DNA of 63,218 bases from Chromatiaceae bacterium (GTDB lineage: Bacteria > Pseudomonadota > Gammaproteobacteria > Chromatiales > Chromatiaceae), in the NCBI GenBank assembly GCA_024639005.1, contig JAHEJD010000010.1, positions 1 to 63,218 on the forward strand, given 5' to 3'. This document shows positions 1 through 63,218 of this stretch, in pieces. The stretch's first letter is position 1, and the number at the start of each line of letters is the position of its first letter. The notes beneath the pieces were generated by a model, which was given only the letters and a program-made list of their open reading frames with translations, was not told where the DNA came from and made no database searches. Position numbers and translations under genes: made by a program.

Positions 1-1391
1 CCCTCGCCGGCGGTCGGCGGCATCCCATGTTCGAGCGCCCGCAGGTAATCCGCATCGAAATGCATCGCCTCATCGTCGCCCGCCTCCTTCTCCTCGACCT
101 GACGGCGGAATCGCTCGGCCTGGTCCTCAGGATCGTTGAGCTCGGAGAAACCATTGGCGATCTCGCGACCGCCCACAAAAAACTCAAAGCGGTCAGTCAC
201 GAACGGGTCCGCGTCGTTACGGCGGGCGAGCGGTGAAACTTCCGTCGGATACGCAGTGATAAACGTCGGGTCTTTCAGCTTGTGCTCCACGGTTTTCTCG
301 AAGATCTCGATCTGCACCTTGCCGAGACCATAGCTGGTCTTCACATCGATACCCAGACGTCGCGCATGCGCGCTGGCCCGGTCGAGATCGTCCAGATCCG
401 CGTCGCTGACCTCGGGATTGAATCGCAAAATGGACTCTTTGACCGTCATGCGCGCGAAGCGATTGCCGAAGTCATAGGTCTCGCCCTGGTATTCCAGCAC
501 CTCGCTGCCCAACAGATCGCGCGCGATGCCGCGCATCATCTCCTCGGTTCGATCCATGCAACGATGGTAATCGACGAATGCCTCGTAGAACTCAACCATC
601 GTGAACTCGGGATTGTGCCGAGTCGACAGCCCCTCGTTGCGGAAGTTGCGGTTGATCTCGAAGACCTTCTCGAACCCCCCCACCACGAGCCGCTTGAGAT
701 AGAGTTCCGGTGCGATCCTCAGATAAAGCGCCATATCGAGTGCATTGTGATGGGTCACAAAGGGTCGCGCCGTGGCGCCGCCCGGGATCACCTGCATCAT
801 GGGCGTCTCGACCTCGAGGAAACCGTGGTCGACGAAATAGCGACGGATGTAGTCGATAATCCGGGAGCGCATGATGAAGGTCTGACGGGCCTCCTGGTTC
901 ACGATGAGGTCGACGTAGCGCTGGCGATAACGCTGCTCCTGATCTGCCAGGCCATGCCACTTCTCCGGCAAGGGACGCAGTGACTTGGTAAGCAGGTGGG
1001 CATCGTCGAGATAGACGTACAGGTCGCCTTTGCCCGATTTGTGGACCGGGCCTTCACCGCCGACGATGTCGCCGATGTCCCAGCCCTTGATTTGCGCAGT
1101 CAGCGCCTCGGGGAGGTTTTTCTTGTCGATGTAGAGCTGGATCCGTCCCGACATATCCTGAATAACAATGAACGGGCCCCGCCTCGCCATGATCCGACCG
1201 GCGACGCAGGCGCGCTGGCACAGCCGCTCGAGTTCTTCCTTGGTCTTGTCGCCCAGGCGATCCTGCAGCTCGGCGGCCAGGACGTCGCGGCGAAAATGGT
1301 TCGGAAACGCAATGCCGTTCTCACGGATGGCCGCCAGTTTCGCGCGGCGCTGCGCGATCAGTTTGTTTTCGTCATTCGGCTGATCGGTCAT
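1..1391 (-). CDS. lysS: Lysyl-tRNA synthetase, class II (3' end cut by window edge)
   Basis: Charges tRNA-Lys with lysine in the cytoplasm. The reading frame opens at an ATG at 1391 ([16 protein letters not shown]) and stays open to the left edge, giving about 463 residues; E. coli LysS has 505, so roughly 40 C-terminal residues lie outside. Seen: the N-terminal OB-fold anticodon-binding region ([18 protein letters not shown]), class II motif 1 ([10 protein letters not shown]), motif 2 ([20 protein letters not shown]) and the late [15 protein letters not shown] segment. It follows prfB by 23 nt, the common prfB-lysS operon arrangement. Confidence 0.97.
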
Positions 1392-1414
1392 GTGCAGGAT
1401 TTTCTCCGGAAGTT

Positions 1415-2513
1415 CTACAGACCGCTCTTCAGACTGGCCTCAATGAAGGCGTCCAGGCCACCATCCAACACTGCCTGAGTGTTTCCCGTCTCCACACCGG
1501 TACGCAGATCCTTGATGCGTGATTGGTCGAGCACATAGGAGCGGATCTGACTGCCCCAGCCGATGTCCGACTTGCTGTCCTCGACCACCTGCCGACTCTC
1601 GCTGCGCTTCTGCATCTCCAGTTCATACAACTTGGCCTTGAGTTGCTTCATCGCCTGGTCTTTGTTCTTGTGCTGAGAACGATCGTTCTGGCACTGGGTG
1701 ACGGTTCCCGTCGGATTGTGCGTTATCCGCACCGCCGACTCGGTCCGGTTGACGTGCTGACCGCCCGCACCCGAGGCCCGATAGACGTCGATACGCAGGT
1801 CGGCCGGATTGATGTCGATTTCGAAGGAGTCATCGATCTCCGGCGATACGAATACCGAACTGAACGAGGTATGCCGGCGATTACCCGAATCGAACGGCGA
1901 TTTTCGCACCAGGCGGTGCACACCCGTCTCGGTGCGCAGCCAGCCAAAGGCATGTTCACCTTCGAAGCGAATGGTCGCAGACTTGATACCTGCCACCTCC
2001 CCCGCTGAGACCTCCATCAATTCGGTCTTGAAGCCATGCTGCTCGCCCCAGCGCAGGTACATACGCAGCAGCATCTCCGCCCAGTCCTGTGCTTCGGTCC
2101 CGCCCGAGCCGGCCTGGATATCGAGAAAGGCGTTATTCGCATCGAGTTCGCCGGAGAACATCCGCCGGAACTCGAGATCGGCGACCCGTTCGTCGCATAG
2201 CTGCACGTCTGCGGCAATGGAATCTGCGGTCTCGGCGTCTTGTTCGTCGACCGCCATCGCCAGCAAATCGGCGCCGTCGGCCAGACCGGCCGTCAGCTCG
2301 TCGATCGAAAGTACCACGGCCTCGAGCGATGCGCGCTCTTTGCCGAGGGTCTGCGCACGCTCCTGGTCATTCCAGATATCGGGATCCTCGAGTTCGCGCA
2401 GTACCTCGGTCAGGCGCTCTTTCTTGCCCTCGTAGTCAAAGATACCCCCTGAGAGACTCCAGGCGCCCCCTCAGGTCATGGATTTTCGCGGTAATGGGAT
2501 TGATGTCCTGCAT
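1415..2513 (-). CDS. prfB: Peptide chain release factor 2, with programmed +1 frameshift
   Basis: Recognises UGA and UAA and releases the finished peptide. It is encoded in two overlapping frames. The first 25 codons run from the ATG at 2513 to a CTT codon at 2441-2439, followed by an in-frame TGA (2438-2436). The second frame starts one base later at GAC (2437) and runs to 1415, giving a 365-residue product, the length of E. coli RF2. The junction AGGGGGTATCTTTGAC carries the internal Shine-Dalgarno-like run and CUU-UGA-C slippery stop that couple RF2 level to its own synthesis. The GGQ catalytic loop ([16 protein letters not shown]) is in the second segment. Reading only the second frame wrongly starts the protein near 2317. 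Confidence 0.97.
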
Positions 2514-2585
2514 TCTGAGCCCCTGAATCGAAGCCCAACATTGTAACGCAGACGGGGCGCTCTCCCCAACCGCGACCGCACCCCC

Positions 2586-2897
2586 TCAGGCAGCCGGGAA
2601 CAGCCCCACAAAGGGCAGACCCTCGCGCGGCCTGGCCATCATGCCGGCCACTGTCTCGCGCCAGGCATGATAATGGGCGGTCTCCTTATGCGCCTTGGCA
2701 TCCGCCGCACTGGCGTAGGCCTCGTACAGGACGAAATGGGTGGGATCCCCGGCATCCTGCAGGATGTCGAAGCGCCGGTTGCCGGCCTCGGCGGTCGAGC
2801 CTTCGTGATTCAGGCGACATGCCGCGATGAAGGCGTCGAGGGATTCGGGTTCGATATGGACGTGAACCAGAGTGACATGCACGGCTTCATCTCCCAA
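2586..2897 (-). CDS. Antibiotic-biosynthesis-monooxygenase (ABM) domain protein
   Basis: A 103-residue single-domain protein of the dimeric ABM fold (YgiN/LsrG-like). Typical features are the N-terminal strand VTLVHVHIEPESLDAF, an NRRFDILQD strand, FVLYEAYASAADAKAHKET and the AHYHAW helix. Family members include quinol monooxygenases and the AI-2 phosphate isomerase LsrG, so the fold is clear but the substrate is not. Its start overlaps the 3' end of the upstream PqiA-like gene by 11 nt, so the two are probably co-transcribed. Confidence 0.8.
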   Translation of the reverse strand: MGDEAVHVTLVHVHIEPESLDAFIAACRLNHEGSTAEAGNRRFDILQDAGDPTHFVLYEAYASAADAKAHKETAHYHAWRETVAGMMARPREGLPFVGLFPAA

Positions 2898-3423
2898 AAG
2901 AGTCTGGATTGGACGTCTGTTGACCCGACTCGACGGTGTACCTGCCGATCCAGGCGGCCAGCAGCATAGTCAGAACGACACTGGCGGCGAACGCATAGAT
3001 CCCCAGTTCGACACGCGCCTGCGCCAACGAACCCAGTTTGACCGACACCACCAGCAGTGCAACCACGAATACGTCGAGCATCGACCATTTGCTGTATACG
3101 GCCAGCCAGTGCAGGTGCTGTCGGTGCGCTGCACCGTTTGACGGATCGAGATTCCAGATCAGCAGCAGGCTCAGATTCTTCAGGACCGGAAAGACCACGC
3201 TGAAGGTACCGACCAGCACAAAGAGTCCCCACTCCGCCTCCTGCGCGAGTTGCTGCAGCGCCGACAGCAGGCTCACCGAGTTGCTGAAGAAATAGAACTT
3301 CTCCAGCGTGAGGATGGGCGCCTGCAGTCCGAAGAACAGCAGGCCCAACGCCGCCAGCAGCAACAGATTGACGACAATCCCGCGCAGCGGATGACGAAAG
3401 GCATAGCTGTTGGTCAGTCCCAT
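2887..3423 (-). CDS. Paraquat-inducible protein A (PqiA)-family membrane protein
   Basis: A 178-residue inner-membrane protein with four hydrophobic segments (about residues 17-35, 64-83, 112-130 and 138-157). The YSKWSMLDVF motif after the second segment is typical of PqiA-like proteins. It corresponds to one half of full-length PqiA and lacks the cysteine-rich cytoplasmic motifs. PqiA proteins partner with MCE-domain PqiB in envelope lipid transport, but no MCE gene is visible here, so its partner is unknown. It lies 44 nt downstream of the MSHA-type operon and overlaps the ABM-domain gene. Confidence 0.75.
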   Translation of the reverse strand: MGLTNSYAFRHPLRGIVVNLLLLAALGLLFFGLQAPILTLEKFYFFSNSVSLLSALQQLAQEAEWGLFVLVGTFSVVFPVLKNLSLLLIWNLDPSNGAAHRQHLHWLAVYSKWSMLDVFVVALLVVSVKLGSLAQARVELGIYAFAASVVLTMLLAAWIGRYTVESGQQTSNPDSFGR

Positions 3424-3467
3424 CGGGTCTCGGCAAGGCCTGCGTCACCCTAGCTTATCAAAGACGC

Positions 3468-6227
3468 TCAGCGTACCTCGCGTTGATAGATGACCTCGGT
3501 ATCGCGATTGTAGATGCCGAAAGTGCCCAGACCGATGGGGTCGGTATCGCCCGCGCTGAACCAGTTGAATTTGGCATATGCGGGCGCAACCGCCCTGATG
3601 CGCAGTGCGCCCGTCTTCGCAGCGCCCGGTGCCTTCAGGTTGGTCACATATCTGCCCGCCGCAGCCACCGCAGTATATTGGTCACCCGGGGTGCCCGGCG
3701 CACAGGCAAAGGTGCCGCTGGCCGCCGCCGCATCGACAATACAGCTGTCGGCAACGGCCAGGTCGTCGCCAGCATCCACATCGCTCAGATCCACACTGGT
3801 AATCGGCGTGCAGTTATCGTCAGGATTGACCCGGAAACCCCCGTTCGGACCGTCGAAGAACTGCATCGCCACTGGCACTCCCAGATCACGCAGCTCCGAT
3901 CCATGGGCATTGCCGAGCGACAGACGCCCCCGGCGGAACTCTGTCTCTCCGATGTTCGCAAAATCGTCTGTTGAATCGTCATCGACGTCGAGATTCAGGC
4001 CCAACATGCCCACGCCCTCCGAATCACTGACGATCAACCCCAATTGGGTCGATGGGTAGGGCCCGTCCGGGGTCGCCAGGGACGCAATGCGCAGGTCAAT
4101 GGCCATCTGCCCGACACCTGCTGTCCAACCGCCTATGGCTGCCGACGGGCCGGTTATGCGGCCGCTCAGGTTGGTACTGGTCGGGTTCGATCGGGCACCC
4201 AGCGTGAATCCCGGGCTGCCGCCATAGGAAAGAGAGGGAAACTTCGCGAAATCACCCACGTAGTTGCGCGTCGTGAACCCGTCGACGTTTAACGCCGTCA
4301 GCGTGACATTCACCCGCAGCGGTTCGTCCATGTAGGTGAAGGGATCCCCGCATCCGGCAAGGAGGACGCGATCGTCGACCGTGCCCGGCGTGACGCTAAA
4401 CCCGGCGGGCACGAATCGACCGATTGCCAGTGGTGCCGCGCTGATCGTGTGCCCGAAATAGTCGGAATCGAGCAGGTAGAGGGTCACCAGGCCGACCTCG
4501 GAATATTCTGCCGCTTCGCTCTTGAACTCCCCGGCATCGAAGTCAGTCGGTGGTAGGCCCGCGACCGTGTAGTCACCCAGCCCTGACGGCGCACCGAGGC
4601 TGCTGGTGAAGCTGCTGGTGGCGCTGCCACCGAGGATTTCAATCGACAGGCTGCCTTCAGACCCCCCGGTCGTCGGCCCGGTGCGCTGCAGATAGGCCAG
4701 CAGTCGGTCGTCGGCCTGCGGCTCATAGCCCGGTGTCGGCGCGCCACTCGCATTCACCGCCCTCACCTCGAGGGTGAACGCCGCGCCGGCCGCGTGGATC
4801 GGGCCAGCAAGCGCCGACGCGGCATTGAGAACGGTACCTGCCGGGTTGGTGGCGGTGACGATCAACGCGGCCGGATAAAAGGCCGCGGTATCCGCACCGG
4901 ATAGCGTCACCCCAGCGAGCGTCCCGGTGCCATTGAAGGTCAGTTCCAGGGCGATCTGGCCCGCATCGACATACTCGACCTCAAGCGGTGCCACGCAGTT
5001 CGCATCGAAGTCCAGGTTCAGCGTGGTCGCACTGCCGTCGTTCGGCAGAGCGCTGCCGTTGACCTCTACCGAGGGCCCCGGCGCGGCCGGTGACACATAC
5101 TGTACTACCACATCGATCGGCATGGTGACCGACTGAAAATCGACAAAGCAGGTCGGTAGCGAGACGCTGCCGAGCGACTGGCCGTCCGAGACCTGATCCG
5201 GCAGCGACACAATCAGATCCGTTGCCACGAAGGTGATGCTGCAACTCTCGGAGCCGGCGATGAAACAGCGATTCGGGTTCTGCGGCGACGGTGTAGCGGT
5301 CAGGCCGATGTCGAAGGTGCCGGGAGTAGTGCGGTTCAGCGTGACCTCCTGCTCTCCGCCAGTGAAGGTCACCTGGTTCCCAGAGACACCACTGCCTGAC
5401 CACGAAGTGTTGGCGTCCACAGGTTGCAGATCGACTGTAACGCTACCCGTGTAGATCTCTGAACAATCCGCGTTGGCGCATGCAGTCAGGCTTACGCTTT
5501 CAGGCTGGCCAACAATACCGACCCCGTCGTGCGTGATCCGGACATGATCCAGCTGAACGCCCCCCTCCTCACATATACCGGGCACCTCCAGGGTGTCCGT
5601 TGGTGTGTAGGTGACAGTGGCTTCGTCCTCGATCTTAGCCTTCTCGCCCACAAGGGCACCTTCAACGATCGCGTTGTCTTCCACCTTAATCTGTTTTTCC
5701 GCGTAGATGATCGCGTTGACCTGGGCGTCGTCTTTAATCTCGACCTTGCCGTCGACCAGGAAGATAAGGTCAAGGGCATTGCCGTTAACATTGACCTGGG
5801 CCTGGTCTTCAATTTTCAGGTTGCCCCGCACATGGATGCGTACCTGACCGGGCCCTGTAATCGTGATGATATTGTTGTGCTTCAGCTCGAATTTATCGAA
5901 GTAATAGTCACCGGGTGCCAGGGTCAATGACTGGTCCTTGAGGTCTGTCTTGGTGTTATGCGCCGGGATAGTCAGGGTAGGCGCATCGATCCCGCTCCCA
6001 ATACAGGCCTGATTGTCACAATGATTGGTGCCTGCCTTGGTCTTCAGCTCTCCGGTGGCAAGGACCCCGTCGCCGGTATTTTGCAGCACCGCATCGTCCT
6101 TGAGTTCGAGTTTTCCATCGGTCGTGCCCACTGCATTGCTGAACACCGCGTCGCACGCGATCGCCAATGCGTCTCCCGCCGTCAATAGGGCGAGCACAAA
6201 GACCAGTCGTCGAATCCGCTTGTGCAC
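3468..6227 (-). CDS. mshQ: MshQ-like surface protein (DUF6701 C-terminal region)
   Basis: A 919-residue exported protein, starting at GTG with a signal peptide (cleavage near LTAGDALA). Residues about 30-215 carry a run of short repeats (LELKDDAVLQN, LKIEDQAQVNVNG, VEIKDDAQVNA, IKVEDNAIVEG, AKIEDEATVT) that predict a right-handed beta-helix like polymer-forming or choice-of-anchor proteins. The middle contains beta-sandwich-like Ser/Thr-rich segments. The last 300 or so residues match MshQ proteins, ending GTFGIYNRDTEVIYQREVR. It is the last gene of the pilin operon and probably a pilus-associated surface component. The assignment rests on the C-terminus and gene order; the N-terminal half is unusual for MshQ. 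Confidence 0.82.
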   Translation of the reverse strand: MHKRIRRLVFVLALLTAGDALAIACDAVFSNAVGTTDGKLELKDDAVLQNTGDGVLATGELKTKAGTNHCDNQACIGSGIDAPTLTIPAHNTKTDLKDQSLTLAPGDYYFDKFELKHNNIITITGPGQVRIHVRGNLKIEDQAQVNVNGNALDLIFLVDGKVEIKDDAQVNAIIYAEKQIKVEDNAIVEGALVGEKAKIEDEATVTYTPTDTLEVPGICEEGGVQLDHVRITHDGVGIVGQPESVSLTACANADCSEIYTGSVTVDLQPVDANTSWSGSGVSGNQVTFTGGEQEVTLNRTTPGTFDIGLTATPSPQNPNRCFIAGSESCSITFVATDLIVSLPDQVSDGQSLGSVSLPTCFVDFQSVTMPIDVVVQYVSPAAPGPSVEVNGSALPNDGSATTLNLDFDANCVAPLEVEYVDAGQIALELTFNGTGTLAGVTLSGADTAAFYPAALIVTATNPAGTVLNAASALAGPIHAAGAAFTLEVRAVNASGAPTPGYEPQADDRLLAYLQRTGPTTGGSEGSLSIEILGGSATSSFTSSLGAPSGLGDYTVAGLPPTDFDAGEFKSEAAEYSEVGLVTLYLLDSDYFGHTISAAPLAIGRFVPAGFSVTPGTVDDRVLLAGCGDPFTYMDEPLRVNVTLTALNVDGFTTRNYVGDFAKFPSLSYGGSPGFTLGARSNPTSTNLSGRITGPSAAIGGWTAGVGQMAIDLRIASLATPDGPYPSTQLGLIVSDSEGVGMLGLNLDVDDDSTDDFANIGETEFRRGRLSLGNAHGSELRDLGVPVAMQFFDGPNGGFRVNPDDNCTPITSVDLSDVDAGDDLAVADSCIVDAAAASGTFACAPGTPGDQYTAVAAAGRYVTNLKAPGAAKTGALRIRAVAPAYAKFNWFSAGDTDPIGLGTFGIYNRDTEVIYQREVR

Positions 6228-6235
6228 TTGCCCAA

Positions 6236-6637
6236 TCAGCTCCTCAACGTGGCCCGCAAGACCAGGTTTAAGTAGTCGATATCGCCGAAGCTGCCGCGCT
6301 CGGCCCTTACGGTGACATCGAACAGACGGTAATTATCCATGCCCTCGGTCACATCCGTTGCGGCGCAGGCCGTCACCTCGACGGTGAACCCCTCGATCAC
6401 CGAGGTGCTCGGCAGCGGCGGGCAGGTATCCGAGACATTGCGGATGCGATAGGCGACCCATTCCAGTCCGCTCAGTGCCGCATGCCGCCCGCGCAACGCG
6501 TTCACCGTCATCGCGCTCGAGGTCTGTTGTGCAACCGAAAGATTCACCAGATAGGCGGCGAGCCCGGATACGACCACCAGCAGGAACAGCGTCGTGATCA
6601 ACGTGAAACCCTTTGCCCTGTCGCTCGAGCGCTTCAT
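6236..6637 (-). CDS. mshP: MSHA biogenesis protein MshP-like
   Basis: A 133-residue membrane-anchored pilin-like protein. The N-terminus KGFTLITTLFLLVVVSGLAAYLV is the MshP form of a type IV pilin-type signal, followed by a short soluble domain with two cysteines (ACAATDV and DTCPPLP). Its ATG overlaps the mshO stop by 4 nt, indicating translational coupling. MshP is thought to be a minor pilin or accessory component of the mannose-sensitive haemagglutinin pilus. The identity comes from the signal form plus its place between MshO-like and MshQ-like genes. Confidence 0.8.
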   Translation of the reverse strand: MKRSSDRAKGFTLITTLFLLVVVSGLAAYLVNLSVAQQTSSAMTVNALRGRHAALSGLEWVAYRIRNVSDTCPPLPSTSVIEGFTVEVTACAATDVTEGMDNYRLFDVTVRAERGSFGDIDYLNLVLRATLRS

Positions 6638-7515
6638 GGCAGATTACTCACGCTCACCTGTTCCATCAGTGTCACCGACTCGCCGGCCTCGGCGATCGAC
6701 AGGCGCATCGTCAGCACCGCATTGCGGGTCGGTGTGCCCGGCGCATACTGAAACTGACAGCCCGCGACATTGTTGGAAGCCAGCGCGTGCTCGGCCGGGT
6801 TGGGCAGGGCCAAGAGTTCCGCATGGGTATCGGCGTCGGTCTGGTCCTGCCGGGGCGAGTACCCCCAGTAGCGCCGCACCGTACCCTGCACCGGATCGCA
6901 TACATAGCTGACGGCCGTATCGGTCAGGTAAAAGCGCTGCCCCGGTGACTCCGCGGGAAAGGCCGTCTGGCCGCTGGCGAACTGACTGTTATCGAACTCC
7001 AGCGTCACCGGCGGCCCCGGGTTGACCGAGACCAGGGTCGCGCGATTGTCGCCGCGCCACAGGTCGGTCCCGCTGAACCCGGTGTTGTAGACCACGACAC
7101 AGGACGCCGTACCGCCCGCACAGGCGGCCGGATCGGCAGAGGTACCGACGGTCGCGGTGTGGTTGAGATTGCCGAGGACCTCGAAGGTGCTGTCGGCATC
7201 TCCGGGTATGAAACTCAAGGGATCGCCGGGCGGCAGCTGACGGTAGCGGCCGCCGGTTACTGCGCGCATCAGCTCGACGCAGCTGCCGCCGCAACCGACG
7301 CGGATGCTGTTGGGCACGGCCAGTCGCACGTCCTGGGCCAAGCGCTCAGTCAGGGCCTGCGCCTGATCGACCAGCCGCGCGCGACGCGACTGATCCACGT
7401 AGACATCGATCGGTGCGGTAATGAACTGCATCACCACGATCGACAGCACACCGCTGATGATGATCACGATGATCAACTCGATCAGGGTAAAACCAGCGTC
7501 GGTCCGTCTCGCCAT
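6634..7515 (-). CDS. mshO: MSHA minor pilin-like protein MshO
   Basis: A 293-residue prepilin. The leader MARRTDAG precedes the hydrophobic FTLIELIIVIIISGVLSIVV helix with the conserved Glu at +5, so it should be processed by a PilD-type prepilin peptidase. The large globular domain contains paired cysteines (VGCGGSCVE, DPAACAGGTASC, SYVCDP, AGCQFQYAPG), typical of MshO/PilW-like minor pilins. It starts 1 nt after the mshD stop and overlaps mshP by 4 nt. It is likely part of the pilus tip or priming complex. Confidence 0.85.
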   Translation of the reverse strand: MARRTDAGFTLIELIIVIIISGVLSIVVMQFITAPIDVYVDQSRRARLVDQAQALTERLAQDVRLAVPNSIRVGCGGSCVELMRAVTGGRYRQLPPGDPLSFIPGDADSTFEVLGNLNHTATVGTSADPAACAGGTASCVVVYNTGFSGTDLWRGDNRATLVSVNPGPPVTLEFDNSQFASGQTAFPAESPGQRFYLTDTAVSYVCDPVQGTVRRYWGYSPRQDQTDADTHAELLALPNPAEHALASNNVAGCQFQYAPGTPTRNAVLTMRLSIAEAGESVTLMEQVSVSNLP

Positions 7516-7516
7516 G

Positions 7517-7984
7517 TCAGTTCATCCGATAGGCGATCAGCGGCACCGACAGCGCGGCATCGCCGTCGAAACCCACCTGTACCAGGATGCGCTTGGCCGG
7601 ATAGCCGCCGAGTGTCGCCGCCGTCACGCTGACGTTCACGTTGTAGCCGTCGAGGCCGGCAATCAGCGCGCCAGTCTGGTCGCGCGCCCCGGCGTTGTCG
7701 TCCAGGCCGTGGTAATCGGACACATCGTCGAAGTTGGCCCGGGTCTCGCCGCCCTCGGGGCCGCCGCTCTCTGCGCCATCGGGCTCGTCCAAGGCCTGCA
7801 CCAGGATTTCATCGAGATAGGCCTGGGCAATCGCTGTCGCCTGGGTCCGGACCATCGGGTCCGCGCTGCTGCGACTAACCTGGGTGATGACCATCATCAC
7901 GGCGGTGACCGTCACCGAGATGATCACGATGGAGATCACCATCTCGATCAGCGTCGCCCCGCGCTGTCGGGTGAGGCGGTTCAT
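7517..7984 (-). CDS. mshD: MSHA minor pilin-like protein MshD
   Basis: A 155-residue prepilin with the leader MNRLTRQRG and hydrophobic stem ATLIEMVISIVIISVTVTAVMM (Glu at +5). After the helix it has the SSADPMVRTQATAIAQAYLDEIL segment shared by MshD/PilV-like minor pilins, then a Gly/Glu-rich loop and a beta-rich end. Its ATG overlaps the mshC stop by 4 nt (ATGA). It is a low-abundance pilin subunit by family knowledge. Confidence 0.85.
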   Translation of the reverse strand: MNRLTRQRGATLIEMVISIVIISVTVTAVMMVITQVSRSSADPMVRTQATAIAQAYLDEILVQALDEPDGAESGGPEGGETRANFDDVSDYHGLDDNAGARDQTGALIAGLDGYNVNVSVTAATLGGYPAKRILVQVGFDGDAALSVPLIAYRMN

Positions 7985-8493
7985 GAGGCATGCACCACAC
8001 CGGTCTCCGCCTCGATAGTGACCGTGCGGGTTCCAATGCTGTAGCTGGCCGCGGTGTTCAGCAGGCTGTCGCTGGCCGCATCGACCGGGCGGCCCTGACC
8101 GTCGAAGTAGATCGTGAGGGTGCCGACGGCAACGCCGGCCGGGGCTGCCTGTGCCCAGGCCTCGCCGCCGGGTCGATTGACCGCGCGGGTAAAGTCACCG
8201 ACGCCGCAGCTGGTCGCACGCTGAGACAGGGCATAACCGGTCGGGCCGACCGAAAAGTGGGTATCGCAACCGGAACTCAGCGCAAGCTTCTGCGCAAAGC
8301 GCGCGGCGGCGGCCGAGGCATCCGCAAAACCCATCTCCTCGAAGCGGGTCGCGGTGAAGAAGCGCGGCATCGCAGTCGCGGCCAGGATACCCAGCAGCAC
8401 GATGACCACGACCAGCTCGACGACCGTGAAACCGGATGCGCCGCCATCACGAGCAGCAACGCGGCCCTGAGGCCGCGTCACTGGATGCTTCAC
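7981..8493 (-). CDS. mshC: MSHA pilin-like protein MshC
   Basis: A prepilin of about 170 residues. There is no ATG ahead of the pilin signal. The likely start is GTG at 8493 (VKHPVTRPQGRV) or GTG at 8505; anything further upstream would lie inside mshA. The leader ends GGASG and the stem is [22 protein letters not shown]. The globular part has a spaced cysteine pair (LSSGCDTHFSV and RATSCGVGDF), which usually forms the pilin disulfide. It lies about 36 nt downstream of mshA and is coupled to mshD. Confidence 0.82.
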   Translation of the reverse strand: MKHPVTRPQGRVAARDGGASGFTVVELVVVIVLLGILAATAMPRFFTATRFEEMGFADASAAAARFAQKLALSSGCDTHFSVGPTGYALSQRATSCGVGDFTRAVNRPGGEAWAQAAPAGVAVGTLTIYFDGQGRPVDAASDSLLNTAASYSIGTRTVTIEAETGVVHAS

Positions 8494-8528
8494 GCTACTT
8501 ACCACGGGCCCAGGCCCTGTCGGGTCGC

Positions 8529-9020
8529 TTACGGCAGGACCGCAACCGCGCCGGTGTCCGAATCGTAGGTGATAGAGCGCGCCGTGCCGGTGTCCGGCAG
8601 ATAATTGTAGGTACAGGAGTTCGCAGCGCCATCGGCCACGGCCTGATAGTCTTCGGTCGCGCCGGTGGCCACCGTCGGCGGATTCTGCATCAGACCCTGC
8701 CAGATCTCCACGCAATCGGCGGCATCCACGATGTCATTGGTACCGCCGGAGTCGGTCGGCCAACCTGCGGCGTTGGAATCCATGGTGCTGTCACCAAAGC
8801 CCACCACGTTGTCAGCCGCCGCGGTCAGCCCGTTGGCGACCCATTGGGCGCGGAACATCGCGACACCGGCACCGAAACCGCCGGCCGCACCATCGACGGC
8901 CGCAGCGTGCGCCTGGTCCTGGACGTTCATGAATCTGGGCAGTGCGGTCGCCGCCAGAATCCCGAGGATTATGATTACCACCACCAACTCGACGAGGGTG
9001 AAGCCAGCTTGTTTTTTCAT
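8529..9020 (-). CDS. mshA: MSHA-type major pilin
   Basis: A 163-residue type IV pilin. The short leader MKKQAG is followed by [24 protein letters not shown], a canonical class IVa-type stem with Glu at +5. The C-terminal domain has a disulfide candidate pair (AADCVEIW and [10 protein letters not shown]) and ends in a short beta-rich tail, as in MshA/MshB. A good ribosome site (AGGAGT) lies 6 nt before the ATG. It is the first gene of the mshACDOPQ-like operon and probably the main fibre subunit; a second pilin (mshB) is not present here. Confidence 0.88.
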
Positions 9021-9142
9021 CTAAGACTCCTGAATGTCTAATTTACGATGCGGTAGGGGCCTTCACCCAGCGGAGAGACCTGCCTCGCTCGAGACCCTTA
9101 GCGACGTCGATGAAAAAAGCTTTAACTTGCTGAATACGTTTC

Positions 9143-9166
9143 AAAAAAACGGGAAATTGCTTCCCG
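9143..9166 (-). terminator. Intrinsic terminator after tilS
   Basis: Read on the minus strand: a CGGGAA / TTCCCG stem with a 5-nt loop, followed at once by seven T residues. It lies 15 nt beyond the tilS stop codon and upstream of mshA. It should end transcription of the accA-tilS end of the large cluster and insulate the pilin operon, which then needs its own promoter within 9021-9142. Confidence 0.85.
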
Positions 9167-9180
9167 AAAAGGCTTCTTGT

Positions 9181-10533
9181 TCAGTCGGGTTGCCATGAGA
9201 CGATCCAGCCGTCCTCGCCGGCAGGCGCCGCGAAGGGTTCGCACACACAGCAGTTCGCGATCGCGGCGGGGCGCTCGCCGATCAGCACGATCGGCGTGAT
9301 CGAGCGTAGCCAAGGAGGGATACCGCATTCCTGGGCGAGCTTCTTGAATGATCGCCGTCCTGCCCGCCCGGCCGGCCTGCAGTTCAGCCCCGTGTGACGA
9401 TAAGCGATCTGCACATTGCCCGCAGTCCAAAGCCGCTGATCGATCCCGCGCGGACCGAGCCGACGTCGCACCCGACCAAGACCCGGGCCGAGCCAGCGCT
9501 CCTCGCCGTCCCAATCCAGCGGCGCCTGCAGGGCGACGCCCGCCGGCCCCTGCAAAAGCCAGAGTTCGTCACGAAAGCGCCGCAGCTCCATGCCGTTCCA
9601 GGCAATCCGCAGGTCGGCATCCGGGCGAGCGTGATTAATCTGGTGCAGTGCCTCCATCAGGCGTCGCCGCGGCAGGGGCGGCAGTTGCTGTCGGCGAAGC
9701 CACAGACGAATCACGTTGCAGGCCTGTGCCTCGCTCAGTTCGCGCAAGCGATCGATCCGCAGCCGCTGCGGATGACCGGCCTGCGCGCTTTCGAGCACGA
9801 GCTCGGCCTGTTGGGCCAGCAACACGGCCGCGGCGGCACAATGCGCCGCACTCTGTGCAAGGCTCGCGGCCGCCCCCGGCCACCGTGCCAACAACGCCGG
9901 CATGACCTGATGACGCAGATAGTTGCGGTCCGGCGTCAGCGAACTATTGCTGGGGTCCTCGATCCAGCGCAGGTCGCGGCCGATCGCCCAGCGGCGAATC
10001 TGAGCACGACCAATGCCGAGCAGCGGTCTCGCATGCCACCCCCCGTTCCAGGCACGGACCATGGGCATCGCCGCCAGCCCCTCGACACCGGCACCGCGCA
10101 GCAGCGCAAGCAGCAGCGTCTCCGCCTGATCATCCTGATGATGTGCCGTCATCAGCATCGCACCCGGCCCGATCGCCTTGGCGATCGCTGCGTAGCGTGC
10201 CTGGCGCGCAGCGGCCTCTGGGCTTTCCCCGCGAGCTGCCACGGCGTCCACCCTCAGCGTCTGTAATGGAATCTTCAGGCGCCCACACTCTTGTACACAG
10301 TACGCGGCCCAGGCCGCCGAACCGGACTGCAGGCCATGATCGATATGGATGGCGGACAGCGGGGCCCGGAGACTATCCCCCAGCGGTCCGAGCAGGTTCA
10401 GCAGGACCGTCGAATCGAGCCCCCCACTGAAGGCGATCCAATAACGCTCCGGCAACGGCAGGCGTTCGTTGAGCACCGCAAGCAGCGCGTCGGGCTCAAG
10501 CGGATTGCCCACCTGTTCAGGCGGAGACGACAC
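9181..10533 (-). CDS. tilS: tRNA(Ile)-lysidine synthase
   Basis: Adds lysine to C34 of the tRNA-Ile2 anticodon (CAU) using ATP, which switches it from Met to Ile decoding. The 450-residue protein opens at GTG with the PP-loop [15 protein letters not shown] near residues 34-48, and includes the [19 protein letters not shown] segment and the [10 protein letters not shown] region of the N-terminal domain. A C-terminal tRNA-binding region follows. The first 17 nt overlap the end of accA, so the two are co-transcribed; accA-tilS adjacency is common in this class. The gene ends at a strong terminator. Confidence 0.95.
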
Positions 10534-11473
10534 CGTAGGACATCAGGCGTTCGTAGCGCATCTCGAGCAGGCGGTCGATCGGCAGCTCGCGGATCGCATC
10601 CAGGGCCTCGATCAAGACGTTCTTCAGATTGCGCGCCATCGCATCGGGATCGCGGTGCGCTCCGCCCAGTGGCTCCGGCACAATGTCGTCGATGAGCTCA
10701 AAACCCTTGAGATGCGTCGACGTAATGGCCATCGCCTCGGCCGCCAGCGGCGCCTTCTCTGCGTCCTTCCACAGGATTGAGGCACAGCCTTCCGGTGAGA
10801 TCACCGAGTAGGTGCTGTACTCCAGCATCAGCAGGCGATCCGCGACGCCGATGGCGAGCGCACCACCGGAGCCGCCCTCGCCGATCACGGTCGCGATCAC
10901 CGGGGTACCAAGTCCGGCCATTTCGAACAAATTGCGCGCGATCGCCTCGCTTTGTCCACGCTCCTCGGCGCCCACCCCTGGGTATGCCCCGGGCGTATCG
11001 ATGAAGGTCAGCACAGGAAGCCTGAAACGCTCGGCCATTTTCATCAGGCGCAGCGCCTTGCGATATCCCTCAGGGCGCGGCATACCGAAATTGCGGCTGA
11101 GCTTCTCTTTGGTATCCCTTCCCTTCTGGTGGCCGATCAGCATCACCGGACGCCCATCGATTCGACCGAGCCCTCCGACAATGGCCTTGTCGTCGGCAAA
11201 GGCGCGGTCGCCATGCAATTCTTCGAAGCCGTCGACCATGCGCGACACATAGTCCAGCGTGTAGGGCCGCAGCGGGTGTCGTGCGAGTTGAGAGATCTGC
11301 CAGGGGCTCAGATTCGAGAAGATCGATTCGGTAAGGGAGCGACTCTTGCCTTCCAGCCGCTCGATCTCTTCTTGGATGTTGATCTCGTTGTCGCTGCCAA
11401 CGAGCCGCAATTCTTCGATTTTTGCCCGCAGTTCAGCGATCGGCTGTTCAAACTCAAGAAAATCAAGATTCAT
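10517..11473 (-). CDS. accA: Acetyl-CoA carboxylase carboxyltransferase subunit alpha
   Basis: Half of the carboxyltransferase that moves CO2 from biotin to acetyl-CoA to make malonyl-CoA, the first step of fatty-acid synthesis. At 318 residues it is within one residue of E. coli AccA (319). Seen: the N-terminal helical region ([16 protein letters not shown]), [37 protein letters not shown], the oxyanion-type [12 protein letters not shown] and the [12 protein letters not shown] segment. It sits 68 nt after dnaE and overlaps tilS. Confidence 0.97.
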
Positions 11474-11541
11474 CGTTGTTGTTGCGATCGCTACCGTCCC
11501 GACTTCTAATAATAACCCATTGGTCGGGCGTGTTACGTGCC

Positions 11542-14500
11542 CTACGGGCTGGCAGTCGGTCGAAAACGAAAACTCAGTGCGCCAGCCCCCAGCAGACGCT
11601 GGGCCTGGCGCAGGAAACTGTCGGTTGGCTTGATCTTCCAGTCGACACCCAGGCGCAACAGTGCCTCGGCGTCCAGGCGCTGATAACGCAGTCGCACCTC
11701 GCAGTGGCCACCTCGTGTCGGCTCCAGCAGCGTCTTCAGCCCACCGACGGCGTCGATTGCGGTCATTCCGCTCTCCTGTAGCCAGGTCTCGCGGAGCCTC
11801 AGCTCGACACCGGCGGCCCTGGCCAGGCGCGCCTCTTCAAGCCCGCTGATGCGGTCTACCCGAATACCCAGGCCACCACGGTACTCATCGTTAACAAGGG
11901 TACCCTCGACGATCAACACACGATCGTTGGCGATCTCATTGCGATAGCGCTCGTAAGTCTCGGCGAACAATGCGGCCTCGATGCGTCCCGTCTTGTCATC
12001 GAGCAGCATGGAGGCCATGGTCCCCCGCTGGGTATTACGACGGTTCACCGCGACGACCATCCCGGCCACGGTTACCTTTTTTCCCTGACCGCGCCGACCA
12101 CGCGACTCACGCACGTCGTCAAGGGTCAGGCGGGCGATCCGGCAGCTCACCAGCGCCTGCAGGTCCGCCTCGTAAAAATCCATCGGGTGACCGGTAAGGA
12201 ACAGGCCCAGGGTGTCCTTTTCACCGGCCAGTCGCTGCTCGTCCTCCCACTCCTCGATCGCCCCCGGTACATCGCCTGACACCGGTACTGCGGTCGGTTG
12301 CGGCGCCGCTATGCCGAACAGGTCATCCTGACCCGCGGCCTGCATGACCGCATGCTGCTCGGCCATCTTCAGTGCCATTGGCAGCTGAATCATCAGCGTC
12401 GCACGATTGGCGCCCAAGCGATCCATGGAACCCGAGCGGATCAGGGCCTCGAGCACCCGTCGATTGGCCTTCTTGAGATCAATGCGTCGACAGAAGTCGA
12501 ATAGGTCTGCAAAGGGCCCGTCGCGTTCACGCGAGCCAACAATGCCTTCGATGGCGCCCTCGCCGACCCCCTTTATGGCGCCCAGACCATAGACCACGGT
12601 GTCATCGCCATCGACAGTGAACATGTAGGCGGAACGATTGACGTCCGGCGGCTCGACTTGGAGCTGCATCGACCGGCACTCTTCAATCAGGGTCACGACC
12701 TTATCGGTGTTGTCCATATCCGCAGACAGAACAGCCGCCATGAAAGCCGCCGGGTAGTGGGCCTTTAGCCAAAGCGTCTGATAGGAAACCAGCGCATAGG
12801 CCGCCGAATGCGACTTGTTGAACCCGTAGCCGGCAAACTTCTCCATCAGATCGAAGATGTAGGTCGCCGTATCCTCGTCGACGCCGCGCGCGACGGCACC
12901 CCGGCGAAAGACCTCACCCTGCTTGGCCATCTCTTCGGGCTTCTTCTTGCCCATCGCCCGGCGCAGCAGATCGGCACCGCCTAGCGTGTAGCCGGCCAGT
13001 ACCTGGGCGATCTGCATTACCTGCTCCTGGTACAGGATAACCCCATAGGTCGGGGCCAGGATCGGCTCTAGATCCGGATGTGGATAGGCTACCGCCTGTA
13101 TGCCGTGCTTGCGCGCGATGAAGTCGTCGACCATGCCAGACTGCAGCGGCCCGGGACGGAACAGTGCCACCAGCGCGGTGATGTCATCAAAGCTGTCAGG
13201 CTGCAGCTTGCTAATCAGCTTTTTCATCCCCGCTGATTCCAGCTGGAACACCGCGGTCGTCTCCGCGCTCTTTAGCAGAGTGAAGGCCCGTGGATCATCG
13301 ACCGGTATCGTGGTGATATCGATCGGTGGCTGGCCCGACCTGTGCCGTTGCGCATTGACGGTCTTCAGTGCCCAGTCGATGATGGTCAGCGTGCGCAGAC
13401 CGAGAAAGTCGAACTTGACCAAGCCGGCCGCCTCGACGTCGTCCTTATCGAACTGCGTCACCAGGTTGCTTCCGTCCGGTTCGCAATATAGCGGGCTGAA
13501 GTCGGTCAAATTTCCGGGTGCGATAACCACACCACCGGCGTGCTTGCCGGCGTTGCGCGCCAGCCCCTCCAGCTGTCTGGCCATATCGATCAGCTGCGTG
13601 ACCTCTTCGTCCTGCGCATAGGCCTGTTTGAGGTCCTCGCTCTCCGCCAGCGCCTTTTCAAGTGTCATGCCAATCTCGAACGGCACCATCTTGGCCACAC
13701 GGTCGGTAAAGCCATAGGCATGACCGAGCACGCGGCCCACGTCGCGCACCACCGCTTTGGCGGCCATCGAGCCGAAGGTGATGATCTGCGAGACGGAATC
13801 GCGGCCATACTTGCTCGCGACGTAGTCGATCACGTGGTCGCGCCTGTCCATACAGAAATCGACATCGAAATCCGGCATGGACACACGCTCAGGGTTGAGA
13901 AAACGCTCGAACAGCAGATCGTGCTCGAGCGGATCGAGATCGGTGATCTTCAACGCATAGGCGACCAGTGAACCGGCGCCTGAACCACGGCCTGGCCCGA
14001 CCGGGACATCGTTGTCCTTGGCCCATTGGATGAAGTCCGCGACGATCAGAAAGTAGCCCGGAAAACCCATGCCGATAATGACACCGAGTTCAGTCTCCAG
14101 CCGTTCCGCGTAGGGTTTTCGACGTTCGGCAAGATCGTCGGCCGTGGGATCGAGAATTCGCTGCAGGCGAGACTCCAGCCCCTTGCGTGATTCGGCGCGG
14201 AAGAAATCGTCGATTGTCATCGCAGCCGGGATCGGAAAGTCCGGCAGATAGCTCTTGCCCAGCGTGATCTCCAGATTGCAGCGCTTGGCAATCTCGACGC
14301 TGTTGGCCAATGCCTCGGGGACGTCGCTGAACAGTTCGACCATCTCGGTCGGTGAGCGCAGATACTGCTGGTCCGAATATGACTTCAAGCGACGCGGATC
14401 GTCCAGAGTCCGACCCTCGTGGATACATACCCTGACCTCATGCGCCGCAAACTCCTGCGGCCGCAAAAAACACACCCCATTAGTAGCGACCACGGGCACC

Positions 14501-15078
14501 GCATGGGCGGCTGCCAGTTCGACGCTCGCATGAAGGCAGTCCTCTTCGTCGCTACGTCCTGTCCGCACCAGCTGCAGATAGTACCGATCGCCGAACAGCT
14601 TCCGCCAAAAGTCCAGGCGCTGTTCCGCCAGCGCACGGCGCCCAGACAGCAGCGCCCGCCCCACATCACCCTCCCTCGCGCCGGAAAGCGCGATCAGACC
14701 GGCAGTCGTCTCGGGCGTAAACCAATCGGGTTCCATCATTGCCCGCTCGAGACGCTGACCTTCGCGGTAGCTGCGCGAGACCAGTTCGGTGAGATTGCGA
14801 TAGCCCCGGGCGTCTTGCAGCAGCAGGACCAGGCGATCCGGTTTGTTGGCGTCGTCGGCGTTGCGCACCCAGGCATCGACGCCGCCGATCGGTTTGATCC
14901 CGACTGCCATGGCGGCTTTATAGAAACGCACCAGCGCAAACATGTTCGACTGGTCGGTCAGCGCGACAGCCGGCATACCCAATTCGGCCACCCGCTGCAC
15001 CAGCGGTCTGATCCGTGCCACACCGTCCACGAGCGAATACTCGGAGTGCACATGAAGGTGGACGAACTCGGCTGGCAT
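11542..15078 (-). CDS. dnaE: DNA polymerase III alpha subunit
   Basis: The replicative polymerase subunit, 1178 residues (E. coli 1160). The N-terminal PHP domain begins [19 protein letters not shown]. The palm carries [16 protein letters not shown] and the catalytic acidic run [20 protein letters not shown]. The fingers include [19 protein letters not shown], and an OB fold lies near [19 protein letters not shown]. It is transcribed in the usual rnhB-dnaE-accA order, with 146 nt upstream of it that may hold its own promoter. The start ATG at 15078 directly precedes the PHP motif. Confidence 0.97.
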
Positions 15079-15224
15079 AACCTTGGTCAGGCTGAGTGAT
15101 AAGCGGTGAGTGGTCGAAGGATAGCGCGGTCAAGCCAGGGGCGTCACGCTGGTTTGCCGCCGACCGGCGGATCCCTTCAAAGGCACCTCGCGCAGTCGCA
15201 CGGACGTTATCTAATCGTCTTAAG

Positions 15225-15839
15225 TTACTCGATCAGGCAGCGAACCGGGGCGAACGTGCGGCGATGTATCGCACTCACGCCAAGCGCTGCAAGCGCCTCG
15301 AGATGCGCCTTGGTAGGGTATCCCTTGTGCCGCGCCAGTCCATAGCCGGGATACTGCACATCCAACTCGACCATCTCCCGGTCGCGCACCACCTTGGCGA
15401 TGATCGACGCCGCCGAGATGCAGGGCTCACTGGCATCGCCACCGACGATGGCGCGCGCCGCACAACCCAGCTGCGGCACGCGGTTGCCATCGATGAGTGC
15501 AAACTGCGGCACAATCGCAAGTCCGGCGACCGCGCGCTGCATCGCGAGCAGACTGGCCTGTAGGATATTCAGGCGGTCGATCTCGGCAACTTCAGCACGC
15601 CCCAGCGACCACGCAAGCGCATCGGCGCATATCTGTTCGAACAATCGCTCACGACGCCTCGCCGGCACCTTCTTGGAATCATCCAATCCCTCGATGCGGC
15701 AGCCCGGCTTGAGGATCACCGCTGCCGCCACCACTGGGCCCGCCAGCGGCCCGCGCCCTGCTTCATCGACGCCGCAAACCAGGTGCCTAGCCTGCATATA
15801 CCACCGATTTCCTGCTGCGGCTCCCGATACACTCGCCAT
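15225..15839 (-). CDS. rnhB: Ribonuclease HII
   Basis: Cleaves RNA in RNA-DNA hybrids and single ribonucleotides left in DNA. The family start motif [16 protein letters not shown] carries the first active-site Asp-Glu pair; further acidic residues lie in ALIDGNRVP and [12 protein letters not shown]. The ORF from the ATG at 15839 gives 204 residues, but the ATG at 15797 ([15 protein letters not shown]) would give the more usual 190, and neither has a decisive ribosome site. It lies between lpxB and dnaE, as in many gammaproteobacteria. Confidence 0.95.
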
Positions 15840-15880
15840 GGCCGGGCGTACTCGTTACGAAAAACGGTGAGAAACGCAGG

Positions 15881-17041
15881 CTAGACAAGACCGCGTCCCC
15901 TGAGCAGTTCGACCACCGCAAGCGCCGCCTCCCGGTTGGTATCGGTGCGCAGCTCGCGGTGGATCTCCGCGTAGCGTTCGGCGATACGTTCACGCAGCCG
16001 CTCGTCTTGAAAGAACTCCAGCAGCGGCGGCAGGAGATGCGCTGGCTCGCATTGACCCTGTATCAGTTCCGGGGCAAGGCGCTCGCCGGCCAGCAGGTTG
16101 GCCATGGCGATATGAGGTGTCTTGACCAGATTGAATATGCGTGCAACCGCATAGGTCGCGCCCTGCACCTTGTAACCAACCACCATCGGACGCTTGCTGA
16201 GCAAGGCCTCCAGGGTGGCAGTGCCTGACGCAGTCATTACCACATCAGCCGCGGCCAGCGCCAGCCGACTTGCATTCCGGGCAAGCACCGCATCCAGCGA
16301 CGGTGTCATCTGGCGCAGCTTCTCCTCAAACAGTGCCGCAGTCGGTTCGGTAACCAGCGGCACCACGACCTGCAGCTCCGGGAGCCGTTGGCGCAGGGCG
16401 GCGGCCGCCTGCAGGAAGGGTCGCGCCAACCTGCCAACCTCGCTGCGGCGACTACCAGGTAACAGCGCGAGCACCGGCCGGTCGGGCCGCAGACCCAGTG
16501 TCTCCCGCGCCGCTGCGCGATCCGGTTGCATCGGCATCTCAAGGGCCAGGGGATGACCGACATAGTGTGCCGGTATCCCATGGCGGGCGAGAAACGCCGC
16601 CTCGAACGGAAAGATGGTCAACAAGAGATCCGCTGCCCGACGTATCTGCCTCACCCGTCCGGTGCGCCATGCCCACACTGTCGGGCTGACATAGTGCACT
16701 GTGGGCACGCCCGCATCACGCAGGCTGCATTCCAAGTCAAGATTGAAATCGGGCGCATCGACCCCGATGAAGGCCGCGGGCGGTGTATCGCGCCAGCGTT
16801 CCCGCAGGTGCGAACGCAAGCGAAACAGCCGCGGCAGGTGCTGCAGCACCTCGAACAGGCCCATCACCGAGAGGCTGTCCATGGGCTCCCAGGCATCCAT
16901 GCCACTGGCACGCATCAATGGGCCGGCTACACCCTCGAACTGCACCTCTGGCAACCGTTTGCGCAGCGCATCCATCAAACCTGCAGCCAGCAGATCGCCA
17001 GAGGGTTCGGCAGCCACGATTCCTATGCGCAGCGGCGTCAC
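15881..17041 (-). CDS. lpxB: Lipid-A-disaccharide synthase
   Basis: Joins UDP-2,3-diacylglucosamine and lipid X to form the lipid A disaccharide at the inner membrane (GT19 family). The product is 386 residues (E. coli 382). It opens at GTG, preceded by a strong GAGAGGAG ribosome site. Seen: the N-terminal IVAAEPSGDLLAAGLM loop, HYVSPTVWAWRTGRV, LLTIFPFEAAF, LLPGSRRSEVGRLA and the acceptor-side TASGTATLEALL segment. It follows lpxA by 11 nt. Confidence 0.97.
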   Translation of the reverse strand: MTPLRIGIVAAEPSGDLLAAGLMDALRKRLPEVQFEGVAGPLMRASGMDAWEPMDSLSVMGLFEVLQHLPRLFRLRSHLRERWRDTPPAAFIGVDAPDFNLDLECSLRDAGVPTVHYVSPTVWAWRTGRVRQIRRAADLLLTIFPFEAAFLARHGIPAHYVGHPLALEMPMQPDRAAARETLGLRPDRPVLALLPGSRRSEVGRLARPFLQAAAALRQRLPELQVVVPLVTEPTAALFEEKLRQMTPSLDAVLARNASRLALAAADVVMTASGTATLEALLSKRPMVVGYKVQGATYAVARIFNLVKTPHIAMANLLAGERLAPELIQGQCEPAHLLPPLLEFFQDERLRERIAERYAEIHRELRTDTNREAALAVVELLRGRGLV

Positions 17042-17052
17042 GCCAGCTCCTC

Positions 17053-17847
17053 TCAGCGAATGATGCTGCGTTCACTGAGATCGAGAAAAGCGACAAGCAC
17101 GCGCAGTTCCTCGCTGTCTGATGCGGCTGCGGCGATCTCCTCCCGCGCCGCCGCCAACGGTAGGCCTGCTGTATAGAGAATCTTGTAGGCGCGCTTGATC
17201 GTCGCCAGCTGCTCTGGACTGAACTGGCGACGGCGCAGACCCTCGGCGTTGATACCGTGCGGTCTGGCCGGGTGCCCCCCCACCATGACGTAGGGCGGCA
17301 CATCCTTGCTGACGATACTACCCATCGCAGCGAAGCAATGCCGTCCCACCCGACAATACTGGTGAATGACACTAAAGCCGCCAAGGATAGCCCAATCGTC
17401 GACATGCACGTGCCCCCCAAGCGAGGCGGCATTTGCCATGACCACATGATTGCCGATACGACAATCATGAGCGACATGCGTATACGCCATCAACAGATTG
17501 TCGCTGCCGATCGTCGTTACGGACTTATCCTGGACTGTCCCGCGATGGATCGTTGTGAACTCACGAATGGTGTTGCGGTCACCAATCTCCAAATAGGTGG
17601 TCTCGCCGCCGTATTTCTGGTCCTGGGGATCTTCGCCGATAGAGGCAAACTGAAAGATCTGGTTATCCCGTCCGATTACGCAAGGGCCACGGATCACAGC
17701 GTGCGGACCGATCTCGCTACCCTTGCCAATCTGTACATGCGGACCAATCACCGCGAAAGGCTCAACAACAACGCCCTCATCCAGTTCAGCCGCAGGGTCA
17801 ATGACGGCGCGCCGATCGATCACGTTCAGAGGGGCCGCGCTGTGCAC
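17053..17847 (-). CDS. lpxA: UDP-N-acetylglucosamine acyltransferase
   Basis: First committed step of lipid A synthesis: transfers a hydroxyacyl chain from ACP to UDP-GlcNAc. It is a left-handed beta-helix of hexapeptide repeats, with the catalytic His in [11 protein letters not shown] and a C-terminal helical region. The 264-residue frame starts at GTG 17847 and overlaps fabZ by 22 nt; an alternative GTG at 17823, two bases past the fabZ stop (V-I-D-R-R-A), fits the usual LpxA N-terminus better. The upstream neighbour FabZ uses the same hydroxyacyl-ACP pool. Confidence 0.95.
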
Positions 17848-18254
17848 ATGATTTCAGCAGAGGCCACCAGGCTGCCGTCCACCGTGGCTTCGGCGGAAAA
17901 CACCCAGATCTCGCGTCGATTCTTCAACACCCCGACCTCGAAACGCAACTGATCACCCGGAATCACCGGCCGCTTGAAGCGCGCCTTGTCGACGCCCACC
18001 AGGTAATAGATGCACTCCTCCGGCACCGCGGCGCTCTCCATCGCCAGCAAACCGGTCGCTTGTGCCATCGCCTCAATCAGCAACACCCCTGGCATAACCG
18101 GCTTGGTCGGAAAATGCCCCTGGAAAAAGGGCTCGTTGGCGGTAACATTTTTGAGTGCGACCAGACGCTTGCCCCGTTCAACTTCGATCACCCGGTCGAC
18201 CAATAGAAACGGGTACCGATGCGGCAGCAGACTCTTGATCTTCTGGATATCCAT
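17826..18254 (-). CDS. fabZ: 3-hydroxyacyl-ACP dehydratase FabZ
   Basis: Dehydrates beta-hydroxyacyl-ACP in fatty-acid elongation. The hot-dog fold protein is 142 residues from the ATG at 18254 ([16 protein letters not shown]), which matches the family N-terminus; an in-frame TTG at 18275 would only add seven atypical residues. The catalytic pair is the His of [12 protein letters not shown] and the Glu of VLLIEAMAQ. It lies between lpxD and lpxA, the usual place where fatty-acid and lipid A synthesis are genetically joined. Confidence 0.96.
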
Positions 18255-18323
18255 AGCGTATCGCGCAACCTCCAATTTCGTTGCCGCGTGCCAGACTCGG
18301 GTGCATCATCGAGGCTGAAAACT

Positions 18324-19400
18324 CTAACAGCCGTGTACGCGTTCCTGGTGGCGCAATGCCGCCAATTCTTTCTCCAGCGCCTGTACCCGCCGCACCATAT
18401 CATCGAGCTGGCGTAAGCGCGCAAAGTTCTTGCGCCACCGCGCATGCTCCATCGCAGGGACAGTTCCCGCGTAAGTACCGGGTTGTTTGAGGGCACGTGA
18501 TACCGCCGACATCGCCAACACTTCCACATGATCGCCAAGCACGACGTGGCCATTGACCCCTACACCGCCGGCTATTGTGCAATAGGCACCAATCTGCGCA
18601 GAACCGGCAATGCCCGTGCAGCCCGCAATCGCCGTGTGCTCACCGATCTGCACGTTATGACCAACATGTACCTGACTGTCGATCTTTACGCCGCTGGCGA
18701 TCACAGTGTCGCCAATAGCACCGCAATCGATAGAAGAACAGGAGCCAACCTCGACGTCGTCACCCAGCACCGCGCGACCGATCTGCGGCACTTTCACCCA
18801 GGCTCCCTGATTATTGGCCAGGCCGAAGCCATCGCTGCCGATAACTGCACCGGGGTGGATCAGACAACCCTTGCCGAGGCGTGTATCGGCGCACAGGGTT
18901 ACCGCCGCGACCAATCGTGAGTATGCGCCAACGACAACGTTGTCCAGCAGTATGCAGCCAGGCCCGATAAACGCCCCTTCTTCGACGACTACACCTGCGC
19001 CAAGATAGCAGTTGGCCCCGATCTCTACGCTGGGCGCCACTGATGCGGAATCCTCGATGCACGCACTGGGATGTATACCGCCTGCACCCTGCTGGATCGG
19101 ATACAAGGCGTTCATCACCCTGGCATGCGCAAGATAAGGGTTGTCCGACACCAGGCAATCCACTGGGCAATCGGCTGCGTCTTCCGCGGCCAGGATCACC
19201 GCCGAGGCCTTGGTGGATAGAAGCTGCGATCTATAACGCGGATTGGCAAGAAAGCTTATTTCGCCTACGCCGGCATGCTGTAGCGTTTCTACACCTGTAA
19301 TCACTCGCGCGGGATCTCCCCGCAGTTCTGCATCGGCTATTTCGGACAGCGCCGCAAGACTCAATCCAGCAAGGCGCACGCGATCACTTTGTCGCGGCAT
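18324..19400 (-). CDS. lpxD: UDP-3-O-(3-hydroxyacyl)glucosamine N-acyltransferase
   Basis: Third step of lipid A synthesis: N-acylates UDP-3-O-acylglucosamine from hydroxyacyl-ACP. The product is 358 residues. The N-terminal uridine-binding domain includes GEISFLANPRYRSQL, followed by a hexapeptide-repeat beta-helix with the catalytic His region VHVGHNVQIGEHTAIAG, and a C-terminal helix (MVRRVQALEKELAALRHQ). Its start overlaps the skp stop region by 17 nt, so the envelope genes bamA-skp-lpxD-fabZ-lpxA-lpxB are read as one unit. Confidence 0.97.
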   Translation of the reverse strand: MPRQSDRVRLAGLSLAALSEIADAELRGDPARVITGVETLQHAGVGEISFLANPRYRSQLLSTKASAVILAAEDAADCPVDCLVSDNPYLAHARVMNALYPIQQGAGGIHPSACIEDSASVAPSVEIGANCYLGAGVVVEEGAFIGPGCILLDNVVVGAYSRLVAAVTLCADTRLGKGCLIHPGAVIGSDGFGLANNQGAWVKVPQIGRAVLGDDVEVGSCSSIDCGAIGDTVIASGVKIDSQVHVGHNVQIGEHTAIAGCTGIAGSAQIGAYCTIAGGVGVNGHVVLGDHVEVLAMSAVSRALKQPGTYAGTVPAMEHARWRKNFARLRQLDDMVRRVQALEKELAALRHQERVHGC

Positions 19401-19899
19401 TCAATTCACGCATGCGGGCCAGCACCTGATCGGTAATGTTTGCGCGCTCAGAGGCCCAGGTGACGCCGCTCTCGAGCACGATATCAAGGTCCTCCGCTTT
19501 GGCGACTTCAGCAATCACCTCCGACAGCATGCGGCGTAAGCGATCCATTTCCTCGCTGAGCCGCAAGCGGCGATCGCTTTCCAGCTCCTCTTTGGCGTTC
19601 TCCAAGCGCAATGTGCGTGAGCGGATATCCCGCTGCAGACTCTTCGCCTCCGCAGCACCCATATTCGCCTGATCGCGCACCAGCTTCTGCTCCAGCAGAT
19701 CAATTTGATCCTGCTGCGCCATAACCTTGGCCTCACGAGCCGCAAACTCAACCTTGATCTTTTCGCGAACCTCAGTTACTTGAGGCGCCTCGGTCTGCAG
19801 GCGGACGACGTCTACAACAACGACATTCACGTCGCCGGCATTCGAGCCACTAGATAAGGACCACAGCGCCACGAGCGTTACAGCAATCCGTCGTCTCAT
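19384..19899 (-). CDS. skp: Periplasmic chaperone Skp/OmpH family
   Basis: Periplasmic chaperone that holds unfolded outer-membrane proteins before BamA inserts them. From the ATG at 19899 it is 171 residues with a signal peptide (MRRRIAVTLVALWSLSSGSNAG). The body is a long charged coiled coil (KIKVEFAAREAKVMAQQDQ, then RTLRLENAKEELESD) and ends with the strand LDIVLESGVTWAS and VLARMRELNAATK. The longer open frame to 20022 overlaps bamA and has no signal peptide at its start, so it was not used. Confidence 0.9.
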   Translation of the reverse strand: MRRRIAVTLVALWSLSSGSNAGDVNVVVVDVVRLQTEAPQVTEVREKIKVEFAAREAKVMAQQDQIDLLEQKLVRDQANMGAAEAKSLQRDIRSRTLRLENAKEELESDRRLRLSEEMDRLRRMLSEVIAEVAKAEDLDIVLESGVTWASERANITDQVLARMRELNAATK

Positions 19900-19913
19900 C
19901 TTCACTATGCCTT

Positions 19914-22205
19914 TCAGAAAGTTTGACCGAAGGAGAACTGAAATTCTTCCCTGTCGGTATCCCCATCCGTTTTCAATGGAACCGCATAGCTGATCGTCAG
20001 TGCGCCGACCGGCGACAGCCAAGAGAAACCAACCCCTGCCGAGTAACGCAGTTCATCGCTCTGAAAAAAACCGTCGTCACTGGTGTCGACCACACTCGCT
20101 GCGTCGAGAAACGTTGCCAGACGGATGGTTTCACTATCCTTTTTCCCGAACGGCGGAGGAAACAACAGCTCCGCACTCGCCGCATAATAGCCGTTTCCGC
20201 CCAAGGGATCGTCATTCGAATCGCGCGGGCCGATGGAGCGGGCCCGATATCCGCGCACGCTGCCCGGTCCTCCACCAAAAAAATTCTCGAAGAACGGCAG
20301 TTCACTCGTTTTGCCGTAAGCGTCACCATAGCCCACCTCTCCTTTGGCCGAGAGAACAAGGCTCTTCACGAGATCCCAGTATTGCCGGTATTCGTACGAG
20401 ATCCTGTAGTACTGCAGGTCGCTGCCCGGAACAGTGGCCTTTCCGCTGAGCGATTGCAGGACACCCGTATTGGGGAAAATAGCGCTATCGCGGGAGTCTT
20501 GGCGCCATCTCGCCGTTACCTCAAAGTCCAGGAACTTGTCTCCCTCGTCGTCTACGAACTCCTGAATCTCGTCAGAGGCGTCGCGCCCCGATTTGAAGTC
20601 AGTGTGGTGCACCGCTGCGCCGAGGTTGAAACGGTTGAATTCGCTGAGCGGGATTCCGAAACTCACCCCAGCAATGGCATCGTCGGTCGTGTAGTCGGCG
20701 GTGTCGAGATCATCGAAGTCGGTCTCGCTGTAGCTTAGGTTGAAGCCGCGACTGACACCGTCGATGGTGTAGAAGGGGTTGGTGTACGAAACCTCATAGC
20801 GTGTGTTGGCGCTGCTGGTCTGGAACGCCAAAGAAACCCTTTTCCCGGTACCCGCAAAGTTGTCCTGATTGATGGAGGCATTGAGGACGATGCCATCAGA
20901 TTGTGAATATCCGATACCGGCCAACAGGCTTCCCGAAGGTTTTTCGGTGACCGCAACATTGATATCGACCTCGTCACCCGATCCAGGCACCGACGGCGTT
21001 TCGACGCTGACGTCGCTGAAGTAACCGGTCCGCTGCGCGCGTTCACGCGACAGCTTGAGTTTTTCGCCAGAGAACCAGGCAGATTCCATCTGGCGAAACT
21101 CGCGACGGACTACTTCATCGCGTGTTCGCGAATTCCCCCTGACGTTGATACGCCGCACATAGGCACGCTTGCCAGGGTCTACAAAAAAGGTGACCGCGAC
21201 GGTCTTGTTCTCTTCGTCAATCTCCGGGATGCTGTTGACATTGGCGAAGGCATATCCCAGATCGGAGAGTCTTGCAGAGATGCGCTCACTACTCTCCACG
21301 ACGGATTTGCGCGCGAAGGGTTCACCGCGCCGCAATCTGATCAGCGGAAAATACTCCTCGGGTTTACCGATGACATCGCCGGCAAGGCGAATATCGTTGA
21401 TCGTATGGATCGAACCTTCGGCGATATTGATTGTGATGTAGATGTCCTTTCTGTCGGGCGTAATGGTGACCTGAGTGGAGTCGATCTTGAAACTCACATA
21501 GCCGCGATCAAGATAATACGAACGCAGAGTCTCGAGGTCGCCAGCCAGTTTCGGGCGCGAATACTGGTTTTCCTTCGTGAATCCCGACAACCATCCACCG
21601 GTCGAGAGCTCGAACTCGTCGAGCAGATCGCCCTCCGTGAAGGTGCGATTGCCGATGATGTTTATCTTTTTGATCAATGCCGTATCCCCTTCGATGATGT
21701 CGATGTCTATCGACACGCGATTGCGCTCGAGTGGGGTGACGGTTGCAGTCAGTTCGACGGCATACTTGCCCAGGTTGAAATACTGACGCTCGAGTTCCTG
21801 CTCGATGCGGTCTAGTACAGAAGGCTCGAAGGCTCGACCTTCGGCCAAGCCGATGTCTTTCAGCCCCTCTTTCAGGGCTTCGGTCTCAATGGATTTGTTG
21901 CCCGAGAAATCGATCGCTGCGATCGCTGGTCGTTCGGTCACGACCACGACCAGTACATCCCCCCGCTTCTCCAGCTGAATATCCTTGAAAAACCCGGTTT
22001 GGTAGAGGGCGCTGATGATTTCCGATGTGCGGTCGAATTCGAGGTAGTCGCCGGGTTTCACCGGCAGATAGTTGAACACCGTACCGGCGGTTATACGCTG
22101 CAGGCCCTCGATACTAATGTCACTGATCCGAAATCCTTCTGCGATCGCATGGGTGGTAAAGCCCAGCAGTAGGAGAACACACCAGAGTCTGGCCCGGACG
22201 TACAC
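19914..22205 (-). CDS. bamA: Outer membrane protein assembly factor BamA
   Basis: Central Omp85 subunit that folds beta-barrel proteins into the outer membrane. It has a signal peptide (MYVRARLWCVLLLLGFTTHAIA) when started at GTG 22205, followed by EGFRISDISIEGLQRI (POTRA 1), five POTRA repeats to about residue 400, and a 16-strand barrel. The VRGYRARSIGPRD lid-loop motif is present and the protein ends in the C-terminal Phe signal FSFGQTF. An in-frame ATG at 22265 is possible, but a perfect -10 box at 22279-22284 would leave it almost no leader. It lies between rseP and skp. Confidence 0.95.
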   Translation of the reverse strand: MYVRARLWCVLLLLGFTTHAIAEGFRISDISIEGLQRITAGTVFNYLPVKPGDYLEFDRTSEIISALYQTGFFKDIQLEKRGDVLVVVVTERPAIAAIDFSGNKSIETEALKEGLKDIGLAEGRAFEPSVLDRIEQELERQYFNLGKYAVELTATVTPLERNRVSIDIDIIEGDTALIKKINIIGNRTFTEGDLLDEFELSTGGWLSGFTKENQYSRPKLAGDLETLRSYYLDRGYVSFKIDSTQVTITPDRKDIYITINIAEGSIHTINDIRLAGDVIGKPEEYFPLIRLRRGEPFARKSVVESSERISARLSDLGYAFANVNSIPEIDEENKTVAVTFFVDPGKRAYVRRINVRGNSRTRDEVVRREFRQMESAWFSGEKLKLSRERAQRTGYFSDVSVETPSVPGSGDEVDINVAVTEKPSGSLLAGIGYSQSDGIVLNASINQDNFAGTGKRVSLAFQTSSANTRYEVSYTNPFYTIDGVSRGFNLSYSETDFDDLDTADYTTDDAIAGVSFGIPLSEFNRFNLGAAVHHTDFKSGRDASDEIQEFVDDEGDKFLDFEVTARWRQDSRDSAIFPNTGVLQSLSGKATVPGSDLQYYRISYEYRQYWDLVKSLVLSAKGEVGYGDAYGKTSELPFFENFFGGGPGSVRGYRARSIGPRDSNDDPLGGNGYYAASAELLFPPPFGKKDSETIRLATFLDAASVVDTSDDGFFQSDELRYSAGVGFSWLSPVGALTISYAVPLKTDGDTDREEFQFSFGQTF

Positions 22206-22278
22206 GCTCTTCGAAACCCTCGTCTCTTTGGCGAGGCCAGCGCAAATCGGGGCCCCGGCCGACATTTTTCGAGTGAGG

Positions 22279-22284
22279 ATTATA
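22279..22284 (-). promoter_or_regulatory. Candidate -10 box for bamA-skp-lpx
   Basis: TATAAT reads on the minus strand in the 88-nt gap between rseP and bamA. No good -35 sequence at 16-18 nt and no clear sigma-E type box was seen, so the promoter class is open. If used, transcription would begin near 22272. Confidence 0.4.
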
Positions 22285-22353
22285 GGGTATTGGCCTAAGC
22301 AAAAGTAGGCTCGCGCGCGTGTTGCGAATCACGAGCCGGAATGAGTCCGGTGG

Positions 22354-23718
22354 TTAATTGAAGACGCGCATTAAATCGACGTAGAAAGCCAGGGTCATCA
22401 GGCCGAGCAGCAGGATCAAACCCACCTTCTGTCCCTGCATCATGGCCGCCTCGGAGACTGGGCTACCCTTGATCGCCTCGATTGCGAAATACAGCAGGTG
22501 TCCTCCGTCCAGAACGGGTACTGGCAACAGATTGAGCACGCCCAGACTGATGCTGACGATCGCCAGGAACTTCAGAAAGTAGACAAACCCGATGCTCGCG
22601 GTCTTGCCAGCGGTATCTGCAATGGTAATGGGTCCACTGAGGTTGTGAATGGACGCCTGCCCGGTCAGGATCCGCCAGATGACCTTCAGGGTGAGCACCG
22701 AGTATTCGGCCGTACGAGAAACTGCTGCCGGAAACGCCTCTCCCCAACCCATTCGATAGGTGACTTCATAGCGCTCCTTCAGACCTGGGACAGGTTGATT
22801 TGCCGCACCGATCCGCCCAATCACCGCGTCTTCTCTCACGCGCGGTGCCGGCGTCAGGCTGACACGCTGCTCGGTGCCGTTGCGTTCGAAACGCAGATCG
22901 ATGGGTACACCAGGGCGCGCCTGGACGTACTTCACCCATTCCCCCCAGTTCACAATGGTATTGCCGTCGGCGGAAAGGACAAGGTCGCCCTCGCGCAGGT
23001 CAGCGTCTGCTGCGGGCTCGCCGCGCAATATCTCCCCGAACACCGGCGGGGCATCTGGACGCTCCGGCGCCAGGCCCAGATGACCCAGCAGGTCCTTGGT
23101 TTCGCCGAGATCCCCGATCTCGGCAGAGGGCATCACCCGGACGTGCTCGCTGCCGCCGGCGTCGCGGACCCGGATTCTCAGCGCTGGCTCGGAGAGCGAC
23201 GCTGTCGCCAGCTCCTGCATGGCGAGAGACCATGTCGGCGTGACCCGACCATTGATCGCAAGGATCTCGTCTCCCGGCCGCAGCTCAGCGCGCGCGGCCG
23301 GGCGATCCGGCGATACGTCGCCGATCAGGGGCCTCAGGCCGGTCTCGCCGAGGGTGAGCACGCCCCAAAATGCCAAAATGGCGAACAGAAAATTGAACAT
23401 CGGACCCGCAACCACCACTGCGGAGCGCACCCACAGCGACTTTCGATTGAAGGCGCGATACAGTTCCTCGCGTGCCACCGGCCCCTCACGCTCGTCGAGC
23501 ATCTTGACATAGCCGCCGAGCGGGACTGCCGCGATCACATACTCCGTCGCATCTGGACCCGCCTGCCGACGCCAGAGCGGTCTCCCGAATCCGATGGAAA
23601 AGCGCAGGACCTTGATCCCAAGCCGTCGCGCCACCCAGAAGTGGCCGAACTCGTGCACCGCGACCAGTAGACCGACCGCCACGATGAAGGCTGCGATTTT
23701 GAAGATTAGATCGTCCAT
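22354..23718 (-). CDS. rseP: Site-2 protease RseP
   Basis: Inner-membrane zinc protease that cuts anti-sigma factor RseA after DegS, releasing sigma-E; it also clears signal-peptide remnants. From the ATG at 23718 (MDDLIFKIAAFIVAVG) it is 454 residues. The first membrane helix carries the HEFGH zinc motif (LVAVHEFGHFWVARRLG). Two PDZ domains follow, around residues 115-310 (including GDEILAINGRV and GDLVLSADGNT). The C-terminal LDG motif (VPVLDGGHLLYF) lies in a late membrane helix. It starts 7 nt after the dxr stop; the longer frame to 23775 would overlap dxr. Confidence 0.96.
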   Translation of the reverse strand: MDDLIFKIAAFIVAVGLLVAVHEFGHFWVARRLGIKVLRFSIGFGRPLWRRQAGPDATEYVIAAVPLGGYVKMLDEREGPVAREELYRAFNRKSLWVRSAVVVAGPMFNFLFAILAFWGVLTLGETGLRPLIGDVSPDRPAARAELRPGDEILAINGRVTPTWSLAMQELATASLSEPALRIRVRDAGGSEHVRVMPSAEIGDLGETKDLLGHLGLAPERPDAPPVFGEILRGEPAADADLREGDLVLSADGNTIVNWGEWVKYVQARPGVPIDLRFERNGTEQRVSLTPAPRVREDAVIGRIGAANQPVPGLKERYEVTYRMGWGEAFPAAVSRTAEYSVLTLKVIWRILTGQASIHNLSGPITIADTAGKTASIGFVYFLKFLAIVSISLGVLNLLPVPVLDGGHLLYFAIEAIKGSPVSEAAMMQGQKVGLILLLGLMTLAFYVDLMRVFN

Positions 23719-23725
23719 GGATATC

Positions 23726-24904
23726 TCAGACCACCTGCCGGATCTGTTGTTCCGCGAGCATCCGCGCCTCCGCATCGGCGGCCAGCAAGGCCTCGAGATC
23801 GTCGGCCGGGCCTTGTGGGTAGGCCACCAGGGTGCGCTCTACCGTCTGCGCGATCTGCGTGAAACCCAGCTCGCCCGCGAGGAATCGGGATACCGCCACC
23901 TCATTGGCGGCGTTGAGTACTGCAGGCGCCGTACCACCCGCCGCGACGGCCTCGAAGGCCAGGCGGAGGCAGGGGAAGCGTTGCGGATCGGGGGGCTCGA
24001 AGTCCAATCGGGCAACGTCGAACAGATTGAGACCGGCCACACCCGAGCTATGCCGCTGCGGCCAGGCCAAGGCCTGGGCTATCGGCGTGCGCATATCCGG
24101 ATTGCCGAGCTGCGCGATTACTGAGCCGTCGACGTACTGCACCATCGAATGGATCACGCTCTGCGGGTGAACCACCACATCGATCTGCTCCGGGCGGGCG
24201 TCGAACAGCCAACGCGCCTCAATCACCTCGAGCCCCTTGTTCATCATGGTCGCGGAATCGACTGAGATCTTTCGACCCATCTCCCAATTGGGGTGCGCGC
24301 AGGCCTGCGCTGGCGTCACCGCATGCAATTCGGCCAGCGAGCGTCGTCGGAAAGGTCCTCCTGAGGCCGTCAGTAGGATCCGCTCGACCCCAATGGCGTC
24401 GAGACCACGGTCATAGTCGGCCGGCAGGCACTGGAAAATGGCATTATGTTCGCTGTCGATCGGCAGAATTTGTGCCTTGTTCGCCTTGGCCGCCGCCACG
24501 AACAGCGCGCCAGAGACCACCAACGCCTCCTTGTTGGCCAGCAGGATGCGGCGCCCGAGGCGCACTGCGGCCAGCGTGGGGACGACGCCCGCCGCGCCAA
24601 CGATCGCCGCCATGAGATCGGTCGCATCGGTATGCGTGGCTACCGCAGCGAGGCCCGCCGTACCGGCAAGGACATCGACCGCCAGACCTTCCGCCTGCAA
24701 GGCCGCTTCGAGGGCCTGCGCACTCTTGGGATCGGCCATCGCGGCCAGTTGCGGGAGAAACTGGCGACACTGCGCCAGCATGCCCTGTACGTCGGTATTG
24801 GCGCTCAGGGCCACCACGCGGTATCGGTCGGGATGGCGCGCAATGACATCCAGGGTGCTGATCCCGACAGAACCGGTCGAACCCAGGATTGCCACAGATC
24901 TCAT
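23726..24904 (-). CDS. dxr: 1-deoxy-D-xylulose 5-phosphate reductoisomerase
   Basis: Converts DXP to MEP with NADPH, the committed step of the non-mevalonate isoprenoid pathway. The product is 392 residues. The N-terminal Rossmann motif is [16 protein letters not shown]. The central metal and substrate loop includes [24 protein letters not shown] and [19 protein letters not shown]. Its ATG overlaps the cdsA stop by 4 nt. Its product feeds UppS, encoded two genes upstream. Confidence 0.97.
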
Positions 24905-25725
24905 GCCTTTGCCCCGACCAGGCCAATCCCGAGGGCAAATACCGGCGCTGCGGCGAGCAGACTGTCAATGCGGTCCAACACCCCGCCGTGCCCGGGCAAG
25001 AGTCGGCCGCTGTCTTTGACCCCCGCCTCTCGCTTCAACCGGCTCTCCCAAAGATCGCCGCCGATTGCAGCGACGGTCACCACAACAGATAACAAGACCA
25101 AGGCCCACAGCGGTGAATCCCCGGTCAGGCCGCTCTGTGAGAGTGCAACCCCACTGGCCACCGCGCCCAATACAGCGCCCCCCGCACCGGCCCAAGTCTT
25201 GCCAGGACTGACAAATGGCGAAAGCTTACGACGGCCAAAGGCCCGCCCGGCAAAGTATGCGCCCGAGTCCGCAACCCAGGTCAACACGAAAAGGAACAGA
25301 ACCAACGCTGGGCCCTGCGGTCCCGAGGCATGCAGCGCAGCGATCGACAGCCAGGCGCTCACCAATACCAGCCCCCCCAGTAGCAGGATCGCCGGGCGCA
25401 TCGATTCCACCAATGGCAGCCGGCTGTGCCGCGCCAGCAGGATGACAGTCATCGACAACCACCAGAAGGTCATCGCCCATTGCAGCAGCGCGATATGCGC
25501 AGGCAACAGATAGTGCCCTGTGAGCCAGCATGCCATTGCCACCGCAACCACAAAAGCCAGCCTGGCAGGCGCGCCGCCCAGGTGGCACAGCTTCGCCATC
25601 TCGTTGGCCGCCAGCGCCACTACGACCCCGAGCAGCGCGGCAAAAACCGGATGCTTGAGCAACAGGATGCTGCCAACGACCAGTGGCAGCAGCAGCAGCG
25701 CCGTCAGCAGACGCTGCCTCAGCAT
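24901..25725 (-). CDS. cdsA: Phosphatidate cytidylyltransferase
   Basis: Makes CDP-diacylglycerol from phosphatidate and CTP at the inner membrane. From the ATG at 25725 ([16 protein letters not shown]) it is 274 residues with about eight membrane segments. The C-terminal family signature is intact: [15 protein letters not shown], then [18 protein letters not shown] and [15 protein letters not shown]. The start overlaps the uppS stop by one base (ATGA-type junction). Longer frames starting at 25872 run into uppS and lack homology. Confidence 0.96.
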
Positions 25726-26489
25726 CAGGATGTCTCCCGCAACTGCGCACTGGTCTGCCCGAAACGGCGCTGACGTCGCGAGAACTCGGTGACCGCCGCG
25801 CGGAATTCCGCGGCATCGAAGTCCGGCCATAGCACCGGCGTGAAGTAAAGCTCTGTATAGGCGCAATGCCACAGCAGGAAATTGCTGATCCGCTGGTCCC
25901 CGCCGGTACGGATGAAAAGGTCGGGGTCGGGCAGGCCGTTGAGGGCAGTGGCGCGCGCAAATACCTTTTCGTCAATGTCCTGTGGATCCATATCACCGCT
26001 GCGCACCGCAGCGGCAAGCCTGCGCGTCGCCTCGATGATGTCCCAGCGTCCGCCGTAGTTTGCGGCGACCTGGAGAATCAGGCGATTGTTGCGCCGTGTC
26101 GCATGCTCTGACGCGCGAATGCGTTCTTGCAGTTTCTCCGGGAAGGCGGAGACATCGCCGATCACGCGCAACTGGATGTCATTGGTCTGCATCCGCTTGA
26201 CCTCGCGTTGCAGCGCGGTCAGGAAAAGATCCATCAACAGATTGATCTCCGACCGCGGACGCCGCCAGTTCTCGCTACTGAATGCGAACAGAGTGAGTAC
26301 GCCGATACCCTGCCGGATGCATTCCTCGATGGTACTGCGGACACTGGCCACACCCGCCCGGTGTCCGGCATGGCGCGCCTCGCCACGCGCCTCGGCCCAG
26401 CGGCCATTACCGTCCATGATGATCGCCACGTGCACCGGGACAGGCCCGGTTGTCATCGGGATCTCGCCGGTTTCCATGTCGTGCGCCAT
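25725..26489 (-). CDS. uppS: Undecaprenyl diphosphate synthase (cis-prenyltransferase)
   Basis: Condenses eight IPP onto FPP to give the C55 lipid carrier for peptidoglycan and O-antigen. The 254-residue protein has the IIMDGNGRWAEARG motif carrying the catalytic Asp, HRAGVASVRSTIEECIRQG, LFAFSSENWRRP and the late DLFIRTGGDQRISNFLLW pyrophosphate-binding region. The first 20 residues are variable, so ATG codons at residues 1, 5 or 12 are all possible starts. It sits between frr and cdsA. Confidence 0.96.
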   Translation of the reverse strand: MAHDMETGEIPMTTGPVPVHVAIIMDGNGRWAEARGEARHAGHRAGVASVRSTIEECIRQGIGVLTLFAFSSENWRRPRSEINLLMDLFLTALQREVKRMQTNDIQLRVIGDVSAFPEKLQERIRASEHATRRNNRLILQVAANYGGRWDIIEATRRLAAAVRSGDMDPQDIDEKVFARATALNGLPDPDLFIRTGGDQRISNFLLWHCAYTELYFTPVLWPDFDAAEFRAAVTEFSRRQRRFGQTSAQLRETS

Positions 26490-26505
26490 GCCCGACCCGG
26501 CACCC

Positions 26506-27063
26506 TCAGACGGACATCAGGTCGGTTTCTTTCTTTTCCAGCAGCTCGTCGATCTCCTTTACGTGCTGATCGGTCAGCTTCTGAATGATCTCCTGACCCC
26601 GTCGCTCATCGTCTTCAGAGATCAGCTTGTCCTTGACCAGCGCTTTGAGGTCGTTGTTGGCGTCGCGCCGAATGTTTCGCACCGCCACCCGCGCCTGCTC
26701 AGCCTCGTGGCGCACGATCTTTGTCATGTCACGCCGGCGTTCTTCGGTCAGCTGTGGCATAGGGACGCGAATCAGGGTTCCGGCCGTGTTCGGATTGAGC
26801 CCCAGATCCGATTCCATGATCGCCTTCTCTACCGCAGTTACCATCTGCTGCTCATAGGGCTGCACGGTAATCGTACGTGCGTCCTCGACGCCGATATTGG
26901 CGACCTGCTTTAGCGGAACGTCGGCGCCGTAGTAAGACACCGTTAGGTGATCCAACAGGCTCGAATGAGCTCGCCCGGTGCGTACCTTCGCCAGGTTTTC
27001 ACTCAGTGCCTCGACGCTTTTACCCATGCGGCTTGCCGCATCTTTTTTTACGTCGTCGATCAT
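26506..27063 (-). CDS. frr: Ribosome recycling factor
   Basis: Splits post-termination ribosomes together with EF-G. The 185-residue length is exactly typical. Seen: [21 protein letters not shown] near the start, [21 protein letters not shown], and the long C-terminal helices ([20 protein letters not shown] through [15 protein letters not shown]). Its ATG overlaps the pyrH stop by 4 nt. Confidence 0.98.
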
Positions 27064-27788
27064 GACTCCTCTCCACTTGTAACCAGGGTCCCGACATCTT
27101 CACCCTGAACGATGCGCTGTAAGGCGCCCTCAAGGTTGATATTCATCACTCGCAGCGGCATGCCGTGCTCCTTACACAGAACCACAGCCGTCGCGTCCAT
27201 TACCGCCAAACTCTCGCGCAGCACACGATCGTAGCTCAGTCGAGGGTAGAATTCGGCACTAGGATTATGAACGGGGTCAGCGGAATAGACACCATCGACC
27301 CTGGTTGCCTTGATCATCAGGTCTGCCGCGAGCTCTATTGCCCGCAGGCTCGCGGCCGAATCCGTTGTAAAATAAGGATTTCCGGTACCCGCCGACAGGA
27401 TTACCACGCGACCGGACTGCAGATGATCGACAGCCACGTCGCGGCGGTAATGTTCGCAGACCGAGTCGATTCGGAACGCCGACATCACGCGCGCGTCGAT
27501 CTGGCGTTTGTGCAGCGCGTCCTGCATCGCGAGGGAATTCATCACGGTCGCCAGCATCCCGATTTGGTCGCCGGTGACGCGGTCGAAGCCACCGCCGGCA
27601 AGACCGGCGCCGCGGAATATGTTGCCGCCCCCGATCACCAGTCCGAGCTGGATGCCGCGCTTCGCCAAGTCTGCGATCTCCCCGGCGATGCGCTGCATTG
27701 TCGCGGGATCGATGCCGAATTCACTGTCGCCCATCAGGGCCTCGCCACTGAGCTTGAGTAGTATCCGGCGTGGGGCGGCGTCTGGCAT
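27060..27788 (-). CDS. pyrH: UMP kinase
   Basis: Phosphorylates UMP to UDP in pyrimidine nucleotide synthesis; UDP then feeds UDP-GlcNAc used by LpxA. The 242-residue amino-acid-kinase fold has [13 protein letters not shown] at the N-terminus, [11 protein letters not shown], the [19 protein letters not shown] loop and [11 protein letters not shown]. It lies 72 nt downstream of tsf and is separated from it by an apparent terminator hairpin, so its transcription may be partly independent of rpsB-tsf. Confidence 0.97.
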
Positions 27789-27831
27789 AACGGGACTGAT
27801 CTAACCTCGAATTAGCAGCGGGAAGCAAACA

Positions 27832-27849
27832 GCCCGCGATAACGCGGGC
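27832..27849 (-). terminator. Hairpin terminator downstream of tsf
   Basis: Perfect 7-bp GC stem (GCCCGCG / CGCGGGC) with a 4-nt loop, followed on the minus strand by TGTTTGCTT. It sits 12 nt beyond the tsf stop and before pyrH. The downstream run is only partly T-rich, so it may act as an attenuator that lets some transcription continue into pyrH-frr. Confidence 0.65.
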
Positions 27850-27860
27850 CGTTGCCTAAA

Positions 27861-28754
27861 TCAATCGCCGCGTGCGGCCGCTGCCTGGGCCATGACTTCC
27901 TCGCGGAAGTCTTCAACCTTCTTTTCAATGCCTTCGCCCACCTCGAAGCGGGCAAAGGCGTTGACTTTCGCAGCGTGATCCTGGAGCAGTTTGCCCACCT
28001 TCTTATCCGGATCCTTGACGAAAGGCTGGCCGACCAGGGTTACTTCGCCCAGATACTTGCGAACACGGCCTTCGATCATCTTCTCGATGATGTTGTCCGG
28101 TTTACCGCTGTCCCTGGCCTGAGACTCGGCAATCTCGCGTTCTTTTGCCAGCATCCCCGCCGGCACCCCGTCTTCGTGCACGCAAATCGGATTACTGGCA
28201 GCGATATGCATGGCCAGATCGCGCCCCAGGCTCTCGTCGCCCCCGCTTACGTCGACCAGCACGCCAATTCGCACGCCGTGACTGTAGCTTGCCATCGTGC
28301 CCTGCACCTCATGGCGGAGGAAACGACGCACGGTCATGTTCTCGCCGATCTTCGAAACCATGGCCTGACGCGCCTCCTCAATGGTAGTGTCCTCCCCCTC
28401 GTGGAGGGGCAGCGCCATAAGCGCGTCGACATCGGCCGCATCGCTGTTGAGAACGCGCTCGGCAACCGCATTGGCGAACGACTTGAAGGTGTCGTCTTTG
28501 GCGACGAAATCGGTCTCGCAGTTTACCTCGACCATCGCTGCACGCCTGCCGCCGTCTGCTTGCGCGATGACAATTACCCCATCGGCGGCCGTCCGGCCTG
28601 CCTTCTTGGCGGCCTTGGCCTGACCGGATTTGCGCATATTCTCGATAGCGGCCTCGATGTCACCATTTGTTTCGGTCAGTGCCTTTTTGCACTCCATCAT
28701 GCCTGCGCCAGTGCGCTCGCGCAGTTCCTTTACCAGAGAAGCAGTGATCGCCAT
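27861..28754 (-). CDS. tsf: Elongation factor Ts
   Basis: Nucleotide exchange factor for EF-Tu. From the ATG at 28754 ([20 protein letters not shown]) it is 297 residues. The N-terminal UBA-like domain contains [16 protein letters not shown], and the core EF-Tu contact sequence [16 protein letters not shown] is present. The C-terminal part has the second dimerisation-like repeat ([18 protein letters not shown]). The longer frame to 28811 would take in the attenuator hairpin. It follows rpsB as usual. Confidence 0.97.
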
Positions 28755-28796
28755 GCTGTGTACCTCGGAAATTCTCAATATGGCTGATAACAAACG

Positions 28797-28824
28797 GCCC
28801 CCGGCCGGCAAGCCGGACAGGGGC
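28797..28824 (-). terminator. rpsB-tsf intergenic hairpin (attenuator-like)
   Basis: A 13-nt stem with two imperfect positions and an AA/TT loop (arms 28797-28809 and 28812-28824), followed on the minus strand by CGTTTGTT. It lies 29 nt after the rpsB stop. Attenuation between rpsB and tsf is known in E. coli; a similar role here is inferred. Confidence 0.6.
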
Positions 28825-28853
28825 GCATCATCGAATCGTTGTCGGCGGAGGCT

Positions 28854-29594
28854 CTAGCCGGCCGCCGCCCCTTCCGTATGCCCGCGGCCCGCGGCTGCCG
28901 CCGTTGCCGCGGCTGCACGACCTTCCAGGATGGCCGCCGACGCGCCTTGCACGTACAGCTGCACCGCACGGATGGCATCGTCGTTGCCCGGAATCACATA
29001 GTCGATGCCTTCCGGGTTGTTATTGGTGTCGACAACACCGATGAGCGGGATATCCAGCTTCTGCGCCTCTGCAACGGCAATCTTTTCGTGACCGGTGTCG
29101 ACTACGAACAGCGCATCCGGCAGGCCGTTCATCTCCTTTATCCCCCCGAGACTGCGCGCCAGCTTGTCTTTCTCTCGACGCAGCGTCAGCGCCTCTTTCT
29201 TGTTGAACCTGGCCACCATCGAGCCATCGGCATCCATGGCCTCCAGCTCTTTCAGGCGCTTTATCGACTGCTTGATCGTCTTGAAGTTCGTCAACATGCC
29301 ACCGAGCCAGCGATGGTTGACGTAAGGCATTCCGCAGCGCTCCGCCTCTTCCTTAACCACGTCGCGAGCGGATCGCTTCGTGCCGACAAACAACAGCCTG
29401 CCGCCATTCGCCGCCAATTTGCCGACGAAGTTCATGGAATCGTTGTACAGCGGTAGGGTCTTTTCGAGGTTGACGATGTGGATCTTGTTGCGGTGACCGA
29501 AGATATAGGGACTCATCTTCGGATTCCAGTAGCGCGTCTGATGGCCGAAATGCACGCCAGCCTCTAGCATCTGGCGCATTGAAACGTTGCTCAT
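28854..29594 (-). CDS. rpsB: 30S ribosomal protein S2
   Basis: Small-subunit protein that joins late in 30S assembly. The 246-residue frame starts [27 protein letters not shown] and includes the family signature [20 protein letters not shown] and [20 protein letters not shown]. The tail is Ala/Gly-rich ([13 protein letters not shown]) beyond the conserved core. It is the first gene of the rpsB-tsf unit, with a promoter and leader of about 200 nt upstream. Confidence 0.98.
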
Positions 29595-29797
29595 TATTAG
29601 GGTTTCACTCTGTTAAAGTTGGGTTGGGCCTCCACGTACCCTGACGGCCAACCCGGATTCTATCGGGCACCCGGACGCCAGATCGCAGCACGTGTGTGTC
29701 GTTGTTGTGGGATCCACGGCTCCGGTTCGTGACCCGCAGCCGGTGGCTCCCGATAACCCTGAAAACAGGGTTGCTTGACGCTCATTGCCGCCAAGCG
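29595..29797 (-). promoter_or_regulatory. rpsB mRNA leader (candidate S2 autoregulatory leader)
   Basis: About 200 untranslated nt lie between the predicted transcription start and the rpsB ATG. They contain a perfect 7-bp hairpin (AACCCTG / CAGGGTT, 29755-29772) and G/C-rich complementary segments near the start codon. Gammaproteobacterial rpsB leaders are known to fold into an S2-binding regulatory structure. This sequence has the right place and length, but the fold was not computed. Confidence 0.45.
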
Positions 29798-29803
29798 GCG
29801 CGT

Positions 29804-29832
29804 TTTATACCATAACAGGGCCTGGGCCTCAA
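29804..29832 (-). promoter_or_regulatory. Sigma-70 type promoter of rpsB
   Basis: On the minus strand: -35 TTGAGG (29832-29827), a 17-nt spacer and -10 TATAAA (29809-29804). Spacing is optimal and both boxes are near consensus, as expected for a strongly expressed ribosomal protein gene. The promoter lies in the gap shared with the divergent map gene. Confidence 0.75.
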
Positions 29833-29888
29833 TCTTGTTTTGGCGCCAAGACGTTGTTTTTCTCACCAATTCCACGCGCGGGGCGCCG

Positions 29889-30668
29889 ATGGCCGTTATC
29901 ATCAAAACGCCGGAAGAGATCGAAAAAATGCACGTCGCCGGCCGCCTGGCCGCCGACGTGCTGGAGATGATCGGCGAGCATGTGAAGCCTGGCGTCAGCA
30001 CCGAACAGCTGGATAGTATCTGCCACGACTTTATTGTTGACGTTCAGAATGCGGTCCCCGCGCCCCTGAACTACCGTGGGTTTCCCAAGTCGATCTGCAC
30101 CTCCGTCAACCACCAGGTCTGCCACGGCATACCGGGCAGCAAGGTGCTCAAAGACGGTGATATCGTCAACATCGACATCACGGTGATCAAAGACGGTTTT
30201 CACGGCGATACGAGCAAGATGTTCTTCATCGGCAAGCCGTCGATCCTTGCCCAGCGCCTGGTCGGCGTGACGCAAAAGGCAATGTGGAAGGGGATCGAAC
30301 TGGTGAGGCCGGGTGCGCATCTGGGCGATATCGGGCATGCGATCCAAAAATTCGTCGAATCCAGCGGCTACTCGGTGGTACAGGAATACTGCGGTCACGG
30401 CATCGGTCGTGGGTTCCATGAGGATCCTCAGATCCTTCACTATGGGACGCCGAACAGCGGCCTTCAACTGCAGGCCGGGATGACTTTCACCATCGAGCCC
30501 ATGGTCAATGCGGGCCGGCGCAACGTCAAACTTCTGCCGGACGGCTGGACCGTCGTTACCAAGGACCGAAAGCTCTCGGCGCAGTGGGAACACACCATCC
30601 TGGTAACCCCAATCGGCTACGAAGTGCTGACCCTGCGCAAAGAGGAGAGACAGGCCGCAACCGGCTGA
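29889..30668 (+). CDS. map: Methionine aminopeptidase, type I
   Basis: Removes the initiator Met from nascent proteins. From the ATG at 29889 (MAVIIKTPEEIEKMHVAGRL) it is 259 residues. The five metal ligands can be placed: two Asp in VNIDITVIKDGFHGDTSKMF, the His in CGHGIGRGFHEDP, a Glu in MTFTIEPMVN and a Glu in QWEHTILVT. It is divergent from rpsB and followed after 4 nt by glnD, the usual map-glnD order. The longer frame upstream covers the rpsB promoter and was rejected. Confidence 0.97.
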   Translation: MAVIIKTPEEIEKMHVAGRLAADVLEMIGEHVKPGVSTEQLDSICHDFIVDVQNAVPAPLNYRGFPKSICTSVNHQVCHGIPGSKVLKDGDIVNIDITVIKDGFHGDTSKMFFIGKPSILAQRLVGVTQKAMWKGIELVRPGAHLGDIGHAIQKFVESSGYSVVQEYCGHGIGRGFHEDPQILHYGTPNSGLQLQAGMTFTIEPMVNAGRRNVKLLPDGWTVVTKDRKLSAQWEHTILVTPIGYEVLTLRKEERQAATG

Positions 30669-30672
30669 CCGC

Positions 30673-33300
30673 ATGATCGATCCCCTGATGGCAACCCTCG
30701 ATCGGCGGCTCGAAGCCGGCGAACCGCCGATCGCGGCTTTCAAGGCCACGGTGCGCGACGCCCGCGCGCTGCTCGCCACGCGCTTCGAGCAAGGAACGCG
30801 CGCCAGCGTGCTCGTGAGGACAGCGGCGCAGTTCACCGATGCCGTGATGCAGCGCGTGTGGCCGCGTTTCTTTCCAGCCGATGCCGGGGCCAGCCTGATC
30901 GCCGTCGGTGGCTATGGCCGCGGCGAACTGCATCCCGCGTCTGATGTGGATGTACTGATCCTCACCAATGACGATCCCCAGTCGCTGGCCGAATACATCG
31001 AACCGCTGGTGATGTTTCTGTGGGATATCGGTCTCGAGATCGGTCACAGCGTGCGCAGCCTGGGGCAATGCGTCGATGAGGCACGCGCGGATATCAGCGT
31101 GGCCACGAACCTCGTCGAGGCGCGCTGGCTGGCGGGCAGCGGCGAACTGTATGCACAGCTCGGCGAGGCAACCGGACCGTCGCATATCTGGCCGAGCCGG
31201 CAATTCTTTTCCGCCAAACGCGAAGAACAGCGCCGTCGGCACGCCAAGTTTGACGACAGCGGCCACAACCTCGAGCCCAATGTAAAAGAAGGTCCAGGAG
31301 GATTACGCGATATCCAGACCATTGGCTGGGTAGCCAAGCGACACTTCGGCGTCAGCACAATGGCGGCCCTGGTCGAGCATGGTTTCCTGAACGACCAGGA
31401 GTACCGGCAGCTCAAACGTGGCGAAGAGCACCTGTGGCGCATTCGCTACGCGCTGCATCTGTTGACGGGTCGTCACGAAGACCGCTTGTTGTTCGAATAT
31501 CAGCGGGTGCTGGCCAATCAGCTCGGCTACACCGACGCGGATAGCAATCTTGCCGTCGAGCAATTTATGCAGGACTACTACCGCAGGGTGGTAGAGATGC
31601 AGCGCCTGAACGAGATGCTCCTGCAGCTTTTCGAAGAGGCGATCCTATTGGACAACCAGCTTGGGGAACCGGTGCCGATCAATCGCCGCTTCCAGGCGCG
31701 CAGCGGCTATCTGGAGGCGGTAAATTCCGGGATATTTGCCCGTTACCCGCTGGCCATGCTCGAGTTGTTTCTGATCCTGCAACAGAACCCCCAAGTCCTG
31801 GGCGTGCGCGCTAGCACCATTCGACTGATCCGTGCGCACAGGCATCTCATCGATGAACGCTTCCGCAGGGACATCCGCGCGCGCGCTCTCTTCCTAGAGA
31901 TCTTCAGGCAGCGCGAGGGGCTTACCCACGCGACTCGGCGCATGCACCGCTACGGCATCCTGATGCGCTACCTCCCGGCCTTTCATGCCGTGACAGGGCT
32001 GATGCAGTTCGACCTGTTCCACGTCTACACCGTGGACGAACACATCCTGATGGTGATACGCAACATGCGCCGCTTCGCGCTGCCGAAGCATGCGGCAGAA
32101 TGCCCGCGCTGCAACCAGGTCTTTGCGCGGATCCCCAAGACCGAACTTCTTTACTTGGCCGGCCTGTTCCACGATATCGCCAAGGGCCGCGGCGGCGATC
32201 ACTCCGACCTCGGTGCCGAGGATGCGCGAGAGTTCTGCCTGAAACACGGTTTGTCGGCGTTTGATGCCGATCTGGTTGCGTGGTTGGTAAAGAAACACCT
32301 CGTCATGTCCTCCACCGCCCAACACCGGGATATTGATGACCCGGACATCATCCAGGATTTTGCGCAGATGGTGGGCAGTCAGACACGCCTGGACTATCTA
32401 TATCTGTTGACAGTCGCTGACATGCGCGGCACCAACCCGGGGCGCTGGAACTCGTGGAAGGCCGCGCTATTGGATCATCTCCATACGCGCACCGGCGCGG
32501 CCCTGGAGCGTGGCCTCGACCAACCGCAGGAGCAGGATGAGGTAATCACCGAACGTCAGGCCGAGGCACGGGTGCGACTGCTGAAGCAGGGCTACGACCA
32601 CGACCAGATCAACCTGCTGTGGATGTCCCTGAGCACGGACTATTTTCTGCAGAATTCGGCGGATGCCGTCGTCTGGCACACGGAACTCCTGTGGCCGCCG
32701 GGTAAGAATTTCGATTGCCTGCAGGTGGAGCTGCGCGCCGATCCGGTACATCGCTGTACCGACATCTGCGTCTACGGACCCGATAGTGACGAGCTGTTTG
32801 CCCATTCTGCAGCGCTGCTTGACCAGTTGGGTCTGAACATCCTCAGCGCACGGGTTCAGACGACGTCTCAGGGGCTGAGTATCGGCACCTACCTGGTCCT
32901 CGAGGAGGATGGCACCCAGATCGTCGGCGAGGAACGGGTGCAGGGTATCAAGTTTTACATGCAGGATAGTCTCAACAGCAGCGAGCCGCCGCAGGGCGTA
33001 CTCCGCATCCCACGTCAGCTCAGGCCTTTCCAGACCGCATCCGAGATCCAATTTGAACAGGACGAAGGCCGGATGTCGACATTGCTCAGACTAAAGACGA
33101 GTGACAGGCCTGGCCTACTGCGTCTGGTCGGCCAGGCCTTCGCGGCCCACAAACTGCGACTGTCCGACGCACGCATTGCGACGGCCGGCGCCGAGGCACA
33201 GGACACCTTCGCTATCACCGATCGCGAGAACCAACCCATAACCGACCCGGAACGGCTGCACGAGATTGCCAAGTCACTTCGGGACATCCTGGACGATTGA
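30673..33300 (+). CDS. glnD: Bifunctional uridylyltransferase/uridylyl-removing enzyme GlnD
   Basis: Primary glutamine sensor: uridylylates PII under nitrogen limitation and deuridylylates it when glutamine is high. The product is 875 residues (E. coli 890). The nucleotidyltransferase motif GGYGRGELHPASDVDVLIL is near residues 79-97. The HD domain for the removing activity includes YLAGLFHDIAKGRGGDHSD (about 495-515). Two C-terminal ACT domains follow (TDICVYGPDSDELFAHSA and LLRLKTSDRPGLLRLVGQAF). All catalytic motifs look intact. Confidence 0.97.
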   Translation: MIDPLMATLDRRLEAGEPPIAAFKATVRDARALLATRFEQGTRASVLVRTAAQFTDAVMQRVWPRFFPADAGASLIAVGGYGRGELHPASDVDVLILTNDDPQSLAEYIEPLVMFLWDIGLEIGHSVRSLGQCVDEARADISVATNLVEARWLAGSGELYAQLGEATGPSHIWPSRQFFSAKREEQRRRHAKFDDSGHNLEPNVKEGPGGLRDIQTIGWVAKRHFGVSTMAALVEHGFLNDQEYRQLKRGEEHLWRIRYALHLLTGRHEDRLLFEYQRVLANQLGYTDADSNLAVEQFMQDYYRRVVEMQRLNEMLLQLFEEAILLDNQLGEPVPINRRFQARSGYLEAVNSGIFARYPLAMLELFLILQQNPQVLGVRASTIRLIRAHRHLIDERFRRDIRARALFLEIFRQREGLTHATRRMHRYGILMRYLPAFHAVTGLMQFDLFHVYTVDEHILMVIRNMRRFALPKHAAECPRCNQVFARIPKTELLYLAGLFHDIAKGRGGDHSDLGAEDAREFCLKHGLSAFDADLVAWLVKKHLVMSSTAQHRDIDDPDIIQDFAQMVGSQTRLDYLYLLTVADMRGTNPGRWNSWKAALLDHLHTRTGAALERGLDQPQEQDEVITERQAEARVRLLKQGYDHDQINLLWMSLSTDYFLQNSADAVVWHTELLWPPGKNFDCLQVELRADPVHRCTDICVYGPDSDELFAHSAALLDQLGLNILSARVQTTSQGLSIGTYLVLEEDGTQIVGEERVQGIKFYMQDSLNSSEPPQGVLRIPRQLRPFQTASEIQFEQDEGRMSTLLRLKTSDRPGLLRLVGQAFAAHKLRLSDARIATAGAEAQDTFAITDRENQPITDPERLHEIAKSLRDILDD

Positions 33301-33312
33301 TGGCGGGACCGG

Positions 33313-33690
33313 TCAAGCGCGCTGCTCTATCAGCTCCCATGCATTGCCGTCGGGGTCACGACAGAACAGCGCCCGACGCCCCGACTTGCTCAGGGTGTAG
33401 GGGATTCCGGCCGCGTCCAGGCGCGCTATGAAGCCGTCCAGGTCGCGTACCGCCACGGCGGTATGTCGATCGCGCCCGCCGTGTGGCGGCCGCCCCGTTT
33501 GCGGGTCCGGATTTGGCAGCTGCAATAAATGGATCTGCTGATCACCCAGCCGAAACCAGACACCCGGGAAGCCGAGCTGCGGACGCGCCGCATCGATCGC
33601 CAAACCGAGAACGCCCTGATAAAAGGCCAGTGAACGGCGGCTGTCCTCGACGACAAGACTCACATGATGTAGACCAATGACCTCGCTCAT
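33313..33690 (-). CDS. VOC-family (glyoxalase-fold) protein
   Basis: A 125-residue single VOC domain from the ATG at 33690: GLHHVSLVVEDSRRSLAFYQ, a central FRLGDQQIHLLQLP strand, HTAVAVRDLDGFIARLDAAG and RRALFCRDPDGNAWELIEQ. Candidate metal ligands are the first His-His, the His of DRHTAV and the Glu of WELIE. Substrates of this superfamily vary widely and cannot be named here. Its ATG overlaps the stop of the upstream EamA transporter by 4 nt. It is convergent with glnD, 12 nt away. Confidence 0.85.
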   Translation of the reverse strand: MSEVIGLHHVSLVVEDSRRSLAFYQGVLGLAIDAARPQLGFPGVWFRLGDQQIHLLQLPNPDPQTGRPPHGGRDRHTAVAVRDLDGFIARLDAAGIPYTLSKSGRRALFCRDPDGNAWELIEQRA

Positions 33691-34571
33691 GTCGGCAACC
33701 CCTCCTTGAATATCGCAATCATTGCCGCGCTGACGATCAACGCCCCCCCCAACCACTCCTGCAGTGAAATCATCTCGGCCGCCAGCAGCCAGGCCGAGAC
33801 CGCGCCGACGATAAGTTCGAACAGCATGATCACCGCAGACCGCTGCACCGGCATATTCGATACACCGTAGACCACCGCCAGCGTCGACAGCATGAAACCG
33901 CCGATCCCCAAGGCTATCGCACCCGCCCAGGCCACTGGCGCCACGTCGGGCAGCGCCGGCGATTGGAACAACACGAACAGCGTCGCGATGATGATGACAC
34001 CAAACCATGCCAGGTGGGTCTTAGCGCGGATTCCGATCGCGGTAATCCGGCGCGTCATCACATTGTTTACCGCGAATGCAAGGCCGGCGCTCGCCGCCAG
34101 CAGGTCGGCCCGGTTCAGCGGCACGTGCCCGATCACGGGATCCCAAAGCATGATGATGGCGCCGCCGATGCCCAAGCCCAGCATCACCCAGGTGTAGCCG
34201 TCGAGCAGCTCATGTAACAGCCAGCGGCCCAGTAATACCGTCCAGATGGGCGACAGGTAGAACAGCAGGACGACCCGAACGACCTCGCCCTCGAGCACCG
34301 CCAGCACGAAAGCGACATTGGCCCAGCCGGCGCCGAGCACGAGTGTCAGGGCCTCCCACGGCTGCCGACGCAGGCCCCGAATGGAAAAACGGACAAAGGG
34401 AGTGAAAACCAGGAACGCCGCGGCGTAGCTCACCAAGACCAACCAGGCACCGTGCATGCCCATGCCTTCGAGGATCCGCGACGGATACCAGACCACGCCC
34501 CAGAACGAGGCCGCAAACAACAGCGCCAGCACCGGCGCGAGGGCCAGCGTCGGGGCGTTCACAGGCGTCAC
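33687..34571 (-). CDS. EamA-family (drug/metabolite) transporter
   Basis: A 294-residue inner-membrane protein with ten hydrophobic segments in two EamA halves, starting at GTG 34571 (MTPVNAPTLALAPVLALLFA). Typical sequences are VLLFYLSPIWTVLLGRWLLHE at the end of the first half and FELIVGAVSAWLLAAEMISLQEWLGG in the second. Family members export amino acids or metabolites; the substrate is not predictable. It is translationally coupled to the VOC gene and divergent from dapC. Confidence 0.88.
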   Translation of the reverse strand: MTPVNAPTLALAPVLALLFAASFWGVVWYPSRILEGMGMHGAWLVLVSYAAAFLVFTPFVRFSIRGLRRQPWEALTLVLGAGWANVAFVLAVLEGEVVRVVLLFYLSPIWTVLLGRWLLHELLDGYTWVMLGLGIGGAIIMLWDPVIGHVPLNRADLLAASAGLAFAVNNVMTRRITAIGIRAKTHLAWFGVIIIATLFVLFQSPALPDVAPVAWAGAIALGIGGFMLSTLAVVYGVSNMPVQRSAVIMLFELIVGAVSAWLLAAEMISLQEWLGGALIVSAAMIAIFKEGLPT

Positions 34572-34641
34572 CGACGATCCGGGGCCAGCGCGGTCACACG
34601 CCCGGCTCGCGCCGCGCCGTGTTGGATTGTGGGCGGTGCCC

Positions 34642-34647
34642 TATAAT
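34642..34647 (+). promoter_or_regulatory. -10 box of dapC
   Basis: Perfect TATAAT 29 nt ahead of the dapC ATG in the gap shared with the divergent EamA gene. A plausible but weak -35 lies in the TTGGATTGTGG stretch; the spacing is not ideal. Confidence 0.5.
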
Positions 34648-34676
34648 CAGGCGCCCGTAAAGATTCTGTCGCTCGC

Positions 34677-35873
34677 ATGAACCCCGACCTGGACAAACTT
34701 CAGCCCTACCCCTTTGAGAAACTGAATGCCCTCAAGGCGGGCACTTCATCGACGGCGAAACCGCACATCGCGCTGTCGATCGGCGAGCCGAAGCATGCCA
34801 CACCCGAACTCATTACGGCAGCGTTGCAGCGGCACCTGGGCCCAGGTCTCGCCAGCTATCCGATGACCAGGGGGATCCCTGAGCTGCGCCAGGCAATCTG
34901 CGAGTGGTTGTCGCGGCGTTTCTCGCTACCATCCGATTCGCTCGATCCGGAACACCATGTGCTGCCGGTGAACGGCACGCGCGAGGCCCTGTTCGCCATT
35001 GCCCAAGCTGTCGTAGACCGCGCGCGACGCGCCGTCGTGGTGTCACCAAACCCTTTCTACCAGATCTACGAGGGTGCAGCGCTACTGGCAGGCGCCACAC
35101 TGCACTTCGCCCCCTGCCTGAGCCAGAACGCCTACCTGCCGGATTTTGACGCCGTGAGCCCGCAGACCTGGACAGACTGCCAGCTGCTGTATCTGTGTTC
35201 GCCCGGCAATCCCACTGGCGCGGTGATGTCGCAGCAGCGACTGCAATGGCTAATCGATCTGGCCGAGCGCTATGACTTCGTGATTGCCGCCGACGAATGC
35301 TACTCGGAGATCTATTTCGACGAGGTTCAACCACCGGTCGGTCTGCTGCAGGCGGCCGCCGCCATGGGCAACACCGACTATCGACGATGCCTGGCGTTTC
35401 ACAGTCTGTCCAAGCGTTCCAACGCCCCGGGTCTACGATCCGGCTTTGTCGCCGGCGATGCGACTGTACTGGCCGAGTTTCTGCGCTACCGCACGTATCA
35501 TGGCTGCGCGCTGCCGCTGCAGCATCAACATGCCAGCATTGCGGCATGGCAAGATGAGACGCATGTGCGCGAGAACCGCCGGCTGTACCGTGAAAAGTTC
35601 GCTGCGGTGCTCAAAACGCTCGATGGCTGCCTGGATGTGACCGCGCCCGATGCCGGCTTTTATCTGTGGCCGAGGACGCCGATCAGCGACGAGGATTTCG
35701 CCCGCGAGCTGTATTCAAAGCAGCAAGTGACCGTACTGCCCGGACGCTATCTATCGCGCACGGTGGCCGGCGTCAATCCCGGCGCCGGGCACGTGCGGAT
35801 GGCCTTGGTGGCCGGCGAGGCCGAGACGGTCGAGGCCGCTCGACGCATCAAGGAATTCGTAACCCGCCTTTGA
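34677..35873 (+). CDS. dapC: Succinyldiaminopimelate aminotransferase
   Basis: PLP enzyme of the succinylase branch of diaminopimelate/lysine synthesis. The 398-residue class I/II aminotransferase opens MNPDLDKLQPYPFEKLNAL, the usual DapC N-terminus. PLP contacts include the YLCSPGNPTGAVMSQ region, AADECYSEIYF, and the Schiff-base Lys in SLSKRSNAPGLRSGF; the late Arg region is RMALVAG. DapD and DapE lie just downstream, so the substrate assignment has strong context. The stop codon lies 6 nt before the nested-repeat element at 35880. Confidence 0.93.
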   Translation: MNPDLDKLQPYPFEKLNALKAGTSSTAKPHIALSIGEPKHATPELITAALQRHLGPGLASYPMTRGIPELRQAICEWLSRRFSLPSDSLDPEHHVLPVNGTREALFAIAQAVVDRARRAVVVSPNPFYQIYEGAALLAGATLHFAPCLSQNAYLPDFDAVSPQTWTDCQLLYLCSPGNPTGAVMSQQRLQWLIDLAERYDFVIAADECYSEIYFDEVQPPVGLLQAAAAMGNTDYRRCLAFHSLSKRSNAPGLRSGFVAGDATVLAEFLRYRTYHGCALPLQHQHASIAAWQDETHVRENRRLYREKFAAVLKTLDGCLDVTAPDAGFYLWPRTPISDEDFARELYSKQQVTVLPGRYLSRTVAGVNPGAGHVRMALVAGEAETVEAARRIKEFVTRL

Positions 35874-35879
35874 ACTCTA

Positions 35880-36142
35880 GTGGGCTGCTTGGTAAGTTCG
35901 GTAACACTCAGCCGATCCACAAGCGTCATCGGCAAGGCTCGCGAGCGCCGGACTAGCCGTTGCTAATTCAAGCGAGCGAAACGCAGGCGATGGCGCTTGT
36001 GGACCGGCCCGAAGGGAGCCCCGCTACTTGGCCAATACAGCGTTGCACTTCTTGAAAAGGGCCTGCCATTCCCTGCGAAGTGCGCCTTATCTTGGCCAAG
36101 TAGCGGGGCTCTGAGAGTAACCGAACTTACCAAGCAGCCCAC
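35880..36142. mobile_element. MITE-like element with nested inverted repeats
   Basis: A 263-nt element with no transposase gene. The terminal inverted repeats are perfect over 23 nt (35880-35902 and 36120-36142) and continue with two mismatches to 32 nt; they begin GTGGGCTGCTTGGTAAGTTC. Inside are two further inverted repeats: arms 35916-35931 and 35988-36003 (one T/C difference), and perfect 19-nt arms 36017-36035 and 36092-36110 around a shorter 7-nt pair (36045-36051, 36077-36083). Folded, the whole forms a closed stem with two side arms. No clear target duplication was found. It fills the gap between dapC and dapD almost exactly. Confidence 0.85.
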
Positions 36143-36164
36143 GAGACACCGCGAGGAGAACCTC

Positions 36165-36986
36165 ATGAGCAACATCCAGGCCATTATCGGCGATGCCTTC
36201 GAAAACCGCGCCGATATCACGCCGCGCAACGTCAGCACACCGGTACGCGATGCCGTCGTGGAGGCCATCGAGCAGTTGGACCGCGGCGAGATCCGCGTCG
36301 CGGAAAAGCGCGACGGTGCCTGGGTCGTCAACGACTGGGTAAAGAAGGCCGTCCTGCTGTCGTTCCGCATCAACGACAACGACTTCATCAAGGGCGGCTT
36401 CACGAACTATTATGACAAGGTGGCGTCGAAATACGCCGATTACAGCTCACGCGAATTCCGTGACGCCGGCGTCCGCGTGGTGCCGCCAGCCACAGCGCGC
36501 AAAGGCTCGTATATCGCATCCAGCTGTGTGCTGATGCCCTCCTACGTAAATATTGGCGCCTTTGTCGATTCCGGCACCATGGTCGATACCTGGGCCACCG
36601 TCGGATCCTGCGCGCAGATCGGCAAGAACGTGCATCTGTCGGGCGGCGTGGGCATCGGCGGCGTTCTGGAGCCACTGCAGGCCGCACCGACGATTATCGA
36701 GGACAACTGTTTCATCGGGGCACGCTCCGAGGTCGTCGAGGGCGTCATTGTGGAGCAAGGCTCGGTGATCTCGATGGGCGTCTACATCGGTCAGTCGACG
36801 CGGATCTACGATCGTGAGAACGATGAGATCATCTATGGACGAATTCCGGCAGGCTCGGTGGTCGTCTCCGGCAATCTACCCTCGAAGGAGGGCAAATACA
36901 GCCTGTACTGCGCAGTGATCGTCAAGCGCGTCGACGAAAAGACGCGTTCAAAGGTCGGCATCAACGAGCTGCTGCGCGATATCTAG
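36165..36986 (+). CDS. dapD: 2,3,4,5-tetrahydropyridine-2,6-dicarboxylate N-succinyltransferase
   Basis: Succinylates tetrahydrodipicolinate, opening the succinylase branch to meso-DAP and lysine. From the ATG at 36165 ([20 protein letters not shown]), preceded by a strong GAGGAGAA site, it is 273 residues (E. coli 274). The C-terminal left-handed beta-helix shows the repeats [18 protein letters not shown] and [16 protein letters not shown]. The same frame is open for another 56 codons upstream, but that part lies inside the repeat element and is not homologous to DapD. Confidence 0.97.
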
Positions 36987-37002
36987 TGTCCTGGAGCACG
37001 AC

Positions 37003-37353
37003 GTGGTAACGATCTACGGAATTCCGAACTGCGATACCATGAAAAAGGCACGCGCATGGCTCGGCGAAAACGCCGTCGACTGCCATTTTCATGACTACAA
37101 GAAGGCCGGCATCGACGAACGCCGGCTGCGCAGCTGGGTCGCAGAGCTGGGTTGGGAGGCATTGCTCAACCGGCGTGGCGTGATGTGGCGGAAGCTGCCA
37201 CAGCGCATCAAGGAGGGTATCGATGAGGAGACTGCGGTCAGGGTGATGCTGGAAGCGCCGAGCATCATCAAGCGCCCAGTGCTCGACACAGGAACGGCAA
37301 GGTACGTTGGATTCAGTCCAGAGCAATATGCACAGATCTTTTTCAATCCATGA
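37003..37353 (+). CDS. ArsC/Spx-family thioredoxin-fold protein (YffB-like)
   Basis: A 116-residue protein with the N-terminal strand VTIYGIPNCDTMKKARAWL. The single Cys (residue 10) sits where arsenate reductases have their active Cys. The C-terminal part IKRPVLDTGTARYVGFSPEQY matches the YffB/Spx group. Biochemical arsenate reduction has not been shown for YffB-type proteins, so no reaction is assigned. It starts at GTG 16 nt after dapD and lies 78 nt before dapE, a recurring neighbourhood. Confidence 0.85.
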   Translation: MVTIYGIPNCDTMKKARAWLGENAVDCHFHDYKKAGIDERRLRSWVAELGWEALLNRRGVMWRKLPQRIKEGIDEETAVRVMLEAPSIIKRPVLDTGTARYVGFSPEQYAQIFFNP

Positions 37354-38902
<1,549 letters not shown>

Positions 38903-38990
38903 GTGAAGCTCCCGCGTTGGGGGGGTCAGACGCTGCCCGGCCCAAGCCCAATGGCACTTACTTTAGTACTTGCGCCCCGGCGCATTCGAC

Positions 38991-39051
38991 CCACGGGACG
39001 CCGTGAACCCGTCCGTGGAGGCTCGACTGCCGCATCCCTGCGGCAGACGCC
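38991..39051. repeat. Intergenic palindromic repeat unit
   Basis: A non-coding stretch with two adjacent hairpins: CCACGGGACG paired with CGTCCGTGG (38991-39000, 39010-39018) and CTGCCGC paired with GCGGCAG (39027-39033, 39040-39046). The arrangement resembles dispersed palindromic units often met between genes in related gammaproteobacteria. Only one copy is visible here, so the repeat status comes from resemblance. The rest of 38903-39137 shows nothing else. Confidence 0.4.
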
Positions 39052-39137
39052 CGATGATCGAACACGCCGGCGCGCTGATCGATGCCTGTTGGTGCGCTAA
39101 GAAAGGGCAATGGGGCTAAGCCGACTGCCTGCCGCGC

Positions 39138-39839
39138 CTATTCTTTCAGGTTTAGCTGCAGCTGCCCGTCGCGCACGCTAATATCCTCGACGCCGTCCGC
39201 AAAGCCTTTCCAGAAACCCTGCTGATCACCGAATTCGCCGACCAGGTCGATGTTCTTAAGCCCGCCCAGCCAGGCGTTGGGTATCGGGATACCCATGACG
39301 CTGACGCCCTTGAGCGCCACCGTCGGGCGGTCACCCCGATATGCCATCTCCACGCCGGCCGCGACGCGCAGCGTCTTGCCGCCGAGGAAGGGAAAATCAG
39401 GATCGACCGGGACCAGCAGGCGCGCGCTGACCAAGTCATCGGCGAGATCGACCGCTAGTTTCTTGGCCAGGTCAGGGTTCTTGGCAAGCATCGCATTCAA
39501 CTCGCGTTCACTGAAGCTCACCGCGCGCTCGGCACCGGCCTCCGAGTAACGCTCGGGCCTCAGCCATTGCGCATCGGTCTCCTCAGACGCATCGGTGGGC
39601 GGCCGCGGCAACGTGCCGGGATCGTAGCCGATCACCCGCAGCTTTGCGTCCAGCGTCCGTTGTTCCGCAGCACTGAGCTCGACTGGCGTGAAGTCTTTGG
39701 CATAGATATAGGTACCAACCACCCAGTAGGTTACCGCGACGGTCACCAGCACCGTGGCCAGTACAATCCATAAAACCTGACTGCCGCGCAAGCCGCTGTT
39801 GCGCGTCGGGCTTTCGATCCCTTGGGTATCTGAAGTCAT
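39138..39839 (-). CDS. Membrane-anchored protein of unknown function
   Basis: 233 residues from the ATG at 39839. One N-terminal membrane helix (VLWIVLATVLVTVAVTYWVVG, about residues 23-43) is followed by a periplasmic domain with VSFSERELNAMLAKNPDLA, a central beta-rich part and a final FADGVEDISVRDGQLQLNL. This pattern, a helix-strand motif for an inner-membrane-tethered beta domain, recalls YpmS-type proteins, but the match is too weak for a name. It lies 17 nt upstream of ppk1 on the opposite side of its stop, so it is read after ppk1's direction with no coupling. Confidence 0.7.
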   Translation of the reverse strand: MTSDTQGIESPTRNSGLRGSQVLWIVLATVLVTVAVTYWVVGTYIYAKDFTPVELSAAEQRTLDAKLRVIGYDPGTLPRPPTDASEETDAQWLRPERYSEAGAERAVSFSERELNAMLAKNPDLAKKLAVDLADDLVSARLLVPVDPDFPFLGGKTLRVAAGVEMAYRGDRPTVALKGVSVMGIPIPNAWLGGLKNIDLVGEFGDQQGFWKGFADGVEDISVRDGQLQLNLKE

Positions 39840-39856
39840 AGGCAATCTTTGAGATG

Positions 39857-42049
39857 CTATCGTAGGTTCCTGCCCGCTACCGGCCAGCGAGTCTTGCCGC
39901 GCTGATACCGAATGGTCTGTTTCGCGCGTGCCTTCGCACGTTCGATCGCGCTCTGCTGAGAGCCGATCTCTTCAGCCTCGTCGCGCGGCACGCGCTTGAC
40001 ATAGCCACCGTCGGACTGCATCTCCCAACCGTTGCGGTAGTCTGCCAGCTGACTGTCGAGCATCTCACGCAGTTCCTGACGCAGACTTTCACCCTCGACG
40101 GGCGTCACCACCTCTACCCGTGATTCCAGATTACGCTTCATACAATCGGCCGAGCCAATGAAATATTCTTCATCGCCGCCATTCTGGAAGTAGTAGATGC
40201 GCGTGTGTTCCAGGAAGCGACCGACAATGCTGATGACCTGTGCACTTTCCGACAGCCCCGAAACGCCGGGACGAAAGCGACAGGTATCACGCGCGATCAG
40301 ATCCACCCTCACGCCCTCGCGACTGGCCTCATACAGCGCCCGCGTGATGTCCACGTCTTCCAGGGCGTTCATTTTGAACTGGATGAGACCTGGCTTGTCC
40401 GCGCTGTGCAGCGAGCGTTCGCGCTGGATGCGCGCCAGCAGCGCCACTTTGAGCACCTTGGGCGCGGGCAGCAGCTTGCGATAGTAGCGCTCCGGCGTAT
40501 AACCGGTGGTGAGGTAGTTGAACAGCTCCGTGGCGTCACGCCCGAGATCCTGATCATTGGTCAGGATTCCGAGATCGGAATACAGACGCGCCGTACCGGC
40601 GTGATAGTTGCCGGTACCGATGTGCAGGTATCGTCGGATGCCGTTGTAGTCGTTGCGCACCACCAACACGATCTTCGAGTGAGTCTTCAAACCGACGACG
40701 CCATAGGTTACATGGATGCCGGCCTCTTCCATGCGCGCCGCCCAGCGAATATTCGCCGCCTCATCGAAACGCGCCTTCAGCTCCACGACCACCGCCACCT
40801 GCTTGCCATGGCGTGCGGCCCGCACCAGGTTGTCGATTACCTGGGTATCGCTGGAGGTACGATACAGCGTCATCTTGATGGCACGGACCTTTGGATCGAG
40901 GGCCGCCTCCTTTAGAAAACGTTCGACCGAGGTACCGAAGCTCTCATAGGGGTGCTGCAGCAGGAACGGGCCACGGTCGCGAATGAGGTGAAAAATGTTG
41001 GTGCCCTGGCTCAGGTCGGGGTGGTCGACGGCTTGAAACGGTTCGTCATGCAATTCTGGCGCATCTATTCCAACCAACTGGAACAAATCGCGCATGGCGA
41101 GCATGTCCCCCCCTGCATTGAAGACATCCTCGTTCTGGTCCAGTCCGAGCTCTGCCGCTAGCATCCCGCGGCTCGTCTCGTCCATGTCGCCCTGGATCTG
41201 AAGGCGCACGATAGGCGCAAAACGCCGATCACGCAGTTCCGATTCGATCATCGACAGCAGGTCATCGGCATGCTCTTCGTTGCGCTCGGTATTGGCATTC
41301 CGCGTGACGCGAAAGATGTGCATGCTGATAACCTCCATCTCCGGCATCAGCATGTCGAGATTGTTGCGCAAGACCGCCTCGACCGGGACGAAGTGATTGC
41401 GCCCGGGAAGTTTAATGAACCGCGGCAGGTTTCCGCCGGTTGGCACCTTGATGCGGGCCAGGGAGCTGCGCCCCTCCTGGTCCGGAAAACGCACATGGGC
41501 GAGGAGATTGAGCGAGAGATTGGAGATAAACGGAAACGGATGCGCCGAGTCGATCGACTGTGGCGTGATCAACGGAAAGATAAAATCATGAAAATGTGCA
41601 CGCAGAAAGTCGATATCGTCCCGTCCCAGGGCGTCATAACCGACGATCTCGATCTCGTGCGCGGCCAGCTCGCCGCGCAACCCGTGAAAGATTTCGCGCT
41701 GCGCCTGTTCCTGCTCGCGCACTGCGCTGTAGCACTCAGCGATCTGCTCTCTTGGCGTCCGGCCGTCAACGGTCTTCACGGTCATGCCGGCGCCAACCTG
41801 CTGCTTGAGGCCCCCGATGCGCTTCATGAAAAATTCGTCGAGGTTGGAACTGACGATCGCGAGAAACTTCAGCCGCTCCAATAGCGGGTTGCGAGAATCC
41901 TCCGCCTCATAGAGCACGCGTCGGTTGAACGCCAGCCAGGTCAACTCGCGGTTGAGATACAGCGCCGCGTCGTTGAGATCGATCGTCTCAGGCGCTGTCG
42001 GCTCAGTGGCGTCGTCGATGTCTTGGGGCAGCACGTTCGGTTCTTTCAT
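39857..42049 (-). CDS. ppk1: Polyphosphate kinase 1
   Basis: Reversibly builds polyphosphate from ATP at the membrane. From the ATG at 42049 (MKEPNVLPQDIDDATEPTA) it is 730 residues (E. coli 688). The N-terminal domain opens LYLNRELTWLAFNRRVLYEA, with FLAIVSSNLDEFFMKRIGG. Two phospholipase D-like catalytic domains follow, with the autophosphorylated His region GLKTHSKIVLVVRNDY and the second-site His/Arg run GSADCMKRNLESRVEV. The open frame extends 36 codons further, but that stretch lacks homology. No ppx is present here. Confidence 0.96.
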   Translation of the reverse strand: MKEPNVLPQDIDDATEPTAPETIDLNDAALYLNRELTWLAFNRRVLYEAEDSRNPLLERLKFLAIVSSNLDEFFMKRIGGLKQQVGAGMTVKTVDGRTPREQIAECYSAVREQEQAQREIFHGLRGELAAHEIEIVGYDALGRDDIDFLRAHFHDFIFPLITPQSIDSAHPFPFISNLSLNLLAHVRFPDQEGRSSLARIKVPTGGNLPRFIKLPGRNHFVPVEAVLRNNLDMLMPEMEVISMHIFRVTRNANTERNEEHADDLLSMIESELRDRRFAPIVRLQIQGDMDETSRGMLAAELGLDQNEDVFNAGGDMLAMRDLFQLVGIDAPELHDEPFQAVDHPDLSQGTNIFHLIRDRGPFLLQHPYESFGTSVERFLKEAALDPKVRAIKMTLYRTSSDTQVIDNLVRAARHGKQVAVVVELKARFDEAANIRWAARMEEAGIHVTYGVVGLKTHSKIVLVVRNDYNGIRRYLHIGTGNYHAGTARLYSDLGILTNDQDLGRDATELFNYLTTGYTPERYYRKLLPAPKVLKVALLARIQRERSLHSADKPGLIQFKMNALEDVDITRALYEASREGVRVDLIARDTCRFRPGVSGLSESAQVISIVGRFLEHTRIYYFQNGGDEEYFIGSADCMKRNLESRVEVVTPVEGESLRQELREMLDSQLADYRNGWEMQSDGGYVKRVPRDEAEEIGSQQSAIERAKARAKQTIRYQRGKTRWPVAGRNLR

Positions 42050-42319
42050 CGCAATTGACTCGTGGTGGCACGCTGTTCGAATAAGTATGAACGATTTCGG
42101 CACCGACTGGTGTGACACGGCGCAATCGAGGACGCTTGGTATCGAATCCAGCGACACTGAGCGCAGTATGAACTGGCGCGGCGTGATGCACGATCTCCAT
42201 CCGCATCCGGTGCGTTACGGCTGGCGCCTGACTCACCCTAGGCAATGCCTGCACCGAAGCCATTCACGCGCCCGACGATCTCACCAGCCGCCGCGATGCC
42301 GGTGAGATTTCCCGGCTGG
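42050..42319. other. Gap upstream of ppk1 without a supported gene
   Basis: 270 nt between the ppk1 start and the end of the small hypothetical gene. Several short open frames cross it on both strands, but none has a ribosome site or recognisable protein. It probably holds the ppk1 promoter; no clear -35/-10 pair or Pho-box was identified. Confidence 0.4.
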
Positions 42320-42628
42320 CTAGGCGTAGGCGTCAAATCCGAGGAGTTCGCGCAGCGCATGACGATCGCTGTCGCCGCCCACCTCGGCATAGGTCGCCAA
42401 GGCGCGATCGATTCGTGCCGATCCAACCTGGCGCGACACCGGACCCGCGACACCCTGGCTGAGGCGCTCGCGTTCGGCCTGATCGAACGGCTGTGCAAGC
42501 ACGGCGCGACGGTCCTCCGCGTCGGCAGGATCACGCGCCTGCTGCGTTGGCCGAACCGCGCCGACAGAGGTCGGCTCCCGATCCACGGGATGGTGGGACG
42601 GATTCGGCAGTGCCGGCGTAATATTCAA
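42320..42628 (-). CDS. Small conserved-type protein, function unknown
   Basis: Up to 102 residues. The N-terminal half is Pro/Arg-rich and likely disordered. The C-terminal part (RIDRALATYAEVGGDSDRHA then LRELLGFDAYA) reads like a short helical domain seen in small hypothetical proteins of related bacteria. The only start in frame is TTG at 42628, preceded by AGGCGATCGCC, so the 5' end is uncertain. The opposite strand is also open, but its translation looks random. Confidence 0.45.
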   Translation of the reverse strand: MNITPALPNPSHHPVDREPTSVGAVRPTQQARDPADAEDRRAVLAQPFDQAERERLSQGVAGPVSRQVGSARIDRALATYAEVGGDSDRHALRELLGFDAYA

Positions 42629-42772
42629 GGCGATCGCCTATAAATACTCATAAGCGATGCCTATTATAGACGCCTTTAGGCCGTTTCGTTCCTCTGAATC
42701 TGACGTCAGAAGATCGCCACTCCGGAATTTTCGCCGCCAAGTTGTTGAAACTGCGAGACGAGGGCTTGGCAG

Positions 42773-43117
42773 TCAACCCGGGGGCCAGTGCATCATGCGA
42801 CCACCCAGCAGATGCAGGTGAACATGGAACACGCTCTGCCCACCGGCCTCGTTGCAGTTCACCACGGTGCGATAGCCGGCATCGGCAATGCCCTCCTGAA
42901 CGGCGATCGCGCGCGCAGCGCCGTACATACGACCCAGAATCACCTCGTCTTCCGGCTGCATATCGTTCAGTGTCGCAATGTGTTTGCGAGGTATCACCAG
43001 GGTGTGTGACGGCGCCTGCGGATTTAGATCACGGAAGGCGATGACATGATCGTCTTCAAACACCGTGTCAGCCGGGATATCACCGCTGGCGATCTTGCAG
43101 AAGATACAGTCTTGCAT
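42773..43117 (-). CDS. hinT: HIT-family nucleotide hydrolase (HinT-like)
   Basis: A purine nucleoside phosphoramidase-type protein of 114 residues. It starts MQDCIFCKIASGDIPADTVF, continues FRDLNPQAPSHTLVIPRKH and ends with the histidine triad motif HVHLHLLGGRMMHWPPG. HinT hydrolyses AMP-lysine and related adducts. It lies 41 nt downstream of recR on the same strand and is probably read with dnaX-ybaB-recR. Confidence 0.95.
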   Translation of the reverse strand: MQDCIFCKIASGDIPADTVFEDDHVIAFRDLNPQAPSHTLVIPRKHIATLNDMQPEDEVILGRMYGAARAIAVQEGIADAGYRTVVNCNEAGGQSVFHVHLHLLGGRMMHWPPG

Positions 43118-43158
43118 GGGTCCCCACCTCTTGAAATTTGTGGCCCCGGGCCAAGGCG

Positions 43159-43764
43159 CTACTCTGCGGCCACGCGCCGACGACCGGCAAAGGCATGCGC
43201 CAGGGTCCCGCCGTCGACATACTCGAGCTCTCCCCCGAGGGGTACACCGTGCGCGATGCGCGAGGTCGCGACGCCGCGCTCGGCAGCCAACTCACCGACG
43301 TAATGTGCCGTGGCTTCACCCTCGACGGTCGTGGTCATCGCCAGGATGAGCTCGGCCGGCCTAAGCTCGTCGAGACGCTGCGCGAGCTGGTCCATCCCCA
43401 GCTCTGCCGGACCGATGCCGTCAAGCGGTGACAGGCGCCCCCCGAGTACAAAATAGCGGCCGCGAAAACCCGTCGCCTGCTCAAGGGCCATTACATCGGA
43501 TGGATTCTCGACAACGCACAGCACGCTATCGTCGCGTGTCGAATTACGACACAGCTCGCAAAGCGCATTCTCGGTCAGGGTGCGGCACATTTGGCAATGA
43601 CCGATCGACCGCACGGCCTCGGCCAGGACTGCGGCGAGGCGCGCGCCGCCGGAGCGGTCGCGCTGCAGTATGTGGAAGGCCATGCGCTGAGCGGACTTCG
43701 GCCCCACACCCGGCAAACAGCGCAGGCTGTCGATTAATTCATTCAACAACGCCTTTTCAGGCAT
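43159..43764 (-). CDS. recR: Recombination mediator RecR
   Basis: Works with RecF/RecO to load RecA at gaps. The 201-residue protein has an N-terminal helix-hairpin-helix ([18 protein letters not shown]), a four-Cys zinc finger ([16 protein letters not shown]) and a Toprim domain ([17 protein letters not shown], then [16 protein letters not shown]). It ends with [19 protein letters not shown]. The gene order dnaX-ybaB-recR is the standard one. Confidence 0.97.
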
Positions 43765-43788
43765 CCTGTCGCGTGCCTCGCGCGGCGA

Positions 43789-44112
43789 TCAGAACGGCAG
43801 CTTCATGCCGGGCGGCAGGTTCAGCCCTGCGGTTACCCCGGCCATGCGTTCCTTGGTGTGTTCAACGATACGGTGCGCGGCGTCATTGCAGGCCGCGGCG
43901 ACCAGATCTTCCAGCATCTCTTTGTCGTCGCTCATCAGACTGGCATCGATCTCCACCCGGCGCACCTCGTGGCGCCCGTTCATCGCAACCTTGACCAGCC
44001 CACCACCGGATTCGCCGGTCACCTCGGCACCGGCCAACTCCTCCTGCGCCTTCTGCAGGTCTTCCTGCATCTTCTGCGCCTGCTTCATCAGATTACCCAT
44101 CGGTCCTTTCAT
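43789..44112 (-). CDS. ybaB: YbaB/EbfC-family nucleoid-associated protein
   Basis: A small dimeric DNA-binding protein of 107 residues. The N-terminal helix [20 protein letters not shown] is followed by the beta hairpin [19 protein letters not shown] and the C-terminal helix [19 protein letters not shown], ending in PPGMKLPF as is usual. Its ATG overlaps the dnaX stop by 4 nt, and recR follows after 24 nt. Confidence 0.96.
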
Positions 44113-45767
44113 CTCGATTCCTCTTGACTGAGTGAGTCGATGCGGCGGATCGAGTCGGGCACGATCTCCGCATCGAAGGTCTCCTTCACCGCCACCACCA
44201 GCGGATCCCCGGCGATATCCGCCTCGGTCGCCGCCTGACGCGCCCGCTGCTCTCGGGCCCCGTGCTGTGCCGGGGTCTCCTCGCCCACAGGACCGGCCGC
44301 GACCCGCAGCACAACCGCTTGACCGATGGCGGCCGCCACCGCCTCTTGAAGACGCCGCTCGGCGAGGCTGCCGATCAGGCTGCTGCAGGCTGGATCCAGG
44401 CGCAGCGCCAGGCGTTTACCATCCCAAGCATCGAACACGCAGTTCTCCGCCAGCTGGGCCGCCATTCCCTTCAGACCCAAGCCCAGGACGAATCCGCGCC
44501 AGTCGGCAAAGTCCGCCCTACCCTGGGGAGCCTGCGCAGCTGACTCGGCGAACGGAACCGCCGCCTCCGCGACCGGTGTCGCGTCGGCCGCCGGCGCCTC
44601 ACGGTGTACAGATTCGCCGGACACCTGCGGTTTCGAACCCTCGGTCCGCCGCCCGGTCGCCGCACCCGGTGCCTCGTCGTCGAGATCCGGACGAAATGCC
44701 AACATCCGCAACATCAGCATCTCGAAGCCGCTGCGCTCGTCCGGGGCCAACGGCAGATCGCGCTGTCCCACCAATGCGATCTGGTAATAAAGCTGCGCGT
44801 CTTGCGGCGAAATCTGCTGTGCCAGCGCCTGCAGGCGCGCCACGTCACCCCAGCTGGCCTGCGCCGCCTCAGGCACCTGCTGCAATATCGCGATCCGATG
44901 CAGCAGGGTTACTACCTCGCGCAACAGACTCGCAAAATCCGGTGCATGTTCCGACATTGCCTCGATCTGCGCCACCACTTCTTGGGCCGCACCGGCGTGC
45001 ACCGCCGCCAGGATCTCGGGCAGCCGTTCACTGGTGACCACACCGAGCATTGCGCGCACATCGGCGGCCTTCACCGCGCCGCCGCCGAAGCCGATCGCCT
45101 GATCCAGCAGACTCAGACCATCACGCATGCTGCCGTCGGCCGACCGTGCCAGTATGGTCAGCGCCGCTGGTTCGAACGCGATCTGCTCCGCCTCGAGGAT
45201 GTGCCGCAACTGGCCTTCGATCTGTTCCACCGGCAGGCGCTTCAGATTGAACTGGAGGCAGCGCGACAGGACGGTCACTGGCACCTTCTGCGGATCGGTT
45301 GTCGCCAGCAGGAACTTCACATGCGGTGGCGGCTCCTCGAGCGTCTTCAACAGGGCGTTGAAGCTGTGCCCGGAAAACATGTGCACCTCGTCGATCAGGT
45401 AGACCTTGTAGCGCCCGCGTACCGGCGCATAGGGGACGTTGTCGAGGAGCTCCCTGGTGTCCTCGACCCCGGTCTTCGAGGCCGCATCGACTTCCAGCAG
45501 ATCGACGAAACGCCCGTCATCGATCTCGCGGCAGCTACTGCATTCGCCGCAGGGCGTAGCACTGACACCAGTATCGCAGTTCAACGACTTGGACAGTATT
45601 CGAGCCAGCGTGGTCTTGCCGACGCCGCGCGTGCCGGTGAACAGATAGGCGTGGTGCAGCCGGTCATTGTCGAGCGCGTTGCTCAGCGCGCGCACGACGT
45701 GCTCCTGGCCGACCATTTCGGCGAAGTTGCGCGGGCGCCATTTGCGGGCAAGGACCTGGTAGGACAT
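44109..45767 (-). CDS. dnaX: DNA polymerase III subunit gamma/tau
   Basis: Clamp-loader ATPase, 552 residues from the ATG at 45767 ([20 protein letters not shown]); a TTG one codon earlier is not needed. Seen: the Walker [17 protein letters not shown], a zinc-binding set of Cys ([16 protein letters not shown]), Walker [13 protein letters not shown] and the [14 protein letters not shown] sensor. The C-terminal tau-type domain is shorter than in E. coli (643). No A-rich slippery heptamer like the E. coli gamma frameshift site was seen, so only the full-length form is expected. Confidence 0.96.
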
Positions 45768-45839
45768 CAAGGCATGGGGGGTCGGTGGTACACAGAATGA
45801 AGTCTACCCTATGCACCGGGGCGGCAACACAATTGGGGC

Positions 45840-45948
45840 GGCGGCCCCGCCAGCGATTCCCGGCGCACAAGTCAACTGCTGCGGCTGCTCCCTTCCAGGC
45901 CTGACCGGGTTCACAATCTATTGTCGCGGGAGACCAACGGGACCGCCA
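45840..45948 (-). ncRNA. ffs: Signal recognition particle RNA (4.5S)
   Basis: A transcript of about 108 nt on the minus strand. The 5' end GGCGGTCCCG pairs with the 3' end CGGGGCCGCC. The apical part contains the conserved Ffh-binding loop sequence GGTCAGGCCTGGAAGGGAGC followed by AGCCGCAGCAG. The sequence closely follows the E. coli 4.5S fold (114 nt). It lies about 70 nt upstream of dnaX on the same strand, a frequent position. Confidence 0.93.
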
Positions 45949-45959
45949 TAGAACCGCAG

Positions 45960-45988
45960 ATTATGCCTGAAAACGGACCCACGGATAA
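45960..45988 (-). promoter_or_regulatory. Promoter of the 4.5S RNA gene
   Basis: On the minus strand: -35 TTATCC (45988-45983), a 17-nt spacer and -10 CATAAT (45965-45960). Its distance to the predicted 5' end of the RNA (about 12 nt) fits a direct start. Confidence 0.55.
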
Positions 45989-46155
45989 GCCACCTATCGC
46001 TCCAAGGCAGATCGAAGCGGCTGCGTTGCCGCATCGTGCGAAGAGACAGCGGCTGTGGCTGCAGGCGGCTGGGAGAAACCCTGCAAAGGCCGCGGCCGCG
46101 CAACCCGGACCTGGCCTACAATCAAAGGTGGTTTTTTGAGTTTTTGGACAGTCAC

Positions 46156-46779
46156 ATGCGGCACATAAAAAAGGCACTCTCCTACTCGGTCGCGGGCACC
46201 CTCGGACTGACCGTGATCGCAAGCCTTCAGGGATGCAGCGATCAGGGACCGACAGCGCCGAACCTCAGCGGGTTCGACAGCGGCCAGGCCGACCCGACAC
46301 AGGACTATTTTCTGGTCATCGAGCAGACCAGCTCCGCGCCCGATACCTACCGGGTGGCAGAACGGCATCCGACCACCGGCCCGACGCGCGCCATCCTGCG
46401 CATGACCGACGGCCAGGAGCGATTTCTCTCCACGGCAGAACTCGAGCAAATCGCCGCGCAGGAGGCCGCGAAGGTCGAGGGCGGCAGCTCGCGCCTCACC
46501 GAGGATCCAAGCATGCACAGCGGCGGTCTGTCGCTCGGCGAGACCCTGCTCGCTGCCGCGGCCGGCTCGTTGATCGGTGCGGCATTGGCCAATCGTCTGG
46601 CGTCCAACAGCAACTTCCAACGCACCCAACAGAGTTACGGCGGCGGCCGACCCACAGCCAGCATCTCGCAGCCTGCCAGGCAACAGAAAGCGGCCAGGAG
46701 CACGCCGCGCAGCGGTTTCTTCGGCGGGCCGAACGGCAGGTCATCCTCGACGAGCAGCTACGGATCGTTCGGCGGCTGA
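46156..46779 (+). CDS. ygiB: DUF1190-family lipoprotein (YgiB-like)
   Basis: 207 residues from the ATG at 46156. The signal peptide ends in the lipobox LQGC (IASLQGCSDQ), so the mature form is lipidated. The middle has DYFLVIEQTSSAPDTYRVAE and RAILRMTDGQERFLS, then a hydrophobic glycine-rich stretch (LGETLLAAAAGSLIGAALA), and the tail is Ser/Gly-rich ending SSTSSYGSFGG, as in YgiB. It lies 3 nt ahead of a YgiC-like ATP-grasp gene, the same pair as in E. coli. The cellular role is not known. Confidence 0.82.
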   Translation: MRHIKKALSYSVAGTLGLTVIASLQGCSDQGPTAPNLSGFDSGQADPTQDYFLVIEQTSSAPDTYRVAERHPTTGPTRAILRMTDGQERFLSTAELEQIAAQEAAKVEGGSSRLTEDPSMHSGGLSLGETLLAAAAGSLIGAALANRLASNSNFQRTQQSYGGGRPTASISQPARQQKAARSTPRSGFFGGPNGRSSSTSSYGSFGG

Positions 46780-46782
46780 GTC

Positions 46783-47961
46783 ATGCCTGAGACGCGCGCC
46801 GTCGAGCCGCTGAGCCGAGCGGTGCTGGAAGAGATCGGTATGACCTGGCATACCGACAGCGACGGCAGCAGCTACATCGGTGAGGAGCTGGTCGAGGTCA
46901 GCGAGGCGGAGGCCGAGGCCTATTACGCCGCTGCCAATGCGTTGTATGACATGTGCGTCGAGGCCGCCGGCGTGGTAATCGCAGAGCGGCGCTACACCGA
47001 ACTGGGGATCCCCTCGAACATCATCGAACTGATTGAAGGCAGCTGGGAACGTGACGATCTGCACCTTTACGGGCGCTTCGATCTCGCCGGCGGGCTCGAC
47101 GGGCTGCCTATCAAGCTGATCGAGTTCAACGCCGACACGCCGACCAGTCTGTTCGAGACCGCCATCATCCAGTGGGCGCTGCTAAAGGCCAATGCAATGG
47201 ACGAGACGCGCCAGTTCAACAACCTGCACGAAATGCTAAAGGAGAACTTCCGCCGTCTGATCACCCGCGACCACCCGTTGGACGAATTCGGCGCACGCTA
47301 TGCCCGGGAAAAAATACTGCTCTCCAGCGTAAGCCAGCTGCCCGAAGACGAACGCACCGTTCGCTATCTGCAACAAATCGCACACGAGGCTGGCTTCCTG
47401 ACCGACTTCTGTTATCTGCATGAGGCCGGCTTCACCACCGATGAAGGCGTGTTCAACAGGGATTCACAGCTCGCCGACTTCTGGTTCAAGCTGTTTCCCT
47501 GGGAAGATATCGCCGCGGACGAACTCGATCTGACTCGCTTGCTGAGCAAGATGGTGACGCGAGGGCGCACGCGGATTCTCAATCCGGCCTACACCCTGTT
47601 ATTCCAGAGCAAGGGCATCCTGAAGATCCTGTATGACCTCTACCCGGACTCGCCCTACCTTCTGCCGACCGACTTCAGTCCCCTGCCGGGCATAGAGCAG
47701 GTCGGCAAAACGATGTTCGGACGAGAGGGCGCCAATGTGCGCATCCTCGCGGCCGACGGCAGGGACCTGCAAGGGACCGACGGACCCTATGCGCATCACA
47801 AGCCGGTCTACCAGGCGCGTGCGCGCTTCGCACAGGACGCGTCGGGACGGAACTATCAGGCGGGGGTGTTCTATGTCTGGGAGGCCTGCGGCCTTGGCTT
47901 TCGCCGCGGCGGCGCCATCCTCGACGATACGAGCAAGTTCGTCGGTCATATGGTCGTCTGA
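46783..47961 (+). CDS. ygiC: Glutathionylspermidine synthase-like ATP-grasp protein (YgiC-like)
   Basis: 392 residues, related to the synthetase half of Gsp synthetase-amidase. Seen: WHTDSDGSSYIGEELVEVSE near the start, KLIEFNADTPTSLFETAIIQW (ATP-grasp substrate region), FKLFPWEDIAADEL and NPAYTLLFQSKGILKIL. It ends GFRRGGAILDDTSKFVGHMVV. Members of this YgiC/YjfC group have not shown glutathionylspermidine synthesis, so the ligase substrate is open. It is co-transcribed with the DUF1190 lipoprotein. Confidence 0.87.
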   Translation: MPETRAVEPLSRAVLEEIGMTWHTDSDGSSYIGEELVEVSEAEAEAYYAAANALYDMCVEAAGVVIAERRYTELGIPSNIIELIEGSWERDDLHLYGRFDLAGGLDGLPIKLIEFNADTPTSLFETAIIQWALLKANAMDETRQFNNLHEMLKENFRRLITRDHPLDEFGARYAREKILLSSVSQLPEDERTVRYLQQIAHEAGFLTDFCYLHEAGFTTDEGVFNRDSQLADFWFKLFPWEDIAADELDLTRLLSKMVTRGRTRILNPAYTLLFQSKGILKILYDLYPDSPYLLPTDFSPLPGIEQVGKTMFGREGANVRILAADGRDLQGTDGPYAHHKPVYQARARFAQDASGRNYQAGVFYVWEACGLGFRRGGAILDDTSKFVGHMVV

Positions 47962-47983
47962 CCGCGCGCAACGAGGCTTCCGC

Positions 47984-48469
47984 TCAGCGTCCTCCGCCCG
48001 GCGCGTCCTGGGCCATGCTGAACTCGCCGCCATCTGAGAAACTTACACCGCCGAGGTGTCCGTCGACCGACAGGCGCCCGGAGATCTCGTATCGCAGGGG
48101 CTCGCCGGTAGTGCGCGCCTGCAGCCCCTGGATCAGGCGCAGCATCCCGAACGCCGTACTGACCATGCGCACGTCGAGCTTGGCGTCGGAGTAAGCGGGG
48201 ACGGTGACATCCTGGTCCGTGACGCCGGAGCCGAAGTCCACGCCATTGATCGCCAAGTCGAAACTACCGCCGCGAATCTCGAGCGCTCGCTCGTCCCGGT
48301 TCTGCACCCGCAGGGTAACCTGATACAGCTGCTCGAGCAGCGTCGCCTCGACCACCCGGATATCGGAGACAGTGACTCGAACGGGGTCATGTGAGTAACC
48401 GGGGCCGACACAACCGATTGCCGTCGAGAGCACCACTAGGAGCAAAGTATTTCGAACCGGTTTTTTCAT
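47984..48469 (-). CDS. LEA14-like lipoprotein
   Basis: 161 residues from the ATG at 48469 with a strong AGGAG site. The signal peptide ends in a lipobox-like STAIGC. The rest is one LEA14/WHy-type beta-sandwich: VSDIRVVEATLLEQLYQVTL, VQNRDERALEIRGGSFDLAI and NGVDFGSGVTDQDVTVPAYS. In this family the domain is tied to desiccation or envelope stress, but no function is established in this group. It is convergent with the ygiC-like gene (22 nt apart) and divergent from the hydrogenase operon. Confidence 0.8.
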   Translation of the reverse strand: MKKPVRNTLLLVVLSTAIGCVGPGYSHDPVRVTVSDIRVVEATLLEQLYQVTLRVQNRDERALEIRGGSFDLAINGVDFGSGVTDQDVTVPAYSDAKLDVRMVSTAFGMLRLIQGLQARTTGEPLRYEISGRLSVDGHLGGVSFSDGGEFSMAQDAPGGGR

Positions 48470-48510
48470 GGAAAAACGCTCCTGTATGGCGACCACGGTA
48501 TACGACCGCC

Positions 48511-48524
48511 CAGATCGTGATCTG
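48511..48524. promoter_or_regulatory. Palindrome between the LEA14-like gene and hydB
   Basis: CAGATC and GATCTG flank a 2-nt centre in the 189-nt divergent intergenic region. It may be a regulator site for either gene. No FNR-type or sigma-54 box was found there. Confidence 0.3.
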
Positions 48525-48658
48525 AACAGACAGGACCCGCGAGGGAAACCCTTTTCGATCGACATCCCACCCAGATCAAATTCGGCAGAACTATCACGTT
48601 ACGACTGGCCTGCGCATCGGCTAACCTGATAGCCCGAATAAAACACGCCTGGAGCTAG

Positions 48659-49777
48659 ATGGACAACAGCGGAATCCTGCCTCGCGGGGCGCTGCAGAGC
48701 CTGCTCGATGCACTGACTGACCGCGGTTACCGGACCATCGGCCCGCAGGTGCGCGACAACGCGATTCAGTATCTCGACCTCGCCGACGTTGGCCAACTCC
48801 CGGCCGGTTGGACCGATGATCAGGCACCCGGCAGCTATCGGCTCAGTCGAGTGGAGTCGCCGCGCTGCTTTGCCTGGGCTACAGGACCGCAGGCGTTGAA
48901 GCCCTATCTGTTCTGCTCGCGCGAGGTTTTGTGGCGGGCCGAACGCGACGCGACCGGCAAACTGGATTTCAGCACCTCACAAACCAACGGGGCGCCCGTG
49001 GCGATTATCGGCGCGCGCGCCTGCGACCTGGCGGCACTGGCGCTTCAGGACAGGCACTTCTTAGGCGCCATTCGCGATCCCTACTATGACGCGCGACGCG
49101 ACACGCTGTTCATCGTCGCGCTGCACTGTGCGTTTCCGGCCGACACCTGCTTTTGCGCCTCAACGGGCGACGGGCCGCGCGCCAAGCAGGGTTTCGATCT
49201 CGCCTTGAGCGAACTCGACGAAGGTTTTCTGGTTGAGGTCGGCACTGAACGCGGCGCCGCCGTCGCTGCGCAGCTGCCGCTGCAGCCCTCCCGCCCCGAA
49301 CAGCATCGGCAGGCGGAACAGGAGATCGAGGAGGCGGCGCATCAGCAGTTCCGCCAGTTGCCCTCACGGGACTTGCAGTCCGCCCTGTTCGCACGTCTCG
49401 AACATCCGCGCTGGGATGCCGTGGCCGCGCGCTGCCTCTCCTGCGGAAACTGCACCAGCGTCTGTCCGACTTGTTTCTGTCATGCCGAACAGGATGTGCC
49501 GGCGCTCGGCGGCGCGCGCACTGAGCACGTCCGTGAGTGGGATTCCTGTTTCAGTGTCGGACACAGCCATCTGCACGGCTTCGTGGTCCGGCCTGAGACG
49601 CGGCACCGCTATCGGCAATGGCTGACCCACAAGCTCGGCAGCTGGCACACGCAGTACGGCCGCAGCGGCTGCGTCGGCTGTGGGCGCTGTATCACCTGGT
49701 GTCCGGTCGGGATAGACATCACCGAAGAGGCCACCGCCATCACGGGCGACAACTGGGAACCGAGGGGAAGCGCATGA
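48659..49777 (+). CDS. hydB: Group 3b-type [NiFe] hydrogenase, iron-sulfur subunit beta
   Basis: 372 residues. It carries electrons from the small subunit to the flavin subunit in cytoplasmic NAD(P)-linked hydrogenases (sulfhydrogenase type). Two 4Fe-4S motifs lie near the C-terminus: CLSCGNCTSVCPTCFC and GCVGCGRCITWCPVGIDI. Extra Cys/His residues lie earlier (ARACDLAALALQDRHF, ALHCAFPADTCFC). A GGAG site precedes the ATG, and its stop overlaps the hydG start by 4 nt. It is the first gene of hydBGDA plus a protease. Confidence 0.92.
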   Translation: MDNSGILPRGALQSLLDALTDRGYRTIGPQVRDNAIQYLDLADVGQLPAGWTDDQAPGSYRLSRVESPRCFAWATGPQALKPYLFCSREVLWRAERDATGKLDFSTSQTNGAPVAIIGARACDLAALALQDRHFLGAIRDPYYDARRDTLFIVALHCAFPADTCFCASTGDGPRAKQGFDLALSELDEGFLVEVGTERGAAVAAQLPLQPSRPEQHRQAEQEIEEAAHQQFRQLPSRDLQSALFARLEHPRWDAVAARCLSCGNCTSVCPTCFCHAEQDVPALGGARTEHVREWDSCFSVGHSHLHGFVVRPETRHRYRQWLTHKLGSWHTQYGRSGCVGCGRCITWCPVGIDITEEATAITGDNWEPRGSA

Positions 49778-50595
49778 ACCCCTACCTGCCGCGCGAGGCG
49801 CAGATAATCAAGCGCAGCGAGGAGTCGCCCAACACGGTCAGCCTGCTCCTCCGCCTGACCGACGGCCAGCCTTACGATTTCGCGCCCGGCCAGTTCAATA
49901 TGCTTTATCTGTACGGCTGCGGCGAAGTGGCCATCTCTGTCGTCAGCGATGCCGAGGACAGCGGTCTGCTCATGCATACGATACGTGCCCTGGGCCGTGT
50001 TACGCGCGGTCTGACGGCGCTGAAACCAGGCGGCCGGATCGGTCTGCGCGGTCCGTTCGGGCGCGGCTGGCCGATGACCGAGGCAGAGGGACAGGACGTC
50101 GTGATCGTCACCGGGGGACTGGGTTGTGCGCCCTCGGTCTCCGTTATTCATCACATCCTCAGCCGGCGCGAACGCTATGGCCGCCTGAGCATCCTGCAGG
50201 GCGTGAAACACACCGACGATCTGATCTGGCGCGCTCAATACGACACCTGGTCGGCGCTGCCTGACGTTGAGGTGATGCTGGCGGCCGATGTCGCGGAACC
50301 CGGCTGGCACGGCCATGTCGGACTGGTGACGACACTGTTCGATCGCCTGCATCTGGCGGCCGATCGGACTGTGGCGATGCTGTGCGGACCGGAGGTCATG
50401 ATGCGCGCGGGCGCCGAGGGGCTGCAGGTCCTCGGCCTCAATGCCGACAGCATCCATCTGAGCATGGAGCGCAATATGCAGTGCGCAGTCGGTCACTGTG
50501 GCCACTGTCAGATAGGCGCCCATTTCGTGTGCCGCAACGGTCCGGTATTCCGCTGGCCCGAGGTGCGTTCACTCCTGGGTACGCGGGGTTTTTGA
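49774..50595 (+). CDS. hydG: Group 3b-type hydrogenase, FAD/NAD(P)-binding subunit gamma
   Basis: 273 residues, ferredoxin-NADP reductase-like. The N-terminal FAD domain includes FAPGQFNMLYLYGCGEVAIS and GGRIGLRGPFGRGW; the NAD(P) domain has VIVTGGLGCAPSVSVIHHI. The C-terminus carries a [2Fe-2S] site with Cys in MQCAVGHCGHCQIGAHFVC. It exchanges hydride with NAD(P)H in the assembled hydrogenase. It overlaps hydB by 4 nt and ends 1 nt before hydD. Confidence 0.92.
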   Translation: MNPYLPREAQIIKRSEESPNTVSLLLRLTDGQPYDFAPGQFNMLYLYGCGEVAISVVSDAEDSGLLMHTIRALGRVTRGLTALKPGGRIGLRGPFGRGWPMTEAEGQDVVIVTGGLGCAPSVSVIHHILSRRERYGRLSILQGVKHTDDLIWRAQYDTWSALPDVEVMLAADVAEPGWHGHVGLVTTLFDRLHLAADRTVAMLCGPEVMMRAGAEGLQVLGLNADSIHLSMERNMQCAVGHCGHCQIGAHFVCRNGPVFRWPEVRSLLGTRGF

Positions 50596-50596
50596 C

Positions 50597-51388
50597 ATGC
50601 AGCGTCCACATATAGCTGTCCACAAGTTCTCTTCCTGTGACGGTTGCCAGCTGGCCTTTTTGAATGCCGGCGAAGACCTTCTCGAACTGGCACAGCTGGT
50701 CGACATACGACATTTCCTCGAGGCAGGCATCGCCGATGAGTACGCCCAGGTCGACATCGCCTTCGTCGAAGGCAGCATATCGACCAGCGAAGAGCTGACC
50801 CGTATCCAGCGCGTGCGGGCGAACAGCCGCTTCGTCGTTACCCTCGGCGCCTGCGCCACCGCCGGTGGGCTGCAGGCACTGCGTAATCTGGATGACAGCA
50901 ACGAGGCCTGGAAACATGCCGTCTACGCACAACCGGAATTCATCCAGACCCTGGATCAGGCCGAGCCGGTAAGTGCCCATATCGAGGTGGACTTCGAACT
51001 CTGGGGCTGTCCGGTCAATGGCCAACAAGTGCTGGCCGCCGTTCAACAGCTATTATTCGGCGTCACGCCGCTGGACCCGCGCGACAAGGTCTGCATGGAG
51101 TGCAAACGCCAGCATGCAGTGTGCGTCATGGTCACTGAAGGCCGGCCATGCATGGGCCCGGTCACACGCACCGGCTGTGGCGCCCTATGTCCGCGGTTCG
51201 GCCGCGACTGCTACGCCTGCTTCGGTCCGGCCGAGAACCTCAACACCGACGCGATGTCGCAACGCCTGCAGGGGCTGGGGCTGCCGCCATCAGACATCGC
51301 GCGACGCTTCCTGTTCATTAACAGTCACGCACCGGCATTTCACGCGGCTGGACGACCTTTCTACCGCGAGGGCTTTGCAGATGACTGA
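50597..51388 (+). CDS. hydD: Group 3b-type [NiFe] hydrogenase small subunit
   Basis: 263 residues without a twin-arginine signal, so it is cytoplasmic. Proximal cluster ligands lie in FSSCDGCQLAFL (Cys14, Cys17), VVTLGACATAGG and LWGCPVNGQQ. Further Cys-rich runs (VCMECKRQHAVC, GRPCMGPVTRTGCGALCPRF, CYACFGPAENL) provide ligands for two more clusters. The last 8 nt overlap hydA. Confidence 0.93.
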   Translation: MQRPHIAVHKFSSCDGCQLAFLNAGEDLLELAQLVDIRHFLEAGIADEYAQVDIAFVEGSISTSEELTRIQRVRANSRFVVTLGACATAGGLQALRNLDDSNEAWKHAVYAQPEFIQTLDQAEPVSAHIEVDFELWGCPVNGQQVLAAVQQLLFGVTPLDPRDKVCMECKRQHAVCVMVTEGRPCMGPVTRTGCGALCPRFGRDCYACFGPAENLNTDAMSQRLQGLGLPPSDIARRFLFINSHAPAFHAAGRPFYREGFADD

Positions 51389-52676
51389 ACGCCGCGTCTC
51401 CATTCACGTACCGGCGATGACGCGCGTCGAGGGCGAGGGTTCACTGCGTCTGCGTATCGAGCATGGAAAAATAGAGGAACTGGCGCTGGATATCTTCGAA
51501 CCGCCCCGCTATTTCGAGAAGTTCCTCGAGGGCCGTCGCTATCATGAGGTCATGGATATCGTCGCCCGAATCTGCGGTATCTGCCCCATCGCCTACCAGA
51601 TGAGCGCGGCCCAGGCGCTGGAGAACGCGTTCGGTATTACGCCGACGGCCTGGGTGCGCGATATGCGGCGGGTATTTTATTGCGGCGAATGGCTACAGAG
51701 CCATGCGCTGCATGTGCATCTACTGGCCGCACCGGATTTTCTGGGCTTCGACAGCGTGATCGGCATGGCCGAGAAGCACCCCGAGGCCGTGCGGCGCGGC
51801 CTGCGCCTGCAGGGCCTCGGCAATGAGCTGATTCGGCTGCTCGGCGCGCGCTCGGTGCATCCGGTCGGGGCCTGTGTCGGTGGCTTCTTCCGTGCGCCGA
51901 CGACCGAGCAGGTCGCAGCGATGCGCGATCGACTGAGCGCAGCTCTGCCCGATGCCGAGGCACTGGTGGCCTGGTCGGCCGCGCTGCCGGTGCCCGATGA
52001 TGACCAGGCGTTTGTCAATGTGTCGCTGCGGCACCCCAGCGACTACCCCTTTGCCGAGGGGCGGATCGTGTCCGACAACGGACTGGATATCGCAATCGAC
52101 GACTATGATCAGCACTTCGAAGAACAGCATCGCAGCCAGTCGACGGCGCTCTTTTCCGCGCTGCATGGCGAAGCCTACCTGGTAGGGCCGCTGGCGCGGC
52201 TGAACCTGAATCTGGACCGGCTACCGGCCGCGAGTCGCGAATTGCTCGCGCAGACCGGAATCAGCTTCCCCAGCAGCAATATGTTTCATAGCCTGCTGGC
52301 GCGCGCCATGGAGATCCATATCGCCGTGGTCGAGGCAATGCGCCTGCTGGAGTACTACGCCGAGCCGCCGATCGCGCATGTCGAGGTTACGCCGGTCGCA
52401 GGCGTCGGTTGCGGCGCGACCGAGGCCCCGCGTGGCCTGTTGTGGCAGCGTTATGAACTCGACGATCAGGGCATAATCAGAGACGCGCGCATCGTACCGC
52501 CAACCAGTCAGAATCAGGCCAGGCTCGAGGTCGACCTGCAGCAAAGCCTGCGTGCGTTCGGCCTGGACCAGGCGGACGACGCCCTGCGCCTGCGCGCCGA
52601 GACCGTAATCCGCAACTACGATCCCTGCATCTCCTGTGCAACCCACTTCCTCAAGATCGACGTCGAGCGCAGATGA
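51381..52676 (+). CDS. hydA: Group 3b-type [NiFe] hydrogenase large subunit
   Basis: 431 residues from the ATG at 51381. The nickel ligands are Cys65 and Cys68 in RICGICPIAYQM and Cys416 and Cys419 in DPCISCATHF. The first motif ends in Tyr where many hydrogenases have His (RxCGxCxxxH); this may be a subgroup trait. The N-terminal AMTRVEGEGSLRLRIEHG and the PPRYFEKFLEGRRY run fit the cytoplasmic NAD(P)-coupled type. About nine residues follow His422 and should be removed on maturation by the protease encoded next. Confidence 0.94.
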   Translation: MTERRVSIHVPAMTRVEGEGSLRLRIEHGKIEELALDIFEPPRYFEKFLEGRRYHEVMDIVARICGICPIAYQMSAAQALENAFGITPTAWVRDMRRVFYCGEWLQSHALHVHLLAAPDFLGFDSVIGMAEKHPEAVRRGLRLQGLGNELIRLLGARSVHPVGACVGGFFRAPTTEQVAAMRDRLSAALPDAEALVAWSAALPVPDDDQAFVNVSLRHPSDYPFAEGRIVSDNGLDIAIDDYDQHFEEQHRSQSTALFSALHGEAYLVGPLARLNLNLDRLPAASRELLAQTGISFPSSNMFHSLLARAMEIHIAVVEAMRLLEYYAEPPIAHVEVTPVAGVGCGATEAPRGLLWQRYELDDQGIIRDARIVPPTSQNQARLEVDLQQSLRAFGLDQADDALRLRAETVIRNYDPCISCATHFLKIDVERR

Positions 52677-53116
52677 TCCGCGTGATCGGACTGGGTTCAC
52701 CGTTCGGTGACGACCGGGCCGGCTGGGGCGTTATCGACTTGCTACGCTCACATGGCCTCTCCGGGATCGATCTGATCGCACTCGATCGCCCCGGCCACTC
52801 GCTGATCCACTGGCTGCCCGACGTGGATTGGCTGATCCTGGTCGACGCAGTATCTTCCGACGCCCCACTCGGCAGCGTGATGCGGCTCGATCCGGAGAGT
52901 CTCGACGAGGCGCGGAGTGGCATCAGCAGCCACGGACTGCAAATCGCCGGGGCGCTGCAACTGGCGTCGACGCTCGACTGCCTGCCCTCGCGGGTCGATA
53001 TCTATGGCATCCAGGTCGGTCGACCCGATATGCAGGCATTGCGCGACGAGGTGGCAGGCGGCGCGGCCGCACTGGCCGACTCGCTCGCCCGCGCGCTGAG
53101 TCGCGCCAATTTATAG
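52673..53116 (+). CDS. Hydrogenase maturation protease
   Basis: 147 residues of the HyaD/HycI-type endopeptidase family that trims the large-subunit C-terminus after Ni insertion. Seen: RVIGLGSPFGDDRAGWGVID (first metal-site acid), LDRPGHSLIHWLPDVDWLIL and the central VDAVSSDAPLGS, then SSHGLQIAGALQLAS with the conserved His. It starts with a 4-nt overlap on hydA and its last 6 nt overlap the convergent ATPase gene. Confidence 0.9.
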   Translation: MIRVIGLGSPFGDDRAGWGVIDLLRSHGLSGIDLIALDRPGHSLIHWLPDVDWLILVDAVSSDAPLGSVMRLDPESLDEARSGISSHGLQIAGALQLASTLDCLPSRVDIYGIQVGRPDMQALRDEVAGGAAALADSLARALSRANL

Positions 53117-55645
53117 CCCGTTTACGTCGCGCATCAGCATCTCCAGGCTGCTGAGTTTCGGTTCCTCGGGTTCGAGGTCCGCATTAGCCTTTGACGCCGC
53201 AAGCATACGCTGGCGTTGCGCGGCGGCTGCAGCCACTGCGGCGGCTTCGGCTGCCTCGATAGCCGCGAGGGCCTGCGAAATCTCTCCGTCAACGGCGCGG
53301 ATGTCGGCGTGATCGGGTACGGTGCGCCGGCCGCGTTCGACATACAGTGAGGCCCGATCATAGTCCTCGCTGTGCAGCGCAGCCCTGGCCAGCGTAGCGT
53401 AGCGTTGCGCAATCCGCTGCATGCCTGCCCGGGCATCAAGACTGTCAGGCTGTATCTGCAGCACCCGTTGCAGATAGAGATACGCGCTGTCATCTTTGGG
53501 CAGCAGCAGGCGATTCTCTGCCAAGGCCCGATCGGCCAGCGTCAGCAGATCCATGACCAACGCGGTCTCGACCAAGGTGGCATCGTCGAACGCCTCCATT
53601 GGAACCGTGGCAACCGGCGCTCCATCCCCCATGACATATTCGCTATCGGCGTCGCGCCGGGCGGCGGACGGCAGCGAAGCGGCATCGACTAAAAGCAACT
53701 GTTCCGCCAGATAAGGCTCGAGCGGCGGCTCCGCCACAATATCTGAGTCTTCTGCCGCACTGCCCGGCTCCAGGTCCACCGTCGACGTCACTGCCGCGGC
53801 CGGCGGAATCGGTGCGCGATCGAGACCCGGGTGTTGGCCATCGGATTCAGTCGAGGCGCTGCTCTCGGCAGGACCTCCCGTCAGATCCGGTGTGCTACCG
53901 ACGTTCTGCACTCCGTCGTCCGAATCCGCTGCGCCGATCTCCGGCACTACCGTCGGCTGCGTGCCGCTATCATCGGGATCAGAAGGCAGCCGCTCATCGC
54001 TGCCGGCAAGGGTGACCGGCGATGCCGGCGCACTGTCGCTCTCCGCAATCGCCGGCGCCGTGGCGAGCGCCAAGATCTCGAGACTGTCGGGCTGCTGGGT
54101 AATGCTGTCGACGACTCCGCGGGTCACCGCAGCCAGATCGCCGACCGGGGGTACGGGTTCCAGCGCATCGTCAAGGCCGCTGTCGGCGCCGAGGCGACGC
54201 ACATCTGCGACCGCGTCGTAGAACGGTTGCTGTTCAGCGACCCGAGTCCCCGCCGGCCAGTGCTGCGCCATGTCGCCAAGATCCAGCGCATCCGCACCGG
54301 GCAGCGCAAGATAGCCCTGGTCCTCATTCAACACATAACGCCGACCCTCCATGGACGCCTCATCCAGATCCATCAGCGGCTTGGGCACGACCTCGACCTC
54401 AAGCACCGTCTTCGCAGTCGGCCCACCCAGCTTCGAACTCAGGACCGCGACGGCGACGGCCGCAACGATACCCAGGCCAACAGTCACGGGACGCGGCCAT
54501 CGCCACAACGCAGCGCGGTGCCACAGGGCCTCACCGCGCTCGGTGATGCCACTCGCCGGCGACTGCCGCCGCCAGGAGGCAGACGTGACCGCGGGTCGCG
54601 ACGCAAAGGCTCTCACCGAGGGCTGCGAATTAGCCACTGCGGGCATCGCTGGCGATGCTGCTTCGCCCACAGGCGGCAAGTCGGCGGGGCACTGTCCGGA
54701 CGCAGGACGCCGGCTCGACGTAGCTGCCGCGACTCGACCCCGCGGACTCGGCGTCAGGGCCAGACCATGGACCAAATCGAAAACCCCCTGCGACCCCTCG
54801 GCCGCGCGATCCGTGTCGTCGTGCAACGGCGCCAGCAACTCATCGCGCAGATCTCGCACCACCGCGGTGACATCACGCTCGTTCAGCGCATGTCTTTCTT
54901 CCGTGCTGCCAAGCAACAACAGGCGGCTGCAGATTTTGTTCACATGCCGGGGGAGGCCATGGCTGTAGTCGTAAATCGCCTTGACTGCCGGGCCGTTCAC
55001 CGAGGGATCACCCGCCCAATCGGCATACTCCAGTCGGTACTCGATATATGCCTTGGTTTCCTCCAGGGTCATTGTCTGCAGACGGCAACTGGCAATGACA
55101 CGCTGTTGAAACTGTTCCATCCCGGGGGCCGACATCACACCCTCGAGTCCCTCCTGACCGAGCAAGATGAGCTGAAACACCGGTCGCAAACGCGACTGCA
55201 TATCGGTCAACAGTCGCATCGACTCCAGTGACTGATGAGAGAGTGTCTGGGCTTCATCGATCAGCACCAGCGCCCGCCGCTGCGACTGTTCCAACTCGAT
55301 CAGGTAGCGCTCGATACGATGGGAGAGCATCGCCCGATCCAGGCCTTCGACCGCTAGGCCGAAGGAATAGCCCAGCTTGCGCAACAGATCCGTCGGATTG
55401 AGATCGTTTGCGATCAATCGAACGCTGACAACCTGAGCGGGATTGAGATCGTTAAGAAGCCGCTCGGCAAGCGTTGTCTTGCCAGATCCGGATGGACCCG
55501 TAACCACGACAATCCCCTCACCGCGCTTTAGGGCATAGCGCAGGTAGGCCCATGCCTTGGCACAGCTCCTGTGCGCGAAACAGACACGGGGATCCGGCAA
55601 CAACCGAAACGGGTCATTGCGCAGATGATAGAAACGCTCGTACAT
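53111..55645 (-). CDS. ExeA/MshM-like AAA ATPase with a membrane helix and a C-terminal repeat domain
   Basis: 844 residues. It starts MYERFYHLRNDPFRLLPDPR, the usual GspA/ExeA/MshM opening, with Walker A GPSGSGKT (50-57), Walker B VLIDEA (127-132) and a sensor-like YSHGLPRHVNKI. A single membrane helix lies in VGLGIVAAVAVAVLSSKL (about residues 390-407). The next 270 residues are Asp/Ser/Pro-rich and low-complexity. The C-terminus is helical with TPR-like segments (RVLQIQPDSLDARAGMQRIA, DYDRASLYVERGRRTVPDHA). The peptidoglycan-binding domain of ExeA was not seen. No secretion genes are adjacent. Confidence 0.8.
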   Translation of the reverse strand: MYERFYHLRNDPFRLLPDPRVCFAHRSCAKAWAYLRYALKRGEGIVVVTGPSGSGKTTLAERLLNDLNPAQVVSVRLIANDLNPTDLLRKLGYSFGLAVEGLDRAMLSHRIERYLIELEQSQRRALVLIDEAQTLSHQSLESMRLLTDMQSRLRPVFQLILLGQEGLEGVMSAPGMEQFQQRVIASCRLQTMTLEETKAYIEYRLEYADWAGDPSVNGPAVKAIYDYSHGLPRHVNKICSRLLLLGSTEERHALNERDVTAVVRDLRDELLAPLHDDTDRAAEGSQGVFDLVHGLALTPSPRGRVAAATSSRRPASGQCPADLPPVGEAASPAMPAVANSQPSVRAFASRPAVTSASWRRQSPASGITERGEALWHRAALWRWPRPVTVGLGIVAAVAVAVLSSKLGGPTAKTVLEVEVVPKPLMDLDEASMEGRRYVLNEDQGYLALPGADALDLGDMAQHWPAGTRVAEQQPFYDAVADVRRLGADSGLDDALEPVPPVGDLAAVTRGVVDSITQQPDSLEILALATAPAIAESDSAPASPVTLAGSDERLPSDPDDSGTQPTVVPEIGAADSDDGVQNVGSTPDLTGGPAESSASTESDGQHPGLDRAPIPPAAAVTSTVDLEPGSAAEDSDIVAEPPLEPYLAEQLLLVDAASLPSAARRDADSEYVMGDGAPVATVPMEAFDDATLVETALVMDLLTLADRALAENRLLLPKDDSAYLYLQRVLQIQPDSLDARAGMQRIAQRYATLARAALHSEDYDRASLYVERGRRTVPDHADIRAVDGEISQALAAIEAAEAAAVAAAAAQRQRMLAASKANADLEPEEPKLSSLEMLMRDVNGL

Positions 55646-55827
55646 AACCGCTTGTCCTCACCGATCTTCAGGTGCTGGGAACCACCCTAACAGACCGGTT
55701 CAGGCGCGGAAAACAGCAGAAGCGAAGATGAGTGCTTTAAATCCTAGTCAGCAGGTTGTTCCACTTGACCAGGAATTTTCCGGCGGCACGCGCGCCGCCA
55801 ATCGGTGAGATTTGCAGGCGAGTCCGG

Positions 55828-56223
55828 CTAATCGCCCCGGCAGGCGACGCGTGCAGCGGCCTCTCGAGTGTAGAAACGCCCGCCTCTAACAAACCCCGCG
55901 AGGATGCTGGCAAGCACCTGGCGAACATTGCCGCGGCGATCGCGCGCTACCACCCAATCCTCAGGCAAGCCGTCGAGTATGTGCACCGGGGCAATGGCGC
56001 CATTGGCGAATCGCGAAACGACGGTCTCTCCAGTCGCGGTATTGAGGTAGGCGGGTCGGAAACCCAGCGACCGGTTGTCCTCGCTTACGCCCCCGGTCCC
56101 GCGAAATACCGCATTCTCACGACGCAGCTTTCGCCGGCACAGTGCGGCAAGCTCGGGATCGGCCCTGCGCCGGCGTGCAATATTGCGATGTGCAATAGTC
56201 TGTGGTGTTCTACGGCTGGCCAC
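55828..56223 (-). CDS. Small conserved protein, function unknown
   Basis: 131 residues from GTG 56223, with a GGGAGAG site 4 nt upstream. It is rich in Arg near the N-terminus (RNIARRRRADPELAALCRRK). The core LGFRPAYLNTATGETVVSRF, APVHILDGLPEDWVVARD and LASILAGFVRGGRFYTREAA is a recurrent short-protein pattern in related bacteria. No catalytic motif is seen. It lies 182 nt upstream of the ATPase gene on the same strand, with no sign of coupling. Confidence 0.65.
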   Translation of the reverse strand: MASRRTPQTIAHRNIARRRRADPELAALCRRKLRRENAVFRGTGGVSEDNRSLGFRPAYLNTATGETVVSRFANGAIAPVHILDGLPEDWVVARDRRGNVRQVLASILAGFVRGGRFYTREAAARVACRGD

Positions 56224-56591
56224 GGCTCTCTCCCAGGCGAAATCGGCGACATATCGTCCGACGGTATAGATACCAGAAGCATCAGCTATGCCAGCGTTTG
56301 GGAAGCTCGGTCATCACGGCAAAAACCAGCAAATAACCTATTGTCTTTCATTGACTTGAAGTTCTTTCTAACGGTCTATCGAGGCTATTGCTGGCCCTGG
56401 CAATCAGCAGCAGAAATGCGTTTCGTAAAATTTTTTGAACAAACTGACGCTTTGCTGCAACCCAAAGGCCGGCTCGGCAGCATTAATAGGAAGCGCGTGA
56501 CCATCGTGCAATGGGCGAAGCGGGGCTTTGCGCATCATTGAACGGCAACCGAAGGACCTGCGCGAAATACGCCGGCGCGCGGCGTGGTCTT
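56224..56591. other. Gene-poor, AT-richer stretch with a candidate promoter
   Basis: About 370 nt with lower GC than the neighbours, especially 56280-56480. No convincing gene is seen. On the plus strand TTGACT (56351-56356), an 18-nt spacer and TCTATC (56375-56380) could be a promoter for the redoxin-like gene 210 nt further on. On the minus strand its right part holds the start region of the 131-residue gene. Confidence 0.35.
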
Positions 56592-57353
56592 GTGACTACC
56601 GTGAGATATCGCACAATCTCTGCAGCACTTCGGGTCGCCGGGCTCAGCGCGCTCCTGTCATTGTCTGCGCTGGGGGCTGCCGCTCAACCCGGCCCGATCG
56701 CGCCACCGTCCGGGCGCACACCGTCCATCTGGCTCGGCCCCAAGCCGCTATCGCCGGCAGAGGCCGGAATTGGACAACGCGTTCAGGCGACCGACCTGCG
56801 TGATATCGACGATGAGATGCATCGCCTATTCGGAAAGCCCGGGCGAGCGGGGACCGTGGTCGTGGTGCGCGACCCTGGGTGCCCCGTCTCGCGACGCTAT
56901 GGCCCGCGCATCGCCCGGCTGGCAGCACAGTACGCGACGGCCGGCTTCGGCTTCGTGTTCATCTACCCCCGCACGGACCTGACCACTGAACAGCGCCTGC
57001 AGGATGCCGCTACGCTGGCTATCCCCGGGATCTATGCCGAGCGCGGCAGTTTCGCATTGGCGGAGCAGCTCGGTGTCCAGAGTACCGGTGACGTCTTCGT
57101 CCTCGATGCAGAACACCGTTTGCGTTACCGCGGGGCCGTGGACGACCAATTCGGTATCGGCTACACCAAGGACTTTCCGACCGCACACTATCTGCGCAAT
57201 GCCATGGATGCGGTCTTGCACGGTGATGCTGTGGCAGTGCCGGCGACCTCGGCGCCCGGCTGCTATATCGATGCCGATCCAGACCAGGATCGGGTGTTTC
57301 CACCATTGCCCGAGGGGTTCATCCTGTCCCTGCTGAGCACGCGTATCGGATAG
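56592..57353 (+). CDS. Exported thioredoxin-fold (AhpC/TSA-like) protein
   Basis: About 253 residues from GTG 56592; an in-frame ATG at 56511 is also possible but adds a poor N-terminus. A signal peptide is likely (SALLSLSALGAAAQPG). The core VVVRDPGCPVSRRYGPRI carries a Cys-Pro-Val-Ser motif typical of redoxins whose homologues are often fused to copper or cytochrome domains; GFVFIYPRTD, VLDAEHRLRYRGAVDDQFGIG and APGCYIDADPD follow. A second Cys is in the APGC motif. The electron partner is unknown. Confidence 0.75.
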   Translation: MTTVRYRTISAALRVAGLSALLSLSALGAAAQPGPIAPPSGRTPSIWLGPKPLSPAEAGIGQRVQATDLRDIDDEMHRLFGKPGRAGTVVVVRDPGCPVSRRYGPRIARLAAQYATAGFGFVFIYPRTDLTTEQRLQDAATLAIPGIYAERGSFALAEQLGVQSTGDVFVLDAEHRLRYRGAVDDQFGIGYTKDFPTAHYLRNAMDAVLHGDAVAVPATSAPGCYIDADPDQDRVFPPLPEGFILSLLSTRIG

Positions 57354-57456
57354 GTGTGTCGCCGCGAGCTCCTTCATTCACGCTGAGTTCAGCTAGCGCC
57401 CGCTATAGTCAAGATGGAACCCATGGGTTTCGTTGACCGAAGAGGAGAAATCGACG

Positions 57457-57891
57457 ATGAAAATACGCAACACACACTGGTTGCTTGCTCTGTTAAGTCT
57501 GCTGGCGATGCCGGCAATCGCGAGCGAACCCTGGTACGACCATCGCGATTATCGCTATGGAAACCGCCTGGATCGCCAACATAGCCGCATCGAACATGGA
57601 ATTCGCAGCGGCAAACTCACACGCAAGGAGGGCAAGTATTTGGCCGATCGGCAGAGGCAAACCGACCAGCTCGCACGTCAATTCACGCGCGACGGTTATC
57701 TTAACCTTGTTGAGCGTCTGACCCTGCGTCATCAACTCGATCGGAACAGCCGGCGCATCTATCGTCTGAAACACAACGGTCGCTACGAGTATCCGGGGGT
57801 GAGGCAGCGACGCGACCATCGTGGCGGCCATGGCCACCACCGCCAGCGGAACAAAAACTATGTCCCCCGCATGACGACGAACCGACGGTGA
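57457..57891 (+). CDS. Small exported basic protein, His/Arg-rich tail
   Basis: 144 residues from the ATG at 57457, with an AGAGGAG site 9 nt upstream. Its signal peptide ends LAMPAIASEPW. The mature part is very basic and helical (LTRKEGKYLADRQRQTDQLA and LRHQLDRNSRRIYRLKHN). It ends in an Arg/Gly/His-rich segment (RRDHRGGHGHHRQR) that could bind metal or anions. No named family is recognised. Confidence 0.7.
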   Translation: MKIRNTHWLLALLSLLAMPAIASEPWYDHRDYRYGNRLDRQHSRIEHGIRSGKLTRKEGKYLADRQRQTDQLARQFTRDGYLNLVERLTLRHQLDRNSRRIYRLKHNGRYEYPGVRQRRDHRGGHGHHRQRNKNYVPRMTTNRR

Positions 57892-57921
57892 TCATCACCC
57901 TCCGAGACTCTCTGTAACCCC

Positions 57922-57954
57922 TGCAGGCCGCGACTGCATAGGTTGCGGCCTGCA
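57922..57954. terminator. Palindrome after the basic exported protein gene
   Basis: Perfect 10-nt inverted repeat (TGCAGGCCGC / GCGGCCTGCA) with a 13-nt loop, 31 nt past the 57891 stop. It is not followed by a T run on the plus strand, so it may stop transcription only weakly or protect the 3' end. Confidence 0.4.
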
Positions 57955-58081
57955 AGGTCTATCGATGCCAGCTGGCGATGCAGAGCGCCTGATGCCGGAC
58001 GGCCCCCAGATCCATAGATCGCCGTCTCGGGAGATGGGATACTATCGTCGCCCAAACCAAAACCCAGACGCGGATTCCGCC

Positions 58082-58729
58082 ATGCAACTTCGCCTGTTCT
58101 TATGTTCTCTCGCCCTGCTGATGGCCGGCTGCCAAACCGCGTACTACAGCACTATGGAAGGCCTCGGATTCGAGAAACGCGACATTCTGGTCGACCGCGT
58201 CGAGGAGGCGCGCGATGCCCAACAGGACGCCAAGGTACAGTTCGAATCGGCACTCGAGCAGTTCATTGCCGTTACTGACTACCGAGGCAGCGACCTCGAA
58301 AATCAGTACCGCAATCTGAAATCGGAATTCGAGGACAGCGAGGACCGTGCCAAAGCTGTCCGCCGTCGGATCGACGACGTCGAACGTGTCGCCGAGGACC
58401 TGTTCGATGAATGGGATGCGGAACTCGACCAGTACAGCGACGCGAACCTGCGTCGCGCGAGTGCCGATCAGCTGCGCAGGACACAGACCAGTTACCGTCA
58501 GCTGATGCAGGCCATGCGCCGGGCAGAGTCCAAAATCGACCCCGTGCTGCGCGCGTTCCGAGACCGGGTACTCTTCTTGAAACACAACCTCAACGCCCAG
58601 GCGATCGCGTCGTTGAAGACCAACCGGGCCGCGGTCGAATCCGATATACAGGCACTGATACGCGACATGAACCAGTCGATCACCGAAGCAGATCGGTTCG
58701 TCCAGTCGATGGCCGCCCCGAAGAGCTAG
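58082..58729 (+). CDS. DUF2959-family lipoprotein
   Basis: 215 residues from the ATG at 58082 (MQLRLFLCSLALLMAGCQTA), with an LMAGC lipobox. The mature part is almost entirely coiled coil (VEEARDAQQDAKVQFESALE, then LENQYRNLKSEFEDSEDRAK, ending ALIRDMNQSITEADRFVQSM), as in DUF2959 proteins. Function is unknown; the length and helicity suggest a structural periplasmic role. A longer frame from 57965 has no signal peptide and was not used. Confidence 0.85.
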   Translation: MQLRLFLCSLALLMAGCQTAYYSTMEGLGFEKRDILVDRVEEARDAQQDAKVQFESALEQFIAVTDYRGSDLENQYRNLKSEFEDSEDRAKAVRRRIDDVERVAEDLFDEWDAELDQYSDANLRRASADQLRRTQTSYRQLMQAMRRAESKIDPVLRAFRDRVLFLKHNLNAQAIASLKTNRAAVESDIQALIRDMNQSITEADRFVQSMAAPKS

Positions 58730-58737
58730 CCTGAAAA

Positions 58738-59244
58738 TCAGTCGATGACTTTCCGTCCGACCTTTGCCAGACGGGCATCTATCTCCGCCTCGGCCATCAG
58801 CCAGTCTTCGCGCTGGTTACTGCTTAAACGCTGCGCCTCGGCACGCAGACAGGCCGCCACGGCGATCATCTGGTGGCGTTCGCTGGCACGGATCCGTTGC
58901 GCGACCTTTCGCGTACCCTTCTTGGCCGCTGACTTCTTGGGGCCCGCCGCCTTCGGGTCCGTCTTCTTCGTTACGGACGTCTTCTCGGCAGCAGCGCCTT
59001 TCGTGACTGCGCTGTTCGACGTCTTTTGTGCCGCGGTCTTTTTCTTCGCCGTTGCCTGCTTGGTGGCCTTCGGCTTGGTCGCGGTACGACCGGTATCTTC
59101 GCTGTTCTTGTTGATTGCTGTCCCTCGTTGAGCACGACTGCCTCGGTGAAAGCGATGCCGAGCGCTGGAAAAATATGCACCCTTGGCGTGACGGCACCTT
59201 TGCCCGGTAATTTTCTCGTGACTGCCGCTTGCTGACCAGAACAA
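58738..59244 (-). CDS. Histone H1-like / DUF2934 protein, start uncertain
   Basis: Lys/Ala/Thr-rich middle (KPKATKQATAKKKTAAQKTS, then KKTDPKAAGPKKSAAKKGTR) like bacterial H1 homologues. It is followed by a short DUF2934-type C-terminus (IRASERHQMIAVAACLRAEA, EDWLMAEAEIDARLA). The only standard in-frame start before the basic part is TTG at 59244, giving 168 residues with an atypical N-terminus. An ATC at 59115 has an SD-like GAGGG a few nt upstream and would give 125 residues. The gene is convergent with the DUF2959 gene, 8 nt apart. Nucleoid binding is inferred from composition. Confidence 0.65.
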   Translation of the reverse strand: MFWSASGSHEKITGQRCRHAKGAYFSSARHRFHRGSRAQRGTAINKNSEDTGRTATKPKATKQATAKKKTAAQKTSNSAVTKGAAAEKTSVTKKTDPKAAGPKKSAAKKGTRKVAQRIRASERHQMIAVAACLRAEAQRLSSNQREDWLMAEAEIDARLAKVGRKVID

Positions 59245-59360
59245 GATCCGCTGCCGTTGCGGTCGACCCGATGCGCGTAATGTGCAGCTACCGCAGCCCG
59301 ATCAGCGCGCACACCCTCGATAGCTGGCTACCGGCCGCGCAAAGACGCTAGTCTTCAGCC

Positions 59361-59927
59361 ATGAACGACTGGCGTCGCGAGGCATTCCGATACACCGCCT
59401 ATTTCTGCGAGGAGAACATCTGGTGGCTCGCCAGATCGCTCATGGATGCAGGCCGTGACGCAGCACAGATGCAGGTGCTTTTGTTTGCCAATCGCTGGCA
59501 GACCGTGATCCTGCGCAACCAGCGTGCCGCCACCACGGGACAACCGGTCGCCTGGGATTATCACGTGGTTCTCACGGCAGTCAGCGGTGCGACACCATGG
59601 GTGCTGGATTTCGACACCCGCCTGGCTTTCCCGACGCCCTATCGCGGATACTTCGTCGACAGCTTCCCGCTACAGTCGACGCTGCCCGAGCACTACCGCT
59701 GCTGGGTGCGATGCATCCCGGCGGCGAGCTATCTGGCGCACTTCTGTTCCGACCGGTCACACATGGTCAGACGGATCGCGGCGGCCGACCTCCCGGACTA
59801 CCCTATCATCCAGCCTGCCGCCGACAGCCTTGCCATCCCGCTGAGCGAGTATCGAGACATGGAGAAGGCGCTGCCCGACGGCAGCCGCGTGCAGCCGCTG
59901 GCCACGTTCTTTCCCGAGCTGGCCTAA
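59361..59927 (+). CDS. Protein N-terminal glutamine amidohydrolase (NTAQ1/WDYHV family)
   Basis: 188 residues. The family converts N-terminal Gln to Glu in proteins, a step of the eukaryotic N-degron pathway. The Cys-His-Asp triad can be placed: Cys16 in YTAYFCEENIWWL, His68 in the WDYHVVL motif and Asp83 in WVLDFDTRL. Later conserved stretches are PTPYRGYFVDSFP and YRCWVRCIPAASYLAHF. The length is close to the human protein (205). It stands alone, with a methyltransferase gene convergent downstream. Activity on bacterial proteins is not shown here. Confidence 0.85.
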   Translation: MNDWRREAFRYTAYFCEENIWWLARSLMDAGRDAAQMQVLLFANRWQTVILRNQRAATTGQPVAWDYHVVLTAVSGATPWVLDFDTRLAFPTPYRGYFVDSFPLQSTLPEHYRCWVRCIPAASYLAHFCSDRSHMVRRIAAADLPDYPIIQPAADSLAIPLSEYRDMEKALPDGSRVQPLATFFPELA

Positions 59928-59943
59928 CGCACGTCTGAGGGTG

Positions 59944-60519
59944 TCAACACGGACGCTGCGCGACCATCTGGGCGAAATTGCGAAATCCCCGACCGGTATC
60001 GCCGATGCGGCCCTCGTCGCGGTAGAAGCGCAGGATCAGTCCCGGGAAGAGTTGCAGGAGTTCATTGGTCTCAAGCCGGAAACGGGCCGTGGACGGTCCA
60101 CCGTCATCGACGCGCTCGCGGGTAAAGGTCTGATAGAACAGCCGGCCGCCCGGTCTCAGCGCATCGGCGATGTGCGGACACAAGGCCCGCTCGAGAAAAT
60201 GCCCCACGCAGATGACGTCGAACCGTTCGGCCGGCGGGGGATGCGCCGTGACATCGCGCGCCTCGGCCGCCAGATCGAGGCCGCCGGCAGCCGCCGCCAG
60301 CGCAGCGACCGCGACCGGTGACAGATCCCAGGCCGACACCTGCAGCCCGCGCCGGGCGAGATACAGGGCATTGCCACCCAGCCCACAGGCGATGTCGAGC
60401 GCCCGCCCGCTACCGGGCAACAGGTGTGCGTTCTCGGTCAGCACCGCGATCGGCGGCGGTGTCTCGAGCGCATCCGCATAGCGGCGGTCCCATTTCTCAC
60501 GCAGATCTTCTGTGCCCAT
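59944..60519 (-). CDS. SAM-dependent methyltransferase, class I (TehB-like)
   Basis: 191 residues with the Rossmann motif ALDIACGLGGNALYLARRG (SAM-binding glycines). Also seen: LQVSAWDLSPVAVAALAAAA with the acidic ribose ligand, RFDVICVGHFLERALCPHIA and LRPGGRLFYQTFTRER. The N-terminus EKWDRRYADALETPPP is typical of the TehB/thiopurine-like group. The substrate is not predictable; tellurite resistance is only one option. It is convergent with the NTAQ1 gene. Confidence 0.82.
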   Translation of the reverse strand: MGTEDLREKWDRRYADALETPPPIAVLTENAHLLPGSGRALDIACGLGGNALYLARRGLQVSAWDLSPVAVAALAAAAGGLDLAAEARDVTAHPPPAERFDVICVGHFLERALCPHIADALRPGGRLFYQTFTRERVDDGGPSTARFRLETNELLQLFPGLILRFYRDEGRIGDTGRGFRNFAQMVAQRPC

Positions 60520-60592
60520 TCTCGGCAGGATAACCGCGTTTTGGCTATCGGCGGCCTGTGGACATCCGCCGACCGGGCACCGTCCGCGTTAT

Positions 60593-61957
60593 TCAGGCCA
60601 CGGCCGACTTGATTTCCACACCCTCGGGCCGCTGCAGGCTGAGGATCTGATAGGCCTCGGCCAGCGCGTCATCGCCGCCGACATTGCCGGGAAAGATCAC
60701 CACCGGCAGCCGCGGATAGCGCGGGTGATCCTCGGGACAGACGACGACCGAGCAGCCGGCAAGAATCTGGCCCATGACCCGCGCCGTGCGCAGCGCCAGA
60801 CCGGTGCTCAGCGTATCGTTAGACGTGATGCCGCCCTTGCTGATGAGGAAACCCGTCTCGGGCGGCAGGTTGCGCACTAGCCGCATCAAGAAACCGGAGA
60901 CACGCTCGCCGAAGGCCAGGCGGTCGGCGGTCGTCGTGAATTGGCGCTCACCCCGGCTGGTGTACAGCACGACGCCCTGGCCGGTCTCTTGCGCCTCGAC
61001 CATCTGTCGCACCAACTCGGCGTGCAGGCCCTCCGCGTCGCGCACCAGCCGGTCCAGATCGACATGCAGCGGTTGCACGGCGGTCTGCTCGATCAGCTGT
61101 TTAAGCTGTCGGCTGGTCTTGTCGACGTGCGATCCTACCAGCACAACCCCGGGCCTGCCGTCACGCACCAGGCGCGACATGTCCGCGGCCGCGACCGGCT
61201 GCGGCGGCAGATCCGCAAACGCGGTCAATAGGCTCGCGGCGCTCCGGAACAGGAAGCGCTTGCCGTCGCCGGCGGCGGCCAGCACCTGGCGTGCGAACAT
61301 GTCGAGGTCGGTCTGCTCTTCGGCGTCGACCACGCAGCAGGCATTGTCACGGAGCGCATGCAGCCGCGCGCCGATGTCACCACGCACGTCGGCCAGGCCA
61401 AAGCGCTGCACCTGATCCGCCTCGACCCTTCCGTCGGTCTTCTCCGCGACATAGTCAGGCAGAAAAGCGGTACTGAAACCAAACACCGAATCTCGCGCAA
61501 ACTCGGTCTCATGCACGGCGACCGGCGTGCCGTCGACAATCAAGTAGTGCACGCCGTCGCGCGTGATACGCCCGCCCTCGAAGAAGGCCGGCACCAGGAA
61601 GTGTGCGTCGAACGGCCCTAGTTCCTCGGCGATCACGTCCGTCTCCACCGGGTAGTGACCACGCAGCGTCGAATCCGAGCGGCTGACGATCACCGGTTGG
61701 ATGTCGACGCCCTCGCCGCGCATTTCCCCGATCGCCTGGCGCAGATTCACACAGATCTCGCGCGTAACCGCGGCGGCCTGTGCGGCATCCATGCCGCGGG
61801 TGTTGCTAAGGACGAAGAACAGCGGTGCAGCATCACGCAGACCTTCCATCAGCGTCGCGGGGTCCCAACGCGTCAGCAGCAGGCAACTGTGCACCGTCTG
61901 CGAGCCAGTCGGGTCGTCATCGATCACAACGATCTTGGTAATTTTTTGCGTCTTCAT
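60593..61957 (-). CDS. Four-carbon acid sugar kinase-type protein (DUF1537)
   Basis: 454 residues from the ATG at 61957, with a strong GAGGAGG site; a GTG one codon earlier is not needed. The N-terminal domain opens KIVVIDDDPTGSQTVHSCLL and includes VIVSRSDSTLRGHYPVETDV and FLVPAFFEGGRITRDGVHYL. The C-terminal nucleotide domain has GFLISKGGITSNDTLSTGLA. Family members phosphorylate acid sugars such as threonate or erythronate derivatives. It follows the phosphoketolase by about 10 nt; the physiological substrate is unclear. Confidence 0.88.
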   Translation of the reverse strand: MKTQKITKIVVIDDDPTGSQTVHSCLLLTRWDPATLMEGLRDAAPLFFVLSNTRGMDAAQAAAVTREICVNLRQAIGEMRGEGVDIQPVIVSRSDSTLRGHYPVETDVIAEELGPFDAHFLVPAFFEGGRITRDGVHYLIVDGTPVAVHETEFARDSVFGFSTAFLPDYVAEKTDGRVEADQVQRFGLADVRGDIGARLHALRDNACCVVDAEEQTDLDMFARQVLAAAGDGKRFLFRSAASLLTAFADLPPQPVAAADMSRLVRDGRPGVVLVGSHVDKTSRQLKQLIEQTAVQPLHVDLDRLVRDAEGLHAELVRQMVEAQETGQGVVLYTSRGERQFTTTADRLAFGERVSGFLMRLVRNLPPETGFLISKGGITSNDTLSTGLALRTARVMGQILAGCSVVVCPEDHPRYPRLPVVIFPGNVGGDDALAEAYQILSLQRPEGVEIKSAVA

Positions 61958-61967
61958 CACTGCCTCC

Positions 61968-63218
61968 TCAGGCCGCGTGCTGGCCAGCGGCCTTCGTGCT
62001 ATCCGTCAGCGCCCGCGCCCGATCGCTCAGATTGCCGGCGGTGATGCCGTTGTAGGCCATGATCTCCGCCGGGCTCGCGGTGGTCTCGCCACGCTGCCAA
62101 CCGAAAATATCACGGGCCGGCGCATCGCTGCGCAGCATTACCGGCTCCAGCGCTATGGTGCCGCCGCCGCTGACGCCGATCAGCGCGTCGCCGTCAAACA
62201 GGGCTTCGAACTGCGCGTCGTCCATGAAGCCGGCATCCGGTTGCGAGGCGTGCTGCCAGGCGACGTCGCCAGCGCGATACAGACGGCGCGGGTTGGCGAC
62301 GCAGACGATGCGCACCCGGTAACCGGCCGCCTCCAGCGTGTCCCTGGCCTCGAACACCGGCAGCAGGATCATGTCGCCAGTGACCGCAAACACTATAGTC
62401 CCATTGTCGCCCGCGGCCGACTCGTACAGCGTGACCGCGCCCTGTTCGATGGCCTCGGCGGCCTGTTCCGGCGTGGTGTAGACCGGCAATGCCGATTTGG
62501 AGGCCACGATGCTGACCGATTTGTTCGATTGCTCGACCGCCCAGCCATAGGCGGCCTGAATCATGTTCGCATCCGCCGGGTAGAGCAGATAGACGTTGCC
62601 GTTGCGCATCTGCCCGCCGATGTAGTTTTCGATCTCTGGCCGCTGATGCGTCCAGCCGTTGCGACCTTGCTCGAGCGCCCCAGCGGTGAACATCGACACC
62701 ACGGCCGGCGTCTTGCGGCGCAGTTCGGCCATCGCCTGGCCGACGGTCTGCACGATCGGCCAACCGTTGATCGCGAAGCTCTCGTAAGACAACCACAGCG
62801 AGCGGCCACCGAACAACGCCAGGCCGGCGGCGAAGCCGGCACAGGCGTCTTCGCTGAGCGGCTCGTAGACCTGTCCGGTCGGACCCTGGTTGTAGAGCGC
62901 GTCTTCGGTTGGGTGCCGAATCTTCAGCTTCTCGTTGATGGCCTTCATATTCGAGGCCTCGTTGCCGTCGGCGTTTGTCACGACGAAGCTCGGGTCACGC
63001 TTGCCCAGCGCGCCGACCATGTGCGCCATCGCCGTCGCCGGCACGGCCTTCTCGCCCGGTGCAAAGGCCTGGGTCGGCAGCGTGCCGATCTCGGGCATTT
63101 CGCGCTCGAACTCGGTCACCACGGTGCGCCCGGCCGGACCGCCACCCGCGCGGTTCATGTTCGTGCGGACCAGATCCCAGGCCTCCGGGGCCAGCGCGCC
63201 GCGGGCCAGCGCCGCCGC
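61968..63218 (-). CDS. xfp: Phosphoketolase (5' end cut by window edge)
   Basis: Cleaves xylulose 5-P and/or fructose 6-P with phosphate to acetyl phosphate plus an aldose phosphate (ThDP enzyme). Only the C-terminal half, about 416 codons, is inside; the full protein is near 790. Seen: LWLSYESFAINGWPIVQ, GRNGWTHQRPEIENYIGGQ, VYLLYPADANMIQAAYGWAV, YRVRIVCVANPRRLY and the late DIFGWQRGETTASPAEIMAY. The frame stays open through 63218 without a start. It is read into the DUF1537 gene, suggesting one operon; no acetate kinase gene is visible. Confidence 0.93.
   Translation of the reverse strand, partial: AAALARGALAPEAWDLVRTNMNRAGGGPAGRTVVTEFEREMPEIGTLPTQAFAPGEKAVPATAMAHMVGALGKRDPSFVVTNADGNEASNMKAINEKLKIRHPTEDALYNQGPTGQVYEPLSEDACAGFAAGLALFGGRSLWLSYESFAINGWPIVQTVGQAMAELRRKTPAVVSMFTAGALEQGRNGWTHQRPEIENYIGGQMRNGNVYLLYPADANMIQAAYGWAVEQSNKSVSIVASKSALPVYTTPEQAAEAIEQGAVTLYESAAGDNGTIVFAVTGDMILLPVFEARDTLEAAGYRVRIVCVANPRRLYRAGDVAWQHASQPDAGFMDDAQFEALFDGDALIGVSGGGTIALEPVMLRSDAPARDIFGWQRGETTASPAEIMAYNGITAGNLSDRARALTDSTKAAGQHAA

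Follow-up and report, generated by a model that had tools for sequence, protein, structure and literature searches.

A transposase-less mobile element with apparent IS630-type ends and a two-arm core in the dapC-dapD gap of a Chromatiaceae bacterium

The short gap between dapC and dapD of a Chromatiaceae bacterium is occupied by a mobile element of 263 bp that carries no transposase gene (positions 35880-36142 of the window, as the whole analysed stretch of 63,218 nucleotides is called here). It is probably an IS630-type mobile element whose internal part, a core of two hairpin arms, is under selection as a single strand.

The terminal repeats, reported in the first-pass annotation as perfect over 23 nt and 30/32 over a longer span, were re-measured with the same result (32 nt within 35880-36142, pairing 30/32, the first 23 nt perfect), and an outer inverted repeat of 36 nt (35876-35911/36111-36146) pairs at 92%. 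Both of the inner repeats described there are present, the stem of arm A extending over 21 nt (90%) and that of arm B, which had been given as 19/19, measuring 20 nt (100%) (Table 1). The RNA fold predicted for 35875-36170 reached -173.3 kcal/mol, against a mean of -105.1 (sd 5.4) for shuffled sequences (z -12.6), and none of the 200 shuffles was as low, indicating that the structure is not due to chance; this check, which had been proposed beforehand, gave the anticipated shape, a single closed stem bearing two arms. With its 263 bp, its ends pairing at 30/32 and no transposase gene, the element is MITE-like, and the only frames of at least 100 aa over it are a dapD extension on the + strand and one that enters from dapD on the - strand. 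The nested design goes beyond that of a plain two-ended MITE, as had been remarked.

Table 1. Features of the element and its flanks, in window coordinates
Feature	Position	Strand	Basis
dapC, upstream gene	34677-35873	+	TIGR03538, 646.9 bits
Left TA of target CTAG (35877-35880)	35878-35879		C-TA/G frame also in other copies
Whole element, 263 bp	35880-36142		repeats and copy search
Left terminal inverted repeat	35880-35911	+	inverted-repeat search
Arm A, stem 35911-35931/35988-36008	35911-36008	+	hairpin motif on + strand, about 35929-35990
Spurious in-frame dapD extension via right half of element	35997-36164	+	frame listing; start in relatives
Short inter-arm linker	36009-36015		within conserved GCCC-GAA-GGGAGC
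Arm B, stem 36016-36035/36092-36111	36016-36111	-	hairpin motif on - strand, 36034-36093
Right terminal inverted repeat	36111-36142	-	inverted-repeat search
Right flank, GA in place of expected TA	36143-36144		sequence read
dapD, downstream gene	36165-36986	+	TIGR00965, 482.7 bits

A search of the own draft genome (3.2 Mb in 155 contigs, 95.8% complete) with the element gave 17 matches, which resolved into 11 copies of three subtypes: the window copy, one copy at 94%, one truncated by a contig end, six of subtype B and two of a third subtype. The subtype-B copies, each of 263 bp and at 80% to the window element, include five that are letter-identical over the whole length and a sixth that differs at one base, and this near-identity therefore points to recent spread. 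Among other genomes of the same genus, dapC and dapD were both matched in seven (G001-G004 and G006-G008; neither gene was matched in G005, which is hence outside the count), and the element is absent between the two genes in 7/7 of these readable genomes, the gap from dapC stop to dapD start measuring 27 nt in G003. Because of the 11 copies, five of them identical, and of the gap left empty in the relatives, the element is mobile. The genome-wide copy search and the comparison of gaps, both suggested in the first-pass annotation, thus bore out its description of a transposase-less mobile element, and a single copy conserved at the locus, which it had named as contrary evidence, is the opposite of what was found. 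The 263-bp unit was matched in 11 of the 56 genomes searched as relatives, the own genome included.

Other forms were also observed. A lone subtype-B end in the own genome (G000:C31:29426-29454, L047) has the CTAG, with no second end or arms recognised nearby; it was rejected as an autonomous partner, no transposase being recognised in the adjoining frames. Similarly, two ends about 1.17 kb apart in another genome (G007:C86), considered as an autonomous element, proved to be a pair of ordinary copies with a 138-aa frame between them. Versions with a single arm, about 165-210 bp long, were seen at L211 and L213 (both of G007, in which either arm may be the one retained), L079 and L072, and longer versions of about 290-360 bp, with extra hairpin inserts in one arm, at L138, L143, L097, L095, L160, L082, L067 and L074.

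Copies are framed C-TA/GTGGGC...GCCCAC/TA-G, the slashes marking the element borders, and judged by sequence these ends and this target are of the IS630/Tc1-mariner type. ISY100, an IS of that group, is alike in its TA target, duplicated on insertion; of 39 of its insertions studied in vitro, 34 had entered a TA and duplicated it, AA/TT was the duplicated target in two, and in three a TA on one side was matched by a lone A on the other (PMC2170065). The window copy has TA on its left and GA on its right flank, and TA stands on both flanks in 6/10 intact copies of the own genome. Over 114 elements, TA was found on both sides in 59, on one side in 30 and on neither in 25, many of the latter being of a TAGGG type whose border was misplaced by the script. 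Three of the six near-identical subtype-B copies (L006, L007 and L008) have TA on one flank and TT, AA or GA on the other. For one-sided TA in near-identical copies, mutation alone seems unlikely, and one TA was perhaps carried in; the non-TA targets of ISY100 were duplicated on both sides or had lost one base (PMC2170065).

A partner IS was found in Candidatus Thiodiazotropha sp. 3502H_Th2 (G064). Its open transposase frame of 362 aa (P0001) matches the NCBIfam IS630 model (NF033545, 259.6 bits) and Pfam DDE_3, and is bracketed by ends 1186 bp apart that match those of the two-arm elements of the same genome, 19 of the 22 compared bases being the same. This IS (L242), read through, is without arms; it shares its ends with the two-arm elements and differs from them by its gene. 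The genome holds at least 150 arms, every one of the 150 candidates scored there being an arm, and of 40 stretches taken around arms the ends were found in 37, with TA on both sides in 34, on one side in 1 and on neither in 2, the script's ends being out of register in the last two. In the main class, of 264 bp, all 24 copies read CTA/.../TAG, with a median difference of 4 bases. Because of the ends, the TA target and this partner IS in another genome, we infer that the mobiliser is an IS630-family transposase.

An enzyme acting in trans had been suspected in the first-pass annotation, and the IS630 assignment gives that idea a candidate, but no such gene was found in the own genome: DDE_3 had no match in the 95.8% complete draft and no P0001-like gene was matched at E 1e-40, and the ends of the own subtypes show similarity, not identity, to those of L264, an IS of another genome. 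Of 19 element-bearing genomes, 8 had a DDE_3 match, which exceeded the curated cut-off in 7. Relatives of P0001, among them ones annotated as ISAzs31 and ISRjo2, occur in 22/369 gammaproteobacterial genomes (E 1e-40), and ends beginning (C)TAGTG were readable at 20 of 30 such loci, the other 10 being without convincing ends. When IS630 ends were compared with 42 element ends, 4 of 15 ISs did better than all 200 shuffles and 11 did not. Arms were found in 9/22 genomes with a P0001-like gene against 103/347 without one, and the two are not clearly linked. Moreover, IS ends and recovered element ends differ in G125, G195, G198, G269, G324 and G368; in G388, G336 and G402 one or the other was unreadable. 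The elements therefore outlive their enzyme, or use other IS630 types, or other families.

Under the last of these options the same core would be mobilised by transposases of several unrelated families, and the lineage would be defined by the core instead of by the ends. Ends of the types TAGGGTCTGTTGACGTTTCA and GGGCGTGTCGTCATAAGAT (L149, L343, L334, L332, L145 and L098) and AGAACGTGTTTACGATCTC are in fact unlike IS630 ends and accompany arms that are recognisably the same; ends of the first type occur in Pseudomonas, with close forms in Halomonas and Azotobacter plasmids. This explanation is nonetheless rather unlikely, since no IS of another family turned up as a partner and the odd ends may belong to further IS630 types. 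The search for a partner IS was negative for the TAGGGTCTGTTGACGTTTCA-type and for the TAGGG-type ends alike.

The core itself was characterized by an alignment (A1) of 34 chosen elements, namely 21 of 28 de-duplicated ones and 13 more, with 7 elements that have extra inserts or odd ends left out. These elements, with ends as unlike as CTAGTGGGCTGCTTGG, CTAGTACCCCGTTTCA and TACTAAGACAATCG, could be aligned over their length, and for 85 of the 96 pairs predicted in their common fold both sides were changed in at least one sequence. Between the ends follow, in order, a closing TCAG/CTGA, arm A, the linker GCCC-GAA-GGGAGC and arm B. The apices of the two arms, brought into the same orientation, show one motif, GCAAGGCGCGnnnCGCAGGGAATGGCnnnGCCCTTTCCAAGnAnCGCAACGCnGC, which lies on the + strand in arm A and on the - strand in arm B, and in which AGGC and AAC are nearly invariant across the 57 arms of set A2 (57 of the 68 arms from A1, 11 near-duplicates left out). 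At the 15 arm pairs, 93.7% of cells pair, the shuffled mean being 74.5%; the covariation score of the arms was 0.556, with 0.06-0.13 for slid structures, and none of 500 shuffles scored as high. On these alignments, a two-arm core is common to elements with quite different ends. In Rfam, the best match for window positions 35000-37000 reached 26.2 bits against a cut-off of 89, and 12 element-bearing loci yielded tRNAs only; among open-licence PMC papers, no paper was recognised as describing the two-arm core. A permissive regular expression for arms was dropped, its 3005 matches being mostly false by eye.

Selection on the duplex alone predicts equal numbers of G.T and A.C leftovers in a stem, because each of them is the other on the opposite strand. 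The outer ends are even in this respect (20 G.T, 22 A.C). Arm stems were chosen by the unpaired anchor letters only, which gave 135 distinct stems; 134 of them had four or more Watson-Crick pairs out of 7 and were counted. On the motif strand these held 826 Watson-Crick, 62 G.T, 8 A.C and 42 other cells, a G.T:A.C ratio of 62:8 (binomial p 1.8e-11), and 59 cluster representatives gave 29:5 (p 4e-5), shared descent making both p-values optimistic. The excess of G.T is weaker when all arm columns of A1 are counted, a setting in which the fold program has a preference for G.T on the + strand: the ratio is 74:24 in arm A and, on the motif strand, 48:56 in arm B, where 33 A.C come from one conserved column, without which it is 48:23. 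Since G.T is kept and A.C avoided on the motif strand, and the outer ends are even, it is apparently the folded motif strand, either RNA or single-stranded DNA, that is under selection.

Compensatory changes can also arise without selection, by template switching in hairpins, and the element could accordingly be a MITE with functionless arms, whose changes stem from hairpin arms being copied onto each other in replication or repair. Such copying should be strand-neutral, yet the leftovers on the motif strand are strongly biased, and the unpaired letters AGGC and AAC are conserved across the 57 arms, so that functionless arms appear improbable. It would be more improbable still for a REPIN-like element to be at hand, moved as single-stranded DNA by a Y1 transposase (RAYT or IS200/IS605-like) that reads the arm hairpins. 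The arms resemble REPINs in forming a pair of inverted hairpins that share a motif, a single-strand fold is indicated here too, and Y1 genes were found in 7 of 8 searched genomes. The own genome, with its five identical copies, nevertheless gave no Y1 or RAYT match and such a mobiliser was rejected there; the ends and the TA target suit IS630, of which a same-ended member exists in G064.

As for the locus, dapC and dapD belong to the lysine pathway, the NCBIfam matches span nearly the full length of both, and an ArsC-family gene and dapE lie downstream of dapD. Six nucleotides separate the dapC stop (35871-35873) from the element, and 22 nt separate its end from the dapD ATG, the same coordinates as first read, and the dapD ribosome site GAGGAG (36153-36158) falls outside it. 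The open frame 35997-36986, which runs from the right half of the element into dapD and had been flagged as misleading for start calls, was found and judged spurious: the predicted start of dapD is the ATG at 36165, not 35997, because the ATG of relatives corresponds to 36165 and has no element ahead of it. The stretch 35750-36250 showed no consensus resembling a promoter or a terminator, and the element would form part of, and fold in, any dapC-dapD message. That it is native to the locus, a structured dapD leader or regulator, and not a mobile element, as its position in an operon gap, its strong predicted fold and the free ribosome site could suggest, has hardly any probability left and was rejected, since the site is empty in 7/7 readable same-genus genomes, which on this comparison refutes an ancestral leader, and 10 further copies lie at other loci of the same genome. 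Any effect on dapD, such as the leader role suggested in the first-pass annotation, would be a later one.

The distribution of the motif was surveyed with a covariance model (R1) built from A2, for which matches in the genomes of origin arise by construction; the arm B motif of the window copy scored 71.8 bits. Matches (E <=1e-4) were found in 112/369 gammaproteobacterial genomes and 88/272 genera, with copy numbers that are lower bounds, at most 14 candidates being scored per genome. A phylum-wide draw of 398 genomes gave 83 with a match, 41 of Gammaproteobacteria (the own included) and 42 of other classes. Of these 42 out-of-class genomes with arms, 33 belong to one family (f207) whose genomes are mostly small; that family is perhaps a second home, or a case of transfer. 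A scan of genome contigs for the loop matched at least 113 stretches, and the organisms named in the titles of those listed are ones that we take to be gammaproteobacterial. The loop pattern had 0 exact matches in IMG/VR, and the window element had no blastn match in plasmids or phages. For a Pseudomonas relative (L149), 4 plasmids matched 80% or more of the length and 2 phage records only 15%, with no match in E. coli genomes, and L099 had no match in plasmids. One relative, on a P. aeruginosa PA83 plasmid (L368:3001-3269), lies between two co-directional genes, beginning 5 nt past one stop and ending 29 nt before the next start, a placement much like that of the window copy.

Copies are also placed in a particular way relative to reading frames. 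An open frame of 120 codons or more ran up to 70 of 193 element borders, and in 45 of these 70 it was in register to be ended by the border TAG, in which the TA of the target is followed by the G of the element; a few of the borders may be off by one repeat, and an element can enter the count with both of its sides. At the 57 unambiguous borders, 36 frames were ended by TAG and 21 were not, as compared with 91 versus 181 (91/272) at unambiguous CTAG sites elsewhere in these loci (Fisher p 4e-5, odds ratio 3.4). Copies thus occur in excess at amber stops, the stop being restored by the element, a bias that may be plain selection against gene damage. Examples in the own genome are L004, L005, L006, L008 and L011.

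Several known repeats resemble the element in part. RUP, ERIC and Correia are likewise short, palindromic, intergenic and without a transposase, and RUP is held to be moved by IS630 with duplication of TA; they differ in measuring about 105-160 bp and are not known to contain an internal hairpin motif in two inverted copies. REP, BIME and REPIN sequences with RAYT share one kind of hairpin in inverted order and differ from the element in its length of about 263 bp, its long ends, its TA target and the lack of Y1 in its genome. The Pseudomonas fluorescens repeats R0, R2, R6, R178 and R200, with listed sizes of 50-352 bp, are alike, by description, in being intergenic and foldable, in the inverted repeats of some that match IS ends, and in a bias to gene tails (PMC2718517). 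Foldable MITEs are described from the sulfur-oxidising gammaproteobacterium Candidatus Thiomargarita nelsonii, one kind of which the authors likened to Correia and IS630; by that description, neither their direct repeats (10 bp; TATAG) nor their hairpins are like those of the element (PMC4853749).

For an IS630-type element with a selected single-strand core, the following course can be proposed. The element was inserted into the short dapC-dapD gap, as the empty gaps of relatives show, probably at a CTAG as in the frame of the family. A transposase would bind the ends and cut and paste at TA, and the first G and last C of the element would restore CTAG on both sides. Because each strand bears the motif once, RNA transcribed or DNA displaced in either direction would carry one correctly folded motif. 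By way of a factor of the host or of transposition, this may help the element to spread, or to be tolerated, in gene clusters that are transcribed. It is a tentative proposal, possible although we would not count on it, that the arms are an undescribed structured module, of RNA or single-stranded DNA, on elements that switch ends among IS630 types, perhaps also other families, and that they recruit a host factor. If true, the motif on each strand would let the module work whichever way it is transcribed or unwound, and the host factor would aid spread or shield host genes, leading to a life inside operons and at amber stops.

For annotators, the element explains a falsely long dapD start and also TAG stops at element borders. 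As a non-autonomous element in which selection would extend from the ends to an internal part, it is a case open to testing, and the variety of ends found with one core raises the question of whether such cores change their transposase. With matches in 112/369 gammaproteobacterial genomes and in other classes of the phylum, and no Rfam match at threshold in the loci scanned, the core would be a common unnamed folded repeat.
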